64,000 nt of DNA, from contig NZ_CP077079.1 of the NCBI RefSeq assembly GCF_019139815.1, positions 5,215,001 through 5,279,000 of the forward strand. Reading direction: 5' to 3'. The notes beneath the pieces are model-generated. The model did no database searches. It was not told where the DNA came from and worked only from the letters and a program-made list of their open reading frames with translations. A program made the translations under genes and the position numbers. This document shows, piece after piece, positions 1-64,000 of the stretch (the stretch's first letter is position 1; each line of letters begins with the position of its first letter). The stretch is from Pseudomonas asgharzadehiana. Its GTDB lineage: Bacteria; Pseudomonadota; Gammaproteobacteria; Pseudomonadales; Pseudomonadaceae.

Positions 1-265
1 CTATATAGGCGGCAAGTTTGTCGCGAGTCCAGACTACCCCCGAGTTTTTCATCGCATCGGAATATTGGTAATCGGTGGTCGCCCCCGCAGGTCGGCCAAT
101 GATGCCGTTGAGTTCCGGGCCAAACCCTGCGCGCGCACCTTCGCCGACGCTATGGCAGCCGCCGCAGGTCTTGGTGAAGAGCTTGGCACCCGCCTGCGCA
201 TCGCCGGCTGCGAGGGCCGCGTGGGCATTCAAGATCAAAGCGAGGGTTAGCAAGGCGTATTTCAT
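1..265 (-). CDS. Class I c-type cytochrome, C-terminus cut by window edge
   Basis: The visible 88 residues begin with a hydrophobic signal peptide ending near Ala-Leu-Ala-Ala (residues 17-20), which implies Sec export to the periplasm. They then show the haem attachment motif CGGCH at residues 34-38 and the usual Gly-Pro-Glu-Leu-Asn-Gly segment of small soluble cytochromes c. The start is the ATG at 265. The sixth-ligand Met should lie beyond the left edge, so it cannot be checked. The role is periplasmic electron transfer; the partner cannot be told from here. The 288 bases between this gene and the next show no other coding region. Confidence 0.85.
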   Translation of the reverse strand, partial: MKYALLTLALILNAHAALAAGDAQAGAKLFTKTCGGCHSVGEGARAGFGPELNGIIGRPAGATTDYQYSDAMKNSGVVWTRDKLAAYI

Positions 266-553
266 AGGGACTCCACATCAGCTGTTGCACACGATTATGC
301 CTGCTTGCCAGGAACGCTTGACCATCCGGATCACAGCTTCAAGCCCTACCGCCAGCGCACCGGTCATACGCCACTCTTAATACACAATCAAGGCAATGGT
401 CGCCACGTCGTTTGCAACTGTGGCTCGCGCCTCACCTCCCGGCAAATACGCAACCTAGACACTTGACCACCCATCGTTTAATCCACTTCCAATCGAACCT
501 ATCCAGCCGTGCCCCACTCCACCTTACTGAACCCTGATGGCGGAGTAAGGATC

Positions 554-937
554 ATGGCTCAGCCATCGATTTTGGTACTGGAGGACGACGAGATCATTCG
601 CTCGTTAATGGTGGATGTACTGGAGGAATTTGGTGCCCATGTCACTTCGTTTCCTTCAGCGGACGAAGGAATGATTTTTCTGGAGCGTGATGATGAACAA
701 GTCGATCTGATCGTCAGCGATATCCAGATGCCAGGCTTGTTGAATGGCTATGACTTGAGCCGGGTTGTAGCCCATCGCTGGCCAACCGTCGCGGTATTGC
801 TCACCTCGGGCAACAGCGCCATGGCCTCGCAACTGAGCAGCCGAGTACGGTTTTTACCCAAACCCTGGAGCACTGAGCACCTGCTGGAGTGTGTGCAATC
901 GGCGCTGACCCAACAAGGCTCGCCCATGCATCGATAG
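554..937 (+). CDS. Stand-alone response-regulator receiver domain
   Basis: A 127-residue protein consisting only of a CheY-like receiver. Acidic pocket residues are Asp11-Asp12, the phospho-acceptor is Asp56 (in VSDIQMPG), the switch Thr is Thr84 and the conserved Lys is Lys103 (in LPKPW). There is no output domain. I chose ATG 554 over an upstream GTG at 509 because GGAGTAAGG precedes it at good spacing. It lies 190 bases upstream of bphO-bphP on the same strand, so it is a plausible phosphoryl acceptor for the phytochrome kinase; that link is inference. Confidence 0.88.
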   Translation: MAQPSILVLEDDEIIRSLMVDVLEEFGAHVTSFPSADEGMIFLERDDEQVDLIVSDIQMPGLLNGYDLSRVVAHRWPTVAVLLTSGNSAMASQLSSRVRFLPKPWSTEHLLECVQSALTQQGSPMHR

Positions 938-1128
938 CGTCGCGACATCATTTAAACCGAACTTCAACACCAGCGCAGCGGTCACTAATGGGCAAGGAGC
1001 GACTTTTCTGATCCGCTGGTCAGGCTTTTCGCTTTGCGCCTACAGTCAGTGGCTATGAGTTGTGTAGAATCGTCGCCCATTTTCTCGCGTCATTCATGGC
1101 CGGCAGGCCCACAGTTCGAGCTTATTGA

Positions 1129-1743
1129 ATGCACTCACAGGCCCATGACGTTGGTGCGCCCTCATTGCTGGAAACACTACGCGCCGGCACGGCCTTGCTG
1201 CACATCGCGCTGGAAAAGCGCCTGCCGTTTTTCTCCGAACACCTGGATGCCGACGGCTACCTGAGCTTGCTCCGAGCGTATTACGGGTTTTATGCGCCGA
1301 TTGAAGCCGCGCTGTATGAAGGTGATCTGATCCCGGAAGGCTTTGATCCGCAACTGCGCGTGAAAACGCCTACCCTGGTGAGCGACCTTCATGCCCTCGG
1401 CTTGAATGACGCAGCCATCGACGCCCTGCCCCGCTGCACCCACCTGCCGTCCCTTGATACCCCCGCTGCCTGCCTCGGCGCCGCCTATGTGCTGGAAGGC
1501 GCAACCCTGGGCGGTCAAGTATTGCGTCGCGAGATGGCCCGGCGCCTGGGCCTGGACGCCGACAACGGGGGTGCCTTTCTCAATGTGTACGGTGCCGAGA
1601 CCGGTCGGCGCTGGAAAGACTTTCTCGATTACCTGGCCCGCCAGCCGATGGACGCGCAAGCCAGACCGTGCGCCGTGGATGCGGCCCGTTCGACATTTAG
1701 CTGCTTTGAGCAATGGCTCGACAGCCAGGAGGTACTGCTATGA
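1129..1743 (+). CDS. bphO: Biliverdin-producing heme oxygenase
   Basis: A 204-residue protein of the bacterial heme oxygenase family, which opens haem to biliverdin, CO and iron. The axial haem ligand is probably His25 in the ALLHIALEK segment, and the distal-helix region reads LEGATLGGQVL, a typical heme oxygenase signature. The stop codon overlaps the start of bphP by four bases (ATGA), so the two are translationally coupled and the product can supply the chromophore directly. Both the tight overlap and the family pairing support the bphO name. The ribosome site before ATG 1129 is weak, so a slightly different start is possible. Confidence 0.93.
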   Translation: MHSQAHDVGAPSLLETLRAGTALLHIALEKRLPFFSEHLDADGYLSLLRAYYGFYAPIEAALYEGDLIPEGFDPQLRVKTPTLVSDLHALGLNDAAIDALPRCTHLPSLDTPAACLGAAYVLEGATLGGQVLRREMARRLGLDADNGGAFLNVYGAETGRRWKDFLDYLARQPMDAQARPCAVDAARSTFSCFEQWLDSQEVLL

Positions 1744-3983
1744 AACCCGATGATTTTGAAGAGCTGCTTGCCAACTGCGCCGACGAGCCTATCCGCTTTC
1801 CCGGGGCTATCCAGCCCCATGGTGTGTTGCTGACGCTGTCGGACCCTGACTTGCAGATCCTCCAGGTCAGCGCCAATGTCGCCAGCCTGTTCGACCATGC
1901 GCCCGAGACCCTGCTGGGCCAACCGCTGCACGTATTGCTCGGTGCCGAGCCTGCTGCGGCCGTGCGGTGCATGGTCGAGCTCAACAATTTTACCGATGCG
2001 CCGCCGTTGCACATGACCTTCAATGGCACCAGGTTCGACGGCCTGCTGCATCGCCATCAGGGTGTGTTGGTGCTGGAGTTCGAGCCGTTGCTGGAGGACT
2101 TCCAGCCACGTGCAGTGAATGGCCGCACCAGTGACCTGGGCAAGATGCTGCAACGCTTGCAGGCAGCGAAAACCCTGCAGGCGTTATACGAAGTCAGCGT
2201 AAATGAAATCCAGGCCATGACCGGCTACGACCGCGTGCTGATCTACCGCTTTGAAGACGAAGGCCATGGCCAGGTAATCGCCGAAGCGTCTGCGCCGTCC
2301 ATGGAGCTTTTCCACGGGTTGTTCTTCCCCGCGTCCGACATCCCGGAACAGGCTCGCGAGCTGTATCGCACCAACTGGCTGCGCATTATCCCCAACGCAG
2401 CCTACGAGCCGGTGCCGCTGCTGCCCAAGCTGCGCCCGGATACCGGCAAACCGTTGGATTTGAGCTTCGCCACCCTGCGCAGCGTGTCGCCGATTCACTG
2501 CCAGTACATGCAGAACATGGGCGTGCTGTCGTCCATGAGCATCTCGCTGATGAAGGGCGACAAACTTTGGGGCCTGATCAGTTGCGGTAACCGTGAGCCA
2601 CTGCTGGTGCCCAACGAGTTGCGCATGGCCTGCCAGACTATCGGCCAGGTGCTGTCATTGCAGATCAGCGCCATGGAAGCGCTGGACCTGAGCCGTCAGC
2701 GCGAAGCAAAAGTCGAGGCCCTGCAGCTGCTGGACAAGGCGATGAAAGCCTCGGAGTACAACGTGTTCGAAGGCTTGGCCCAGCGCGGCCAACTGCTGAT
2801 GGACCTGACCCTGGCCGGCGGCGTAGCGATCATCGAAGACAAGCAACTGCACCGCTACGGCAACTGCCCCGAGCCGGCGCAGATCCGAGCGTTGCACAAG
2901 TGGCTGCAGGCACGCGGCGAACCCGTGTTTGCCAACCATAACCTGGCCTCGGTGTACGCGCCCGCTGCCGAGTTCCAGCAAGTGGCCAGCGGAGTCTTGG
3001 CCATGAGCCTGCCCAAGCCAGTGGACAATGGTGTGCTGTGGTTCCGGCCGGAAGTGAAAGAGAACATCCACTGGAGCGGCGACCCGAACAAGCCACTGAA
3101 CCTGGAAAGTTCCGACGCAGGCCTGCGCCTTCGCCCACGCACCTCGTTTGAAATCTGGAAAGTGGAAATGGCCGGTATCTCCACCAAGTGGAGCCATGGC
3201 GACCTGTTCGCCGCCAATGACCTGCGCCGCTTTGCCTTGGAGAACGACCTGGCCCGCCAGGTGCTGCGCGAGCAACAAGCCGTGCGCGCCCGCGATGAAC
3301 TGGTGGCGGTGGTGTCCCACGACTTGCGCAACCCCATGACGGTCATATCGATGCTGTGCGGCATGATGCAAAAGGCGTTCAGTTCCGACGGCCCACATAC
3401 CTCGCGGCGGATTTCCTCGGCAATCGACACCATGCAGCAGGCTGCCGGACGCATGAACGTCCTGCTGGAAGACTTGCTGGACACCTCCAAAATCGAAGCC
3501 GGACGCTATGTGGTCAAGCCGGTGGCACTGGATGTCAGCCAAATGTTCGAAGAGGCGTACTCGTTGCTTGCGCCGCTGGCGATGGAAAAAGGCATCGACC
3601 TGTGCTTCAACGCCGAGCCAGGCCTGCAAATCAACGGCGACCCCGAGCGCCTGTTCCAGGTGCTCTCGAACCTGATCGGCAACGCCATCAAGTTCACCCC
3701 GCGCCAGGGCAATATCGGCATCAGTGCCATGAGCAATGGCGAAGAGATCGTATTCTCGGTGCGCGACTCCGGCGAAGGCATTGCGCCGGAGCAGTTACCT
3801 CATGTGTTCGAACGCTATTGGACACAAACCGAAAACAACCCCACCGGCAGTGGCCTGGGACTCTACATTACCCAGGGCATCGTCCAGGCCCATGGCGGCA
3901 GGATCGTGGCCGAGAGTGAAGTGGGACGTGGCAGTGAGTTCCGGTTCACGGTGCCGAAGGTGACTGAAAACTCACCGACCTGA
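1740..3983 (+). CDS. bphP: Bacteriophytochrome photoreceptor histidine kinase
   Basis: A 747-residue red/far-red sensor kinase. Domain order is PAS (about 15-120), GAF (about 140-310), PHY (about 320-505) and a HisKA/HATPase transmitter (about 515-740). The biliverdin-binding cysteine is Cys13 in the ANCADEPI segment; the GAF Asp-Ile-Pro motif is at Asp200; the PHY tongue carries PRTSF; the H-box is VVSHDLRNP with phospho-His527; and G-boxes DSGEG and GSGLGL are present. All residues needed for chromophore binding and kinase activity appear intact. It is coupled to bphO by a four-base overlap. The nearest candidate partner is the receiver at 554-937. Confidence 0.95.
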   Translation: MKPDDFEELLANCADEPIRFPGAIQPHGVLLTLSDPDLQILQVSANVASLFDHAPETLLGQPLHVLLGAEPAAAVRCMVELNNFTDAPPLHMTFNGTRFDGLLHRHQGVLVLEFEPLLEDFQPRAVNGRTSDLGKMLQRLQAAKTLQALYEVSVNEIQAMTGYDRVLIYRFEDEGHGQVIAEASAPSMELFHGLFFPASDIPEQARELYRTNWLRIIPNAAYEPVPLLPKLRPDTGKPLDLSFATLRSVSPIHCQYMQNMGVLSSMSISLMKGDKLWGLISCGNREPLLVPNELRMACQTIGQVLSLQISAMEALDLSRQREAKVEALQLLDKAMKASEYNVFEGLAQRGQLLMDLTLAGGVAIIEDKQLHRYGNCPEPAQIRALHKWLQARGEPVFANHNLASVYAPAAEFQQVASGVLAMSLPKPVDNGVLWFRPEVKENIHWSGDPNKPLNLESSDAGLRLRPRTSFEIWKVEMAGISTKWSHGDLFAANDLRRFALENDLARQVLREQQAVRARDELVAVVSHDLRNPMTVISMLCGMMQKAFSSDGPHTSRRISSAIDTMQQAAGRMNVLLEDLLDTSKIEAGRYVVKPVALDVSQMFEEAYSLLAPLAMEKGIDLCFNAEPGLQINGDPERLFQVLSNLIGNAIKFTPRQGNIGISAMSNGEEIVFSVRDSGEGIAPEQLPHVFERYWTQTENNPTGSGLGLYITQGIVQAHGGRIVAESEVGRGSEFRFTVPKVTENSPT

Positions 3984-4151
3984 CGCCGTAAAACGCTGGG
4001 CGCGGCCTGCCCGCCAATGCCGTGTTCCAGCCATCCACCCTAGCCACGGGCAGTCGCGCTAACGCTGCCCTTGAAGGAAGGCGCTTAACAAAACACTGAC
4101 ATTCAGTGCGCTAATCTTGCCGGCTCAAACCTGCCTGGAAACCTCATCCGC

Positions 4152-6044
4152 ATGCCGCTGACCGACCCATTGCCCACCGTTCTCGCAGGCCCCATGCTCC
4201 GCCGCCTGGAACCTCGGCGGCTGGTGATGTGGCTGGTGGGCAGCCGGGAGCTGGTACTGAGCCTGAGGCTGCACGTTGGCGAGCAGACGCGTGATATCCC
4301 ACTGAACCCGCGCCACTGCCAAGTGGTGCCAGTGGGCCGCCAGGCGTTTATCCACCTCATTGATGTGTCGCTGGAGCAGGCGCTGCCGCAGAATGTAAGC
4401 ATCGACTATGACCTGCTGATCGATGGCAACGGCATGGCACAGTGGGCGCCGCACCTGTTGTACGCCAACGCCCAATCCGCCTCTTTCATACTGCACAGCC
4501 GTATCCACCAACTGGTGCACGGCTCTTGCCGCAAACCTCACCATTGCGCCGATGAAGGCCTGCTGTGCGTCGACCGCCTGCTCGCCGAAACCCGTGCCGA
4601 GCGCCCGGCCCTGCTGATCATGAGTGGCGATCAGGTCTACGCCGACGATGTCGCCGGGCCGATGCTGCGGGCGATCCACGCGCTGATCGCTCGCCTGGGC
4701 CTGTTCGACGAATACCTGGAAGGGGCAGTGATAGATGACAGCGCCAGCCTCTACGGGCACACCGCCAGTTATTACCATCGCGCGGACTTGCTGCCGGCAC
4801 TGGACAGCAACGAGACCCTGCGCGAGCGTTTTTTTGGTGGCGTGAAAAAACCGATCTTCACCAGCAGCACGGCCGACAACCACTTGGTGAGCTTCGCCGA
4901 AGTCATGGCGATGTACCTGCTGGTATGGTCACCCACCCCGTGGCGCCTGATCGCCACGCAACCGCCACAATTGAACACCGATGAAGCGGCGCGCTATGCC
5001 CGCGAGCAAGTGCAGGTGGATGACTTCCGCGATGGCCTGCCCGGCGTGGCACGGGTATTCGCCCATCTGTCCACGTTGATGATCTTTGACGACCACGACA
5101 TCACCGACGACTGGAACCTCAGCGCCCAGTGGGAAGAAACCGCCTACGGCCATCCGTTCTCCAAGCGCATCATCGGCAATGCCTTGCTCGCGTACCTGCT
5201 GTGCCAGGGCTGGGGTAACAACCCGGATGCGTTCGACACATTAATAAGTCAAACCCAGGCGCTCGGCCGCCAGGCGCACAACAATCACCTGGACGCGACC
5301 GAACAGGATAATTTGCTCGGCGCGCTGCTGAAATTTCAACAATGGCATTACGTGCTGCCCACCACCCCCGCCCTGGTGGTGCTCGACACCCGTACCCGGC
5401 GCTGGCGCAGTGAATTCACGCTCAAGCAACCCTCCGGCCTGCTGGACTGGGAAGCCTTGAGTGAACTGCAACAGGAACTGCTTGACCATCCCTCGGCCAT
5501 CATCGTCTCGCCCGCGCCGATCTTTGGCGTGAAGCTGATCGAGACTGTGCAGAAAATCTTCAGTTGGTGCGGCCACCCCTTGCTGGTGGACGCGGAAAAC
5601 TGGATGGCCCATCGCGGAGCCGCGCAGGTCATCCTCAACATTTTCCGTCACTCGCGCACGCCGGGTAACTACGTGATCCTGTCGGGCGACGTGCACTACT
5701 CCTTCGTTTATGAAGTGTTGATCCGTCATCGCAACGCGGGCCCGAGGATCTGGCAAATCACCAGCAGCGGCATCAAGAACGAATTCCCACCGCGCTTGCT
5801 GGAATGGTTCGACCGCCTCAACCGCTGGCTCTACTCCCCCCGCTCGCCGCTCAACTGGTTCACCCGGCGTCGCACGATGCAGGTAGTGCCCCATATTCCG
5901 GAACATGCCGAAGCCGGTGAGCGCTTGTGGAATTCGGCCGGGATCGGCCAGGTATTTTTCAACGAGCAGGGCCAACCGGAAGCGATTTACCAGCACAACG
6001 CCGACGGGAAGCCACGGACGAGGATGGTGGCGCCGAAGCAGTAG
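4152..6044 (+). CDS. PhoD-like metallophosphatase family protein
   Basis: A 630-residue protein with the metal-binding motifs of the PhoD/alkaline phosphatase D fold: HGSCR near residue 123, SGDQVYADD, FDDHDITDDW and LSGDVHYSF. The PhoD family hydrolyses phosphodiesters or phosphomonoesters with Fe/Ca-type metal centres. The N-terminal 120 residues form an extra beta-rich region. I see no signal peptide, unlike classical exported PhoD, so this resembles the cytoplasmic branch of the family whose substrate is unknown. It is transcribed alone, after a 168-base gap following bphP. Confidence 0.8.
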   Translation: MPLTDPLPTVLAGPMLRRLEPRRLVMWLVGSRELVLSLRLHVGEQTRDIPLNPRHCQVVPVGRQAFIHLIDVSLEQALPQNVSIDYDLLIDGNGMAQWAPHLLYANAQSASFILHSRIHQLVHGSCRKPHHCADEGLLCVDRLLAETRAERPALLIMSGDQVYADDVAGPMLRAIHALIARLGLFDEYLEGAVIDDSASLYGHTASYYHRADLLPALDSNETLRERFFGGVKKPIFTSSTADNHLVSFAEVMAMYLLVWSPTPWRLIATQPPQLNTDEAARYAREQVQVDDFRDGLPGVARVFAHLSTLMIFDDHDITDDWNLSAQWEETAYGHPFSKRIIGNALLAYLLCQGWGNNPDAFDTLISQTQALGRQAHNNHLDATEQDNLLGALLKFQQWHYVLPTTPALVVLDTRTRRWRSEFTLKQPSGLLDWEALSELQQELLDHPSAIIVSPAPIFGVKLIETVQKIFSWCGHPLLVDAENWMAHRGAAQVILNIFRHSRTPGNYVILSGDVHYSFVYEVLIRHRNAGPRIWQITSSGIKNEFPPRLLEWFDRLNRWLYSPRSPLNWFTRRRTMQVVPHIPEHAEAGERLWNSAGIGQVFFNEQGQPEAIYQHNADGKPRTRMVAPKQ

Positions 6045-6181
6045 CCCGCTGCCACTCTTTCACAGCGTCCCATCGCCTCTATTCAAAGTGCCCAAGCGCC
6101 GTTGTACAGTAGCGCCAGCCACGGAGTATCGGTGTCAACGTTGGCAGGCCTTTGTCGCCCGCCCAGGCAAGGAGTACGCAG

Positions 6182-7195
6182 ATGGACGATATCTCCGGAA
6201 AAAGCTCAACGAAAAATGATTTCTCTCGCCTCAATGCCGATATGTTGCACACCATCCTGGAGCTCTCCAGCGACGGGATCTGGGACTGGAACGCCAATAC
6301 CGGGTTCGTCTACCGCAACCCAGGCTGGTACGAAATGCTCGGCTACCCCCGCCACGCTCTGGACAACAACGTATTCACCTGGGAAAACGTGATCCACCCC
6401 GACGATTACAACCAAGTGATGACGGTGTTTGACGACTACATCAACCGTCGCGCCCCCCAGTATCAAACTGAATACCGCTGCCGCAAAAAAGACGGCAGCT
6501 ACCTGTGGATCGAGGACCGCGGTTATGTGGTGGCGCGTAACCCCGACGGTTCGGTGGCGCGGATGGTCGGGGCCCTGCGCGATATCCAGCTGCGCAAATA
6601 TTCCATCGAGCAACTGGAGCGGCGCAATCAATCCCTTGAGGCATTGGTGGCCGAGCGCACGCTTGAACTGTCGCGGGTCAATCAGCAATTGCAGCTGCAG
6701 GTGGATGAGAACCGCGTCCTGGCTGAACGGGATGCCTTGACCCTCGTCGCCAACCGGTATCGCCTGGAAAAAGTGTTGCTCCAAGAGTGCGAACGCGCCC
6801 AGCGCTTTCACCTGCCGTTGTCACTGATCGCGATGGATGTTGACGACTTCAAGCCGATCAATGATCGACACGGGCACGGCGTAGGCGACCAGACCCTGGT
6901 GCAGGTGGTGGAACGCCTGGAAAGCTGCGTCCGCCAGGGCGACCTGTTGGCTCGTTGGGGGGGCGATGAGTTTATGGTGGTCCTTCCCGAAAGCTCATTG
7001 GAAACAGCCAAGGCCCTGGCTGAGACTATCTGCCAGAGCTTGAGAACTCACCGGATAACCGACGACGTCAAGGTCACACTGAGCCTGGGCGTGGTCGAAC
7101 GCCAAGTGAATGAAGCCCCCGCCGCCCTGATGGCGCGCGCCGATCAGGCCCTGTATCGAGCCAAAGCGGCGGGCAAAGACGGCGTATCGACATAG
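6182..7195 (+). CDS. PAS-domain diguanylate cyclase
   Basis: A 337-residue protein with a PAS_3/PAC sensor domain (about 20-140), a short coiled coil (about 145-180) and a GGDEF domain (about 185-337). The active-site motif RWGGDEF is intact, and an inhibitory I-site RQGD lies five residues before it, so an active, feedback-controlled cyclic-di-GMP synthase is expected. There are no membrane segments. The start at ATG 6182 is favoured by AAGGAG at 6169-6174. It follows the phytochrome region but is separated by the phosphoesterase gene, so a light link is not shown. Confidence 0.92.
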   Translation: MDDISGKSSTKNDFSRLNADMLHTILELSSDGIWDWNANTGFVYRNPGWYEMLGYPRHALDNNVFTWENVIHPDDYNQVMTVFDDYINRRAPQYQTEYRCRKKDGSYLWIEDRGYVVARNPDGSVARMVGALRDIQLRKYSIEQLERRNQSLEALVAERTLELSRVNQQLQLQVDENRVLAERDALTLVANRYRLEKVLLQECERAQRFHLPLSLIAMDVDDFKPINDRHGHGVGDQTLVQVVERLESCVRQGDLLARWGGDEFMVVLPESSLETAKALAETICQSLRTHRITDDVKVTLSLGVVERQVNEAPAALMARADQALYRAKAAGKDGVST

Positions 7196-7207
7196 GCCGC
7201 CCCGGTA

Positions 7208-8236
7208 TCAGCGCACCGGCGGCGCGTACTGAATGCCGCCGTTGTTCCATAAGGCATTGAGCCCGCGCTTGATCTTCAACACGCTGCCCTGGCCGATGTT
7301 GCGCTCGAATACTTCGCCGTAGTTGCCCACTTGCTTGACGATCTGCACCACCCAATCCTTGCGCAGTTTGAGGTCCTTGCCATATTCGCCGTCGGCACCC
7401 AGCAGCCGCGCCACATCCGGATTCTTGGAATCCTTGGCCTGCGCTTCGACATTCTGCGACGTGATGCCCATCTCCTCGGCATTGAGCATGGCGAACAGGG
7501 TCCATTTGACGATGCTGAACCACTCGTCATCCCCCTTGCGCACCAACGGTCCCAGGGGTTCTTTGGAGATGACTTCCGGCAGCACCACAAACTCATCCGG
7601 GTGCGCCATCTTGATGCGCTGGGCATACAGGCCCGACTGGTCGGTGGTCAGCACATCGCAACGCCCGGCTTCCAGGCCCTTGGCGCTTTCGTCGGCGGTA
7701 TCGAAGGTGATAGGCGTGTACTTCATGCCATGGGTGCGGAAGTAATCGGCCACGTTGAGTTCGGTGGTAGTGCCGGCCTGGATGCACACGGTGGCGCCAT
7801 TCAACTGCTTGGCGGCGCTAACACCGAGTTTGTTGTTCACCAGAAAACCGATGCCGTCGTAGTAGGTAACGCCGGTAAACACCAGGCCCATGCCCGAATC
7901 GCGGGAGCTGGTCCAGGTGGTATTACGCGAGATCAGGTCGATCTCGCCGGACTGCAAGGCGGTGAAACGTTCCTTGGCGGTCAATTGGGTGAACTTCACT
8001 TTTGATGCATCGCCGAACACCGCGGCCGCCACGGCATGGCACACATCCACATCGATGCCGGTCATCTTGCCCGTACTGTCGGGCACGCCAAAGCCAGGCA
8101 ACCCGTCGCTGACACCGCATTGAATAAAACCTTTTTTCTGGATTGCATCCAACGTCGCACCGGCGTGGGCGGTGCCGGCCAGGCCCAATAGGGCCGTAGC
8201 ACTGATCGTGGCCAAGGTGGTTTTGAATAGGTTCAT
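7208..8236 (-). CDS. Periplasmic amino-acid ABC transporter substrate-binding protein (AapJ-like)
   Basis: A 342-residue type II periplasmic binding protein with a cleavable signal peptide (about 1-25, ending AHA). The sequence follows the general L-amino-acid binding protein AapJ pattern: GIDVDVCHAVAAAVFGD, FTALQSGEIDLISRNTTWT and a C-terminal NNGGIQYAPP. Family members bind polar and acidic L-amino acids. No permease or ATPase gene is next to it, so it is either an orphan that uses a transporter encoded elsewhere or a periplasmic sensor component. It converges on the diguanylate cyclase gene with only 12 bases between them. Confidence 0.88.
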   Translation of the reverse strand: MNLFKTTLATISATALLGLAGTAHAGATLDAIQKKGFIQCGVSDGLPGFGVPDSTGKMTGIDVDVCHAVAAAVFGDASKVKFTQLTAKERFTALQSGEIDLISRNTTWTSSRDSGMGLVFTGVTYYDGIGFLVNNKLGVSAAKQLNGATVCIQAGTTTELNVADYFRTHGMKYTPITFDTADESAKGLEAGRCDVLTTDQSGLYAQRIKMAHPDEFVVLPEVISKEPLGPLVRKGDDEWFSIVKWTLFAMLNAEEMGITSQNVEAQAKDSKNPDVARLLGADGEYGKDLKLRKDWVVQIVKQVGNYGEVFERNIGQGSVLKIKRGLNALWNNGGIQYAPPVR

Positions 8237-8458
8237 GCGAGGCGCTCCCTGTCGGTCCTTATTATTCGGCGCTGCACAGCCCGCGCCGGTTTCTGATGCT
8301 GCCGGGGGAGAGTGACGGGTTTACAGCGCCGCCACAAACGACCTTTTGGCAACAGCTCCTTCCGATTTGGAATGACCCGGCGATTTTATTTCCTTTGCGC
8401 CAGGGCCCCGCCGGCAGCTTAGATAAAAAGACGCCCGCCACTGCCGAGTCCAGGATCC

Positions 8459-9709
8459 ATGAGCCGCGAAACCATCAGCCAGTCGATTTCCGTCGTTCAC
8501 CCCATCAGCCTCAGCCACGGTAAAAACGCCGAAGTCTGGGACACCTCGGGCAAGCGCTATATCGATTTTGTCGGTGGCATCGGCGTGCTCAACCTCGGCC
8601 ATTGCCACCCCGCCTTGGTGGCGGCGATTCGTGAACAGGCGACCCAACTGACCCACTACGCCTTCAACGCCGCGCCGCACAAGCCCTACCTCGAACTGAT
8701 GGATCGCCTGACCGCGTTTATTCCGGTGGGCTATCCGGTCAGCGGCATGCTCACCAACAGCGGCGCCGAGGCCGCGGAAAATGCCTTGAAGATCGTGCGC
8801 GGGGCCACGGGCCGCACGGCGGTGATCGCCTTTGACGGCGCGTTCCACGGCCGCACCCTGGCCACGCTCAACCTCAATGGCAAAGTGGCGCCCTACAAGC
8901 AAAAGGTCGGCGTACTGCCCGGCCCGGTGTATCACCTGCCCTACCCCAGTGCCGATAACGGTGTCACCTGCGCTGAAGCATTGAAGGCCATGGACCGACT
9001 GTTCAGCGTAGAAATCGACGTCGACGATGTAGCCTGCTTCATCATCGAACCGGTACAGGGCGAAGCCGGCTTTCTGCTCCTGGACAGCGAATTCGCCCAA
9101 GCCCTGCGGCGTTTCTGCGATGAAAAAAATATCCTGCTGATCGCCGACGAAATCCAATCAGGGTTTGGCCGCACCGGCCAGCGTTTCGCCTTTTCGCGCC
9201 TGGGCATCGAACCCGACCTGATCCTGCTCGGCAAAAGCATCGCCGGCGGCGTGCCACTGGGTGCGGTGGTCGGGCGCAAAGCGTTGATGGACAACCTGCC
9301 CAAGGGCGGGCTGGGCGGTACCTACTCCGGTAACCCCATCGCCTGCGCGGCGGCGTTGGCGACCCTGGATGCAATGACCGATGAACAGGTGCACGCGTGG
9401 GGCGCCCGGCAAGAAGCGGCCATCGTCAGTCGCTACCAGGCCTGGCGCGAGCAGCATCTGTCGCCCTACCTGGGCCGCTTGACTGGCGTTGGTGCCATGC
9501 GCGGCATAGAACTGGCGCATGCCGACGGTACACCCGCGCCCAAGCAACTGGCCCAGTTGCTGAGCCTGGCGCGGGACGCCGGCTTGCTGTTGATGCCCAG
9601 TGGCAAGTCTCGGCACATCATTCGCCTGCTGGCGCCGCTGACCATTGAACCTGCGGTACTGGAAGAAGGGTTGGATATTCTTCAAGCGTGTCTCAAGCAG
9701 TTGGTTTAA
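8459..9709 (+). CDS. Class III PLP-dependent aminotransferase (GabT-like)
   Basis: A 416-residue class III (omega) aminotransferase. The PLP-binding lysine is Lys259 in LLGKSIAGG; the usual SGAEAAENALK phosphate-binding loop and the LLIADEIQSGFGRTG motif are present. Members transfer an amino group from 4-aminobutyrate, 5-aminovalerate, 2-aminoadipate or related omega-amino acids to 2-oxoglutarate. The usual partner semialdehyde dehydrogenase is not adjacent, so substrate cannot be assigned from context. It is transcribed divergently from the amino-acid binding protein over a 222-base gap, which would fit a shared nutritional role. Confidence 0.88.
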   Translation: MSRETISQSISVVHPISLSHGKNAEVWDTSGKRYIDFVGGIGVLNLGHCHPALVAAIREQATQLTHYAFNAAPHKPYLELMDRLTAFIPVGYPVSGMLTNSGAEAAENALKIVRGATGRTAVIAFDGAFHGRTLATLNLNGKVAPYKQKVGVLPGPVYHLPYPSADNGVTCAEALKAMDRLFSVEIDVDDVACFIIEPVQGEAGFLLLDSEFAQALRRFCDEKNILLIADEIQSGFGRTGQRFAFSRLGIEPDLILLGKSIAGGVPLGAVVGRKALMDNLPKGGLGGTYSGNPIACAAALATLDAMTDEQVHAWGARQEAAIVSRYQAWREQHLSPYLGRLTGVGAMRGIELAHADGTPAPKQLAQLLSLARDAGLLLMPSGKSRHIIRLLAPLTIEPAVLEEGLDILQACLKQLV

Positions 9710-9840
9710 CCCCCGCATCCGCCGGCCGGCAGCCCAACTGCACGATAAGGGCATTGTGCTGCCTTGACCTGATTCCCCCGCCCCCTGAAAATGCGCGACG
9801 TTTTTTTGTCTCCCCCGTTTACTGAAGTAGTGAAATTTCA

Positions 9841-10557
9841 ATGTCCGATTCTTACACCGAACACACCGCCGAAGAATCCGTAGTCGCCTTGCACGCCAAA
9901 GCTGAATACGAAAATGCCATCAATCTTTCACAGCATGTACCCGCCGCCAAGATCATCAGCGAGATGGTGCTGGACGCGTTCCATACCTCCAAGGAAAGCG
10001 ATCAGATCCGCGAACTGCGCATCGCCATCCGCCAGGCGCACGATGCCTTCGACGACGACAAAGCCTACGAACTGATGGGCCAGCTCAAGCAGTTGAAAGA
10101 CGCCGAAGCCGCCGACAACATCGCACTGGAAGACCTGAGCAGCAAATTCTCGATCAGCCGCATCCTGTCCAGCTTCAAGGACGACCCCGAGTTCCAGGAG
10201 TTGGTCTACGGCCTGGCCCTCAAAGTGCTGAACCAGTCTCACCAGGCCATCAGCAACCCAAGCACCGGCAAGGGCAAGGCCGCACGCGCCAAGAAAGAAG
10301 CCGAAGTGTTTGTGATCAGCAAAGATGGCGTCAGCGTCACGCTGCCCCTGCGCACGCCGCGCTCCAAGTTGAATGTCGACCGTGAAGCCTTCGAGTTCCT
10401 GGGTTTGCGCTTTGTAGGCGAAGGCGATGAAGCGGAGTTGGAAGTGGACAGCTTTGTGGATAACGCCGGCATTGAACAGCCGCTGAGCCGCAAGAGCGTG
10501 ATCACCGCCCTGCAGCAACAGAGCGCGTTCGAAGGCTACAGCATCGCGCAGCAATAA
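9841..10557 (+). CDS. Hypothetical protein, helical then beta-rich
   Basis: A 238-residue acidic protein I do not recognise. Residues about 15-145 are strongly helical and charged, with probable coiled-coil character; about 146-160 is a basic Gly/Lys/Ala linker; about 163-230 looks like a small beta domain (VFVISKDGVSVTLPLRTP). There is no signal peptide or membrane segment. The reading frame has normal Pseudomonas GC bias, so it is very likely a real gene. A REP palindrome follows it and separates it from the convergent aminotransferase gene. Confidence 0.7.
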   Translation: MSDSYTEHTAEESVVALHAKAEYENAINLSQHVPAAKIISEMVLDAFHTSKESDQIRELRIAIRQAHDAFDDDKAYELMGQLKQLKDAEAADNIALEDLSSKFSISRILSSFKDDPEFQELVYGLALKVLNQSHQAISNPSTGKGKAARAKKEAEVFVISKDGVSVTLPLRTPRSKLNVDREAFEFLGLRFVGEGDEAELEVDSFVDNAGIEQPLSRKSVITALQQQSAFEGYSIAQQ

Positions 10558-10585
10558 CCCCTCCAGGCAACACCGCACAACTGAA

Positions 10586-10613
10586 CGTGTGGGAGCAAAC
10601 CCGCTCCCACACG
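10586..10613. repeat. REP palindrome between convergent genes
   Basis: An 11-base perfect inverted repeat, CGTGTGGGAGC with its complement, around a six-base loop. It is one of a family of GTGGGAG-type palindromes in this window and sits exactly between two convergent stop codons, where it could also act as a bidirectional terminator. Confidence 0.85.
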
Positions 10614-10618
10614 TGGTA

Positions 10619-11713
10619 TCAACCGACGCGCTCAACCTGCGCCGCGAACACCTCGCGAAAGCGCGCCATCTGCTGCTTGCTCCCCACCGTCACCCGCACC
10701 CACTGCGGCCAGTTTTCCCACACCCGTCCGATGAGTACGCCGTGTGCAGCGAGTGTCTCGATGACCTGCTCCGCCGGCCGCTTGACGTCGATCATGAAAC
10801 AGTTGGCCTGGGAGGCCGTGCAGGCGAAACCGCGACCCTTGAGCCACGTGATGGTCTCATCGCGCAGTTGGGCATTGAGCGCCTTGCGTTGCGGCAATAA
10901 TTTCACGTCTTCCAGGCTGGCAAGGCCTCCGAGCAAAGAAGCGCCCGCCGGAACGTTGTCGCCGCCAAACACTGCCAAGCGTTCCAGCAGCGCCGGGTGG
11001 CCGATCGCCAAGCCCAGGCGCGCACCGGCCATGCCATAGATTTTCGAAAAGGTGCGCAGCACCAGCAGATCGTCGTGGTCCTTGACCCAATTGACCACGC
11101 TCGGCGTGTCGGCAAAGTCGATGTAAGCCTCGTCCACCACCAGCACGCTGCCCTTGGGTTTGTTGGTCAGCGCCTGGCGGATGGCTTCGAACGGGGTCAG
11201 GGTGCCGGTGGGGTTGTTAGGGTTGCACAGGTACAGCATGCCGGCCTGCGTGTCGGCCGCCAGCATGGCCGACACGTCGTGGGCATGCTCGGCGTTGAGG
11301 CTCACTTCCTTGACGGGCGCCTTGTGTGACTCGGCTGCCTGCCGTGGCACTTCGTACGACGGCGTGGCCATTACCAGGCCACGGGTTTGGCTGGTGAATG
11401 CCAGCACAGCGTAACGCAATGCGGCCATGGAACCGGAAAATACCGCCACCTGCGTTTCGGCAAGCCCGTGTTGCTGGGCAAACAAACCGGCCAGCGCATA
11501 CATATGCGTGTAGGGATATCGCCCGGCCGTCGTGATCCCGCGCTGCATCGCCGCGCGGGCCGCCGGCGATGGTCCGTAGGGGCTTTCGTTATAGTTGAGC
11601 AGCACCTCGTCAGTCTCCGCCGCCGGCGGCGCGGCGACCGCCCAATTCAGGTGGCCCAGCACCGGCAGGGCGGCCCCCAGGGCCAGAAGGGATCGACGGC
11701 TGACGCTGACCAT
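10619..11713 (-). CDS. Tat-exported PLP aminotransferase, HisC fold (PtaA-like)
   Basis: A 364-residue class I/II aminotransferase of the histidinol-phosphate type with the PLP lysine at Lys224 (FSKIYGMAG) and the CNPNNPTG motif. Unusually, it begins with a twin-arginine signal, SRRSLLALG, followed by a hydrophobic stretch and an Ala-rich cleavage zone, so a folded PLP enzyme is predicted to be exported to the periplasm. P. fluorescens has a known Tat-exported transaminase, PtaA, that modifies the pyoverdine side-chain glutamate; the signal and fold fit that role, but no pyoverdine genes are in view. The start at 11713 has GGAG eight bases upstream. Confidence 0.82.
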   Translation of the reverse strand: MVSVSRRSLLALGAALPVLGHLNWAVAAPPAAETDEVLLNYNESPYGPSPAARAAMQRGITTAGRYPYTHMYALAGLFAQQHGLAETQVAVFSGSMAALRYAVLAFTSQTRGLVMATPSYEVPRQAAESHKAPVKEVSLNAEHAHDVSAMLAADTQAGMLYLCNPNNPTGTLTPFEAIRQALTNKPKGSVLVVDEAYIDFADTPSVVNWVKDHDDLLVLRTFSKIYGMAGARLGLAIGHPALLERLAVFGGDNVPAGASLLGGLASLEDVKLLPQRKALNAQLRDETITWLKGRGFACTASQANCFMIDVKRPAEQVIETLAAHGVLIGRVWENWPQWVRVTVGSKQQMARFREVFAAQVERVG

Positions 11714-11796
11714 GGTGACTACTCCGTGTAGAGGGAATGGATGGGCACTGCTCCTATTGAAAGGTATGACGAGACAAGCGTCGGATGATTTAACCG

Positions 11797-11844
11797 AGCC
11801 CCGATAAACGAGCCGCGCGCGACCACTCAAGGCGGGGCTTTTTT
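11797..11844 (+). terminator. Possible plus-strand terminator-like hairpin
   Basis: AGCCCCG at 11797-11803 pairs with CGGGGCT at 11833-11839, and six T follow on the plus strand. The loop is long (29 bases, itself GC-rich). No plus-strand gene ends here, since both neighbours read minus. It may be chance or the end of an antisense/small transcript. Confidence 0.35.
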
Positions 11845-11856
11845 CCAGCCACGGCC

Positions 11857-13212
11857 TCAGCTTTCCCAGTAGTCGGCGATGGGATATTTCGCGCACAGGT
11901 GCTCGAGTTCCGCACGCAATTGCGCCTGCATTGCCGGTTCCAACCGGTACTCGTGTTCGCCGAGCGGCGTCACCTGCTGCAGTATTCGGCACACCAGATC
12001 GACGACCTGTCGGCAGCCATCGGTGTCGATGTTACGTTGCGCCATGGATCCGGTGCCGATGCACAACCCATTGTCGACAGCGCACGCGCGGGCCTGGCCC
12101 GGCACGCGATGCGTGTTCACCACGATGCCGCAGCTTTCCAATGCCACTTCGGCGATGGAACCGCTAATACCGTCGCGCAAGCGGATCTGCACGGTATGGT
12201 TTTCACTGCGCCCGCCCACCACTTCATAGCCGCGGGCCAGGAATGCACCGGCCAGCTCATCGGCCAGGCTGCGAACCCGGCCCATGCAGGCGTCAAACTC
12301 CGCGGTCATCGCGTAGCCCAGCGCGGCCGCTTTGGCGGCGATCATATTGACCGCCGGCGCGCCCTGCATGCGCGGAAATACAGCCTGGTCGAGCACACGG
12401 CTGAACGTCGCCCGCAAGCCGGGCACCTTGGTATGTGCATCGCGACCGCAAAGGATCAGCCCGCCACGTGGGCCGCCCAGTTGTTTGTGAGTACAGGTGG
12501 TGGTGACGTGTGCCGCATTGATCGGGCTTGGGTGCCGACCTGTCGCCACCAGCCCGGCGATATGGGAGATGTCCGCCAGCAGGATCGCGCCCGCCTCATC
12601 GGCAATTGCACGGAACCGCTCGAAATCCACCACTCGCGAATAGGCCGAAGCACCGCAGAGGATAACGCGTGGCCGATGGGCCAGTGCCAGGCTGCGCACC
12701 TGCGCGTAATCAATCAGCCCCTCGGCGGTGGTGCCGTAGCGGATAGCCTTGTAATAGGCGCCGGTAAATATCGACGGGCTGCCGTAGGTAAGGTGCCCAC
12801 CATGATCAGGGGCCATGCCCAGCAGAGTATCGCCAGGTTCAAGCAGTGCGGACAGCACTTGGGCGTTGGCATGGGAGCCGGAGTGCGACTGAACATGGGC
12901 GTAGTGGGCATCAAACAGTTCACGGGCGCGGCCAATCGCCAGGGATTCGACCCGGTCGACATTCTCGCAACCGGCGCGATGGCGACTGCCCCGCGTGCCC
13001 TCGGCGGTGACGTTGACCAGTGCAGAAGCAGACGCCGCCAGAGTGCGGGGTTTTACAGCGCAGGAGGAAGGCACCAGCGACAGGGTTCGGTGTTGACGCT
13101 CGACTTCGGCGTCGAGGAGCATCGCCAGCTCCAAGTCCTCGGCGCGCAGATCTGCCATGCCTCGGCGCAGCAAGTCAGCCTGATCCTGCAGTTGTACGGT
13201 GTTGACTGCCAT
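11857..13212 (-). CDS. SHMT-like PLP enzyme with altered active site
   Basis: A 451-residue fold type I PLP protein that aligns by eye with serine hydroxymethyltransferase along its full length. Fold and cofactor residues remain: PLP lysine Lys243 (TTCTHKQLGGPRGG), ADISHIAGL, and the HSGS loop. Three residues that define SHMT chemistry are changed relative to E. coli GlyA: catalytic Glu57 is Ser50, Tyr65 is Arg79 (Tyr64-Tyr65 read His78-Arg79), and substrate-carboxylate Arg363 is Cys384. It is therefore unlikely to interconvert serine and glycine. The start has AAAAGGA upstream. It is divergent from the XRE-VUT pair. The substrate is unknown. Confidence 0.8.
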   Translation of the reverse strand: MAVNTVQLQDQADLLRRGMADLRAEDLELAMLLDAEVERQHRTLSLVPSSCAVKPRTLAASASALVNVTAEGTRGSRHRAGCENVDRVESLAIGRARELFDAHYAHVQSHSGSHANAQVLSALLEPGDTLLGMAPDHGGHLTYGSPSIFTGAYYKAIRYGTTAEGLIDYAQVRSLALAHRPRVILCGASAYSRVVDFERFRAIADEAGAILLADISHIAGLVATGRHPSPINAAHVTTTCTHKQLGGPRGGLILCGRDAHTKVPGLRATFSRVLDQAVFPRMQGAPAVNMIAAKAAALGYAMTAEFDACMGRVRSLADELAGAFLARGYEVVGGRSENHTVQIRLRDGISGSIAEVALESCGIVVNTHRVPGQARACAVDNGLCIGTGSMAQRNIDTDGCRQVVDLVCRILQQVTPLGEHEYRLEPAMQAQLRAELEHLCAKYPIADYWES

Positions 13213-13517
13213 GGGCGATGTCCTTTTCTGGGTTGCTGCTCGTCAGTTCGTCCTGAACCGTGGCGACCAATTAAACAGGAAATTAAACATTTTCCAAATT
13301 ATATGTTCTCTTTCGTCCGCTCCAACCGAGTTAATGGCCATCTGCCTTGCCTGCTGCCAGCGCCGAGCATCTTGGACTTTATTGTTGAACCGCACGCGTG
13401 CAACACTTGCGCCCGCCACGCAGCCATAAACGCCCCGGATGGGCGCTCAATCGCTGGAAAACATCCCATGGCAGCGGCAAGGTCCAAAGGTTCTGACTAA
13501 AAGGAAGTGGTGAGCAC
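13213..13517. promoter_or_regulatory. Divergent intergenic region with direct repeats
   Basis: A 305-base gap between the SHMT-like gene (minus) and the XRE gene (plus), with no convincing gene. Its left half is AT-rich for this genome. AATTAAACA occurs at 13269-13277 and again at 13281-13289, one 12-base step apart and about 60 bases from the SHMT-like start. This is a candidate operator for the adjacent regulator; no footprint evidence exists. Confidence 0.45.
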
Positions 13518-14123
13518 GTGATGCACAGACGCGAAAAAACCGAGCATTTGAAGAGCAACATCAAGTATCTGATCAAAAGCCGCGGCGAGACCCAGTTGTC
13601 GTTGTGCAACGCCGCCGGGCTCACCCGCACCACGATCTACAACATCCTCGAAGGCAAGGTCGTCAACGTACAGCAGTCGACCCTGCGCAAGATTTCAGAT
13701 TTTTTCGGTGTGTCTTACAAAGAAATCGAGACCATCGATTTTGAAGCCAAAGAGCTTATCGAGAGCAGCGTTTCGCCCCAAGGCAACATGAACCCGGCGG
13801 CCGTGCCGGTGCTCAAGCAAAGCCAGGTCATGCAGCACCTGGACAAGCGCATTGGCGAACTGGCCACACTCTTCCCCCTTACGTACTACTTCGGCACGTC
13901 CCACAACCTGATCGGCGTGCGGCTGGAGCAGGCCATACCGGGGGTGAACGAGCCGGGCGATCTGTTGATCATCCAAAAGGGCATGTCGAGCGACGATAAG
14001 GAAAAGTTGGTGTTCGACAGGGCCACCCAGACGCTGTCTATCCGCCGTGAACCCTGCGCCAGCTCAGAACGCCTGTGTGTACTGGGCGATATCATTGAGG
14101 AGCGCTTCAATGACGGCGTATGA
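13518..14123 (+). CDS. XRE-family regulator with LexA/CI-like C-terminal domain
   Basis: A protein of about 200 residues with an N-terminal helix-turn-helix (about 10-68, with LTRTTIYNILEGK as recognition region) and a C-terminal beta-rich domain resembling the S24/LexA peptidase fold (about 115-195). The position normally holding the Ser-Met catalytic pair reads Glu-Gln before AIPGVNEPGD, so autocleavage is unlikely. Starts are GTG 13518 or ATG 13521, preceded by AAAAGGAAG. The last 14 bases overlap the next gene, so the regulator and transporter are co-translated. It probably controls its own operon and perhaps the divergent SHMT-like gene. Confidence 0.8.
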   Translation: MMHRREKTEHLKSNIKYLIKSRGETQLSLCNAAGLTRTTIYNILEGKVVNVQQSTLRKISDFFGVSYKEIETIDFEAKELIESSVSPQGNMNPAAVPVLKQSQVMQHLDKRIGELATLFPLTYYFGTSHNLIGVRLEQAIPGVNEPGDLLIIQKGMSSDDKEKLVFDRATQTLSIRREPCASSERLCVLGDIIEERFNDGV

Positions 14124-14988
14124 AGGCGAGATCGAAAACAGCAAATACAAACTGCTTGGCTTTGAAAATGACAAGTGCCTGGCGGTGATCATGATCATCG
14201 CCACGGGCAAGATCATTCGGGTCAAGTTGAGCGAAGTCTTAAACAGCGAAATCATGGACAATCTGAACAAAATGGAAATTAAAAACCTGTACAAGAAGTT
14301 TTATTCCCAGGGCGGCGCGGTCACCGCGTACGACCTCAATGATCGCAATGAAAACTCCTGGATGATCTACATCATCCTGAACCTGCTGCTCTTCACGTTT
14401 TATATTTTTACCAGCATCGCCGCGACCAAACCGATCTACATCGAATCCCTCGACATCATCGTCACACCGGGCACTTTCCTGTATCCGCTGACCTTCCTGA
14501 TCGTGGATCTGCTCAACGAGAACTTCGGCCTAAGGCTTGCCAGAAAGGCCATCCTGTTTGCCTTCGCCAGCAACGCGATGATTATTATCCTGCTCTACGG
14601 CTCGACCTTTCTGCCCGGCCTGCCAGGCTGGAAGCTCGATGGGCCTTACAACGCAGTGATCGTGCAGGTGTCATCGGTATTGATCGCGTCGTCGGTGTCG
14701 TTCCTGGTGTCGGAGAACATCAACTCGTATTTGCTGTGCAAGATCAAAGAGCTGACCAACTCCAGGTACTTGTACTTGCGCATCTTCCTCAGCACGTTCT
14801 TTGCGGTGATTATCGACAGCTTCCTGTTCTGTTTTATCGCGTTTTATGGCGCCATGCAGACCAGCGACATTGTGAGCATGATCTACGTGCAGATCGCGAT
14901 CAAAGTCGGTTTTGCGTTCTTCAACATCTTGCCGGCCTATGGCGCACGTTCATTATTCAAACGCTACCTGACCAACGCCACTGCGTGA
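14110..14988 (+). CDS. VUT-family membrane transporter with extra N-terminal domain
   Basis: A 292-residue protein. Residues about 84-285 form six or so membrane helices of the VUT/YhhQ (DUF165) family, whose characterised members import queuosine precursors; the signature YPLTFLIVDLLNENFG is at about 125-140. Residues 1-83 are a charged, soluble domain that standard YhhQ proteins (about 220 residues) lack, and its DNA is more AT-rich than its neighbours. The start ATG 14110 overlaps the XRE gene by 14 bases. The neighbouring convergent queC supports a link to 7-deazaguanine metabolism; substrate direction is not known. Confidence 0.8.
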   Translation: MTAYEGEIENSKYKLLGFENDKCLAVIMIIATGKIIRVKLSEVLNSEIMDNLNKMEIKNLYKKFYSQGGAVTAYDLNDRNENSWMIYIILNLLLFTFYIFTSIAATKPIYIESLDIIVTPGTFLYPLTFLIVDLLNENFGLRLARKAILFAFASNAMIIILLYGSTFLPGLPGWKLDGPYNAVIVQVSSVLIASSVSFLVSENINSYLLCKIKELTNSRYLYLRIFLSTFFAVIIDSFLFCFIAFYGAMQTSDIVSMIYVQIAIKVGFAFFNILPAYGARSLFKRYLTNATA

Positions 14989-15010
14989 TCGGCCGTTGCC
15001 TGGCGTCGTT

Positions 15011-15030
15011 GCAGCTGCCGAAGCAGCTGC
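15011..15030. terminator. Hairpin between convergent VUT and queC genes
   Basis: GCAGCTGC, a CGAA loop and GCAGCTGC again form an eight-base stem with a stable tetraloop. There is no T-tract, so it is only a possible terminator for either gene. Confidence 0.4.
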
Positions 15031-15045
15031 CATGACGGTCGGCGG

Positions 15046-15744
15046 TCAGGCCAGTGGCAACTTCTGCTTGAGGCTCTGCATGACCTGCGCTTTGTTCTGC
15101 AGGTAATCATTCAAACCGCGCGCGCGCAGGTTGCACGCGTCGCAGTTGCCGCAGCCGGTGCCGATGATGCCGTTGTAGCAGGTCAGTGTCTGCTCACGGA
15201 CCAAGTCCAGTTGCTGGTAGTAATCAGCCAATGCCCAGGTTTCAGCCTTGTTCAGCCACATCAACGGCGTGTCGAGGCGCACGTCGTATTCCATGCCCAG
15301 CTTGAGCGCCTGGTTCAACGCCTTGACGAACTCGTCGCGGCAGTCGGGGTAGCCCGAGAAGTCGGTTTCGCAGACGCCGGTGATCACCGTCTCAGCCTTG
15401 ACCTGGTATGCGTAAATTGCCGCCAGGGTCAAAAACAGGATATTGCGCCCGGGCACAAAGGTGCTGGGCAGGCTGTCGCCCGAGCTGTTCACGGTGGGTA
15501 CCGGGATGTTGTCACGCGTGAGGCTGCTGATGGCCAACTCGTTGAGCAACGACACATCCATCACTTTATGAACGGTGGCTCCCAACTGTTTGGCCAACTG
15601 TTGGGCGACTTCGACTTCCGCCACATGGCGCTGGCCGTAGTCGAAGGTGATGCAGTGCACTTCGTCATACAGCGCCAGCGCCTGGATCAGACAGGTCGTC
15701 GAATCCTGCCCGCCACTGAACACCATAACGGCTTTTTTACTCAT
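15046..15744 (-). CDS. queC: 7-cyano-7-deazaguanine synthase, enterobacterial type
   Basis: A 232-residue QueC, which makes preQ0 from 7-carboxy-7-deazaguanine using ATP and ammonia. The PP-loop is SGGQDS at 10-15, and four zinc cysteines occur in the C-terminal [19 protein letters not shown] region. The sequence matches the E. coli form ([12 protein letters not shown] start, [16 protein letters not shown]) more than the pseudomonad housekeeping form I recall (LLSGGLDSATV), and queE is absent here. It may therefore be a second, transferred copy. ATG 15744 has AGGAAG upstream. A terminator separates it from the cyo operon. Confidence 0.92.
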
Positions 15745-15797
15745 TGCTTTGCTTCCTGCACGGATAGGGTTTAGCGCTAGTTTAAGGGTCACTCAAT

Positions 15798-15835
15798 AAA
15801 AAACCCCGCGCTTCTTGCGAAGGCGGGGCTTTTTG
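15798..15835 (-). terminator. Rho-independent terminator of the cyo operon
   Basis: GCCCCGC and GCGGGG arms flank a 13-base loop, with A-tract and T-tract on both sides. On the minus strand the stem is followed by TTTTTTATT just after the cyoE stop. The symmetrical tracts could also stop plus-strand transcripts. Confidence 0.88.
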
Positions 15836-15848
15836 TTGCTCATGCCAC

Positions 15849-16736
15849 TCAGTGTGCGTAAGTCAGCAACAGCTCTTTGGGCACTTGGAAATCCAGGGAC
15901 ATCATCACGCTGAGCGCGGTGATGGTGAAGATCGAGAACACAAACAGCTTGCGCGCCCAGACGGTGTCATCCACCGCCTTGTAGCCGGTCCAGGCCATGT
16001 ACAACCAGTACATGCCCATGGCGGCGGCGACGGCGAGGTAGCTCATGCCGGCGTAGCCACTGAAGGTCAACATCAAGGTCGCCACGAGGAAGGCCAGGAT
16101 GTAGAGCAGGATGTGTTTCTTGGCGACCTGGATACCACGCTTGACCGGCAGGACCGGAATCGACGCAGCCAGGTAGTCGTTGAAACGGAAGATCGCAATG
16201 GCGTAGGAATGCGGCATCTGCCACAGGCTGAACATCACCAGCAGCGTCAGCGCGGCCATGTCGAAGCTATTGGTCACAGCCACATAACCAATCACCGGCG
16301 GCATCGCCCCCGACAGACTGCCCACCAGCGTGCCGTGAACCGACTTGCGCTTGAGGTACAGGCTGTAGAGGCCGACGTAGATGACAAAGCCGATCACGGC
16401 AAACAGCGCCGCCAGCGGGTTGGCCACCTTGTACAACAGCGCCACACCGGCAACACCCAAAACGGTCGCATAGATCAGTGCCAGCTTCAGGGAGATCAGG
16501 CCCTGGACCAGCACGCGATTCTTGGTGCGCTCCATCTTGATGTCGATGTCACGGTCGATGCAGTTGTTGAATACGCAACCGGAAGCCACCACCAGGGACG
16601 TACCGATCATCGCAGCCAGGAAGATGGCCAGATCGACATGTCCCTTGGAGGCCAGGAAGAAACCGCCCGCCACAGAAAGCACGTTACCGAAAATGATCCC
16701 CGGTTTGGTGATTTGGATAAAGTGCTTAAGCGACAT
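15849..16736 (-). CDS. cyoE: Protoheme IX farnesyltransferase
   Basis: A 295-residue integral membrane prenyltransferase of the UbiA superfamily that converts haem B to haem O for cytochrome bo3. The Asp-rich motif [18 protein letters not shown] carries the allylic-diphosphate binding aspartates, and about nine hydrophobic helices are evident. It is the last gene of the cyoABCDE operon, 11 bases after cyoD, and is followed by a strong terminator. Confidence 0.96.
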
Positions 16737-16747
16737 CGGGTCTTACC

Positions 16748-17083
16748 TCACTTCGCCATCATGTAGGTGTGGATGCTGAACATGATCCACAGCGACAGAC
16801 CAACCAGCAGAACGATCACCAGGCCTGCGAACACGAACGCAATCACGTTCTCGCGCTGGGCCTCGGAGCGGTCCAGGTGCAGGAAGTACACCAGGTGAAC
16901 CAGCACCTGGATCACCGCGAACGCCAGGACGATCATCAGGGTGATCGACTTCGGCAAGGTCGGGTACATCACCAGGCCGAACGGGATCAGGGTCAGGATG
17001 ACCGACAGGATGAAGCCGATAGCGTAAGACTTTACGCTGCCGTGGCTTGCATCGTGGCTGTCATGGGAGTGTGCATTAGCCAT
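16748..17083 (-). CDS. cyoD: Cytochrome bo3 ubiquinol oxidase subunit IV
   Basis: A 111-residue protein with a His-rich soluble N-terminus and three membrane helices, typical of CyoD, an assembly/stability subunit of cytochrome bo3. Its ATG shares one base with the cyoC stop (TAATG), so translation is coupled. Confidence 0.95.
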   Translation of the reverse strand: MANAHSHDSHDASHGSVKSYAIGFILSVILTLIPFGLVMYPTLPKSITLMIVLAFAVIQVLVHLVYFLHLDRSEAQRENVIAFVFAGLVIVLLVGLSLWIMFSIHTYMMAK

Positions 17084-17709
17084 TACAGAGTCCCCATCAA
17101 GTAGACGACGGTGAATACGCAGATCCAGACCACGTCCAGGAAGTGCCAGAACAGGCTCAGGCAGCTCAGGCGCGTCTTGTTGGTGTTGGTCAGACCGTGC
17201 TTATTGACCTGATACATCATCACCGCCATCCACAGCAGGCCGGCCGAAACGTGCAGGCCGTGGGTGCCAACCAGCGTGAAGAACGCCGACAGGAAGCCGC
17301 TGCGGTGCGGGCCGTAGCCTTCGGAGATCAGCAGGTGGAACTCGTTGATCTCCATGCCGATGAAGCCCAGGCCGAACAGGAACGTCAGGCCCAGCCAGCT
17401 CAGCACGCCTTTCTTGTTGCCCTTGTAGAAGGCCAACATGGCGAAGCCGTAGGTGATCGAACTGAACAACAGCAAGGCGGTTTCGCCGAGCACGTAAGGC
17501 AGTTCGAAGATGTCGTGGCCCGACGGGCCACCCGCTACGTTGTTTACCAGTACCGCGTACACCGCGAAGATCGACGCAAACAAGATGCAGTCGGTCATCA
17601 GGTAGAGCCAGAAACCGAAGACGGTCATTGGCCCCGAGTCGTGGTGATGGTCATCGTGCCCATGGTCATCGACATGGGCGTGTCCAGCATTGGTCACTAA
17701 GTTCGACAT
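17083..17709 (-). CDS. cyoC: Cytochrome bo3 ubiquinol oxidase subunit III
   Basis: A 208-residue subunit III with five membrane helices. The N-terminus is unusually His/Asp-rich (residues 9-27, [15 protein letters not shown]), which is common in pseudomonad CyoC and may bind metal. The motifs [13 protein letters not shown] and LVGTHGLHV are typical of haem-copper oxidase subunit III. It lies three bases after cyoB in the operon. Confidence 0.95.
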
Positions 17710-17712
17710 GGT

Positions 17713-19731
17713 TTAAGCCTGTTCCAACGAGGTTTCAACACGGTTGGCCGGGATTTCCTTCTCGGCTACCAGGCGAGCGTGCTGCTCGGCTTCGATGCGC
17801 TCGATTGTCTCGACCGGCACCATGTAGCCTTGATCATCACGTGCTGCGTGGACAATGAAGTAGCCGATGGTGCCCACCAGGCTCACGATTGCCAGCCACC
17901 AGATGTGCCAGATCATCGCGAAACCGAACACGGTCAACAGCGCACCCATCACCACGCCAGTGGCGGTGTTGCTTGGCATGTGGATCGGTTCGTAGTGCTT
18001 GGGTTGCTGGTACGCAGTACCGTCTTCCTTGGCTTCGGTGAACGCATCGATGGTGTTCGCAGTCGGGATCACGGCGAAGTTGTAGAACGGCGGTGGCGAC
18101 GAGGTCGACCATTCCAGGGTGTGGCCATTCCACGGGTCGCCGGATTCGCACATGTTCTGCTTGCGATCACGCACGCTGACATACAGCTGGATCAGCTGGC
18201 AGGCGATGCCCACAGCGATCATCACCGCACCGAACATGGCGACGTACAGGTACGGCACCCACTCAGGGTTGGTGGTGGCGTTCAGACGACGGGTCATGCC
18301 CATGAAGCCCAGTGCATAGAGCGGCATGAACGCGACGAAGAAGCCCGAGATCCAGAACCAGAACGCAGCCTTGCCCCAACCTTCGTGCAGCTTGAAGCCG
18401 AACGCTTTCGGGAAGTAGAAGCTGAAGCCGGCGATGTAACCGAATACCGCACCACCGATGATCACGTTGTGGAAGTGCGCGATCACGAACAGGCTGTTGT
18501 GCAGCACGAAGTCAGCGCCCGGAATGGCCAGCAGTACGCCGGTCATGCCGCCGATGGCGAAGGTCACCATGAAGCCCAGGGTCCACAGAACCTGGCTGGT
18601 CATGCGCAGACGACCGTGATAGATGGTGAACAGCCAGTTGAATAGCTTCACCCCCGTCGGGATGGAAATCAGCATCGTCGCCAGGCCGAAGAAGGCGTTG
18701 ACGCTGGCCCCCGAACCCATGGTGAAGAAGTGGTGCAGCCAGACCATGAAGCCCAGTACGGAGATCGCGCCCGAGGCGTAGACCATCGAGTGGTGACCGA
18801 ACAGGCGCTTGCCGGTAAAGGTCGAGATCACTTCGGAGAAGATACCGAACGCCGGCAGGATCAGGATGTACACCTCAGGGTGGCCCCATGCCCAGAACAG
18901 GTTCACGTACATCATCGGATTGCCACCAAGTTCATTGGTGAAAATGTGGAAATCCAGGTAACGGTCAAGCGACAGCAGCGCCATGGTAGCGGCCAGGATC
19001 GGGAACGAAGCCACGATCAGCACGTTTGCCCAGGTGCAGGTCCAGGTGAAGATCGGCATGTCCATCAGTTTCATGCCAGGGGCGCGCATCTTCAGCACGG
19101 TGGCCAGGAAGTTGACCCCCGTCAGCGTCGTCCCGAGCCCTGATAACTGTAGCGCCCAGATGTAGTAGTCCACACCCACGCCAGGGCTGTACTGAATGCC
19201 CGACAACGGCGGATACGCAACCCAACCGGTCTTGGCGAATTCGCCGACGCCCAGGGACACGTTGATCAGCACAACACCGGAAACCAGCAGCCAGAAGCTC
19301 AGGGAGTTCAGGAACGGGTAGGCAACGTCACGCGCACCGATCTGCAGCGGCACCGCAAGGTTCATCAGGCCGGTGAAGAAAGGCATCGCCATGAAGATGA
19401 TCATGATCACACCGTGAGCGGTGAAGATCTGGTCATAGTGTTCAGGCGGCAGGTAGCCAGGCGAACCCTCGGTGGCCATGGCCAACTGGGTACGCATCAT
19501 GATGGCGTCGGCAAAGCCGCGCAGCAGCATGACCATGGCAACGATGATGTACATCACGCCAATTTTCTTGTGGTCGACCGAAGTCAGCCACTCGGTCCAC
19601 AGGTAGGTCCACTTCTTGAAGTAAGTGATACCTGCAAACAGTGCCAGACCACCCAGCGCGATCATGGCGATGGTAATCATCACAATCGGCTCGTGGAACG
19701 GGACCGCATCCCAACTTAATTTACCAAACAT
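17713..19731 (-). CDS. cyoB: Cytochrome bo3 ubiquinol oxidase subunit I
   Basis: A 672-residue catalytic subunit that reduces O2 to water with quinol electrons and pumps protons. The binuclear-centre segment [11 protein letters not shown] contains the His-Tyr cross-link pair, and HHFFTMG supplies CuB histidines; [14 protein letters not shown] near the C-terminal half carries the haem ligands. About 15 membrane helices are seen, and the length matches E. coli CyoB. It is three bases downstream of cyoA and three upstream of cyoC. Confidence 0.97.
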
Positions 19732-19734
19732 CGT

Positions 19735-20676
19735 TTACTCCTCTGCCCCAGCAGTTGAATGCGCGCCCGTGTCAGAACCTTCAACCGCGGCCACTTCTTT
19801 CTTCTCGTGCTTGACCGGTTTGCCTGGTTTCATGCCTTCGTACTTGTCGACGATTTTCTGAAACAGGTTCGGCTCGTACGCGGAGTACAGGGCGACTGGG
19901 TTGTTCTGGCTTGGTTTGGTCAGGGCGTCGTATTCAGCTTGATCAAGCTGTTTAGGTGCGGCCTTGACTTCGGCTACCCAGGCGTTGAAGTCTTCCTGGC
20001 TCGTCGAGATCGCTTTGAATTTCATGCCGGTGAAGCCAGCGCCGCTGTAGTTGGCGGAGATGCCTTCCATTTCAGCTTTCTGGTTGGCGATCAGGTGCAG
20101 CTTGGTCTGCATGCCTGCCATCGCGTAGATCTGACCGCCCAGGGCAGGGATGAAGAACGAGTTCATCACAGCGTCGGAGGTGATCTTGAAGTTCAGCGGA
20201 GTGTGCTCCGGGAAGCGGATCTGGTTAACCGTGGCGATACCCAGGTCCGGGTAGATGAACAGCCACTTCCAGTCCAGCGCGACCACTTCGATGTTGATCG
20301 GCTTGACGTCGGATTCCAGCGGACGGTACGGGTCCAGTGCGTGGGTCGACTTGTAGGTCACATAACCCAGGGCAATGATGATGAGGATCGGAACCAGCCA
20401 CACCGCGATTTCAATCTTGGTGGAGTGCGACCACTTCGGCGCGTAGGTGGCGCTGGTGTTGGACGCGCGGTATTTCCAGGCGAAGGCGAAGGTCATGATG
20501 ATCACAGGGACCACGACCAGCAGCATCAGCAGGGTGGCGGTGATGATCAGGTTTCGTTCATCCAGGCCGACCTGTCCTTTTGGGTCGAGCAAGGTCCACT
20601 TGCAGCCTCCCAGCATTAAGAACATGCCAAGCAGCGGCAAAAAGCCTAGTAATCGGGGGTACCTGTTTTTACTCAT
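19735..20676 (-). CDS. cyoA: Cytochrome bo3 ubiquinol oxidase subunit II (lipoprotein)
   Basis: A 313-residue subunit II with a lipoprotein signal ending MLGGC (acylated Cys25), two membrane helices (about 45-70 and 90-110) and a periplasmic cupredoxin domain. As expected for a quinol oxidase, the CuA ligand set is missing. The acidic, Lys/Glu-rich C-terminal tail is extended. I chose ATG 20676 over an upstream GTG-type start because AGAGG precedes it and the signal peptide then begins correctly. It is the first gene of the operon. Confidence 0.96.
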   Translation of the reverse strand: MSKNRYPRLLGFLPLLGMFLMLGGCKWTLLDPKGQVGLDERNLIITATLLMLLVVVPVIIMTFAFAWKYRASNTSATYAPKWSHSTKIEIAVWLVPILIIIALGYVTYKSTHALDPYRPLESDVKPINIEVVALDWKWLFIYPDLGIATVNQIRFPEHTPLNFKITSDAVMNSFFIPALGGQIYAMAGMQTKLHLIANQKAEMEGISANYSGAGFTGMKFKAISTSQEDFNAWVAEVKAAPKQLDQAEYDALTKPSQNNPVALYSAYEPNLFQKIVDKYEGMKPGKPVKHEKKEVAAVEGSDTGAHSTAGAEE

Positions 20677-21417
20677 CTCACGACCTCTAAAGCAGCTTGC
20701 GCAATGCAGTTGGGTTTTGATCGCCAACACTTCACCCTGCCAAGGGTTGGCATTTCTCTTCGATTGAATAAGAGCCTGCCCGTCACGTCACACATGTACG
20801 TTGCACGGACCTGCGGTGAGTTCTTATTCGATTTCGTGGTTAAAGGCCTTGTTACAGACCAATTCCCTTTGGTGCGGATAGTTGAAAGGCTGCCGGAACC
20901 TGGGGTCGCACAGAGCCATCCATCTGCCCCCTCGACCGCTCCAATGCTCAAATATTGAACAGCACCGGACATTCAGTGCGGGCGATTGTAGTTAGCTGGC
21001 GATGTATAAACCATGTCTTATAAAGAAATAATTTTTATCGAAAGCAGCAATAATCCTTCACCAATATCGCAAAGGTTCGCGATCTTATCGCGTTCGATTC
21101 TCAACAAAAACCACAAAAATTGCCGTGTTATAGGGCAAACCGCCACACCCCATACGCCTTGTAAGGGCAGGTAAAACCTATGCAAGCCCCCAGAAAACAA
21201 GGCATTCGGACATCACGCAAACACGCGTGCGGCGTGAGGTTGGCGGCATTGTCCAAGCTGCAAACTGACAGCACACCCCGGCTGTTTTTTGCAAATTTAA
21301 AGTGCGGTTCGGCGGCGTGGAAACGTCCTGCGCCCGCTTCCGTGTGACAACATGTCGCACACTGCGCGCACCCAAAATTGTCCGGCGTCACGCTCTGTTC
21401 ACAAAACCCGCACATGC
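20677..21417. promoter_or_regulatory. Long cyo upstream region without a convincing gene
   Basis: About 740 bases between the cyoA start and the dsbB terminator. Short frames here lack normal codon bias or ribosome sites. The part around 21000-21130 is AT-rich, includes AACAAAAACCACAAAAA at about 21101-21117, and probably holds the minus-strand cyo promoter and a long leader. I could not pick an unambiguous ANR box or sigma-70 pair. Confidence 0.5.
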
Positions 21418-21459
21418 AAAAACGCCCCGGCCTTCTTTGTAGAGGGACCGGGGCGTTTG
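21418..21459 (-). terminator. Terminator downstream of dsbB
   Basis: AACGCCCCGG pairs with CCGGGGCGTT across a 20-base loop; on the minus strand a run of five T follows. It lies ten bases past the dsbB stop codon and insulates dsbB from the cyo promoter region. Confidence 0.88.
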
Positions 21460-21469
21460 AGCGAATGGG

Positions 21470-21976
21470 TCAGGCCTTGCGCTGGCGATTGCGATAGATG
21501 CCCAGCGGCACCAGGACCACCGTGAGCACGAACGCCACCAGCGCCCATTGCGCCAGCGACAAGCCCAGCACCGGCGGATACGGTGTGCTGCAAAAACCAT
21601 CGACCTGGAAGCCCAGCGGGAAGACCTTGGCCAGCGGCAGGTCATCGACAATCGGTTGCAGCACATCAACGCCGCAGCTCACCTGTGGGAAAAACTGGGT
21701 GTACACATGATGCCCGGCCGCCGCCACGCCCCCGAGGGCGCTGAGCACCACCAGCCCTTCGAAAAAGGTCAGCGCACTCTTGGTGCGCATGGCTGCGCCA
21801 ATGAACGCGAAAAGCGCGATCAACAACAAGGCATAACGCTGCAGGATACACAGCGGGCATGGCGCCTCGCCCAGCACCACCTGCATGTACAACGCCCCGC
21901 CGATCAGCGCCAGGCAGATAATGCCCAGCAACACCAGAAAGCGCCGCTCCCTGCCTAAACGCAATTCGTCACTCAT
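21470..21976 (-). CDS. dsbB: Disulfide bond formation protein B
   Basis: A 168-residue four-helix inner-membrane protein that reoxidises DsbA with ubiquinone. The quinone-proximal pair is Cys40-Pro-Leu-Cys43 and the second periplasmic pair is Cys101/Cys129. ATG 21976 is chosen because AAGGA precedes it by eight bases and it gives the normal DsbB length. It is transcribed alone, with its own terminator. Confidence 0.95.
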   Translation of the reverse strand: MSDELRLGRERRFLVLLGIICLALIGGALYMQVVLGEAPCPLCILQRYALLLIALFAFIGAAMRTKSALTFFEGLVVLSALGGVAAAGHHVYTQFFPQVSCGVDVLQPIVDDLPLAKVFPLGFQVDGFCSTPYPPVLGLSLAQWALVAFVLTVVLVPLGIYRNRQRKA

Positions 21977-22083
21977 CCCCGTATTCCTTAGTTTGGTTGT
22001 GCCTATGGGCGCAAGTTTACACACAGGGAGTGGTTAAAACAGAAGGGGGTTAACAGCGGATTAATTTGGAGGAATAGAGAAGC

Positions 22084-22118
22084 AAATGTGGGAGGGGGCA
22101 AGCCCCCTCCCACACTTT
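22084..22118. repeat. REP palindrome (GTGGGAGGGGGC type)
   Basis: A near-perfect inverted repeat AATGTGGGAGGGGGC with its complement around a three-base loop, lying between hmp (minus, ends 22141) and dsbB. It may terminate hmp transcription. Confidence 0.85.
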
Positions 22119-22140
22119 GAACAGTGTTGTTTCGAAAAAT

Positions 22141-23322
22141 CTATTCCAGGGCAGCCGCCGGGCCAAAGAACTCGTAGCGGCTCTGTTTCTCCGGCACGCC
22201 CAACGCCTTGAGGTGGCGCTTGATCGCCGCCATGAAGCCTTTAGGCCCCAGGAAGTAGGCGTCCACATCCCGCTGCTCGGGCAGCCACTCGGCCAGTTGC
22301 TCCTGGCTCAGCAGCCCGACCTTATCCGCCGCCGCGCTCACCCCGTCATCCTCGGCATAGCAATAGAAGCGCTTGAGCTGTGGATGCTTGGCCGCCAGTG
22401 CATCCACCCACTCGCGGAACGCATGCACCCCGCCATTACGCGCGCAGTGGATAAAGTGCACCGGGCGCTGGGTGGCCAGGGCCGCTTCGAGCATCGGCAA
22501 GGTTGGGGTGATGCCGACGCCGCCGCTGATCAGTACCAGTGGCCTGTCGCTGTCTGCCAGGGTGAACTCGCCCGCTGGCGGGAACAGCTCGATCGTCGCG
22601 CCGACCTGCAACTGATCGTGCAGGTAATTGGACACCCGCCCACCCACTTCGCGCTTGACGCTGATGCGGTACTGGCCGGCATCGCTCAAGGCCGACAGGG
22701 AATAGTTGCGGCGCACTTCTTCGCCGTCGAGCACCAGCTTCATGCCGATGTATTGGCCGGGCGCGGCCTTGAGGATCGGGCCGTTGTCCACCGGGGCGAA
22801 ATAAAAGGAGGTGATCTCGCCACTCTCTTGCACGCGCTGGACCACGGTAAACGATCGCGCACCGCGCCAGCCACCCACCGCATGGGCTTTCTCGTCATAG
22901 ATCGCCGCCTCGGCGCCAATCAAAATATCCGCCAGTTGCCCATAGGCGGCGCCCCAGGCATTCATCACCTCGGGGGTGGCAATCTCGCTGCCCAGCACCT
23001 CGGATATCGCACGCAGCAAGCACGCCCCCACGATCGGGTAATGCTCGGGCAATATCTGCAACGCCACGTGCTTGTTGATGATCTTCGCCACCAGGTCGCC
23101 GAGTTGGTCAAGCTGGTCGATATGCCGCGCATACATCAACACGCCGTTGGCCAGGGCGCGAGGCTGGTCGCCGCTGGCTTGGTGAGCCTGGTTGAACAGC
23201 GGACGCACCTCAGGGTATTCGGCGAGCATCATGCGGTAAAAATGGGTAATCAGCGCCTCACCGCCGCTTTCCAGCAGAGGCACGGTGGATTTGACGATGG
23301 CACGGTCTTGGGCACTAAGCAT
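22141..23322 (-). CDS. hmp: Flavohemoglobin, nitric oxide dioxygenase
   Basis: A 393-residue protein with a globin domain (1-140; distal Tyr29, proximal haem ligand His85, Gln53), an FAD-binding domain (about 150-255, RRNYSLSA) and an NAD-binding domain (GGVGITPTLPML onward). It converts NO and O2 to nitrate using NADH. It is divergent from norR, with NorR-type sites in the shared 147-base region, so induction by NO is expected. Length and all key residues match E. coli Hmp. Confidence 0.97.
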   Translation of the reverse strand: MLSAQDRAIVKSTVPLLESGGEALITHFYRMMLAEYPEVRPLFNQAHQASGDQPRALANGVLMYARHIDQLDQLGDLVAKIINKHVALQILPEHYPIVGACLLRAISEVLGSEIATPEVMNAWGAAYGQLADILIGAEAAIYDEKAHAVGGWRGARSFTVVQRVQESGEITSFYFAPVDNGPILKAAPGQYIGMKLVLDGEEVRRNYSLSALSDAGQYRISVKREVGGRVSNYLHDQLQVGATIELFPPAGEFTLADSDRPLVLISGGVGITPTLPMLEAALATQRPVHFIHCARNGGVHAFREWVDALAAKHPQLKRFYCYAEDDGVSAAADKVGLLSQEQLAEWLPEQRDVDAYFLGPKGFMAAIKRHLKALGVPEKQSRYEFFGPAAALE

Positions 23323-23418
23323 GGGAGCCTCCTGGGCTTCTTTACTGACTGCCTTTACCTAGTCAGCATTCATGCCAACTAATAAACCGTTATTTTTCAA
23401 TAGCTTAAATTATATGTA

Positions 23419-23429
23419 GTCAGTATGAC
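23419..23429. promoter_or_regulatory. NorR-type binding site 1
   Basis: GTCAGTATGAC is a perfect palindrome (flanked to AGTCA-GTA-TGACT) and fits the GT-N7-AC NorR consensus. It lies in the hmp/norR divergent region, about 97 bases upstream of the hmp start codon. Confidence 0.75.
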
Positions 23430-23444
23430 TTCCTACACTTTATA

Positions 23445-23455
23445 GTCATAAGGAC
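23445..23455. promoter_or_regulatory. NorR-type binding site 2
   Basis: GTCATAAGGAC fits GT-N7-AC, and the wider TAGTC-N5-GACTA is a perfect inverted repeat. It overlaps the norR leader just before its ribosome site, so it may also mediate autoregulation. Confidence 0.65.
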
Positions 23456-23469
23456 TACAAGGAGTCATT

Positions 23470-25011
23470 ATGACCGCACAGTCGCTGCTCACCACCCTGC
23501 TGCCCCTGGTCGCCGACCTGTCCCGCGACCTGCCCGAAGGCGAGCGCTACCGCCGCCTGCTGCAAGCCATGCGCGCCCTGCTGCCCTGCGATGCCGCCGC
23601 CTTGCTGCGCCTGGATGGCGAATGGCTGGTACCGTTGGCGGTGGACGGCTTGAGCGCCGACACCCTCGGCCGGCGCTTCAAGGTCAGCGAACACCCGCGC
23701 TTCGGCGTGCTGCTGAGCAGCCCCGGCCCGACACGTTTCGACAGCGACAGCGAACTGCCCGACCCTTACGACGGCCTGGTCGATGGCCTGCACGGGCACC
23801 TTGAAGTCCACGACTGCATGGGCTGCCCGTTGTTTGTCGACGACCACCCCTGGGGCCTGCTGACCCTGGACGCCCTCGACACCGAACGTTTCGAACGGGT
23901 TGAGCTCGACGCCCTGCAAGCCTTCGCCAGCCTCGCCGCCGCCACCGTCAACGTCGCCGAACGCATCGAACGCCTGGCCCTGCGTGCCGAAGACGAACAC
24001 CAGCGCGCCGAGATCTACCGTCAGGCCAGCGGCCAGCAACACAACGAGATGATCGGCCAAAGCAAGGCTCATAAACGCCTGGTCGAGGAAATCAAACTGG
24101 TGGGCGGCAGCGACCTGACCGTGCTGATCACCGGCGAAACCGGAGTGGGCAAGGAGCTCGTGGCCCAGGCCATTCACGCGGCATCAACCCGTGCGGACAA
24201 ACCGCTGATCAGCCTCAACTGCGCAGCCCTGCCGGAAACCCTGGTGGAAAGCGAGCTGTTCGGCCACGTCCGCGGCGCCTTTACCGGCGCGTTGAACGAG
24301 CGCCGGGGCAAGTTCGAACTGGCCAATGGCGGCACGTTGTTCCTGGATGAAGTGGGCGAACTGTCGCTGGCCGTGCAAGCCAAGCTGCTGCGGGTACTGC
24401 AAAGCGGCCAGTTGCAGCGCCTGGGGTCGGACAAGGAGCACCAGGTGGATGTGCGGCTGATCGCCGCCACCAACCGCGACCTCGCCGATGAAGTGCGCAA
24501 CGGCCGCTACCGCGCCGATTTCTACCACCGCCTCAGCGTGTACCCGTTGCAAGTGCCCGCGCTGCGCGAGCGCGGACGTGATGTATTGCTGCTGGCGGGT
24601 TTCTTCCTGGAGCAGAACCGCTCACGCATGGGCCTGGGCAGCCTGCGCCTGGGCAGCGACGCCCAGGCGGCACTGTTGGCCTATAACTGGCCAGGCAATG
24701 TGCGCGAACTGGAGCATCTGATCGGACGCAGCGCGTTGAAAGCCCTGGGCAACTGTCGCGAACGTCCGAAGATTCTCAGCCTGAGCGCCCAGGACCTGGA
24801 CTTGCCTGATGTCGGCGCACCGGTCGCTGACGCGCCCAGCCCAGTGGCGCCGATAACCGGCGATCTGCGCCAGGCCACCGAGCACTACCAGCGCCAGGTG
24901 ATCAACGCCTGCCTCGAACGCCACCAGCACAACTGGGCCGGCGCCGCCCGCGAACTGGGCCTGGACCGCGCCAACCTGGGCCGCATGGCCAAGCGCCTTG
25001 GCCTCAAATAA
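23470..25011 (+). CDS. norR: Nitric-oxide-responsive sigma-54 activator
   Basis: A 513-residue enhancer-binding protein: GAF domain with a non-haem iron NO sensor (about 1-170), AAA+ domain (about 190-420, Walker A GETGVGKE, sigma-54 contact loop GAFTGA) and a C-terminal Fis-type helix-turn-helix (about 470-513). It senses NO and activates the divergent hmp gene. GGAG is correctly spaced before ATG 23470. The flanking NorR-type palindromes strongly support the name. Confidence 0.96.
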   Translation: MTAQSLLTTLLPLVADLSRDLPEGERYRRLLQAMRALLPCDAAALLRLDGEWLVPLAVDGLSADTLGRRFKVSEHPRFGVLLSSPGPTRFDSDSELPDPYDGLVDGLHGHLEVHDCMGCPLFVDDHPWGLLTLDALDTERFERVELDALQAFASLAAATVNVAERIERLALRAEDEHQRAEIYRQASGQQHNEMIGQSKAHKRLVEEIKLVGGSDLTVLITGETGVGKELVAQAIHAASTRADKPLISLNCAALPETLVESELFGHVRGAFTGALNERRGKFELANGGTLFLDEVGELSLAVQAKLLRVLQSGQLQRLGSDKEHQVDVRLIAATNRDLADEVRNGRYRADFYHRLSVYPLQVPALRERGRDVLLLAGFFLEQNRSRMGLGSLRLGSDAQAALLAYNWPGNVRELEHLIGRSALKALGNCRERPKILSLSAQDLDLPDVGAPVADAPSPVAPITGDLRQATEHYQRQVINACLERHQHNWAGAARELGLDRANLGRMAKRLGLK

Positions 25012-25044
25012 CCACACAACTGGATCAAATGTATGAAATGCAGG

Positions 25045-25121
25045 AAATGTGGGAGAGGGCTTGCCCCCGATAGCGGTCTGGCTGACACACTGCCATCGGG
25101 GGCAAGTCCCCTCTCACATTA
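25045..25121. repeat. REP doublet (REPIN-like)
   Basis: Two inverted REP arms, AATGTGGGAGAGGGCTTGCC and its imperfect complement, enclose about 30 bases. It lies between the convergent norR and EamA transporter genes. Confidence 0.85.
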
Positions 25122-26021
25122 GACGGTCTTCGCCTGGAAGGCCGGGCTGGCAGACTTCGGCTTACGAAACACCAACACATTCCCCACCATCACCAGCACC
25201 AACCCCGCCAACGCCGGCGCGGTCCACTGGTAGCCCTCGACAAACGCCGACACATTCAGCGCCACCACCGGAAACAGCACCGTGCAATACGCCGCCCGCT
25301 CCGGCCCCATGCGCCCCACCAACGTGAGGTAGGCGGTAAAGCCGATCACCGACCCGGGAATCACCAGGTACCACAAGGCACCGATATAGCGTGCGCTCCA
25401 GTCCATCTCAAACGGGATCCCGCTTACCGCGCAATAGGTCGCCAGCATCGCGGCGCCATAGGCCATGCCCCAGGCATTGGTCGTCAACGGCTTGAGCCCG
25501 GCCTTCTGTTGCAGGCTCGACAACATATTGCCCGCCGAGAAGCACATCGTCCCCAGCAACGCCAAGCCGAGGCCGAGCAAGGTCTGAGGGCTGGCGGTAT
25601 GCCCCACCAGTTCCGGCCAGAACAGCAAACCCAGGCCCGCCAGGCCGAGACCGCCGCCCATCAATACATTGCGCGCCACGCGCTGGCCGAAGAACACACG
25701 GGCGTTGAGGGCGTTCCACAACGTGGCCGTGGAAAACACCACCGCCACCAGGCCGCTGGGGATCCATTGGCTGGCGGTCAGGAAGCACATGAAGTTGATG
25801 CAGAACAGGCACAGGCCCTGGGCCAGGCAGATCAGGTGCCCTCGTCGGTTCATCACCTGCAACTTGCGGCTGAGCAGCAACAACACAAACAGCACCAGCG
25901 CCGCGAGGCCGAAGCGATAGACGATGGACACCGGAATCGCCACCACGCCCAACTGCCATTTGAGCGCGATCCAGGTGGTACCCCAGATCAGCACGGTGAG
26001 TAGATACAAAGAAAGGTTCAT
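25119..26021 (-). CDS. EamA/DMT-family transporter
   Basis: A 300-residue membrane protein with ten predicted helices in two EamA repeats, the drug/metabolite transporter superfamily (RhaT/YdcZ-like). Such proteins export amino acids or metabolites; the substrate cannot be assigned. The start at 26021 is preceded by GGAG six bases upstream. A divergent AraC regulator 138 bases away probably controls it. Confidence 0.88.
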   Translation of the reverse strand: MNLSLYLLTVLIWGTTWIALKWQLGVVAIPVSIVYRFGLAALVLFVLLLLSRKLQVMNRRGHLICLAQGLCLFCINFMCFLTASQWIPSGLVAVVFSTATLWNALNARVFFGQRVARNVLMGGGLGLAGLGLLFWPELVGHTASPQTLLGLGLALLGTMCFSAGNMLSSLQQKAGLKPLTTNAWGMAYGAAMLATYCAVSGIPFEMDWSARYIGALWYLVIPGSVIGFTAYLTLVGRMGPERAAYCTVLFPVVALNVSAFVEGYQWTAPALAGLVLVMVGNVLVFRKPKSASPAFQAKTV

Positions 26022-26159
26022 AGCGGGCTCCATCGGTTGAGCCACAGTGTCGCCTTGAACCCGTACACCGTTCTTGCACAATCTTGCGCTTTTGTCGGGC
26101 GCCCGGATCACAGCGCAGGCTTCGCGGAGTAGGATGCAAAGCGTCGGAGAACACTCACC

Positions 26160-27032
26160 ATGCCAGACCTGGAATCCCTGCAAGTCTTTCAAGCCCTTAA
26201 CCGCTCGCCCAACGCACGCCTTGAAGCCTGCGCCGAGCTCGGTGACGGCTTGTCCGCAGCCTTGTGGAGCAACCACCACGACGCCCAGGATTACCAGGCG
26301 CCCAGCCATCACACTTTGTCCTGTTACATCGGCGGCGGCACCGGCACGTTTCGGCGTGACCAACCGGGCACCAAGGGTGGGCCCGACAAGTTGTGCATCC
26401 TGCCGGCCGAGCACCAGTCGGCGTGGGTAATCAACGGTGAGATCCGCCTGGCCCATGTGTATTTCAGCGCGGAGCAATTTGCCCTGGGTTGCGTCACCCT
26501 GCTCGACCGCGAACCGCGCGCGCTGGAGCTGCGCGAAAGCACCTTCCTGGAAGACGCCCGCCAGGCCCGGCGCTTCCACCAGCTCATCGCCCTCAACTGG
26601 GCCGAGCCCGCCGAACGCTTGCTGACCAGCAGCCTGGCCCATGAAATGCTCAGCCACACCTTGCTCAGCCAAGTCGGCAGCCGCGAAGGCCTGCGCCTCA
26701 AAGGTGGCTTGGCGGCATACCAGCGACGGCTATTGGTGGACTACATCGAGCAACACCTGGAAGAGCCGCTCAGCCTCGGGCAACTGGCCGGGCTGTGTGC
26801 GCTGTCGCACTACCACTTCGCGCGGATGTTCCGCCAAAGCTTCGGCCTGCCGCCCCACCAGTACCTGCTGGCGCGCCGGCTCAGCCGCGCGCAACACCTG
26901 CTGCGCAGCGGCGCCCTGGCCCTGGGTGAAATTGCCTTGCTGTGCGGGTTTTCCAGCGCCAGCCACTTCACCCATCGCTTCCGCCAGGCCATGGGCGCGG
27001 CGCCTGGCGATTACCGCCAGGCCTTCATTTAA
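26160..27032 (+). CDS. AraC-family transcriptional regulator
   Basis: A 290-residue protein with an N-terminal effector region (about 1-180) and a C-terminal double helix-turn-helix (about 188-288, including the [23 protein letters not shown]... signature of AraC/XylS). It is divergent from the EamA transporter gene, the classic arrangement for a regulator and its exporter. Its last four bases overlap, tail to tail, the end of the LuxR-type gene on the other strand. Confidence 0.9.
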
Positions 27033-29530
27033 ACCATCAAGCCCAGCGTCTTGGCCTTGGCCACCGCTTGGGTGCGTCGCTCCACCCCGAGCTTGCTGTG
27101 GATACGCCGCGCGTGGGTCTTGACGGTGTGCAGGGAAATAAACAGCCGGTCGGCGATTTCCAGGTTGGAACTGCCCAACGCGATCAACTGCAACACCTCC
27201 AACTCACGCTGGCTCAAGGGGTTTTCCACTGCCCCCGAAGTGCATGCGCGGGGTTCCATCCCCAGTTCACTCAACAACCCCGGCGAGCGTAGTCGCAGCT
27301 CGCGGATCGCTTGTTGCACCTGGCAACGCTCGGCCAACTCCAAGCCGTTTTGCAGCGAGCGACGCGCCAACGCGGGCTCGCCGACGTGCCAGGCGACTTC
27401 CCCAAGCACCAGGTGCAGTTCGGTTTCCAGGCAGAGCATGCCGCGCTGATGAGTCGCCTGCAGCAAGGCACTGAGCCGCGCCACCGGTTGCTCGGCGCAA
27501 CCGAGCTTCACCTCCGCCAACACCAGCAGGTATTCGAGGCGCGGGATCAATTCCAGGGTGGCCGGCGGCGCTTGTTTGGCCTGGGGCCCACGGAAGTGGC
27601 GCAATACGCGACGCATCGCTTCCACGGTCAGTTCGGCGCGGCCCTGCTGCAACCAGAAGTGCCCACTGACCAACAACAGTACGGCGCGGTACACCGTGTC
27701 CGGCACCTGGCGTTGCTGCATCAGGCGCTCGGCCTCGCGCAACTGGAAAAATGCCTGGGCGTAATCGCCACGATTGGCAGCCACCAGCGCCAGGCCGAGA
27801 AACCCGTAGAGCACGCGTTTGTCCTGGCTGTGCAGGCACATCTTCATGCCGCTCTCGAAACACTCCACCGCCAGGCTATCCTGCCCCTGGCGCAGGGCCA
27901 GATGCCCACGGCGCAGAGCGATACGCCCAACCAACGGGCCCGCGCTGAGCCGCTGTTTAAGCAACATCGCCTGCACCCCTTCCAGCAGGCTTTGCGCACG
28001 GTAAGGCGCGCCGCGCTGTTCCAGCAACTGGGCGTGATCCAGCTCGAGCAGCGCCTCCAGCAACAATGAGCCATGGGCGCGAGCCAGGCACAACGCCTCG
28101 CGGTTCAGGCCCTGGGCCACGTCCAGTTCACCGCGCAGCAAGGCTTGCTGGGTCAGCCCCGACAGGCACATCAGGCGCGAGGTCCAGGCGCTGTCGGGCA
28201 AGGCTTGCAGGGCTTCCAGAAAATGCCCGCGAGAACCCTCGGCATCGCCGCCCAGGTGCAACAGCCAGCCCCACTGCGCCTGCCAGCGCGCCAGCAAATG
28301 TCGCTGGCGGGGCGCCGTGGATTGCGGGGCAAACCGCGCGAGCTGATCGATGCACACCGCCGCCTGATCGAAGCGCCCGGCGAACAGCAGCGCCGCCGTC
28401 AGCAGGCCCACCAGTTGCGCCGAACCGAGCATCAATTCATCGCCGTGCTGTTCATGCAGACGCAACAGCAGCGCGGCGTTTTGCTGGCGGAACAGGTCCT
28501 CGAAACTGAAGTGCTGCAACAGGCTCACCGCCACTTCATATTCTTCGGCCAACAGCGCCTGCTCGAAGGCGGCCTGCCAGTCCTGTTCGGCGCAGAACCA
28601 TTGGCAGGCGCGCCGGTGCCACGAGCGCTTGGCCGGCCAGGGTGCGTTGCGCATCAACTGCGCCAGCGGCGGAAAAACCTGCAGCCAGTCGCTGTCTTCC
28701 CACGGCTGGATAAATGCACCGAGGGCCTGTAGATCGCGCAGATACTGGTCGCCATCACCGGCGCCGAACAGATGCTCGCACAGGCCAATGTTGAAACGCG
28801 GCAGATGGGCCAGCACCTGCCAGGCCTCCGTCAGTTCGGGCGGCAGGGTGCTGAAGAGTTCATGTTGCAGGTAATCGAGCAGGGTTTTGTCGGGATGGCC
28901 GTCGCCCAGCAAGGCGATGCGCACCCCGGCGCACCAGCCGGCGCTGAACTGCAACACACTGTGCAGAGTCTGCCCCGGCGCATGGCTGAGCAGTTGCTGG
29001 ATTTCCGCCGGGTTGAACGCCAGTTCGGCGCCACATTCGAGCAGCTCATCGTCGAGCAGCAGCCGCGGCCAGTTACACGCCGGCCGCCGTCGCGCGCCCA
29101 GCCACCAGGTCAGCGCCGGGCTGCTGGCAATGAGTAGGCGATCGAGCAAGGCGTCGGTGGCAGGAGCGGGCAAGCGGCAAAAATCATCGAGGAACAGCCA
29201 GGCAGGGGTCTGCCAACGGCTGAGGTCCAGCAGCAAGGTGGCTTCATCGGTAAACGCCAGGCCCAGGTTCTGCGCCAGGTGCCGACACAGGTCGAGCGGG
29301 CTGAGGGCCACGCCATTGAGGGGCAGCCAATACACCTGACAACCCGTCGGCGCCTGCAATGCGCATTCAGCGAGCAAGGCACTCTTGCCGCTGCCGCCGG
29401 GCGCGCACAACAACTTGACCCGTACCTGCGCCGCCAGCAACGGCTCGGCCAGGCGCGGGCGCAGCAGATGATGGGCGGACAGCCGAGGCATGAATCCAGG
29501 ACGGTCCAGGCAGCGTGTCATGGCAGTCAT
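27029..29530 (-). CDS. MalT-like LuxR-family ATP-dependent activator
   Basis: An 833-residue LAL-type regulator: P-loop APGGSGKS at 43-50, a NOD/ATPase region to about 330, a long TPR-like helical region (about 340-745) and a C-terminal LuxR helix-turn-helix (about 765-830, [16 protein letters not shown]). Such proteins oligomerise with ATP and an inducer. It follows the DUF1302/DUF1329 genes on the same strand and most likely activates that cluster, as similar regulators do in other pseudomonads. Start 29530 has AGGA seven bases upstream; an in-frame ATG at 29521 is an alternative. Confidence 0.88.
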
Positions 29531-29659
29531 TGCTGCATCCTGCGTTTTTATTGTTATGCAACGTGATGCGTACCCTAGTCCTGAGGCGGGCGGTTGTTGA
29601 AGAAGTATTCAGCGGGGTGATTGAGGGCCATGCATAGAACCCCATGTGTATAAAACCAG

Positions 29660-29691
29660 TGTGGGAGGGGGCAGCAAGCCCCCTCCCAGAT
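29660..29691. repeat. REP palindrome
   Basis: GTGGGAGGGGGC and its complement surround a short loop, in the 184-base gap between the DUF1329 gene end and the LuxR-type gene start. Confidence 0.85.
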
Positions 29692-29714
29692 TTTGCCTCC
29701 ACTTCGATCCGGGA

Positions 29715-31073
29715 TCAGCGCACGCCCTCAGCCCGCAAGGCTGCCGGGGTGTAGTCCGCCGCCTTGGCCGCGAAGCCGAACACGAAGCTGCTTTTCTCCT
29801 CGTTTTTCATGCCCAGCGCGATGTAGCGCCCGGCGATCAGGTCATACAGGGTTTCCACCGTGTAGGCCGGCACCTGGTGGTCGTAGTAGAACTGCGCATG
29901 GCCTTCGGCAACCCGCCACAGTTGGCCGCGGCCGTCGTAGTGATCCACCAGCGCGACTTGCCAGCTGTCTTCGTCGATGTACATGTGGCGCTTGGCATAG
30001 ATATGCCGCTCGCTGGGCTTGACCGTACCGACCACTTCCCACACCCGGTGCAGTTCGTAGCGGGTCAGGTCCTGGTTGATGTGCCCGGCCTTGATGATGT
30101 CGTCGTACTTGAGCGAGGGCGAGTCGAGCTTGTAGCTGTTGTAGGGGATGTACATCTCTTTTTTGCCCACCAGCTTCCAGTCATAGCGGTCGGGCGCGCC
30201 GGAGAACATGTCGAAGTTGTCGGTGGTGCGCAGGCCGTCGGAGGCGGTGCCCGGGCCGTCGTAGGACACTTGCGGCGCGCGTCGCACGCGGCGTTGGCCA
30301 GCGTTGTAGATCCAGGCCAGGCGTGGCTCCTTCACTTGGTCGAGGGTTTCATGCACCAACAGCACGTTGCCCGCCAGGCGCGCAGGGGCGGTGACCGATT
30401 GCTTGAAATAGCTGAGCACGTTGGCCGCCTTGGCCTGATCGATATCCGGGATCGCTTGCGGCACCGCCACTTCTTCTTCGAAGCGGATCGGCGTGTAGCT
30501 GCCGTTGGTCTGCGGGGTGGCCTGGGTGATGATGCGGCGCAAGTTACCGCCGTGGTAACGGGTGATGTGGTTCCACAGCACCTCCACGCCGTTCTTCGGA
30601 ATCGGGAATGCGTAGTAACGGTTGCCGGTGAAGTTTTCCAGGCCGTTACCGTCATTGATCGCCTTGACGTTCAGCGCGCTGCGCTTGATCGACTCGTAGA
30701 TATCCGCCGGCAGGTTGACCGTACGGTGGCTGGGGTACACCGGGATCTTGTAGGTCTCGGGGTAGCGCTTGAACATCGCCACCTGGCCGTCGGAGAGCTT
30801 GTCTTTGTACTTGTCGACGGTGGCGGCGGTGATCACGAACAGCGGTTTTTCGCTGGCGAATGGGTCGGCAAGGAAACCTTTGCTGTCCACCGCGCCGGCG
30901 TTTTTCGGGATGCCGCCGGTCCAGGCCGGGATCGAGCCGTCGGCGTTGCCGGCCTTTTCGGCACCGACCGGGGTCAGGATGGTGCCCAGCTTGGCGGCTT
31001 CTTCCGGCGACACCGCCGCCATCACGTGGGCGGCCAACAGACTCAGGGCCAATACTGCAATTGTCTTACGCAT
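29715..31073 (-). CDS. DUF1329 exported protein
   Basis: A 452-residue protein with a Sec signal peptide (1-19, ending VMA) and the DUF1329 sequence pattern, including many Tyr/Trp-rich beta segments consistent with a LolB/LolA-like lipid-binding fold. DUF1329 genes are almost always paired with DUF1302 genes, as here (26 bases apart). The family is inferred to carry or process hydrophobic compounds at the outer membrane; no reaction is established. The REP and LuxR gene follow. Confidence 0.85.
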   Translation of the reverse strand: MRKTIAVLALSLLAAHVMAAVSPEEAAKLGTILTPVGAEKAGNADGSIPAWTGGIPKNAGAVDSKGFLADPFASEKPLFVITAATVDKYKDKLSDGQVAMFKRYPETYKIPVYPSHRTVNLPADIYESIKRSALNVKAINDGNGLENFTGNRYYAFPIPKNGVEVLWNHITRYHGGNLRRIITQATPQTNGSYTPIRFEEEVAVPQAIPDIDQAKAANVLSYFKQSVTAPARLAGNVLLVHETLDQVKEPRLAWIYNAGQRRVRRAPQVSYDGPGTASDGLRTTDNFDMFSGAPDRYDWKLVGKKEMYIPYNSYKLDSPSLKYDDIIKAGHINQDLTRYELHRVWEVVGTVKPSERHIYAKRHMYIDEDSWQVALVDHYDGRGQLWRVAEGHAQFYYDHQVPAYTVETLYDLIAGRYIALGMKNEEKSSFVFGFAAKAADYTPAALRAEGVR

Positions 31074-31099
31074 AGGTTCTTGTCCTTCTTTAAGCCAGA

Positions 31100-32890
31100 T
31101 CAGAAGTTCACGCCGAAGCTGAGGGCGAGGAAGTCACGGTCGGTCAGGGTGTTGTAGTCGCCACCGAAGAAATCGGTGTAGCTGAGGCTGGCGGTGTAGG
31201 TGCTGCGGTAGTCCGCATCCACGCCGACGCTGATGGCCTTGGCGCCTTTATTGAACAGACCGTTGGGACCGTAACCGGCCACGTCATGGGACCAGGACAG
31301 GTTGGGCTTGAGGTTCACCCCGGCAATCGCATTGTTGTAGTCCAGGATCGCCCGCGCGCGGTAGCCCCACGAGGTGGAAGTGACGAAACCGTCGGTGTCG
31401 CCCTGGAAACCATAGGCGCCGTACACCGAATCACGGCCGTAACGCAGTTTGGATTTGTCCTCCAGGCCCGCCACGTGCACGACGGCCGCCTCGCCTACCA
31501 GGGTCAGGCGTTCGGCGCCCAGCACCTGGTCGAAGAACTGAGTCAGGGAGCTTTGGATCTGGGTGATTTCCTTGCGGCGATAGCCTTTGTTGTCGCTGCC
31601 GAAATTGCTGCGGATGGGCGACGCGAGTTGACCGGACGTCGGGTTGATCAGGGCCAGGGTCAGGTCGGTGGTATTCAACTGCACCGGGGCATTCGGGCGA
31701 TAGCTGATCTCACCGGTCCACGCAGTGCCGGTGGGCAGGGTGGTGGAGAAACTGGCCCCAAACAGGCGGATATCTTCCGGATATTCAAGGTAGTACTGGC
31801 CACGGCCGAGCATCGTGCTGGTGACCAGGCTATCTCCCGTATTCGGCCGCAACAGGTTGGAAAGGTCGCGGATGGCGTCCATCGTCGTCGCGTTGGAGTT
31901 GTTGGTAATTGTCCCCACAGTCGGCGTCCGGCTGTGGTAGTTCATAAAGTACAAACCATACTCGGTGTCGTCCCCCAACCACCGCAGGGCGGCGCCAAAT
32001 TGACCGGAATCGCGAGCATCACGGTCGCCGGCGCGGCGTACGATCACCCCTTCATTGGTTACCCCAAAGCCTTGGCCAAAGCGCGCGGCCACGGGTTGCA
32101 ACGGTGCAATCGCCGGGCTGCCCACCGTGTAATTACCCGTGCAACCATCCGCCGCCACATCCCCACCGAAGAACGTGCCGCAGTTATCCAGCACGGTCTG
32201 GTCCCACTCCAACTGGTAGAAACCCTCCACGGTCAGCTGGCTGGTCAGGCTCTGGGACGCGAATAGCATGTTCACCGGGATCAGGCCTTCCTTGATCTCG
32301 GCACCGGGCCGACGGAAGGCCGACACGTCAATGGGGTTGATGCTGTTGATGGAGTTGCCGATGAAGGTACTTTCGCCCCAACTGACCACTTGCTTACCGG
32401 CGCGCACGGTGCCCGGCAGGTCGCCCAGGGAGTAGTTGTGGTAGACGAACGCATCGAGGATCTGCGCGCCGCTGGACTTGGCGCCTTCCTTGCGGTTGTG
32501 GTCGCTGATCTGTTTGAACTCGCGGTCTTCGTCCTTGAGTTCAAAGTCGTACCAGTACTTGCCACGGACGAACACACCGGTGTCGCCGTATTTGAGCTCA
32601 AGGTCGTGCAGGCCCTTGAAGATCTTGGAGAAGGTTTCGCCCTTCTTGAAATTGAGCCGCCCGTCATCCCCGGTGGACGCTTGCCCCGTACCGCCGTTGA
32701 CGGTGCCGACCAGGCTCTTGTCGGCATCGCGCATGCCCCAACTCGCACCCACCGACAACGACGAATCGAATTGCCCTTCGATCTCGCCAATATTGAACGA
32801 AACAGCCTGAGCCTGGGCACAGCAACCCAAGGCAACCGCAGCGGCCAGCGCCTGTGGCGTGAAGATGGCGCGCATTGTTGTTTTTGTCAT
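31100..32890 (-). CDS. DUF1302 outer-membrane protein
   Basis: A 596-residue exported protein: signal peptide 1-29 (ending AQA), then alternating beta-strands and a terminal aromatic residue (FGVNF), features of an outer-membrane beta-barrel. It belongs to DUF1302, partner of DUF1329. A role in uptake of hydrophobic or lipid-like substrates is inferred from family context. I chose ATG 32890 because the upstream in-frame extension has no signal peptide and poor coding character. Confidence 0.85.
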   Translation of the reverse strand: MTKTTMRAIFTPQALAAAVALGCCAQAQAVSFNIGEIEGQFDSSLSVGASWGMRDADKSLVGTVNGGTGQASTGDDGRLNFKKGETFSKIFKGLHDLELKYGDTGVFVRGKYWYDFELKDEDREFKQISDHNRKEGAKSSGAQILDAFVYHNYSLGDLPGTVRAGKQVVSWGESTFIGNSINSINPIDVSAFRRPGAEIKEGLIPVNMLFASQSLTSQLTVEGFYQLEWDQTVLDNCGTFFGGDVAADGCTGNYTVGSPAIAPLQPVAARFGQGFGVTNEGVIVRRAGDRDARDSGQFGAALRWLGDDTEYGLYFMNYHSRTPTVGTITNNSNATTMDAIRDLSNLLRPNTGDSLVTSTMLGRGQYYLEYPEDIRLFGASFSTTLPTGTAWTGEISYRPNAPVQLNTTDLTLALINPTSGQLASPIRSNFGSDNKGYRRKEITQIQSSLTQFFDQVLGAERLTLVGEAAVVHVAGLEDKSKLRYGRDSVYGAYGFQGDTDGFVTSTSWGYRARAILDYNNAIAGVNLKPNLSWSHDVAGYGPNGLFNKGAKAISVGVDADYRSTYTASLSYTDFFGGDYNTLTDRDFLALSFGVNF

Positions 32891-33194
32891 GCGTCTTCCC
32901 CGGTGAGTGACAGAAGGCTCCACCCTACTGCCGCGCATCGGGAGCGATAAGCGCACCAAGGAGGGATTCGCGTTGTCGCTCAAAAGGATTACCGGGCGCT
33001 CTGGCTGGGGTCTTGGCGACGGCATGGATCGGGTGGATGGTGGCTTATCAGGGGAATGGATGGCGCCCAGGGCAACTGTTGCCGTATCGGTAACAGTCCT
33101 TGTTCCGAAGCGCTATTACTCATTGTGTTACCAACGGCTATTCTTGCCGGGCTTTCAGGGCAAACCGCCCGCTTCCGCCACCGGAAGAAAAGCC

Positions 33195-33245
33195 ATGTTC
33201 AAATGGATTGGTGCCTGTTTTCAATCTGTTACCGGTGTTCACTGA
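33195..33245 (+). CDS. 16-codon micro-ORF
   Basis: ATG 33195 opens a 16-residue peptide (MFKWIGACFQSVTGVH) with GGAAG 8 bases upstream and a terminator 38 bases after its stop. Size and position suggest a leader peptide or a small protein carried by a small RNA. Coding status is unproven; its frame may be chance. Confidence 0.35.
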   Translation: MFKWIGACFQSVTGVH

Positions 33246-33282
33246 CGTTGATTTGTCGCTCCTTGATCCAACGTCTTACTTC

Positions 33283-33310
33283 GGCCGCTGCGTTTGCAGC
33301 GGCCTTTTTT
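33283..33310 (+). terminator. Strong plus-strand terminator
   Basis: GGCCGCTGC, GTTT loop, GCAGCGGCC, then six T. The minus strand lacks a T-tract after the stem, so it is directional and ends a plus-strand RNA. Confidence 0.9.
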
Positions 33311-33374
33311 ATGCCTGGAATAAAAACGGGGCGCCCATGGCGCCCCGTCATATTCAAGGGTATTCAAGCAACGA

Positions 33375-34286
33375 TCACAGGCTGTATTTCTGCAGGTTGG
33401 CCATCATCTCCTTCAACGCCTCGATGTTGTCTTGAGGATGGGCTGCGCCTTCGAAATCGCAGATCTGCTGCCAGTGCGCCGCCACGTCATCGGGCGAAAA
33501 ACCGGCCTCGGGGTCAAAACCCACACCCAGGCTGCGCTCCCAGCGGGTCTTGCCAACCCAGCCGCCGCCCACTTCGAATAGACCCGAGGTTTCCTGGCAC
33601 GCCTCGCTGCCCAGGTACACCACCAGCGGGCTGACCAGCTCCGGCTTGAGGCGCTCGAATACCTGCGGCGGGATCAGGCCTTCGGTCATGCGCGTGCCGC
33701 CGGTGGGGGCGATGGCATTGACCAGGATATTGTTCTTGCGCCCTTCCAGCGCCAGGGTGCGGGTCAGGCCATACAGGCCAAGCTTGGCCATGCCGTAGTT
33801 GGACTGGCCAAAGTTGCCGTAGATGCCCGAAGTGGACGCGGTGAAGATCACCCGGCCATACCCTTGCTCACGCAGATGGGGCCAGGCGGCGCGGGTGACT
33901 TTGTAGGCGCCTTCGACATGCACGCGGTAAACCAGGTCCCAGTCGGCGTCGTCCATTTTGTGGAAGGTTTTATCGCGCAGGATGCCGGCATTGTTGACCA
34001 CCACATCGATGCGGCCGAAGGCGTCCAGTGCGTGCTGCACGATCTTGTCACCGTCGGTGACAGAGTCATGGTTGGCCTCGGCGATACCGCCCGCCGCGCG
34101 GATTTCCGCCACCACCCGATCAGCCGCCGACGCATTGGCGCCTTCGCCCTGGGTAGAACCACCCAGATCGTTGACCAGTACCTTGGCCCCGTGCCTGGCG
34201 AACAACAGCGCATGGGCCCGGCCCAAGCCGCCGCCGGCACCGGTGACGATCACGACCTTATCCTGGAACTGCACTGACTCACTCAT
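33375..34286 (-). CDS. SDR-family hydroxyacyl dehydrogenase-like oxidoreductase
   Basis: A 303-residue short-chain dehydrogenase with cofactor motif TGAGGGLGRAHA, NNAG and catalytic YGMAK (YxxxK). The motif set resembles the dehydrogenase part of peroxisomal multifunctional enzyme type 2, (3R)-hydroxyacyl-CoA dehydrogenase, so a role in acyl-CoA or steroid-like substrate oxidation is plausible. ATG 34286 has GGAG six bases upstream. It follows the hydrolase gene in the same direction. Confidence 0.85.
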   Translation of the reverse strand: MSESVQFQDKVVIVTGAGGGLGRAHALLFARHGAKVLVNDLGGSTQGEGANASAADRVVAEIRAAGGIAEANHDSVTDGDKIVQHALDAFGRIDVVVNNAGILRDKTFHKMDDADWDLVYRVHVEGAYKVTRAAWPHLREQGYGRVIFTASTSGIYGNFGQSNYGMAKLGLYGLTRTLALEGRKNNILVNAIAPTGGTRMTEGLIPPQVFERLKPELVSPLVVYLGSEACQETSGLFEVGGGWVGKTRWERSLGVGFDPEAGFSPDDVAAHWQQICDFEGAAHPQDNIEALKEMMANLQKYSL

Positions 34287-34404
34287 ACCGAACTCCAATG
34301 GCGACAATGGCAATGGGTGGAGTGTCAGGCACAGCGTCTCTGGTCACAATAAAAACGGCCAGGGCTGAATGGTGCTCGATAAGGCTGGGGGATGATCCTG
34401 CGGC

Positions 34405-35307
34405 TCAGGAATAAGCCACTCGCGACTCAACCTGCCGGATGCGCTCACGAAACGCCAGGTAGTGCTTGAGCACCTGCACCGGCGCCTCGATCTGCGGGTA
34501 GTGGCCGATATTGGCGAGCAACACCGTGTCGGCGTGGGGCACCAACTGGTGGTAACGCTCCAGCATATGAACACCGGAGATGGGGTCGAGCTCGCCGTTG
34601 ATCAGCTTCAGCGGCACCTCACCCTGCTGCATCGCCGTAACCCAGCGCTCACGCAGGCGCCGACGCTGAGGGATGTAGGCAATCAATTTGTGCAGGATGC
34701 GCGTGCCGTCATTGCCGTCGATCAGGCTCCAGAAGTCGTCCAGGGCGCTTTCGCTGGGGCGGGTATCGGGGCCGAAAATCTCGTTGAAGCTGTTCGCCAG
34801 GGCATTGCGCCCGAAGGCTCGACCGATCATCCAGCCCAATGGGCTGAGCAAGAGCTTTTGTACCAACGCCGGGCGATGGGTTTCCGGGAACAACCCGCCG
34901 TTGAGAAACACGCAACTGGCCATCCGGAACCGGCCCTCGGAATGGCGAGCCAACAGTTCCTGGGCGACGCTGTCCCCGTAGTCATGGGCCAGCACATGCA
35001 CCGGCTGCTCAACCCGCAGGTGTTCGAGCAGGGCTTGTTGCACATCCGCCTGCTCCAACAGGCAGTAGCCGTGATCGAGCGGCTTGGCCGAATCGCCGAA
35101 GCCGAGCATGTCACACGCAATGACCAGGTTGTGCTGGGTCAGGGGCTGCCACAGGTAATGCCAGTCCCAACTGGCCGTGGGGAAGCCATGGATCAACAGC
35201 AAGGGTTCGCCCTGCCCCGCCACCCAATAGCGGAGGGTGTGGCCGCGAAAATCGAAACTCTGGCTGCGCTTGCGCCAGGCTCTGAGGGGGATCTCGGCGA
35301 GTGGCAT
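34405..35307 (-). CDS. Alpha/beta hydrolase with Asp nucleophile
   Basis: A 300-residue alpha/beta-fold hydrolase. The oxyanion loop is LIHGFP, and the nucleophile elbow is AHDYGDS, placing Asp109 at the nucleophile position as in epoxide hydrolases and haloalkane dehalogenases rather than Ser esterases. An acid residue in GELDP and His in NIGHYPQ complete the triad. Its start overlaps the aldolase stop by one base (TGATG), so the two are translationally coupled. Confidence 0.85.
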   Translation of the reverse strand: MPLAEIPLRAWRKRSQSFDFRGHTLRYWVAGQGEPLLLIHGFPTASWDWHYLWQPLTQHNLVIACDMLGFGDSAKPLDHGYCLLEQADVQQALLEHLRVEQPVHVLAHDYGDSVAQELLARHSEGRFRMASCVFLNGGLFPETHRPALVQKLLLSPLGWMIGRAFGRNALANSFNEIFGPDTRPSESALDDFWSLIDGNDGTRILHKLIAYIPQRRRLRERWVTAMQQGEVPLKLINGELDPISGVHMLERYHQLVPHADTVLLANIGHYPQIEAPVQVLKHYLAFRERIRQVESRVAYS

Positions 35308-36089
35308 CAGCTTCTATACCCAGGGTCTTGAGCATCCAATTTACGTAGCAACGCCGGCCAGGCCAGCGCGCCCCCCATACCTTGAGCACTCTTGGTGACC
35401 GCCGCCACCATGGCCTTGGCGCCCGCCAGAATCTGCGGGCCGATGGCGATCAGTTCCGCGCCGCCGTTTTGCGCCAGCACCTGGATATCGCAGGCACGCT
35501 GGAAGGTAAACATCATCAGGAAGGTGTCGGCGATGGTGTTGGCGCAGGTCAGCAGCCCATGGTTGTGCAGCATCAGGAAATGCTTGTCGCCCAGGTCGGC
35601 TTGCAGGCGCGCCTTCTCTTCGTGATTCAGCGCCACACCCTCATAGGCGTGATAGGCCAGGCTCGACAGCACGAAGATCGATTGCTGGCTGATCGGCAAC
35701 ACACCTTGCTTTTGCGCGGCCACCGCAACACCGGCGGCGGTGTGGGTGTGCAGCACGCAGGTCACGTCGTGACGCACTTCATGGATGGCGCTGTGGATGG
35801 TGTAGCCCGCCGGGTTGATCTCGTAGGGGCTGTCCATCAGCTTGTTGCCGGCCTGGTCGACTTTGACCAGGCTCGACGCGGTGATCTCGTGGAACATCAG
35901 CCCGTAGGGGTTGATCAGGAAATCATCGGTGCCCGGCACCTTGGCCGAGATATGGGTGAAGATCAAATCATCCCAGCCATGCAGCGCCACCAGGCGGTAG
36001 CAGGCCGCCAGGTCGACACGGGTTTGCCATTCGGCAGCGCTGACCTGGTCTTTGACATTCTGCGGCGATACAACCGGGGCTAGGCTCAC
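35307..36089 (-). CDS. Class II aldolase/adducin-family protein
   Basis: A 260-residue zinc-dependent class II aldolase/adducin protein. The HTHTAAG and HNHG motifs provide the metal-binding histidines. Related proteins act on phosphorylated sugars, but many in this subgroup are of unknown specificity. It appears to be the first gene of the block running aldolase, hydrolase, SDR, DUF1302, DUF1329 and LuxR-type regulator. Confidence 0.85.
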   Translation of the reverse strand: MSLAPVVSPQNVKDQVSAAEWQTRVDLAACYRLVALHGWDDLIFTHISAKVPGTDDFLINPYGLMFHEITASSLVKVDQAGNKLMDSPYEINPAGYTIHSAIHEVRHDVTCVLHTHTAAGVAVAAQKQGVLPISQQSIFVLSSLAYHAYEGVALNHEEKARLQADLGDKHFLMLHNHGLLTCANTIADTFLMMFTFQRACDIQVLAQNGGAELIAIGPQILAGAKAMVAAVTKSAQGMGGALAWPALLRKLDAQDPGYRS

Positions 36090-36234
36090 GGCAATGACCT
36101 CCTTGGCGCACGTTCTTATTGTTTTTTTAAGTGATGGGCCAGTCTAGTCAGACGCCCTGGCCGAAGGAGTTGCCTTCGCAGCCAGCTTGATGACCGAGCG
36201 AGTCAGCTGTGAGGATAGTTTAATTTTGTTTAAA

Positions 36235-36255
36235 CGGCGTCAAAGAGACGCCGTC
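36235..36255 (-). terminator. Terminator after the MioC-like gene
   Basis: ACGGCGTC, AAAGA loop, GACGCCGT; on the minus strand TTTAAACAAAATT follows. It is 35 bases beyond the flavodoxin stop. Confidence 0.7.
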
Positions 36256-36289
36256 AATAAAACTGCCGCGCACCGTCGGCAAAGCCCGT

Positions 36290-36745
36290 TCAATTGCGCA
36301 GTGCGCTAACCAATTCGGCCAGCCAAGGCTCGGCGTCGGCTTCCGGGGTGACGCTTTCGCTGGCGTCCAGGCGCAACATCGGCAGCACTTCATGTACACC
36401 CAACTCACCGAACAACTCGCGCATCTGTTCGCCGCCGCCACAGAAGGTATCGCCGTAGCTCGCATCGCCCAGGCCGATCACCGCGCCGGGCAGGCCACGC
36501 CAGGCGGCGGGCAACTGATCGCGAATGGTCGAGTACAGCGGTTGCAGGTTGTCGGGCAATTCGCCCATGCCGGTGGTCGACGTCACTGCAAGGAAGGCCT
36601 GCGGGGCAAAGGCCTGCACCTCGGCCAGGGTAGCGCGCGGGTTGTGCAAGACTTCAAAACCGGCGTTATTGAGGATGCCTGCGGCGTGGCGGGCGACTTC
36701 TTCAGCCGTGCCGTACACCGAGCCGGAAAGGATGGCGACTTTCAT
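36290..36745 (-). CDS. MioC-like flavodoxin domain protein
   Basis: A 151-residue FMN-binding flavodoxin fold of the MioC/YqcA kind: phosphate loop SGSVYGTAEE at residues 8-17, TSTTGMGELPDN, and GLGDASYGDTFCGGG. It acts as a soluble electron carrier; the partner is unknown. ATG 36745 follows AGGA by eight bases. It is divergent from the LOV gene, and in related pseudomonads I recall a flavodoxin gene at the same place beside the fol genes. Confidence 0.88.
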   Translation of the reverse strand: MKVAILSGSVYGTAEEVARHAAGILNNAGFEVLHNPRATLAEVQAFAPQAFLAVTSTTGMGELPDNLQPLYSTIRDQLPAAWRGLPGAVIGLGDASYGDTFCGGGEQMRELFGELGVHEVLPMLRLDASESVTPEADAEPWLAELVSALRN

Positions 36746-36873
36746 CAATCTGATCCTGTAGTTGAGCGAAAGGCTGGGATATTAACAGCGGTGCAAAAAT
36801 TTCGCGGCACGCCATGCAAGATTGTGAAGTTGCCATAAACTGTCTCACTCCTGACTAAGCCATGGATCGCCTA

Positions 36874-37341
36874 ATGATCAACGCCAAGCTGATGCAAATG
36901 ATCGTCAACGCTTCCAACGACGGCATCGTGGTCGCCGAACGCGAAGGCAAGGACAAGCCGCTGATCTACGTTAACCCGGCCTTCGAACGGCTGACGGGCT
37001 ACACGCTGGATGAAATCCTCTATCAGGATTGCCGCTTCCTGCAATCGGGCGACCGCGATCAGCCGGCCCTGATGGCGATTCGAGATGCCTTGGAAGACGG
37101 CGGTGCGTGCCGGGAGATCCTGCGTAATTACCGCAAGGACGGCAGCCATTTCTGGAATGAGCTGTCACTTTCAACGGTGTATAACGAGGCCGATAAACAA
37201 ACCTATTTTGTCGGCGTACAAAAGGACGTCACGCTCCAGGTCAAGGCCCAGCAGCGTGTTACCCAGTTGGAAAGCGAACTGGCGGGGGTCAAGGCCGAGC
37301 TGGCCGCGCTCAAGGCGACGAGCGGATCTAACAAAATTTAG
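36874..37341 (+). CDS. Short LOV blue-light photoreceptor (PpSB1-LOV-like)
   Basis: A 155-residue single LOV/PAS protein with short N- and C-terminal helical caps. The flavin-adduct cysteine is Cys53 in YQDCRFLQS, the same position I recall for P. putida PpSB1-LOV; NYRKDGSxFWNELS and FVGVQKDVT are also shared. It has no output domain and would signal by protein contact. I prefer ATG 36874 (MINAKLMQ) to ATG 36862 because it matches the family start. The class II LitR gene close by is its probable partner. Confidence 0.92.
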   Translation: MINAKLMQMIVNASNDGIVVAEREGKDKPLIYVNPAFERLTGYTLDEILYQDCRFLQSGDRDQPALMAIRDALEDGGACREILRNYRKDGSHFWNELSLSTVYNEADKQTYFVGVQKDVTLQVKAQQRVTQLESELAGVKAELAALKATSGSNKI

Positions 37342-37400
37342 AATCCGCAGCCATTCGGTAGGATAATGGCACTTTAATGCCCTTCTATTGAGCAACCGCG

Positions 37401-38006
37401 ATGCCACGCAACGCACTCTTGACCCAAGACGAACTGGATTTCATCCAGAGCATGCAGCACAACCCGCAACTGAACCTGCATGAGGCTTCGTCGAGCCTGA
37501 CCGTCAATGGAGGCGCACAGATTCGCGACTTGCTCACCCGGCTGGCGGCCCACGACCAGGTCACCATCCAGGCGCAGTTCGACAACCAGCAACTGACCTT
37601 CCCTCTGCATCTGGTCGAAGATGAGTTCAATGCGGTGCATCTGCGCTTGGGGGTACCGAGCATTTTCGAAGACGGGCCGATGATCCGGCCGTGGCGCATG
37701 GCACTTGAGGAACCGGTGGCATTGGAGAACGTCAGGGGTACTCCTGGCGCGCTTTGGGTGCATGAAGTGTCGTTCAAGGGCGTGCTGGTGGAAATTCGCG
37801 GCCGGATCAAACCACCCAGGACCTTTTCACTATGGTTCAGCCCGTCCGGCTACGAACGCATCGCGTTGCGTGGCACGCTGGAGCGGGAAACCGCCCGTGG
37901 CCTGTTTGCCTACCGCTTGAGCCAGACTGATGGGGGCGAAACCGAGCGCCTGCGCCAGTTCATCCTGCATCAACATCGCCTGATGCACCCGCACGTGCAC
38001 GCCTGA
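37401..38006 (+). CDS. Hypothetical protein, possibly PilZ-like
   Basis: A 201-residue soluble protein following the LOV gene by 59 bases on the same strand. Helices cover about 1-50 and beta-strands predominate from about 55 to 180, ending with a helix rich in Arg/His. The layout recalls YcgR/PilZ proteins, but I do not see the RxxxR and DxSxxG cyclic-di-GMP signatures, so the assignment is only a suggestion. It converges on the LitR gene with two bases between stops. Confidence 0.65.
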   Translation: MPRNALLTQDELDFIQSMQHNPQLNLHEASSSLTVNGGAQIRDLLTRLAAHDQVTIQAQFDNQQLTFPLHLVEDEFNAVHLRLGVPSIFEDGPMIRPWRMALEEPVALENVRGTPGALWVHEVSFKGVLVEIRGRIKPPRTFSLWFSPSGYERIALRGTLERETARGLFAYRLSQTDGGETERLRQFILHQHRLMHPHVHA

Positions 38007-38008
38007 CC

Positions 38009-38968
38009 TCAGGTATCCAGGCTGCCACGGAGAAACTGCTGCAAGCGGCGCTGCATCAAGCGCCCTTCACTGCCCAGGCAACCGACGGAAGACCCCGCGA
38101 GGTCGTGTTCCGCCAGGTCCGAAGCGGCCCCGGCGATGAACAGCGGGCAGTCCAGGGTCTGCGCCAGACGGTTCAGGCGCCCGACCAGTTCGTGGTTATG
38201 TGAATAGTTGGAGAACATCACCAGCGCCTTCGGACGAGCCTTCTCACACACCAGCGTCAACTCATCAAATGGCTGGCCCATGCCCAGCACCTTCACGGCC
38301 AGGTCTTCCCGGCTCATCAGCATTGCCGCCACCAGCAACTCCAATTTACGGCACTCGCCGGGCATCGCCGCCAGCAATACCCGAGGTGCAGGCGACGCGC
38401 TCGCCAGGTGCAAGCGCTCAAAGGTATGGATACGCAGGAAAGAGTCGTAAAACAGCCATTCACTGGCCTGGCCGAAACGGCCTTGATGACGCAACAGTTC
38501 ATTCCAGAGGGGCATCAGGATGTCCTGGAATGCCACGCTGAGGGGGTATGTCGCGCAGATCTGGCCATACAGGCATTCCAGTTGACGATCATCAAAGGCA
38601 CTGACGGCCTGCCGCAGGCGGGCCCGCCACTGCGACCACTCGCACTCTTCGACGGCGCCCCGCTGAGCGCGAACCGTTTCGGCCTGTTGATCGTCGCGGG
38701 CAAGAATTTTGCCCACTTTGCTGACCGCCACCCCGCGCTCAATCCAATCGAGAATACGATTGACGGTCACGATATCGGCTTGGGAGTAGAGACGGTGCCC
38801 GCTTTCGGTGCGCAGGGGCTGGATCAGGCCATAACGGCGCTCCCAGGCACGCAGGGTGACCGGGTTGACGCCTGTCAATCTCGAGACTTCACGGATTGGA
38901 AACAACGCGTCGGCGTCGACCGGTTCCAGATGCGAAAGCCTATCAATGTGAGCAGTAATCACGGGCAT
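38009..38968 (-). CDS. MerR-type light-response regulator, class II LitR (PplR-like)
   Basis: A 319-residue regulator: N-terminal MerR helix-turn-helix (about 20-95, FPIREVSRLTGVNPVTLRAW), a helical bundle (about 110-190) and a Rossmann-type B12-binding-like domain (about 195-300). The ExH cobalamin-contact motif of CarH/class I LitR is absent from the bundle, the mark of class II LitR proteins, which in P. putida (PplR1/2) rely on a short LOV protein instead of adenosylcobalamin. ATG 38968 is chosen; a GTG at 38983 is possible. It likely represses the divergent fol operon in the dark. Confidence 0.85.
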   Translation of the reverse strand: MPVITAHIDRLSHLEPVDADALFPIREVSRLTGVNPVTLRAWERRYGLIQPLRTESGHRLYSQADIVTVNRILDWIERGVAVSKVGKILARDDQQAETVRAQRGAVEECEWSQWRARLRQAVSAFDDRQLECLYGQICATYPLSVAFQDILMPLWNELLRHQGRFGQASEWLFYDSFLRIHTFERLHLASASPAPRVLLAAMPGECRKLELLVAAMLMSREDLAVKVLGMGQPFDELTLVCEKARPKALVMFSNYSHNHELVGRLNRLAQTLDCPLFIAGAASDLAEHDLAGSSVGCLGSEGRLMQRRLQQFLRGSLDT

Positions 38969-39001
38969 TTGAGAGCAAAACACCGACGGATATTGGGCGC
39001 T

Positions 39002-39032
39002 TATTTAACGCCTTTACACCTGTCTTTTTCAA
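39002..39032 (-). promoter_or_regulatory. Candidate litR promoter with 19-base spacer
   Basis: On the minus strand TTGAAA (39032-39027) and TAAATA (39007-39002) are separated by 19 bases, the long spacer typical of MerR-controlled promoters. It lies in the divergent region shared with the ABM-fol operon and would give a leader of about 30 bases. Confidence 0.5.
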
Positions 39033-39195
39033 GTTCTGCGCTTTTCGGACCAATGTCGCTGATTTATTGCGCTAAAACAGGAATAATTCTTGCCTGTCTG
39101 CTCTGGTGAAAAGAGCAACGACGCGGCACCACCCCGCAGCGTCGTCCGTGCACCACCTACCCGGTTGAACGCACCCGAATACTTGGAGATACACA

Positions 39196-39756
39196 ATGTC
39201 TACTTCTCCCGTCACCTTGATGGTTGCGCGCCGCGTCGCCAAAGGTCGTTACGAAGAACTGATGGCCTGGCTGCGCGAAGGCGAGCAACTGGCTACGGAC
39301 TTCCCCGGTTACCTGGGTTCAGGCGTGCTCGCGCCACCGCCCAACGATGATGAGTTCCAGATCATTTTCCGCTTCGCCGACGAAAAGACCCTGCACGCCT
39401 GGGAGTTTTCCGCGTCCCGCGGCGCCTGGCTGAGCCGTGGCAGCGAGCTGTTTGCCGACCCCTCCGAGCACCGCGTGCGCGGCATCGATGGCTGGTTCGG
39501 TGCGGTGGGTTCAAGGCCGCCGCGCTGGAAGCAGGCCGTGGCGATCTGGCTGGCGTTTTTCCCGGTGTCGCTGCTGTTCAACTTTGTACTGGGGCCATTG
39601 CTCAACGAATTGGCCCTGCTGCCGCGCGTACTGGTCAGCACGCTGGCGCTCACACCGCTGATGGTTTACCTGTTCATTCCGCTGTCGACCCACCTGCTTT
39701 CGAACTGGCTGCATCCCGCGCCGGCACCGCGCAAGGCCACCGAAGCGGCGGCGTGA
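39196..39756 (+). CDS. ABM-domain membrane protein
   Basis: A 186-residue protein: an antibiotic-biosynthesis-monooxygenase-like ferredoxin fold (about 1-100) followed by two membrane helices (about 113-133 and 140-162). Similar proteins are small oxygenases or scaffold proteins; the membrane anchor makes a classical soluble monooxygenase less likely. TTGGAG precedes the ATG. It is the first gene of the light-divergent operon, 228 bases from litR. Confidence 0.8.
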   Translation: MSTSPVTLMVARRVAKGRYEELMAWLREGEQLATDFPGYLGSGVLAPPPNDDEFQIIFRFADEKTLHAWEFSASRGAWLSRGSELFADPSEHRVRGIDGWFGAVGSRPPRWKQAVAIWLAFFPVSLLFNFVLGPLLNELALLPRVLVSTLALTPLMVYLFIPLSTHLLSNWLHPAPAPRKATEAAA

Positions 39757-39813
39757 GTACAGGGGCGGCCCGTCGCTGGTATGATTTGCGCCTGCCAGCG
39801 ACGCGAGCCTCCC

Positions 39814-40524
39814 ATGACTGCAACGAACGCCCCGATCCTGATCACCGGCGCCGGCCAGCGCGTCGGCCAACATTGCGCCCAGCGCCTGCTGGACGAGGGC
39901 CAGTCGGTGATTTTCAGCTACCGCAGCGAACGCCCCGGCGTGCAGGCCCTGCGCGAACGGGGTGCGATCGGCGTGTTTGCCGATTTCTCCAGCGAGGCCG
40001 GGATCCTGGCGTTTATTGCTGAACTGAACACCCATACCCAGAGCCTGCGTGCGATCATCCACAACGCTTCGGCCTGGGTCGCGGAAACGCCAGGCGATGA
40101 AAGTCGCGCGTTCAGCGACATGTTCAGCGTACACATGCTTGCGCCCTACCTGATCAACCTGCATTGTTCACCGTTGCTGCAACGCTCATCACCTGCCGAT
40201 ATCGTGCATATCAGCGACGATGTGGTGCGCAAGGGCAGCCGTCAGCACATCGCCTATTGCGCCACCAAGGCGGGGCTCAACAGCCTGACACTGTCATTTG
40301 CCGCGCAGTTTGCGCCGCAGATCAAGGTCAACGGCATCGCCCCGGCGATGGTGATGTTCAACGCGGACGACGACGCGGCCTACCGCGCCAAGGTCCTGGC
40401 CAAGTCGGCATTGGGCATCGAGCCCGGCCCCGAGGTGATCTACCAGAGCGTGCGTTACCTGCTGGACAATCCCTATGTCACCGGTACCACCCTGACCGTC
40501 AACGGCGGGCGGCATATCAAGTAA
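39814..40524 (+). CDS. folM: Dihydromonapterin reductase
   Basis: A 236-residue SDR with NADPH loop ITGAGQRVGQ, catalytic YCATK, and a C-terminal TGTTLTVNGGRHIK typical of FolM. FolM reduces dihydromonapterin (and weakly dihydrofolate) to the tetrahydro form. Adjacent folE and folX make the whole tetrahydromonapterin route, the pterin cofactor used by phenylalanine hydroxylase in pseudomonads. ATG 39814 is chosen over an upstream ATG because it begins right before the Rossmann strand. Confidence 0.92.
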   Translation: MTATNAPILITGAGQRVGQHCAQRLLDEGQSVIFSYRSERPGVQALRERGAIGVFADFSSEAGILAFIAELNTHTQSLRAIIHNASAWVAETPGDESRAFSDMFSVHMLAPYLINLHCSPLLQRSSPADIVHISDDVVRKGSRQHIAYCATKAGLNSLTLSFAAQFAPQIKVNGIAPAMVMFNADDDAAYRAKVLAKSALGIEPGPEVIYQSVRYLLDNPYVTGTTLTVNGGRHIK

Positions 40525-40544
40525 GCCGTTTGTGAGGATGTTGT

Positions 40545-41105
40545 ATGACTTTATCCCTGCCCCACCATTACCGTGAGATTCTCAAGGGCTTGGGTGAAGA
40601 CCCGGAGCGCGAAGGCCTGCTCGATACGCCCAAACGCGCCGCCAAGGCCATGCAATACCTGTGTCATGGTTATGAGCAGAACCTGGAAACCATCGTCAAC
40701 GGCGCACTGTTCGCCTCCGACAACGACGAGATGGTGATTCTCAAGGACATCGAGTTGTACTCGCTGTGCGAACACCACCTGCTGCCCTTTATCGGCAAGG
40801 CTCACGTGGCCTATATTCCAACCGGCAAGGTGCTGGGCCTGTCAAAGCTGGCGCGCATCGTCGACATGTTCGCCCGGCGCCTGCAGATCCAGGAAAACCT
40901 CACGCGGCAAATCGCCGACGCCATCCAGGACGTGACCCAGGCCGCCGGTGTGGCGGTGGTGATCGAGGCTAAGCACATGTGCATGATGATGCGCGGTGTG
41001 GAAAAACAGAATTCAACCATGAACACCTCGGTGATGCTCGGCGCCTTCCGCGAGTCGAACACCACGCGCATGGAGTTCCTGCAACTGATTGGACGGAGCA
41101 AGTAG
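40545..41105 (+). CDS. folE: GTP cyclohydrolase I
   Basis: A 186-residue type I GTP cyclohydrolase, converting GTP to dihydroneopterin triphosphate. Zinc and catalytic residues are in LCEHHLLPF and the later MCMMMRGV segment. It lies 20 bases after folM and two bases before folX, so it is dedicated to this pterin operon, and other folE paralogues are common in pseudomonads. Confidence 0.95.
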
Positions 41106-41107
41106 CA

Positions 41108-41479
41108 ATGCCACAACTTCAACCAGGCATGGCGCGCATCCGGGTCAAGGACCTGTGCCTGCGCACCTATATCGGCATCAATGAGGACGAGATCCTCAAC
41201 AAGCAGGATGTGCTGATCAACCTGACCATCCTGTATGCCGCCCAGGAAGCCGTGCGCGACAACGACATCGACCATGCCCTGAACTACCGCACCATCACCA
41301 AGGCAATCATCGCCCACGTGGAGGGCAACCGTTTTGCCCTGCTCGAGCGCCTGACCCAGGAGTTGCTGGACCTGGTGATAAGCAATGAATCGGTCCTGTA
41401 CGCCGAAGTCGAAGTGGACAAGCCCCATGCGCTGCGTTTTGCCGAGTCGGTTTCGATCACTCTGGCGGCCAGCCGCTGA
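41108..41479 (+). CDS. folX: Dihydroneopterin triphosphate 2'-epimerase
   Basis: A 123-residue member of the FolB/FolX tunnelling fold. The conserved [10 protein letters not shown] and the paired folE/folM genes indicate FolX, which epimerises dihydroneopterin triphosphate to the monapterin form, rather than the folate aldolase FolB. ATG 41108 follows the folE stop by two bases. Confidence 0.92.
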
Positions 41480-41495
41480 TAGTTAAGTGAGCCTT

Positions 41496-41792
41496 ATGAA
41501 CGACCAACAACGCCTCGAACTCGAAGCCGCAGCCTTCCGCAGGCTGGTGGCGCACCTGGACAGCCGCAAGGATGTGCAGAACATAGACCTGATGAACCTC
41601 GCCGGTTTCTGCCGCAACTGCTTATCCAAGTGGTACAAGGCCGAGGCCGATGAGCGCCAGATCGACGTCAGCCTCGATGACGCCCGTGAAGTGGTGTACG
41701 GCATGCCGTACGCCGAGTGGAAAGCCCACTACCAGAAAGAAGCCAGCGCCGAGCAACACGCGGCGTTCGTCAAAGGAAAAACCCATGACTGA
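41496..41792 (+). CDS. DUF1244 protein
   Basis: A 98-residue helical protein with the conserved NLAGFCRNCLSKWY and YGMPYAEWK segments of DUF1244. Two cysteines in the FCRNC motif are invariant in the family; function is unknown. ATG 41496 is preceded by AAGTGAG. Its end overlaps the hopJ-like gene by eight bases. Confidence 0.88.
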   Translation: MNDQQRLELEAAAFRRLVAHLDSRKDVQNIDLMNLAGFCRNCLSKWYKAEADERQIDVSLDDAREVVYGMPYAEWKAHYQKEASAEQHAAFVKGKTHD

Positions 41793-42126
41793 TTTGAACA
41801 CCCTGCGCGCAAGCCTCAACAGTGGCGAACACGCGTTTGCCGACACCTTGGCCTTTGTCGCTGCCGGCTACGACTACCAGCCGCAAGCCTTCACCAACGG
41901 CGGCGTGGAAAACGCCGCCGGGCAGAACGAAGGTTCGTGCAAGACCCTGGGTTTGGCGCTGCTGGAAGGGTTGAGTGACCAGGAGGCGTTGCTGGCGTTT
42001 GGGGAGCATTACCGTTCGGTGGTGGCTACGCCTGAGGGCAGCGATCACGGCAATATTCGGGCGCTGATCGAGCATGGCCTGGCCGGTGTCAAATTCACCG
42101 CACAGCCTCTGATCCGCAAACCCTAA
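41785..42126 (+). CDS. HopJ-family protein
   Basis: A 113-residue protein with the HopJ (type III effector-like) pattern: FTNGGVENAAGQNEGSCK and HGNIRALIEHGL. The family name comes from plant pathogens, but members occur widely in non-pathogens and near housekeeping genes, so secretion is not implied. AAAGGA at 41772-41777 precedes ATG 41785. It ends the fol operon. Confidence 0.88.
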   Translation: MTDLNTLRASLNSGEHAFADTLAFVAAGYDYQPQAFTNGGVENAAGQNEGSCKTLGLALLEGLSDQEALLAFGEHYRSVVATPEGSDHGNIRALIEHGLAGVKFTAQPLIRKP

Positions 42127-42141
42127 GCCAGACGCAAACCA

Positions 42142-42268
42142 AAATGTGGGAGGGGCGGTGCGACGATTCGACTTGCTCCCGATAGCGGTGAATCAGCCAA
42201 AAATCCGGTGACTGACACCCTGTTATCGGGAGCAAGTCGAATCGTCGCACCGCCCCTCCCACATTTGT
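42142..42268. repeat. Long REPIN (127 bases)
   Basis: Arms ATGTGGGAGGGGCGGTGCG and complement extend inward through CGATTCGACTTGCTCCCGAT to about 45 paired bases on each side. It lies between convergent hopJ and trxB and is the longest palindrome in the window. Confidence 0.9.
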
Positions 42269-42284
42269 TTTTTTGCGGCGTTGG

Positions 42285-43256
<972 letters not shown>

Positions 43257-43528
43257 CTATCGACCGCCCGGACTACAAGACGGCTGGAATAAAAAAGGAC
43301 CGCGAAGCACTTGGGGAAGGCTTGAACTCGCAGATCCTGAAAATAATGGGTGCAGCGTATAGAGGGGGGCAAGATTAAGGAAATACGGAATAACAATCCA
43401 GCTCATAGGTGGTCTCTATGCAGTCGGCTCGGTCAATCGACAGGTTTGTTACCGCTGATGTCGCCGCTTTCGCCCGGAATACAAAGCCGGTAAGGTCGGC
43501 GCGTTCGTCCCTATGCTCGGAGTTTTCC

Positions 43529-44293
43529 ATGCCTGCCCCTGCTCTTTCCGGCCCGCAATACCTGCGTGAAGGCCTCAAACTGGTGCTGAGCCCTGGCTTG
43601 CGCCTGTTTGTGCTGCTACCGCTGGTGATCAATCTCGTGCTGTTCGTCGGCCTGATTTATTTCGCCGGTCATCAGTTCAGCCTCTGGGTTGACCATTTGA
43701 TGCCGACCCTGCCGAGTTGGCTGAGCTTTTTGAATTACCTGCTCTGGCCGTTGTTTGTGGTGCTGGTGGTGCTGATGGTGTTTTTCACCTTCACCATGCT
43801 CGCCAATATCATCGCGGCACCGTTCAATGGCTTTCTCTCGGAAAAGGTCGAAGTGGTGGTGCGTGGCACCGATGACTTCCCGGCCTTTAGTTGGGGCGAG
43901 CTGATCGCCATGGTGCCGCGCACCCTGGCCCGTGAAATGCGCAAGTTGGGTTATTTCCTGCCGCGGGCCATCGGCCTGTTTATCCTGTCGTTTATCCCGG
44001 TGGTCAACCTGATCGCCGCGCCGTTGTGGCTGTTGTTCGGCGTGTGGATGATGGCGATCCAATACATCGACTACCCGGCCGACAACCACAAGCTGGGCTG
44101 GAACGAAATGCTCGCCTGGCTGCGCCAGAAACGCTGGCAGAGCATGAGCTTCGGCGGAATCGTCTACCTGGTGCTGCTGGTGCCGGTGCTCAACCTGCTG
44201 ATGATGCCGGCGGCGGTGGCCGGGGCGACGTTGTTCTGGGTGCGCGAGCAGGGTGCCGAGGCGATGGCCGTGGCGAAAGTGACCCCGTCATAA
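43529..44293 (+). CDS. cysZ: Sulfate transporter CysZ
   Basis: A 254-residue EI24-family membrane protein with four main helical regions, matching CysZ, a sulfate permease feeding assimilation. ATG 43529 has GGAG six bases upstream; an upstream in-frame extension lacks coding features. The family is assigned from [17 protein letters not shown] and [14 protein letters not shown]. Confidence 0.9.
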
Positions 44294-44347
44294 ATCCATC
44301 ATCTGCACGACACAATGGCGACATGGCCCACAGGGACACTGTGGGTC

Positions 44348-45526
44348 ATGACGACTGCTTTGCTTCATATCACCCTGATTACCGAAACCTTCCCGCCAGA
44401 GATCAACGGAGTGGCCAATACCCTTGGCCGCCTGTGCGAAGGGCTACGTGCGCGTGGCCATCAAGTCGAACTGGTACGCCCACGCCAGGGCGCCGACCAA
44501 AGCCGCCCCAGCGACGACCAATTGTTGTTGTGCCGTGGCTGGCCGTTGCCCGGTTACCCAGGCCTGCAATGGGGTCAATCTTCGATGCACAAGCTGCTGC
44601 GACGCTGGACACGGCAGCGCCCGGACGTGCTGTATATCGCCACCGAGGGGCCGCTGGGGCTGTCGGCCTTGCGGGCGGCGCGGCGCTTGGGGATCAGCGT
44701 GGTCAGCGGTTTTCACACCAACTTCCAGCAGTACTCGAACCAGTACGGTTTGAGCCTGTTGAGCCGCATGGTCACGCAGTACCTGCGCTGGTTTCATAAC
44801 CGCTCCACCCTGACCCTGGTGCCCAGCGCCAGCCAGCGCCTGGAACTGGAGCGTCGGCATTTCGAACGCCTGGGGATGTTGTCGCGTGGGGTCGACAGCC
44901 AACTGTTCCACCCGATCAAGCGCGACAACGCACTGCGTGAGGGCTGGGGCTTGGCAAACGACGATATTGCCGTGCTGCACGTTGGGCGCCTGGCCCAGGA
45001 GAAAAACCTCGGGTTACTCAAACGCTGTTTCGATGCCTTGCGGGCAACGTACCCACAGCGCCGGATGCGGCTGATCATCGTCGGCGACGGCCCGCAACGC
45101 CTGTTGCTGGAGCGCGAGCTGCCCGACGCGGTGTTTTGCGGGACCCAGCGCGGCGAGGAACTGGCAAGGCATTACGCCTCTGGGGATCTGTTCCTGTTCC
45201 CCAGCCTGACCGAAACCTTTGGCAATGTGGTGTTGGAAGCAATGGCTTCAGGGTTGGGCGTAGTGGCTTATGACCAGGCGGCCGCCACCCAGCACATCCG
45301 CCATGGCTACAACGGTGTGCTGGCGATGCCGGGGGATGAGGATGCGTTTTGCGATGCGGCCATTTGGCTGCTGGAAGAACGGGAAACGTTGCGCAGGGCG
45401 CGCCTGAATGCACGCCAACACGCCAGCCGCCAGGGCTGGCCGGCGATTATCGAGCAGTTCGAACAGCAACTGCGTGGGGCGTGCGGCGAGCAGCCTGCGC
45501 TTGCGGGGGCCTCGCGCCTGATCTGA
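44348..45526 (+). CDS. Family 4 glycosyltransferase, mannosyltransferase-like
   Basis: A 392-residue GT-B retaining glycosyltransferase (GT4). The N-terminal domain starts ITETFPPEINGVANT, typical of alpha-mannosyltransferases of the PimB/MgtA group; the C-terminal donor site has the E-x7-E motif in ETFGNVVLEAMASG. It may add a hexose to a lipid or glycoside. It follows cysZ by 54 bases but is probably functionally unrelated. Confidence 0.88.
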   Translation: MTTALLHITLITETFPPEINGVANTLGRLCEGLRARGHQVELVRPRQGADQSRPSDDQLLLCRGWPLPGYPGLQWGQSSMHKLLRRWTRQRPDVLYIATEGPLGLSALRAARRLGISVVSGFHTNFQQYSNQYGLSLLSRMVTQYLRWFHNRSTLTLVPSASQRLELERRHFERLGMLSRGVDSQLFHPIKRDNALREGWGLANDDIAVLHVGRLAQEKNLGLLKRCFDALRATYPQRRMRLIIVGDGPQRLLLERELPDAVFCGTQRGEELARHYASGDLFLFPSLTETFGNVVLEAMASGLGVVAYDQAAATQHIRHGYNGVLAMPGDEDAFCDAAIWLLEERETLRRARLNARQHASRQGWPAIIEQFEQQLRGACGEQPALAGASRLI

Positions 45527-45559
45527 CACGCGTGAGGCTTGTCAGATCGCTGGCGCCGC

Positions 45560-46663
45560 TTAGACCAGGGTCGTCAACGCCTCACGACTGAACGGCAGAA
45601 TATCGCCCTCGCGACCTTCCCGTACCTTCACCGCCCACTCCGGATCAACCAGCAGCGCACGGCCCACGGCAACCAGATCGAACTCATCGTTGTTCAGGCG
45701 CTCCAGCAGTTTCTCCAGGCTGGCTGGCTGCGCAACTTTGTCGGTGTTGACCATGAACTGCAGGAATTCGCCATCCAGGCCGACGCTACCCACCGTAATG
45801 GTCGGTTTGCCGGTGAGTTGGCGGGTCCAGCCGGCCAGGTTGAGGTCGGAGCCTTCGAATTCCGGCTCCCAAAAACGGCGGGTGGAGCAGTGGAAAATAT
45901 CCACGCCCGCGTCGGACAACGGCTTCAGGAACTCACCCAGCGCTTCAGGGGTTTGCACCAGGCGTGCGGTGTAATCCTGCTGCTTCCACTGGGAGAAACG
46001 GAAGATGATAGGGAAGTCCGGGCCGACGGCTGCGCGCGTGGCCTGGATCAATTCGATGGCAAACCGCGAACGGTTGGCCAGGCTGCCGCCATATTCGTCG
46101 GTACGCTGGTTGCTGCCTTCCCAGAAGAACTGGTCCACCAGATAGCCGTGGGCGCCGTGGATCTCTACACCGTCCATGCCGATGCTTTGTGCATCCTTGG
46201 CGGCTTGAGCGAAGGCATTGATCACGTCCTTGATGTCCTGGGCGCTCATGCCGTGGACGACCACCGTGCCATCTTTGAGTTTTTCCATCGGGCCATAAGC
46301 CGGCACGCTGGCATCCGGCTCGGTGCCGATACGCCGCACGCTGCCCACGTGCCAGAGTTGCGGGACGATCTTGCCACCCTCGGCGTGGACGGCATCCACC
46401 ACCTTCTTCCAACCGGCCAACGCAGCCTCGCCGTAAAAATGCGGCACATTCGGGTACCCATTGGAGGCCTGGTGACCGACCACGGTGCCTTCGGTGATGA
46501 TCAGGCCTACGCCGGCCGCCGCGCGGCGACGGTAGTACTCGATGACGTTGGAATTGGGAACGCCGCCAGGAGAAAACGAGCGCGTCATCGGCGCCATGAC
46601 CACACGGGTCGACAGCTGCAGTGCACCGAGCTGGAAGGGTTTGAACAGGGCTTGGACAGGCAT
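45560..46663 (-). CDS. Old Yellow Enzyme-family NADH:flavin oxidoreductase
   Basis: A 367-residue FMN ene-reductase. The barrel motifs VVMAPMTR, VEIHGAHGYLVDQFFW and SNQRTDEYGGSLANR are characteristic; such enzymes reduce electrophilic alkenes or nitro compounds. ATG 46663 has GGAG at good spacing. It converges on the glycosyltransferase, with a weak TCTGACA/TGTCAGA hairpin at 45520-45546 between them. Confidence 0.92.
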   Translation of the reverse strand: MPVQALFKPFQLGALQLSTRVVMAPMTRSFSPGGVPNSNVIEYYRRRAAAGVGLIITEGTVVGHQASNGYPNVPHFYGEAALAGWKKVVDAVHAEGGKIVPQLWHVGSVRRIGTEPDASVPAYGPMEKLKDGTVVVHGMSAQDIKDVINAFAQAAKDAQSIGMDGVEIHGAHGYLVDQFFWEGSNQRTDEYGGSLANRSRFAIELIQATRAAVGPDFPIIFRFSQWKQQDYTARLVQTPEALGEFLKPLSDAGVDIFHCSTRRFWEPEFEGSDLNLAGWTRQLTGKPTITVGSVGLDGEFLQFMVNTDKVAQPASLEKLLERLNNDEFDLVAVGRALLVDPEWAVKVREGREGDILPFSREALTTLV

Positions 46664-46776
46664 GCGGGCACTCCACGAAAGACGAGGTTTATGACGCGGA
46701 TAATATGGGCCGTGCCCGGTGCTGAGTAGCACTATTGATCTGGGTGATTAAAGGGTAAAAGCGGCAAAGGTTAGAC

Positions 46777-46818
46777 GGGGCTGCTGCGCAGCCCAACGCG
46801 GGCAAGCCCGCTCACCCC
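46777..46818. repeat. REP-like double hairpin
   Basis: GGGGCTGC/GCAGCCC and GCGGGC/GCCCGC short palindromes lie side by side in the gap between glutathione peroxidase and the Old Yellow Enzyme gene, a variant of the pseudomonad repeats. Confidence 0.6.
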
Positions 46819-46837
46819 AAAAGCCCAGTGGGAAGGG

Positions 46838-47320
46838 TCAGATCAGGGCTTTTTCGATGGCCTGGATGACTGTGGGATCATCCGGCGCCGTGCGTGGCGA
46901 GAAACGCGCGAGTACGCGACCGTCTTTGCCGAGCAGGAATTTCTCGAAGTTCCAGGTGATATCCCCTGGAAACTCGGCGCCCTCGCCTGCCAGCAAGCGG
47001 TACAGTTGGTGACGATCAGGGCCGTTGACGTCGAGTTTGCTGCCCAGGGGGAAGGTCACGCCGTAGTTCCGGCTGCAGAACGCCTGAATCTCTTGCTCGG
47101 TACCCGGCTCCTGGCCTGCAAATTGGTTGCAGGGAAGGCCCAGCACGGTAAACCCCTGGTCCTTGTATTGCTGATAGAGGTTTTCCAACGCCGCATATTG
47201 CGGGGTCAAGCCACACTTGGACGCCACATTGACCACCAGCACGACTTGCCCCTTGAAGGGCGCCAGCGGCAGTTCCTGTCCGTCTAAAGCTTTGAGTTTA
47301 AGGTCGTGGAAAGCACTCAT
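46838..47320 (-). CDS. Glutathione peroxidase family protein
   Basis: A 160-residue thiol peroxidase. The catalytic Cys36 is in NVASKCGLTPQY, with Gln in NQFAGQEPG and Trp-Asn in TWNFEKFL completing the tetrad; a second Cys in LGLPCNQF could resolve a disulfide, as in thioredoxin-dependent members. It reduces peroxides. GGAG precedes ATG 47320. Confidence 0.93.
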   Translation of the reverse strand: MSAFHDLKLKALDGQELPLAPFKGQVVLVVNVASKCGLTPQYAALENLYQQYKDQGFTVLGLPCNQFAGQEPGTEQEIQAFCSRNYGVTFPLGSKLDVNGPDRHQLYRLLAGEGAEFPGDITWNFEKFLLGKDGRVLARFSPRTAPDDPTVIQAIEKALI

Positions 47321-47420
47321 GACGAACTCCAGATATTCCAGGTCTTTGCATTGCAGTGATTCGAGATTACAACCCGCAAGCCTGCAATCATAGACGCCGA
47401 TTACAAAACTCGCCTGCGGG

Positions 47421-47885
47421 TTACTGAGCGGTCGCCCACGGCAAAATCGGAATCGCGGTGACGGCGTTCTGCGGGCTGCCTTCGATGAGGCGATCGCTGT
47501 AGACCAGGTACACCAGGGTGTTGCGCTTCTTGTCGAGGAAACGCACCACTTGCATGGTCTTGAACACCAGCGAGGTGCGCTCTTTGAACACTTCGTCGCC
47601 GTCCTTGAGTTCGCCCTTGAAGCGGATCGGCCCCACCTGACGGCAGGCGATCGAGGCTTCGGCACGGTCTTCGGCCAGGCCCAGGCCGCCTTTGACCCCG
47701 CCGGTCTTGGCGCGCGACAGGTAGCACGTCACGCCTTCGACCTTGGGGTCGTCAAAGGCTTCAACGACGATCCGGTCATTGGGGCCGACAAACTTGAACA
47801 CCGTCGACACCTGGCCAATCTCTTCGGCCGAGGCCAGCAGCGGCATGGCCAACAGCAGGCCGAGTAATCCCTTCATCACGCGCAT
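47421..47885 (-). CDS. creA: CreA-family exported protein
   Basis: A 154-residue protein with a Sec signal (about 1-20, ending ASA) and the CreA pattern ([34 protein letters not shown]). Function is unknown despite conservation; it is periplasmic. AGGAAG precedes ATG 47885. Confidence 0.9.
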
Positions 47886-47901
47886 CGTGTACTTCCTATG
47901 G

Positions 47902-49023
47902 TTAAACCAGGATCAGGTTGTCGCGGTGAACCAGTTCCGGTTCGGCCATATACCCCAAAAGCCCGACAATGGCGTCAGACGATTGCCCAATAATTTTCTG
48001 CGCTTCCAGGGCGCTGTAGTTGGCCAGGCCACGGGCGATCTCGCGACCGTCCGGCGCGACACACACCACCATTTCGCCACGGCGGAAGCTGCCCTGCACC
48101 AGCTTGACGCCCACCGGCAGCAGGCTTTTGTTGCCCTGGGAAAGTGCCGAGACCGCACCATCGTCCAGCACCAGGGTGCCACGGGTCTGCAGATGCCCGG
48201 CCAGCCACTGCTTGCGCGCCGCCAGCATGCCGCGCTCCGGTGACAGCAGCGTGCCAATGCGCTCACCGGCCTTGAGACGGTCCAGTACGCGCGCCAGGCG
48301 GCCACCGACGATGATGGTGTGGGCACCGGAACGCGCGGCCAGGCGCGCGGCGCGCAGCTTGGTCTGCATGCCGCCACGGCCCAGGGCACCGCCGACGCTG
48401 CCGGCCACGGCGTCCAGCGCCGGGTCATCGGCACGCGCTTCATAGATAAGCTGGGCATCGGGGTTGTTGCGCGGGTCGGCGTCGTACATGCCGTCGCGGT
48501 CGGTGAGGATCACCAGCAGGTCGGCTTCCACCAGGTTGGCCACCAGGGCGGCCAGGGTGTCGTTGTCGCCGAAGCGGATTTCGTCGGTGACCACCGTGTC
48601 GTTCTCGTTGATCACCGGGATCACCTTGAGCTCCACCAACGCGCGCAAGGTGCTGCGGGCGTTGAGGTAGCGCTTGCGGTCGGACAGGTCGTCGTGAGTC
48701 AGCAGGATCTGCGCCGTGTGGCGGCCGTGCTCGGCGAAGCTCGATTCCCAGGCTTGCACCAGGCCCATCTGGCCGATGGCGGCGGCGGCTTGCAGTTCGT
48801 GCATCGCGCTGGGTCGCGCGGTCCAGCCGAGGCGGCTCATCCCGGCGGCAACCGCTCCGGACGACACCAGCACCAACTCCACGCCCGCTTCATGCAAGGC
48901 CACCATCTGTTCAACCCAGACGCTCATGGCTGCCCGATCCAGGCCCTTGCCATCTGCCGTCAGCAATGCACTGCCGATCTTTACGACCCAGCGCTGCGCA
49001 CCTGTCACTTTGCTCCGCATCAT
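47902..49023 (-). CDS. proB: Glutamate 5-kinase
   Basis: A 373-residue enzyme catalysing the first step of proline synthesis: amino-acid kinase domain (1-255, [32 protein letters not shown]) and a C-terminal PUA domain (about 280-373). ATG 49023 follows AAGG by six bases. It follows obgE in the rplU-rpmA-obgE-proB order normal for pseudomonads. Confidence 0.96.
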
Positions 49024-49143
49024 CTTCAACCTTAGAGTGAGGGCCGCGCGACCCAGCGCGCCCCATAACGTTATTAGTGACTACGTATACCCAGATACCA
49101 AAACGCCGCTCATGTGAGCGGCGCTTAAGTTTACTGCAACGAA

Positions 49144-50397
<1,254 letters not shown>

Positions 50398-50515
50398 TTA
50401 AAAAACCAAGACATAAGACTCTTGCAAAAATGAGCGCAGCGACCTCAAACAGCGACCGCCTATCCAGCGCCTGAGCCCATTACAAACAGCTTTGCAAGAG
50501 ACTCACTCCACAAAC

Positions 50516-50545
50516 GAAAAAGCCCCGTCGCAAGACAGGGCTTTT
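50516..50545 (-). terminator. Terminator after rpmA
   Basis: AAAAGCCC..GTC, a GCAA tetraloop and GAC..GGGCTTTT form a strong stem; on the minus strand a T-run follows. It lies 16 bases past the rpmA stop and separates the ribosomal-protein unit from obgE. Confidence 0.88.
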
Positions 50546-50560
50546 CCAGCGATCTCGCAA

Positions 50561-50818
50561 TTAAGCTGCGACAACGCTCACGTAACGGCGGTTGAACGCG
50601 CCTTTTACTTCAAACTTGATCACGCCTTCGATTTTCGCGAAGAGGGTGTGATCTTTACCCATGCCTACACCGTAACCGGCGTGGAATTGGGTGCCGCGCT
50701 GACGCACGATGATGTTGCCCGGAATGATTTTCTGGCCGCCATACATCTTAACGCCAAGGCGTTTGGCTTCTGAGTCGCGACCGTTACGGGTACTACCACC
50801 AGCTTTTTTGTGTGCCAT
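50561..50818 (-). CDS. rpmA: 50S ribosomal protein L27
   Basis: An 85-residue L27 starting [15 protein letters not shown], located at the peptidyl-transferase centre. It is 34 bases downstream of rplU. The N-terminus needs no proteolytic trimming signal, unlike that of Firmicutes L27. Confidence 0.98.
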
Positions 50819-50852
50819 GAGTCAATTCTCCTAGTGAGGAATTAGGCTGAAA

Positions 50853-51167
50853 TTAAGCCTGAATACCGGTGATTTTGATCTCGGTGTACCACTGGCGGTG
50901 GCCCATACGCTTCATGTGGTGCTTACGACGACGGAACTTGATGATGCGGACTTTATCGTGACGACCTTGGGAGATCACTTCAGCCACAACGGTAGCGCCA
51001 GCAACAACTGGAGCGCCGATGTTCACGTCATCGCCATTGGCGACCAACAGAACGCGATCAAATGTCACGGAGTCACCAGTAGCGAGTTCCAGTTTTTCGA
51101 TCTTCAGGTATTCACCTGGGGCGACCTTGTATTGCTTGCCACCAGTAACAATTACTGCGTACGACAT
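50853..51167 (-). CDS. rplU: 50S ribosomal protein L21
   Basis: A 104-residue L21 ([15 protein letters not shown]...[15 protein letters not shown]), normal size. ATG 51167 is used; the upstream in-frame part is not conserved. It is divergent from ispB across 239 bases, the usual gammaproteobacterial arrangement, and heads the rplU-rpmA unit. Confidence 0.98.
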
Positions 51168-51406
51168 GGTATTTCTCCGATAATCCTGCTCACCCAGCTC
51201 TTTATAAGAAGAGGTATTGGCTGGCATGGCTGCATGGGATGGACGTCCCGAATGCAATTGCGTAAGGCAGGTGCTGCCCAGGAAGTTCAGGGTGCGCGAT
51301 TGTACGCAAGCTATTGAGGCCTTGCAAGTGGCCGTCTATCGCGCCTTGACACTGCGGGGTCAGGGTCCTAGCATGCCGCGCAACCCTTCTGGAGCGACTG
51401 TCGCTG

Positions 51407-52375
51407 ATGCAACCCCAAGCTTTCTACCGCGCGGTCGCGGACGATTTTAGCGCCGTCGACGGCATCATCAAGCAGCAGCTGACGTCTAAAGTGCCGCTGG
51501 TCTCCAAAATTGGCGACTACATTACGTCGGCGGGCGGTAAACGCCTGCGTCCTTTATTAGTGTTGCTGTGTGGCAAGGCCCTGGGCCGTGAAGGCGATGA
51601 CCTGCGCCTGCTCGCCGCCACCATCGAATTCCTGCACACCGCCACCCTGCTGCATGACGACGTGGTCGACATGTCCGGCATGCGCCGTGGCCGCGAGACC
51701 GCCAACGCGATGTGGGGCAACGCCCCGAGCGTGCTGGTGGGCGATTTCCTGTATTCGCGCTCGTTCGAAATGATGGTCGAGCTGGGCTCGATGCCGGTGA
51801 TGAAGATTCTCTCCCAGGCCACGCGCATCATCGCCGAAGGCGAAGTCTTGCAACTGTCGAAGGTGCGTGACGCCAGCACCACCGAAGAAACCTATATGGA
51901 AGTCATTCGCGGCAAGACCGCCATGCTCTTCGAAGCCTCCACCCACAGCGCCGCCGCGCTGTGTGGCGCCACCGTCGAACAGGCCGAAGCCCTGCGCACC
52001 TTTGGCGATCACCTGGGCGTGGCGTTCCAACTGGTGGACGACCTGCTCGACTACCGTGGCGACGCCGAAACCCTGGGCAAGAACGTCGGTGACGACCTGG
52101 CAGAAGGCAAGCCGACCCTGCCGCTGATCTACACCATGCGCGAAGGCACGCCGGAACAGGCCGCCCTGGTGCGCAAGGCGATCCAGAAAGGCGGCATCGA
52201 AGACCTGGAAAGCATCCGCGCTGCCGTGGAAGCCTCGGGCTCGCTGGACTACACCGCGCAACTGGCGCGTGACTACGTGGCCCGCGCAATCAAATGCCTG
52301 CAAGCCCTGCCGGCCAGCGAATACCGGGATGCCCTGGTTGAGCTGAGTGAATTTGCGGTGGCGCGTACGCACTAA
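51407..52375 (+). CDS. ispB: Octaprenyl/polyprenyl diphosphate synthase
   Basis: A 322-residue trans-prenyltransferase making the ubiquinone side chain. The first aspartate-rich motif is LLHDDVVD and the second LVDDLLDYRGD. GGKRLRPLL is also typical. In pseudomonads the product is usually nine isoprene units long. It is divergent from rplU. Confidence 0.95.
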   Translation: MQPQAFYRAVADDFSAVDGIIKQQLTSKVPLVSKIGDYITSAGGKRLRPLLVLLCGKALGREGDDLRLLAATIEFLHTATLLHDDVVDMSGMRRGRETANAMWGNAPSVLVGDFLYSRSFEMMVELGSMPVMKILSQATRIIAEGEVLQLSKVRDASTTEETYMEVIRGKTAMLFEASTHSAAALCGATVEQAEALRTFGDHLGVAFQLVDDLLDYRGDAETLGKNVGDDLAEGKPTLPLIYTMREGTPEQAALVRKAIQKGGIEDLESIRAAVEASGSLDYTAQLARDYVARAIKCLQALPASEYRDALVELSEFAVARTH

Positions 52376-52383
52376 AATAGTTG

Positions 52384-52478
52384 CATGTAGGAGGGGGTTT
52401 GCTCCCGATGGCGGTATGTCAGTCACCGGATCTGCTGGCTGACACACCGCCATCGGGAGCAAGCCCCCTCCCACATTT
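52384..52478. repeat. REP doublet (REPIN-like)
   Basis: GTAGGAGGGGGTTTGCTCCCGATGGCGG and its complement at the far side surround about 35 bases between ispB and yjdM. Same family as the elements at 25045 and 42142. Confidence 0.85.
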
Positions 52479-52567
52479 AGTGTGTATTGCCAATTCCAGA
52501 CCGCCCCGCGCACAAAACCCTATATAATGTGCGACTTTTAGCCATCCCTGACTCCCGAGGAGCTTTA

Positions 52568-52909
52568 GTGAGCACGTTGCCACCCTGCCCGAAATGCAAT
52601 TCCGAATTCACCTACGAAGACGGCGCCCAACTGATCTGCCCGGAATGCGCCCATGAGTGGTCCGCCAACGGCGAGGCCGAAGTGGCCGGCGATGAAACCG
52701 TGAAGAAAGACTCTGTGGGCAACGTCCTGCAGGACGGCGACACCATTACCGTGATCAAAGACCTCAAGGTCAAGGGCACGTCTCTGGTCGTGAAAGTCGG
52801 CACCAAGGTCAAGAACATCCGCTTGTGTGACGGTGACCACGATATCGATTGCAAGATCGACGGTATCGGCCCGATGAAGCTCAAGTCCGAATTCGTGCGC
52901 AAAGTCTGA
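52568..52909 (+). CDS. yjdM: Zinc-ribbon protein YjdM/PhnA
   Basis: A 113-residue protein with an N-terminal zinc ribbon, CPKC (residues 7-10) and CPEC (25-28), and a C-terminal PhnA beta domain ([23 protein letters not shown]). The function is unclear; the old phosphonoacetate hydrolase label is not supported. It starts at GTG 52568 with GAGGAG upstream. Confidence 0.93.
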
Positions 52910-53029
52910 ATACGTTGCTTCCATCCCGCGCCCGCCGCGGGATGGCGTTTTGCCCTCTCCGTTGACCCTTCTCAATATCCACACAGAAAAAAACCGGAAA
53001 CCGCCAATAGGCTCTTGCTATTCCACGAA

Positions 53030-53044
53030 TAAGAATTATTCTCA
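53030..53044. promoter_or_regulatory. Probable Fur box
   Basis: TAAGAATTATTCTCA matches 11 of 14 defined bases of the 7-1-7 Fur consensus (TGATAAT-N-ATTATCA). It lies 28 bases before the start of the next small gene, so that gene is probably repressed by iron. Confidence 0.75.
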
Positions 53045-53071
53045 TTGAAACCCATCAAGGAGATGCGCCCC

Positions 53072-53329
53072 ATGACTTATTTGATCGATGCCTGGCTGGA
53101 CCGTCCACACCCTTACCTGCGCATCCTGCATCGGGAAACCGGTGAAGTCTGTGCGGTGCTGGAAGAAGAAGCGCTGAATGAGCTACAGGACCAGGGCGAC
53201 CTGGACGTCAATGGCCTGAGTTCGAGTGAACCGAGTGTGTTGAAAGAGGTGGTGCGTAATCTGTTTCTGTTCTGCTATGCCCGTGCGTTGCGCCCGGCGA
53301 CAGAGCTGAATGGCAAATTCCATCCATGA
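53072..53329 (+). CDS. Small iron-regulated hypothetical protein (PA4570-like)
   Basis: An 85-residue acidic protein of unknown function without signal or membrane segment. AAGGAG at 53057-53062 decides ATG 53072. Its position, close after ispB and before fklB, corresponds to P. aeruginosa PA4570, which I recall as iron-repressed; the Fur box upstream agrees. Confidence 0.82.
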   Translation: MTYLIDAWLDRPHPYLRILHRETGEVCAVLEEEALNELQDQGDLDVNGLSSSEPSVLKEVVRNLFLFCYARALRPATELNGKFHP

Positions 53330-53346
53330 AAAAACCAGCCAACAAC

Positions 53347-53374
53347 GGTGGGAACGAGCAGGCTCGCTCCCACC
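53347..53374. repeat. REP palindrome
   Basis: GGTGGGAACGAGC pairs imperfectly with GCTCGCTCCCACC. It sits between convergent genes and may terminate both. Confidence 0.8.
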
Positions 53375-53387
53375 GCTTCAGCAGGTC

Positions 53388-54005
53388 TTACAGAACGTCG
53401 AGCAGCTCGACGTCGAACACCAGAACACTGTGCGGCGGGATGCTGCCAACGCCTTGAGCGCCGTAGGCCAGTTCGCTCGGCACGTACAGGCGCCATTTGC
53501 TGCCGGCATTCATCAGTTGCAGGGCTTCGGTCCAGCCGGCGATCACGCCGCCTACCGGGAATTCTGCAGGCTGGCCGCGCTCGTAGGAGCTGTCGAACAC
53601 AGTGCCGTCGATCAGGGTGCCGTGGTAGTGGGTACGCACTTGGTCTTCACGGGTCGGCTTGGCGCCGTCACCGGCAGTCAACACCTCAAATTGCAGGCCG
53701 GAAGCCAGGGTGGTGATGCCATCACGCTTGGCGTTTTCAGCCAGGAACGCCAGACCGGCGCCAGCCGCCGCTTCAGCCTTGGCAGCTGCTTCGGCTTGCA
53801 TGACTTCGCGGATAACCTTGAAGCTGGCCGCCATTTGCTCTTGGTCAACACGGCTTGGCTTGCCTGCGAACGCGTCGGTCAGGCCGGCCAGGATCGCGTC
53901 CAGGCTCACACCCGGTGGCGGGTTGTCGCGCAGTTGGTCGCCCAATTGACGGCCAATACCGTAGCTGACGCGGGTTTCGTCGGTGGACAGATTAACTTCG
54001 GACAT
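53388..54005 (-). CDS. fklB: FKBP-type peptidyl-prolyl isomerase
   Basis: A 205-residue cytoplasmic FklB: N-terminal dimerising helices (1-90), then an FKBP domain (about 105-205; VRTHYHGTLIDGTVFDSSYERGQPAEFPV, VPSELAYG). ATG 54005 is chosen since the upstream extension has no features. No signal peptide. Confidence 0.94.
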   Translation of the reverse strand: MSEVNLSTDETRVSYGIGRQLGDQLRDNPPPGVSLDAILAGLTDAFAGKPSRVDQEQMAASFKVIREVMQAEAAAKAEAAAGAGLAFLAENAKRDGITTLASGLQFEVLTAGDGAKPTREDQVRTHYHGTLIDGTVFDSSYERGQPAEFPVGGVIAGWTEALQLMNAGSKWRLYVPSELAYGAQGVGSIPPHSVLVFDVELLDVL

Positions 54006-54183
54006 GAAGAGGCTCCGCTGTAGGACGACACGATTTCCCGCGCCATCCAAAACTAAAAGGGCCCGCAGACTAGCACACAAGCCCCCTTCCCGATGAGCCC
54101 CGCGTCTGGCGGCTATGTATCTACTACCGAGCCCCGGGTACCGGGCGACAAGCTGAGCCCCTCAATATCAAGGAGCTTCAGAC

Positions 54184-57100
54184 ATGACCCCCACCCCACT
54201 TGACCGCCCACCGACGTTCCAGGAGATACGCAACGACCTGGGACAGATCAGTGATTACCTGTTGCAGGGCGCCCCGATCAAGGCTCAGGCCAAACCTGAG
54301 GAACTCGTTGAGTTGGAGCGCCTGAACCAGGCCCTCAAAACCCATAACCAGACCCTGCTGCACAGTGCCCGCGCCCTGTATCAACCCGTTGAAAACAGCG
54401 ACCTGCAGACGGCGCAGGGTAAGGCACTGATCACCCGGCTGAAGGCTGAGCTGAACCCAGCACTCAAGGAGCTGGACGAGCGCACCCAGATCGAGAACAA
54501 GAGTCGCAAGACCTACCTCACCTTCGAGGCCGGCATTTTGGCCCTGGAACACGAGGCCAAGCTGCTCGCCAAGGATCGTCTGCTTCATCCGGACTGGAGC
54601 ACAACGATCCAGAACATATCCCTGGGCCCCGACGCGCGCCCCGGCCTGTATGCACTGACCTTCACCTACCAGGACACACGTGTCGAAGTCGCCGGCGCCT
54701 TTGTGCTGACTGAAAAACCCACACCCGTGGTTACAAACCTGAGCGGCGACGCCAACGTTGGCCCCCTCCTGCTGTTCCTGCCTTCCCGCGGCCTGGAAGC
54801 CTTCGATTCGTTGGCGCAACTCGATACCTGGCTACAACACGCCGTTCACAGCGCCAGCCTGCGCCCAGCATTCGCCGACTGCCTGGCGCAGCAGTACCAA
54901 GCGCTCAGCGTGGCAGGAATCTGGCCCCTGGCCTTGGAAAAAATCGACGACGCGCCCCTTTTTGAACACCTCTACAACGCCCGCATCAGCAAGCGCACGC
55001 AGGACATCGAACGGGCACTGAGCCTTATCGACAACCCCGAGCACAGCGCAAGGCAGCTCTATCAATACCTGGACAAAGCCGTCGGCGCCGCCCTGCCCAC
55101 CTACGACCAGCGTCTTGAGATGCGCGCCCAAGCCTTGTTGGAACGCAGCCTGCGCTACAGCGCACCGGACTGGTACCGCAGCGCCGATACAGCCAGGCGC
55201 ACCTCGCTCGCCGAGCATGTTCAGCACTACAACCAGGCCCGCCAGGCACTGGCCGAGTTTTTTGGCCCCGCCGCCTCACCGCAGGCGCTGGCACACTATC
55301 AACTGATCGAACAGTTGGATGTCGATCTCGACATCCAGGACTTGGACCCCGATCAACTGATAGTTACCACGCAACGCCACGTGCCGCAGGTCGGTGCCTA
55401 CGAGCATAAAAAGTCCCTGACCGACCTGGCCCTTCGCGGCCTGCATACCGGCGACGAAAATCCCGGCTCGGCCTTTCTCGAAAAAACCACGCTCAGTTAC
55501 GCTGGCGACCCACTGCCCGAGCGTTACCAAGACCTGACGCCGCGCTATCTGGCGCAACTGCTCAAAACCGTGCAGCCCCGCATGGCGTTCACCCAGCTCC
55601 AGCGTGAAATTCATGGCAGGCCCGGGCTCAAGGAGGCCATCCAGCACATGCTGGATCAACGCATCAATTGCCTGGCCTACGCCGCCCTGCTGCAACAGCA
55701 CATCAGCGAGCCGGACTACCAACTGATCCAGAACCTGCGCCTGGGCAACGATCCGAGCCTGAGTGCATCGACCCTCTCGCTGCATGGGGCCCAACTCCAG
55801 GACCTGTGGGTACTGCGCCAGGTCGACAGCAACGGCAAGCCCATTCGCCTGTTGCTGTGTACGCCCTCCGCGCCCAGGCCAGAACAATTCATGGCGTTCG
55901 ACAGTGAGATCGCCTGTCAGACCCACGTGCTGAGCTGGAGCCGAAACAGCGGCTCCGCTGCCGGCAAAACCATGAGCGATTACCTGCTGGAACGCGTTGC
56001 CCTACGGTTTCGCGAGGCCATGGCAAAAACCTTGATGGGCCTGAGCTTCAAGCCCCACGAACAGGAATACAAAGAAGTCACATTCGACACCCCCTGCAGC
56101 CATGCCGATTGCCTTGCCAGCATGGCCGCACATTTCATCGCCACCCAGTTGGACGACCACGACTCCAGCACTGCGCCGTGGTACCGATCGACGACCGCGG
56201 CCAACCGCAGCAAGTTGCTGACACTGGCCGACGACGCCGAAGGCGCGCTGCGCACCTACAACGCCGACCCGCAATCGGACAACGCCTTTGCCGGCTTCAA
56301 GGCCTATGTGCATCAACAGGCGAAAACCGCCCTTAACCGATTGCTTGGGCGTCGACAAAACGATGTCGACCCGGACAAGGTGTGGGCCTATTACCCCAAG
56401 CACTTTGTGACCTCGACACCGGCGCCGGTCAACTACACCACGCTGTACCGCGATGGGTATGACGACAGCATCGGTTTTCTGAACGAGGCATTCGCTGAAT
56501 CCGCATCCTTCAAAGGCCCGGAAGGTATCGACCTGAGCCCACTGACTGCGCAGAAGGTCGCGGCGTCGGTGCGCGGTACCTGGATCGGCGAACGCTATAT
56601 CAACCAAGTGCGTGCCAAGCTGCAAAACGCCAACAGCCCCGGCTACGACAAACGCCGCGAGGCGACCCTGGCAATCACGCAACTGCAAATGCGCAATGCC
56701 GCCCTGGAATGCCAGCTCAATGGCCATATCAGCAGCATGGATCTGGCTTGGCTTGAAGCCGCCATTCAAAGCATGGGCGATAAATCCGCAGCCGTTCGCC
56801 AGCAGTACAAGATCCATCGCCTGGTGATAGACGGTGACTGGATCATCGACACTTTGCTGTTCAGCCACGCGGATAACCCGGTGCTGCTCTACACCCCAAA
56901 AGCCCCCGATCACATCGTGTTTCGCGAAGCACGCCTGTTCAACCACACACTGAAAACGATCAGTGGGATGGTGGGCTACCTGACCAAGCGCGCGCCCATC
57001 CAGTCCCAGGCTCGCGTCGGGCAATTTCTTAAAAACGCCCGCGAGCAGCTGCCCGAGCACATCAATAGAACCACCCCCAGCGCGCCGCGCTACGACAGCC

Positions 57101-59931
57101 TCGAACGCGTCGCCCCGCTCATGGACTTGCGCCACGAGCTGTACAACATGAAGCTGCAACGCCGCATTGATGATGTGTTCGCCACCACCCATAACCGCAC
57201 ACAGATGATCATGGGGATTGTGTGGACCTGCGTTGAATGGGTCGTGGCGGTCGCGACCGCGCCCTTTCCAGTCCTGAGCCTGGGCACGGGCCTGCTGCTG
57301 GCCTTCAAGGACGCCATGTTGGCACTGGAGGCTTACGTTCAAGGCGATAACGATGCCGCCCTGCAACACCTGATCGGTTACTTGCTCAACGCAGGCGGCG
57401 CCTTGTTCACCGACCTGCGCCCCGCCCTCGGCTCGATCAAGGCGTTCAGCAAGCGCATACGCCCAAGCTTGCAAGGTACGCCTGCCAGCCAGGCCATCGC
57501 GCAGACGCGTTCTCTGCAAACCCCACTCCCATCACGCGAACACATGCAGCCGGTGCTGTTCCGTGGCGATTGGTACTGGGCGCCCGCCACGCCCGATCCG
57601 TTGGGGCGCTTCCTGTTGTTTCGCCTTGACCCCGCCAGCGGCCAGTTGCGTTCAACCGCACGACTGGTGGAAAAAACCACAGACGGTTGGCGACGTTCAG
57701 GCGTCGTGGGGGGCGCGCCCAAATATGAAAAACTGCCCGACACATACAACGCACTCAAGCCTTATGAAATCGATGCGCACCATTGGCGGGATGTCGAGCG
57801 CCTGCTCAAGCCGGACTTCAGGCGCTCACTGATCAGCGATGACCCGGTGCTTCCACGCCTGTATTTCGTCGACAAACATCGTGAACACATGGCACCCATT
57901 CATCAGGCGTACCTCAAGCAGGTCGACACGTTGAGCCGAGACGCCGAAGCGTTTTTCTCCGCCTCCAGGCCCAGCGTTGCGCGCCCTTCATTGCCGCCAC
58001 TGGCCAGCGACGCCGCGCACCCGCAGATCCTTGATGCGCTGTTCAAACACAGCGACGGGTTGGTGCTCGGCGAGGTGAGCGAGTCGATCGCCAGCAAGCA
58101 GTTCCTGATCGATAACATGGGCGTGCTGGCCCGTCAGGGCGTCAAGCGCCTGTACATCGAACACCTGCCTAACGACGTGTTCCGCGAGAAGCTGCATAAA
58201 CTCAACACCAAGGGTTCATCCCGGCATATCGAAAAACACCTGGGCAGCGTGGACCGTACCTTCAACCTCGCCGGCGGGTCTGCGCCGTCCTACCTGAACC
58301 TGATGAAAACGGCCCGCAAGCACGGCATTGAACTCAAGGCCCTCGACGCCGCGACCTCTTATGACTTGACCCACGCCTTCCATATCATCGAAAACGCCAA
58401 GGCCCCGCCACGCGCCAACGCCCTGCGCAATTTCTATTCACATAAAGCGATCAGCGCCGATCTGGCCGACCAGCCGGGAACACGCTGGGTGGCGCTGGTG
58501 GAACACAGCCGTGTACGCACCTCGGAGCAAATCCCCGGGCTGGCCGATTTGAACAACGCCATTGGCCTGCGTATCGACGACGTCGCCACGGACTCGGCGG
58601 TGGGCATCTGGAGCGACCCGGTGGATTTCAGGCTGAGGCTGAAAACCACTTACCAACCAGCCGCCCGCCCCCCTTCGCCGACGCTGCCGCCGCCCCTTGT
58701 GCCGACCGTGGCTGCGTTACCCGAGCCGGCCCACTTCAACACATTCGATGTTGCCCCAGCCCTCAGGGAACAACTGCGCAAACTGCAGATGATGCGCAGA
58801 GGCCTGGACTCAAACTACACGCTGGCGCTTCCTGAAGCGCAAGCGGCTTACACCGCCTTTATCGAAACCCGGCGGCGCCTTCTCACCACCGCCGATGAGT
58901 TCTTCAGTGATTACACGGCGCCTGCCAGGCCCTCGCTACCCGACCCAACGTTGCTGCGCACGGAAAAAGACTTTATCGAGCAGGCGTACGCTTATTCCTC
59001 GGGCTTGGTGATCGGCGAAGCCCATGCTTCGGAATCGGCCAAGAAATTCTTCATAGAGCACATGGCCGACCTGAAAAAACAGGGCGTTCAAACCCTCTAC
59101 TTCGAGCACTTGCAAACCGATTTGCACCAGCTCGAGCTCAGCGCCTTCAACCAGACAGCAACACTGGCCGACAGCCTCAAAGCATTTGTGCAAAGCCAAG
59201 ACCTGGGGCAGATGCGTTTTTACGATGGCAAGACCGTCAACTACACCGGCCCGTACACCTACACCAACGTGTTGCAGGCGGCCAACAAGTACGGGATTCG
59301 CGTGCAGGCCATTGACTGCGCGGCGAGCTATAACCTCAAAGGGCTCAAACGCAGCTCGGCGCCACTCGGCGACCCGGATGCCCTACGCAACGTGATGTTC
59401 AGCTACTTCGCATCGCGCGTGATAGCGGCCGACCAGGCCGCGCGCGGTGCGCACAAGTGGGTGGCGTTCGTGGGCTCCGCGCATACCGATACTTACCTCG
59501 GCATCCCGGGCCTGGCGCCGATACACGGCGTATTGAGTTTGCACATACGCGACAGCGCCACCCACCTCGCAAAAGGTATTGAGCCGGGTAGTTGGCAGGT
59601 ATTCAGCGAAACCAAATGGCGTGCCTTGCGCAGTGACTTCGTACTGAATATGGGCTTTGAGCGTATAAAAGCCCCTGAGCCGTTCGTGCCGTTGGACCGC
59701 TCGCGGTTGAGGGACACCGGCCATTTCCTGATTGAGCGCCCCACGCCTGAGCAAACCAACCTTCTGCACAAATCCAACAGCGGTCAGGTGGTCTCCACGC
59801 CCATCCAGATGGATGACACCGGGCACTTTTTCATTGACCGCTGGGAGGCGCTCAAAGATCAGCGCTTCCTGTCGCAGGACAGCCTGATTCATGCACTGAG
59901 GTTCGTCATACAACTGACACCCGCACCGTAA
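54184..59931 (+). CDS. Large dermonecrotic-toxin-family protein with two tandem Tiki/ChaN-like domains
   Basis: A 1915-residue protein with an N-terminal region (about 1-900) of the DUF6543 dermonecrotic-toxin type, a hydrophobic stretch at about 1008-1065 that could insert into membranes, and two related C-terminal domains (about 1255-1490 and 1580-1830). Both copies contain GLVxGE...IEHL/FEHL and IPGL segments resembling the Tiki/ChaN/EreA fold, also reported for the C2 region of Pasteurella toxin. Copy 2 has His1614 (GEAH) and His1767 (GSAHT); copy 1 reads Ser1299 and Arg1443 there. AAGGAG precedes ATG 54184. There is no obvious signal peptide; the secretion route and target are unknown. 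Confidence 0.82.
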   Translation: MTPTPLDRPPTFQEIRNDLGQISDYLLQGAPIKAQAKPEELVELERLNQALKTHNQTLLHSARALYQPVENSDLQTAQGKALITRLKAELNPALKELDERTQIENKSRKTYLTFEAGILALEHEAKLLAKDRLLHPDWSTTIQNISLGPDARPGLYALTFTYQDTRVEVAGAFVLTEKPTPVVTNLSGDANVGPLLLFLPSRGLEAFDSLAQLDTWLQHAVHSASLRPAFADCLAQQYQALSVAGIWPLALEKIDDAPLFEHLYNARISKRTQDIERALSLIDNPEHSARQLYQYLDKAVGAALPTYDQRLEMRAQALLERSLRYSAPDWYRSADTARRTSLAEHVQHYNQARQALAEFFGPAASPQALAHYQLIEQLDVDLDIQDLDPDQLIVTTQRHVPQVGAYEHKKSLTDLALRGLHTGDENPGSAFLEKTTLSYAGDPLPERYQDLTPRYLAQLLKTVQPRMAFTQLQREIHGRPGLKEAIQHMLDQRINCLAYAALLQQHISEPDYQLIQNLRLGNDPSLSASTLSLHGAQLQDLWVLRQVDSNGKPIRLLLCTPSAPRPEQFMAFDSEIACQTHVLSWSRNSGSAAGKTMSDYLLERVALRFREAMAKTLMGLSFKPHEQEYKEVTFDTPCSHADCLASMAAHFIATQLDDHDSSTAPWYRSTTAANRSKLLTLADDAEGALRTYNADPQSDNAFAGFKAYVHQQAKTALNRLLGRRQNDVDPDKVWAYYPKHFVTSTPAPVNYTTLYRDGYDDSIGFLNEAFAESASFKGPEGIDLSPLTAQKVAASVRGTWIGERYINQVRAKLQNANSPGYDKRREATLAITQLQMRNAALECQLNGHISSMDLAWLEAAIQSMGDKSAAVRQQYKIHRLVIDGDWIIDTLLFSHADNPVLLYTPKAPDHIVFREARLFNHTLKTISGMVGYLTKRAPIQSQARVGQFLKNAREQLPEHINRTTPSAPRYDSLERVAPLMDLRHELYNMKLQRRIDDVFATTHNRTQMIMGIVWTCVEWVVAVATAPFPVLSLGTGLLLAFKDAMLALEAYVQGDNDAALQHLIGYLLNAGGALFTDLRPALGSIKAFSKRIRPSLQGTPASQAIAQTRSLQTPLPSREHMQPVLFRGDWYWAPATPDPLGRFLLFRLDPASGQLRSTARLVEKTTDGWRRSGVVGGAPKYEKLPDTYNALKPYEIDAHHWRDVERLLKPDFRRSLISDDPVLPRLYFVDKHREHMAPIHQAYLKQVDTLSRDAEAFFSASRPSVARPSLPPLASDAAHPQILDALFKHSDGLVLGEVSESIASKQFLIDNMGVLARQGVKRLYIEHLPNDVFREKLHKLNTKGSSRHIEKHLGSVDRTFNLAGGSAPSYLNLMKTARKHGIELKALDAATSYDLTHAFHIIENAKAPPRANALRNFYSHKAISADLADQPGTRWVALVEHSRVRTSEQIPGLADLNNAIGLRIDDVATDSAVGIWSDPVDFRLRLKTTYQPAARPPSPTLPPPLVPTVAALPEPAHFNTFDVAPALREQLRKLQMMRRGLDSNYTLALPEAQAAYTAFIETRRRLLTTADEFFSDYTAPARPSLPDPTLLRTEKDFIEQAYAYSSGLVIGEAHASESAKKFFIEHMADLKKQGVQTLYFEHLQTDLHQLELSAFNQTATLADSLKAFVQSQDLGQMRFYDGKTVNYTGPYTYTNVLQAANKYGIRVQAIDCAASYNLKGLKRSSAPLGDPDALRNVMFSYFASRVIAADQAARGAHKWVAFVGSAHTDTYLGIPGLAPIHGVLSLHIRDSATHLAKGIEPGSWQVFSETKWRALRSDFVLNMGFERIKAPEPFVPLDRSRLRDTGHFLIERPTPEQTNLLHKSNSGQVVSTPIQMDDTGHFFIDRWEALKDQRFLSQDSLIHALRFVIQLTPAP

Positions 59932-59943
59932 CCGCCCCTCATT

Positions 59944-59967
59944 GATTGCCTCCACCCGGAGGCAATC
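59944..59967 (+). terminator. Hairpin after the toxin gene
   Basis: GATTGCCTCC, ACCC loop, GGAGGCAATC, then TTACCC. A perfect ten-base stem 12 bases past the stop; the T-tract is weak. Confidence 0.6.
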
Positions 59968-60123
59968 TTACCCATTCGTCGGGGGCCACCCCTGCGCGGC
60001 TAAAAAATTACTACAGCTCAAGATTTTGCGGCCGATACGGGCGTACACCTTTGTGTGCTGGCATCAAGAACAAAAACTTCCAGCTCCAGAAAACAAATCG
60101 ACTGCGTGCCTGGAGGCATAGTA

Positions 60124-62043
60124 ATGAACAGCTGGTTCGGTAACATCAGCGTCAACCTCAAACTGGGCCTGGGTTTTGGCCTGGTGCTCGTCCTCACCTC
60201 GATCCTGGCCCTTACCGGCTGGACCAGCCTGGGCGGCCTGATCGACCGCAGCAACTGGATGAGCGACATCACCCAGCTCAATGCGTCGCTGACCAAACTG
60301 CGTATCGTGCGCTTGCAATACATGCTGGCCAACGGCGACGAAGCCGTGGCCCAAAACGTACAGACCAGCCTCGACGCCTTTGCCGCCCAGCAACAGAAAC
60401 TGCTCGACAGTTTCAAGAGCCCGGAAAACGTCAAGCTGCTCAACGAACAGAAAGCGATCATCACCGCCTACCAGCAGTCCCTGAACAAAATGCGCGAGGC
60501 TTACCGTAACGGCAACGCCTCTCGCCAGGTGATGGGCGACAAGGCCGACATCGCCAACGCCCAGATCAACGCACTGGATGCCACGGTGCAGCAGATGCCA
60601 GACAGCCCGGAACGCTTCGCTCAGTTCCAGGCCGTGACCAATGCCAAATTCGAATTCCTGTCGGCCCGCTACGAAGTGCGTGGCTATACCGCTAACGTCA
60701 ACCCCGACACCGAAGCCCGCGCTGCCGCGCAGATCGAAAAAACCATCGCTGGCCTGAAAGACCTCGGCAGCGCCTTCGGCGCCAGCCAGCAAAGCGCACT
60801 GAGCGCGTTGGAAACCGCCCTGGGCGCGTACCGCACCGCCGTGCAGAACTACAAGGCGGCCAACGCCAACATCGTCGCCGCCCGTGCCGAAATGACTACT
60901 CAAGGCGCAGACATCGTCACCATCAGCGACAAGCTCTACGAGATCCAGCTCAACCGCCGCGACGCCGAAAGCGCCCAGGCCCGCAGCCTGCAATTGACCA
61001 GCACCTTGCTGGCCCTGCTGGTTGGCATCATCGCTGCCCTGGTTATCACCCGCCAAATCACCCGCCCATTGCAAGACACCCTGGCCGTGGTCGAGCGGAT
61101 TGCCTCGGGCGATCTGAGCCACAACATCCAAGTCACCCGCCGCGATGAACTGGGTGTGTTGCAACAAGGCATCCAGCGCATGGGCAGCACCTTGCGTGAA
61201 CTGATCAGCGGGATTCGCGACGGCGTGACGCAAATCGCCAGCGCCGCCGAAGAGTTATCGGCCGTGACCGAGCAAACCAGCGCCGGCGTCAACAGCCAGA
61301 AGATCGAGACCGATCAAGTCGCCACCGCGATGCATGAAATGACCGCCACGGTGCAGGAAGTAGCGCGCAACGCCGAACAGGCTTCGCTGGCGGCGGCGGA
61401 TGCCGACGGCCAAGCGCGTGCAGGCGACAAGGTGGTGGCCGAAGCGATCGCCCAGATCGAGCGCCTGGCCGCCGAAGTGGCGCGCTCCACAGACGCCATG
61501 AGCCATCTGCAACAAGAGAGCAATAAGATCGGCAGCGTGATGGATGTGATCAAGGCCGTGGCCGAACAGACCAACCTGCTGGCGCTCAATGCGGCGATCG
61601 AAGCGGCGCGTGCCGGTGAAGCCGGCCGTGGGTTTGCGGTAGTGGCCGACGAAGTGCGGGGCCTGGCGCAGCGCACGCAGAAGTCCACCGAAGAAATCGA
61701 AGGCCTGGTCGCCGGCTTGCAGAACGGCACCCAGCAAGTGGCCAACGTGATGAACAACAGCCGCAGCCTCACCGACAGTAGCGTTGAGCTGACGCGCAAG
61801 GCCGGTGTATCGCTGGAGAACATCACCCGTACCGTCTCGAACATCCAGTCAATGAACCAGCAGATCGCCGCCGCGGCCGAACAGCAAAGTGCCGTGGCCG
61901 AAGAGATCAGCCGCAGCATCGTGAATGTGCGCGATGTGTCGGAGCAGACGGCCACGGCGAGTGATGAGACCGCCAAGTCGAGTGTGGAACTGGCACGCTT
62001 GGGTAGCCAGTTGCAGCAGATGGTCAGCCACTTCCGCGTTTAA
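60124..62043 (+). CDS. Methyl-accepting chemotaxis protein, McpS-like HBM sensor
   Basis: A 639-residue chemoreceptor: TM1 (about 10-32), a long helical periplasmic ligand domain (about 33-285), TM2 (about 290-311), HAMP (about 312-364) and a cytoplasmic signalling domain with the tip sequence [20 protein letters not shown]. The start ([17 protein letters not shown]) and the MSDITQLN region resemble P. putida McpS, whose helical bimodular domain binds TCA-cycle acids, so an organic-acid ligand is likely. GGAGG precedes ATG 60124. No CheR-binding pentapeptide is seen at the end. Confidence 0.92.
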
Positions 62044-62058
62044 ACCCGGCCAATCACC

Positions 62059-62086
62059 GTGGCGAGGGAGCTTGTTCCCTCGCCAC
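62059..62086. repeat. REP-like palindrome
   Basis: GTGGCGAGGGA and TTCCCTCGCCAC surround a short loop, between the convergent chemoreceptor and glyoxalase-fold genes. Confidence 0.75.
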
Positions 62087-62116
62087 CGCCGTTAACTGAC
62101 CGGCATTACCTGCCGC

Positions 62117-62497
62117 TCAGCCCTCGCCTTCCTCGACAAACACCACCCGATTGCCAAATGGGTCCTTGATGCTCATCTCCCGCGAGCCCCAGGGCGTTTG
62201 CTCAACCCCAGGCTTGGCGTAACGGTAGCTCTTGCCCTGCAATTGCTGCTGGTACACATCCACGCCTTGCGCCTGAATCCGCACCGCCGCACCCGGTGAG
62301 GCATCGCCATGGTGCTCGGACAGATGCAGCACGCACTCCCCCAACGACACCTGCAGATACAACGGGAAGTTCGCCTCGAAACGATGCTGCCAATCAACCT
62401 TGAACCCGAGGAAGTCCACGTAGAACTCCAGCGCCTTGGCTTCGTCGAATATGCGCAAAATCGGAACGACTTTCCCGCACTGCACAGGCTGCTCCAT
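62117..62497 (-). CDS. Glyoxalase/bleomycin-resistance-fold protein
   Basis: A 126-residue vicinal-oxygen-chelate protein: IFDEAKALEFYVDFLGFKVDW and IKDPFGNRVVFVEE are typical. Possible roles are metabolite binding or drug sequestration; the C-terminal residues resemble bleomycin-binding proteins. It is probably a single gene and unrelated to the toxins. Confidence 0.85.
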   Translation of the reverse strand: MEQPVQCGKVVPILRIFDEAKALEFYVDFLGFKVDWQHRFEANFPLYLQVSLGECVLHLSEHHGDASPGAAVRIQAQGVDVYQQQLQGKSYRYAKPGVEQTPWGSREMSIKDPFGNRVVFVEEGEG

Positions 62498-62573
62498 GAC
62501 GTCAGTACTCCCTATTGATGGACCGCCACACTAACCGAGAAACAGGCGTGTGTGAACGTCAGGCCAGGCGCGC

Positions 62574-64000
<1,427 letters not shown>

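Follow-up and report, generated by a model that had tools for sequence, protein, structure and literature searches.

The window analysed here is a stretch of 64,000 nucleotides from the Pseudomonas asgharzadehiana contig NZ_CP077079.1 (positions 5,215,001 to 5,279,000). At the locus under study, a gene for a protein with the fold of serine hydroxymethyltransferase (SHMT), a textbook PLP enzyme, lies beside genes for a regulator and a transporter:

11857..13212, minus strand: SHMT-fold orphan protein of PbzB type, 451 aa (PF00464; 7qcw, 711.7 bits; clade sister to Pseudomonas PbzB)
13269..13298, minus strand: promoter-like element 5' of the SHMT-like gene (TTGGAA, 16 nt, TTTAAT), recognized by conservation
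13518..14123, plus strand: XRE-type HTH regulator, start maybe the ATG at 13521 (PF13443, PF01381)
14047..14988, plus strand: VUT/COG1738 transporter with an N-terminal extension; the ORF overlaps the XRE end, and the start is perhaps the ATG at 14110 (PF02592, 7.9e-35; TIGR00697 above cut-off)
15046..15792, minus strand: queC, 7-cyano-7-deazaguanine synthase (NF008317 above cut-off; synteny)

The original prediction of an SHMT-fold ORF at 11857..13212 proved real. A Pfam profile search matched the 451-aa product to PF00464 over its full length (3.5e-106; 355.6 bits against a cut-off of 27), placing it in the SHMT superfamily, and the NCBIfam subfamily NF000586 scored 389.1 bits (cut-off 335). 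Its AlphaFold2 model (mean pLDDT 88.3, pTM 0.89) is closest among solved structures to 7qcw (1.6 A, 70% identity over 441 alignment columns), which is also the closest solved protein in score (711.7 bits; runner-up 329) and whose PDB title is apo PbzB from Pseudomonas chlororaphis. The 6.1-Mb single-contig genome encodes two further SHMTs, both GlyA copies, with 44-45% identity to this product. Both have the canonical residue at all 17 positions checked, so the residue changes described below are specific to the third, divergent gene. Among the best 120 of 7891 matches, the named close relatives of the SHMT-like protein are from Pseudomonas.

PMC10098953 describes PbzB as the enzyme that converts L-/D-serine or glycine into 2-hydroxymethylserine for benzobactin, with the motif TAEG--RYH in place of YAEG--RYY; section 11 of that source reports that PbzB with Thr68 and His78 both changed to Tyr (T68Y/H78Y) gave no detectable product, so these positions matter. 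The claim that there is no characterised family near the window protein is not supported: PbzB is characterised, about 70% identical and already has Tyr55->Thr and Tyr65->His. PMC10098953 prints the PbzB structure as PDB 7QWZ; the PDB lists 7qcw, and a literature search by the id 7QCW found no paper.

One sampled genome, G006, encodes a close match to the PbzB-like P0060 (99% identity), and P0060 in turn is 96% identical to 7qcw. The gene for this match is flanked on one side by a carrier-protein/thioesterase gene and on the other by genes for an FMN reductase, an AlkZ-like protein, an NRPS, a 449-aa protein without a Pfam match and a chorismate-binding enzyme; from this gene content we infer a benzobactin-type cluster, with the 449-aa protein as its AMP-ligase. 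The window protein is 74% identical to the G006 copy, and its gene has as neighbours XRE, VUT, queC and an aminotransferase rather than a benzobactin-like NRPS cluster. A search at 1e-20 that recovered the 449-aa protein in G006, the positive control, did not find it in the window genome or in 8 other orphan genomes. These neighbours and this absence rule out membership in a benzobactin cluster. Contexts of pbzB outside Pseudomonas come from PMC10098953; in 369 genomes of the same class, a search for PbzB relatives at 1e-140 returned the window's own protein alone.

The predicted divergence from a regulator-transporter pair was confirmed as XRE-VUT, and the arrangement is conserved: the SHMT-like gene is divergent from this pair in 28 of 28 orphan genomes (298 sampled). 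All 16 named loci L004-L019 and the loci of the 28 orphan genomes have both partner genes, with VUT often running off the end of the locus. Both are also present in 18 of 18 loci of a second set, whose genomes partly overlap the first. queC adjoins VUT in most relatives examined and was not seen near it in L099 and L125. Between the ATG at 14110 and the TIGR00697 match, the N-terminal extension of VUT covers about 90 residues, and no other family matched it. The aminotransferase (10619-11713, minus strand) belongs to the PtaA-type pyoverdine transaminases (above the NF051461 cut-off, the match beginning at residue 94) and has a signal-like stretch, SRRSLLALG, at its N-terminus; the ORF start at 11992, which overlaps the SHMT-like gene, is probably too far upstream. 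A 238-aa protein (9841-10557, plus strand), found near the locus in many relatives, matches no Pfam or NCBIfam family at 0.001.

Upstream of the SHMT-like gene, a 30-base element is common to 31 loci of the subclade that has Cys in place of Arg363 of E. coli GlyA (Cys384 in the window protein), with a mean column identity of 0.915 against 0.732 for 54 other intergenic columns. In the window it reads as a -35/-10 pair, TTGGAA-16-TTTAAT, with one match in the genome at three or fewer mismatches and none for the reversed control. Six of the 31 loci encode proteins that have lost the PLP lysine (hereafter Lys-less), and L036 and L040 have the most worn copies of the element. The subclade that keeps Arg363 has, in most loci, paired CTGTACAG boxes upstream in place of the TTTAATT element: the paired boxes are found in L033, L037, L039, L041-L045, L143 and L144, and altered forms in L032, L034, L047, L048 and L128. 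The conserved upstream element suggests that the SHMT-like gene is expressed under local control. No inverted-repeat operator was found in the gap between this gene and XRE, no known RNA family reached the gathering score at 7000-20000, and the XRE upstream footprint is weakly conserved across 65 distinct sequences.

To place the protein, we used a tree of 109 rows, built by a quick method with SH-aLRT rather than bootstrap support, in which the window protein falls within a clade of 56 orphans (SH-aLRT 98). This clade is sister to four Pseudomonas PbzB rows (joint node 97), with the other 47 PbzB-type rows further out, so that the window protein groups with PbzB and not with GlyA. Left out of the tree are P0001, which was translated from the wrong strand, and 15 proteins that are redundant, partial or fused (P0003, P0010, P0016, P0020, P0023, P0034, P0041, P0051, P0052, P0054, P0079, P0095, P0096, P0103 and P0106). 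The origin of the SHMT-like gene from PbzB-type proteins, as a PbzB paralogue, is well supported.

At 1e-150 the SHMT-like protein matches 29 of 298 Pseudomonas genomes, one of the matches being G006 pbzB, which leaves 28 intact orphans; a search with P0018 finds matches in 40 of 398 genomes, G006 and G215 among them. XRE is found at 1e-50 in 65 of the 298, including all 28 orphan genomes and not G006. The SHMT-like gene has no counterpart in 36 of these 65 XRE genomes at the search level used (19 checked as DNA, 17 judged by the 1e-150 search alone). In seven gene-less loci of close relatives (L083, L086, L087, L088, L090, L091 and L095) the aminotransferase gene directly adjoins XRE, across a gap of 191-198 bases in six of them. 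In G215 (L115 6698-8037) the SHMT-like gene is broken into two pieces that do not share a reading frame, which looks like a recent loss. Presence and absence of the gene require two changes on an unrooted XRE tree, whose 63 distinct rows include 45 with the gene and omit 17 gene-less genomes, and none of 500 shuffles gave a count as low; because deeper XRE lineages are without the gene, we read the two changes as one gain and one loss. The gene is present in 45 of the 51 rows of the XRE clade that acquired it. Trees and synteny together indicate that it was apparently gained once beside XRE-VUT, in an ancestor of part of Pseudomonas.

Next, we tabulated active-site residues from an alignment of the window protein with E. 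coli GlyA, 51 PbzB-type and 56 orphan-clade proteins. We take the aligned GlyA positions to have their customary catalytic roles, those of Tyr55 and Tyr65 being discussed in section 11 of PMC10098953. Three features mark the changes:

12976..13008, minus strand: loop Thr69-Ala-Glu71 ... His78-Arg79 (GlyA YAEG--RYY, PbzB TAEG--RYH), from the alignment
12484..12486, minus strand: codon of Lys243, equivalent to the PLP lysine Lys229 of E. coli GlyA; kept here, Arg, Gln or Thr in several relatives (computed from the ORF start)
12061..12063, minus strand: codon of Cys384, equivalent to the carboxylate-binding Arg363 of E. coli GlyA (computed from the ORF start)

As had been proposed, Lys229 is retained as Lys243, Tyr65 aligns with Arg79 and Arg363 aligns with Cys384. 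The accompanying claim that Glu57 had become Ser50 was mistaken: Ser50 aligns with Glu36, and Glu57 is kept as Glu71 in the TAEG motif, which rules out its loss. The alignment thus finds one of the three supposedly lost residues, the Glu, intact elsewhere, and the Tyr and the Arg replaced. Further changes are Tyr55->Thr69 (also in PbzB), Tyr64->His78, Asn347->His368, Lys346->Thr367 and Leu121->Pro135, and Asp200, His203, His228 and Arg235 are kept as Asp214, His217, His242 and Arg249. The canonical GlyA signature (YAEG--RYY, Arg363, Asn347), intact in the genome's two other GlyA proteins, reads TAEG--RHR, Cys384 and His368 in the window protein. These replacements rule out canonical SHMT identity, and the view that this is not a normal SHMT is borne out, Arg363 and Tyr65 being gone though the protein is under purifying selection. 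The residues at Tyr64, Tyr65, Asn347 and Arg363 are all replaced, a loss of catalytic residues of the kind that marks a pseudoenzyme, if the catalytic need for the four is as we assume and as PMC10098953 describes. The other such mark, loss of the cofactor lysine, is absent from the window protein, where Lys243 is present.

PbzB is like the window protein in fold, length (at about 70% identity), Thr at Tyr55, the kept Glu57, Cys at Thr226 and the PLP cradle; the window protein differs from it in having His78-Arg79 for Tyr-His (TAEG--RHR, not the PbzB motif TAEG--RYH), Cys384 for Arg, His368 for Asn and Thr367 for Lys, and its gene adjoins XRE-VUT, outside any pbz cluster. Canonical GlyA (E. 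coli 1dfo; two copies in this genome) shares the fold, the PLP lysine, Glu57, Asp200, His203, His228 and Arg235, whereas Tyr55, Tyr64, Tyr65, Asn347, Lys346 and Arg363 are replaced. The L-threonine/fluorothreonine transaldolases (TIGR04506) share an SHMT-related fold type I, but the window protein scores 71.7 bits against their cut-off of 650, which rules out an L-threonine transaldolase.

Across the clade, the change of Arg363 to Cys traces to a single event and is kept in 41 of the 56 orphan proteins; the remaining 15 keep Arg. Cys384 is almost fixed and both of its codons, TGT and TGC, are in use, so it looks selected rather than decayed. P0003, which stands outside the 56-protein set and is two residues from the window protein, has Ser at 384. 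At the tabulated positions, the protein of L011 resembles PbzB everywhere but at Arg363 and residue 36. Of the 46 distinct orphan loci, 7 have Arg, Gln or Thr in place of the PLP lysine itself, with at least four state changes on the tree. These ORFs are full length without stops, and their motifs (CTHRQL, CTHTQL, CTHQQL) leave little alignment doubt over the loss, given the CTH-x-QL context. Seven of the 56 database proteins are likewise Lys-less (P0013, P0056, P0061, P0063, P0064, P0065 and P0067), from lineages that are partly those of the Lys-less loci, and Lys243 is kept in 15 rows of the window's own 17-row subclade.

Despite these replacements the gene is constrained and not decaying freely, as its median pairwise dN/dS of 0.157 implies (dS 0.1-1.2; 737 pairs from 45 rows, near-duplicates and G006 pbzB included). 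The medians of its neighbours are 0.118 for XRE, 0.071 for VUT, 0.074 for queC, 0.044 for cyoE and 0.139, a similar value, for the aminotransferase. For the Lys-less loci we profiled omega on a grid of IQ-TREE likelihoods. With five loci (L014, L015, L016, L018 and L027) the likelihood peaks at omega 0.07-0.1, and at kappa 3 lnL is -3692.7 at omega 0.1 versus -3987.7 at 1.0, making omega = 1 worse by 295; with three (L015, L016 and L018) the peak lies in the same range, and lnL is -2819.4 versus -2989.1 at omega 1, worse by 170. L031, inside the group, keeps Lys, so the ancestral state is uncertain and part of this constraint may predate the loss.

The constraint is unevenly spread. In 25 columns that we take to form the active site, PbzB-type proteins (51; tree length 17.0) show 0.16 changes per site and orphans (56; 6.1) show 4.96; other columns show 9.26 and 4.70, respectively. 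Among columns invariant in PbzB-type proteins, orphans average 4.38 changes at 21 active columns versus 1.44 at 70 others (permutation p 0.0023), and six of the 13 sites significantly faster in orphans belong to the 25-site list (hypergeometric p 2e-5), p values that are not blind because the list was fixed after the residue tables were seen. The positions of Tyr64, Tyr65, Asn347, His126 and His203 vary among orphans. Ser49, Gly139, Asp214, Cys240, His242 and Arg249 are invariant in all 56, and a codon count (62 loci collapsed to 46 distinct, G006 pbzB as outgroup) gives omega 0.11 for the 25 active sites together versus 0.17 for the rest; on both counts the PLP cradle shows no drift. What has been released is chiefly the substrate and folate side of the pocket, and the cradle stays. 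A parsimony codon count found no significant positive selection at single sites (lowest p 0.16). Ala30 and Lys155, both variable positions in PbzB-type proteins, never change across the 56 orphans and are significantly slower there after correction, a hint of newly gained constraint. Selection preserves the overall fold while part of the active site wears away, so the job for which the protein is retained is probably not its original chemistry.

What that job might be can be weighed against the residue losses, from which the original prediction had proposed a new PLP reaction on a substrate without the usual carboxylate contact. This proposal is weakened because relatives in the same clade have lost the PLP lysine and residues on the substrate and folate side vary between species; for members that keep the lysine, the window's included, we regard a PLP enzyme with a changed reaction or substrate as the main rival account, possible though doubtful. 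Here Lys243, Asp214, His217, His242 and Arg249 would hold PLP and Cys384/Arg79 would remodel the carboxylate site, for example with an Arg moved to the Tyr65 position. The intact cradle and Lys of the window protein fit such an enzyme, as does a change of Arg363 to Cys that arose once and was then kept. The aligned proteins with Arg79 all have Cys or Ser at 384 apart from P0023 (Val, an odd 434-aa form), but Arg79 rows are mostly one subclade, and residue 79 in Cys384 members can be Arg, His, Gln, Gly, Ser or Tyr, which does not amount to a consistent compensation. Moreover, Asn347, Tyr64 and His126 differ between related species, and lineages without the lysine stay constrained. Continued 2-hydroxymethylserine synthesis as in PbzB, or a weak SHMT reaction, seems very unlikely. 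Although full-length identity to PbzB is about 70% (74% to the G006 copy) and Thr69 and Glu71 are retained, five residues that scarcely or never vary among 51 PbzB-type proteins (Tyr64, His at 65, Lys346, Asn347 and Arg363) have all given way to others in the window protein, the inactive T68Y/H78Y PbzB of PMC10098953 implies that such positions matter, and the 449-aa ORF of the G006 cluster is missing from the window genome and 8 other orphan genomes.

It is just as improbable that the gene is a relic heading for loss without a selected function. Its patchy distribution, the one clade that lost it, the G215 copy in two frames and the partly eroding active site would suit a relic, but dN/dS is low, omega = 1 is strongly rejected even for Lys-less members, the promoter-like element is conserved, and 45 of the 51 rows of the XRE clade that acquired the gene still have it. 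The account we place at the head, with about even confidence, is that the window gene is an exapted enzyme, most likely a pseudoenzyme with a putative binding or regulatory role. That the retained role is non-catalytic is itself an evenly balanced judgement; such a role would explain why the pocket and even the lysine are dispensable while the rest is held.

In this account, a PbzB paralogue, apparently acquired once beside XRE-VUT, was retained there outside benzobactin clusters. Selection has since held the fold and largely released the folate and substrate side of the active site, Arg363 has become Cys in one large subclade, and the PLP lysine has been dropped in several lineages; the retained job would then need no SHMT turnover. 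A putative dimer, possibly still with PLP or a ligand in the intact phosphate/ring cradle, would act by binding a partner; with Lys243 in place, the window copy may still be able to form a PLP aldimine. The candidate partners, the divergent XRE regulator and the cell's GlyA, are a guess, and with 36 of 65 XRE genomes lacking the gene, XRE is independent of it and any role as partner would be an add-on. In a narrower and unlikely version, an antibiotic-pathway PLP enzyme would have become a separate subunit that senses for, or regulates, the divergent XRE regulator of VUT. This would presumably resemble a split MocR-type regulator in which the former enzyme senses and begins to discard its PLP lysine. 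Dead paralogues that act through a partner, namely the trypanosome prozyme and the dead deoxyhypusine synthase paralogue, are reported to be alike in their conserved fold and lost catalytic residues; the window protein differs in being bacterial, in keeping its lysine and in having a partner that is a candidate.

PbzB is already published; the clade described here consists of probably exapted, in part lysine-less SHMT paralogues, and no description of it was found among the open-access papers listed in the literature searches. Among the best 120 of 7891 matches these genes carry the automatic label 'serine hydroxymethyltransferase', which is probably wrong for them and, if so, would matter for one-carbon metabolic models of Pseudomonas. 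The clade appears to be partway through leaving catalysis, its intermediates grading from the PbzB-like L011, through loss of substrate-side residues, to loss of the PLP lysine in some lineages, all under purifying selection at one conserved locus. It offers a natural series for asking what an enzyme fold serves after its chemistry goes.
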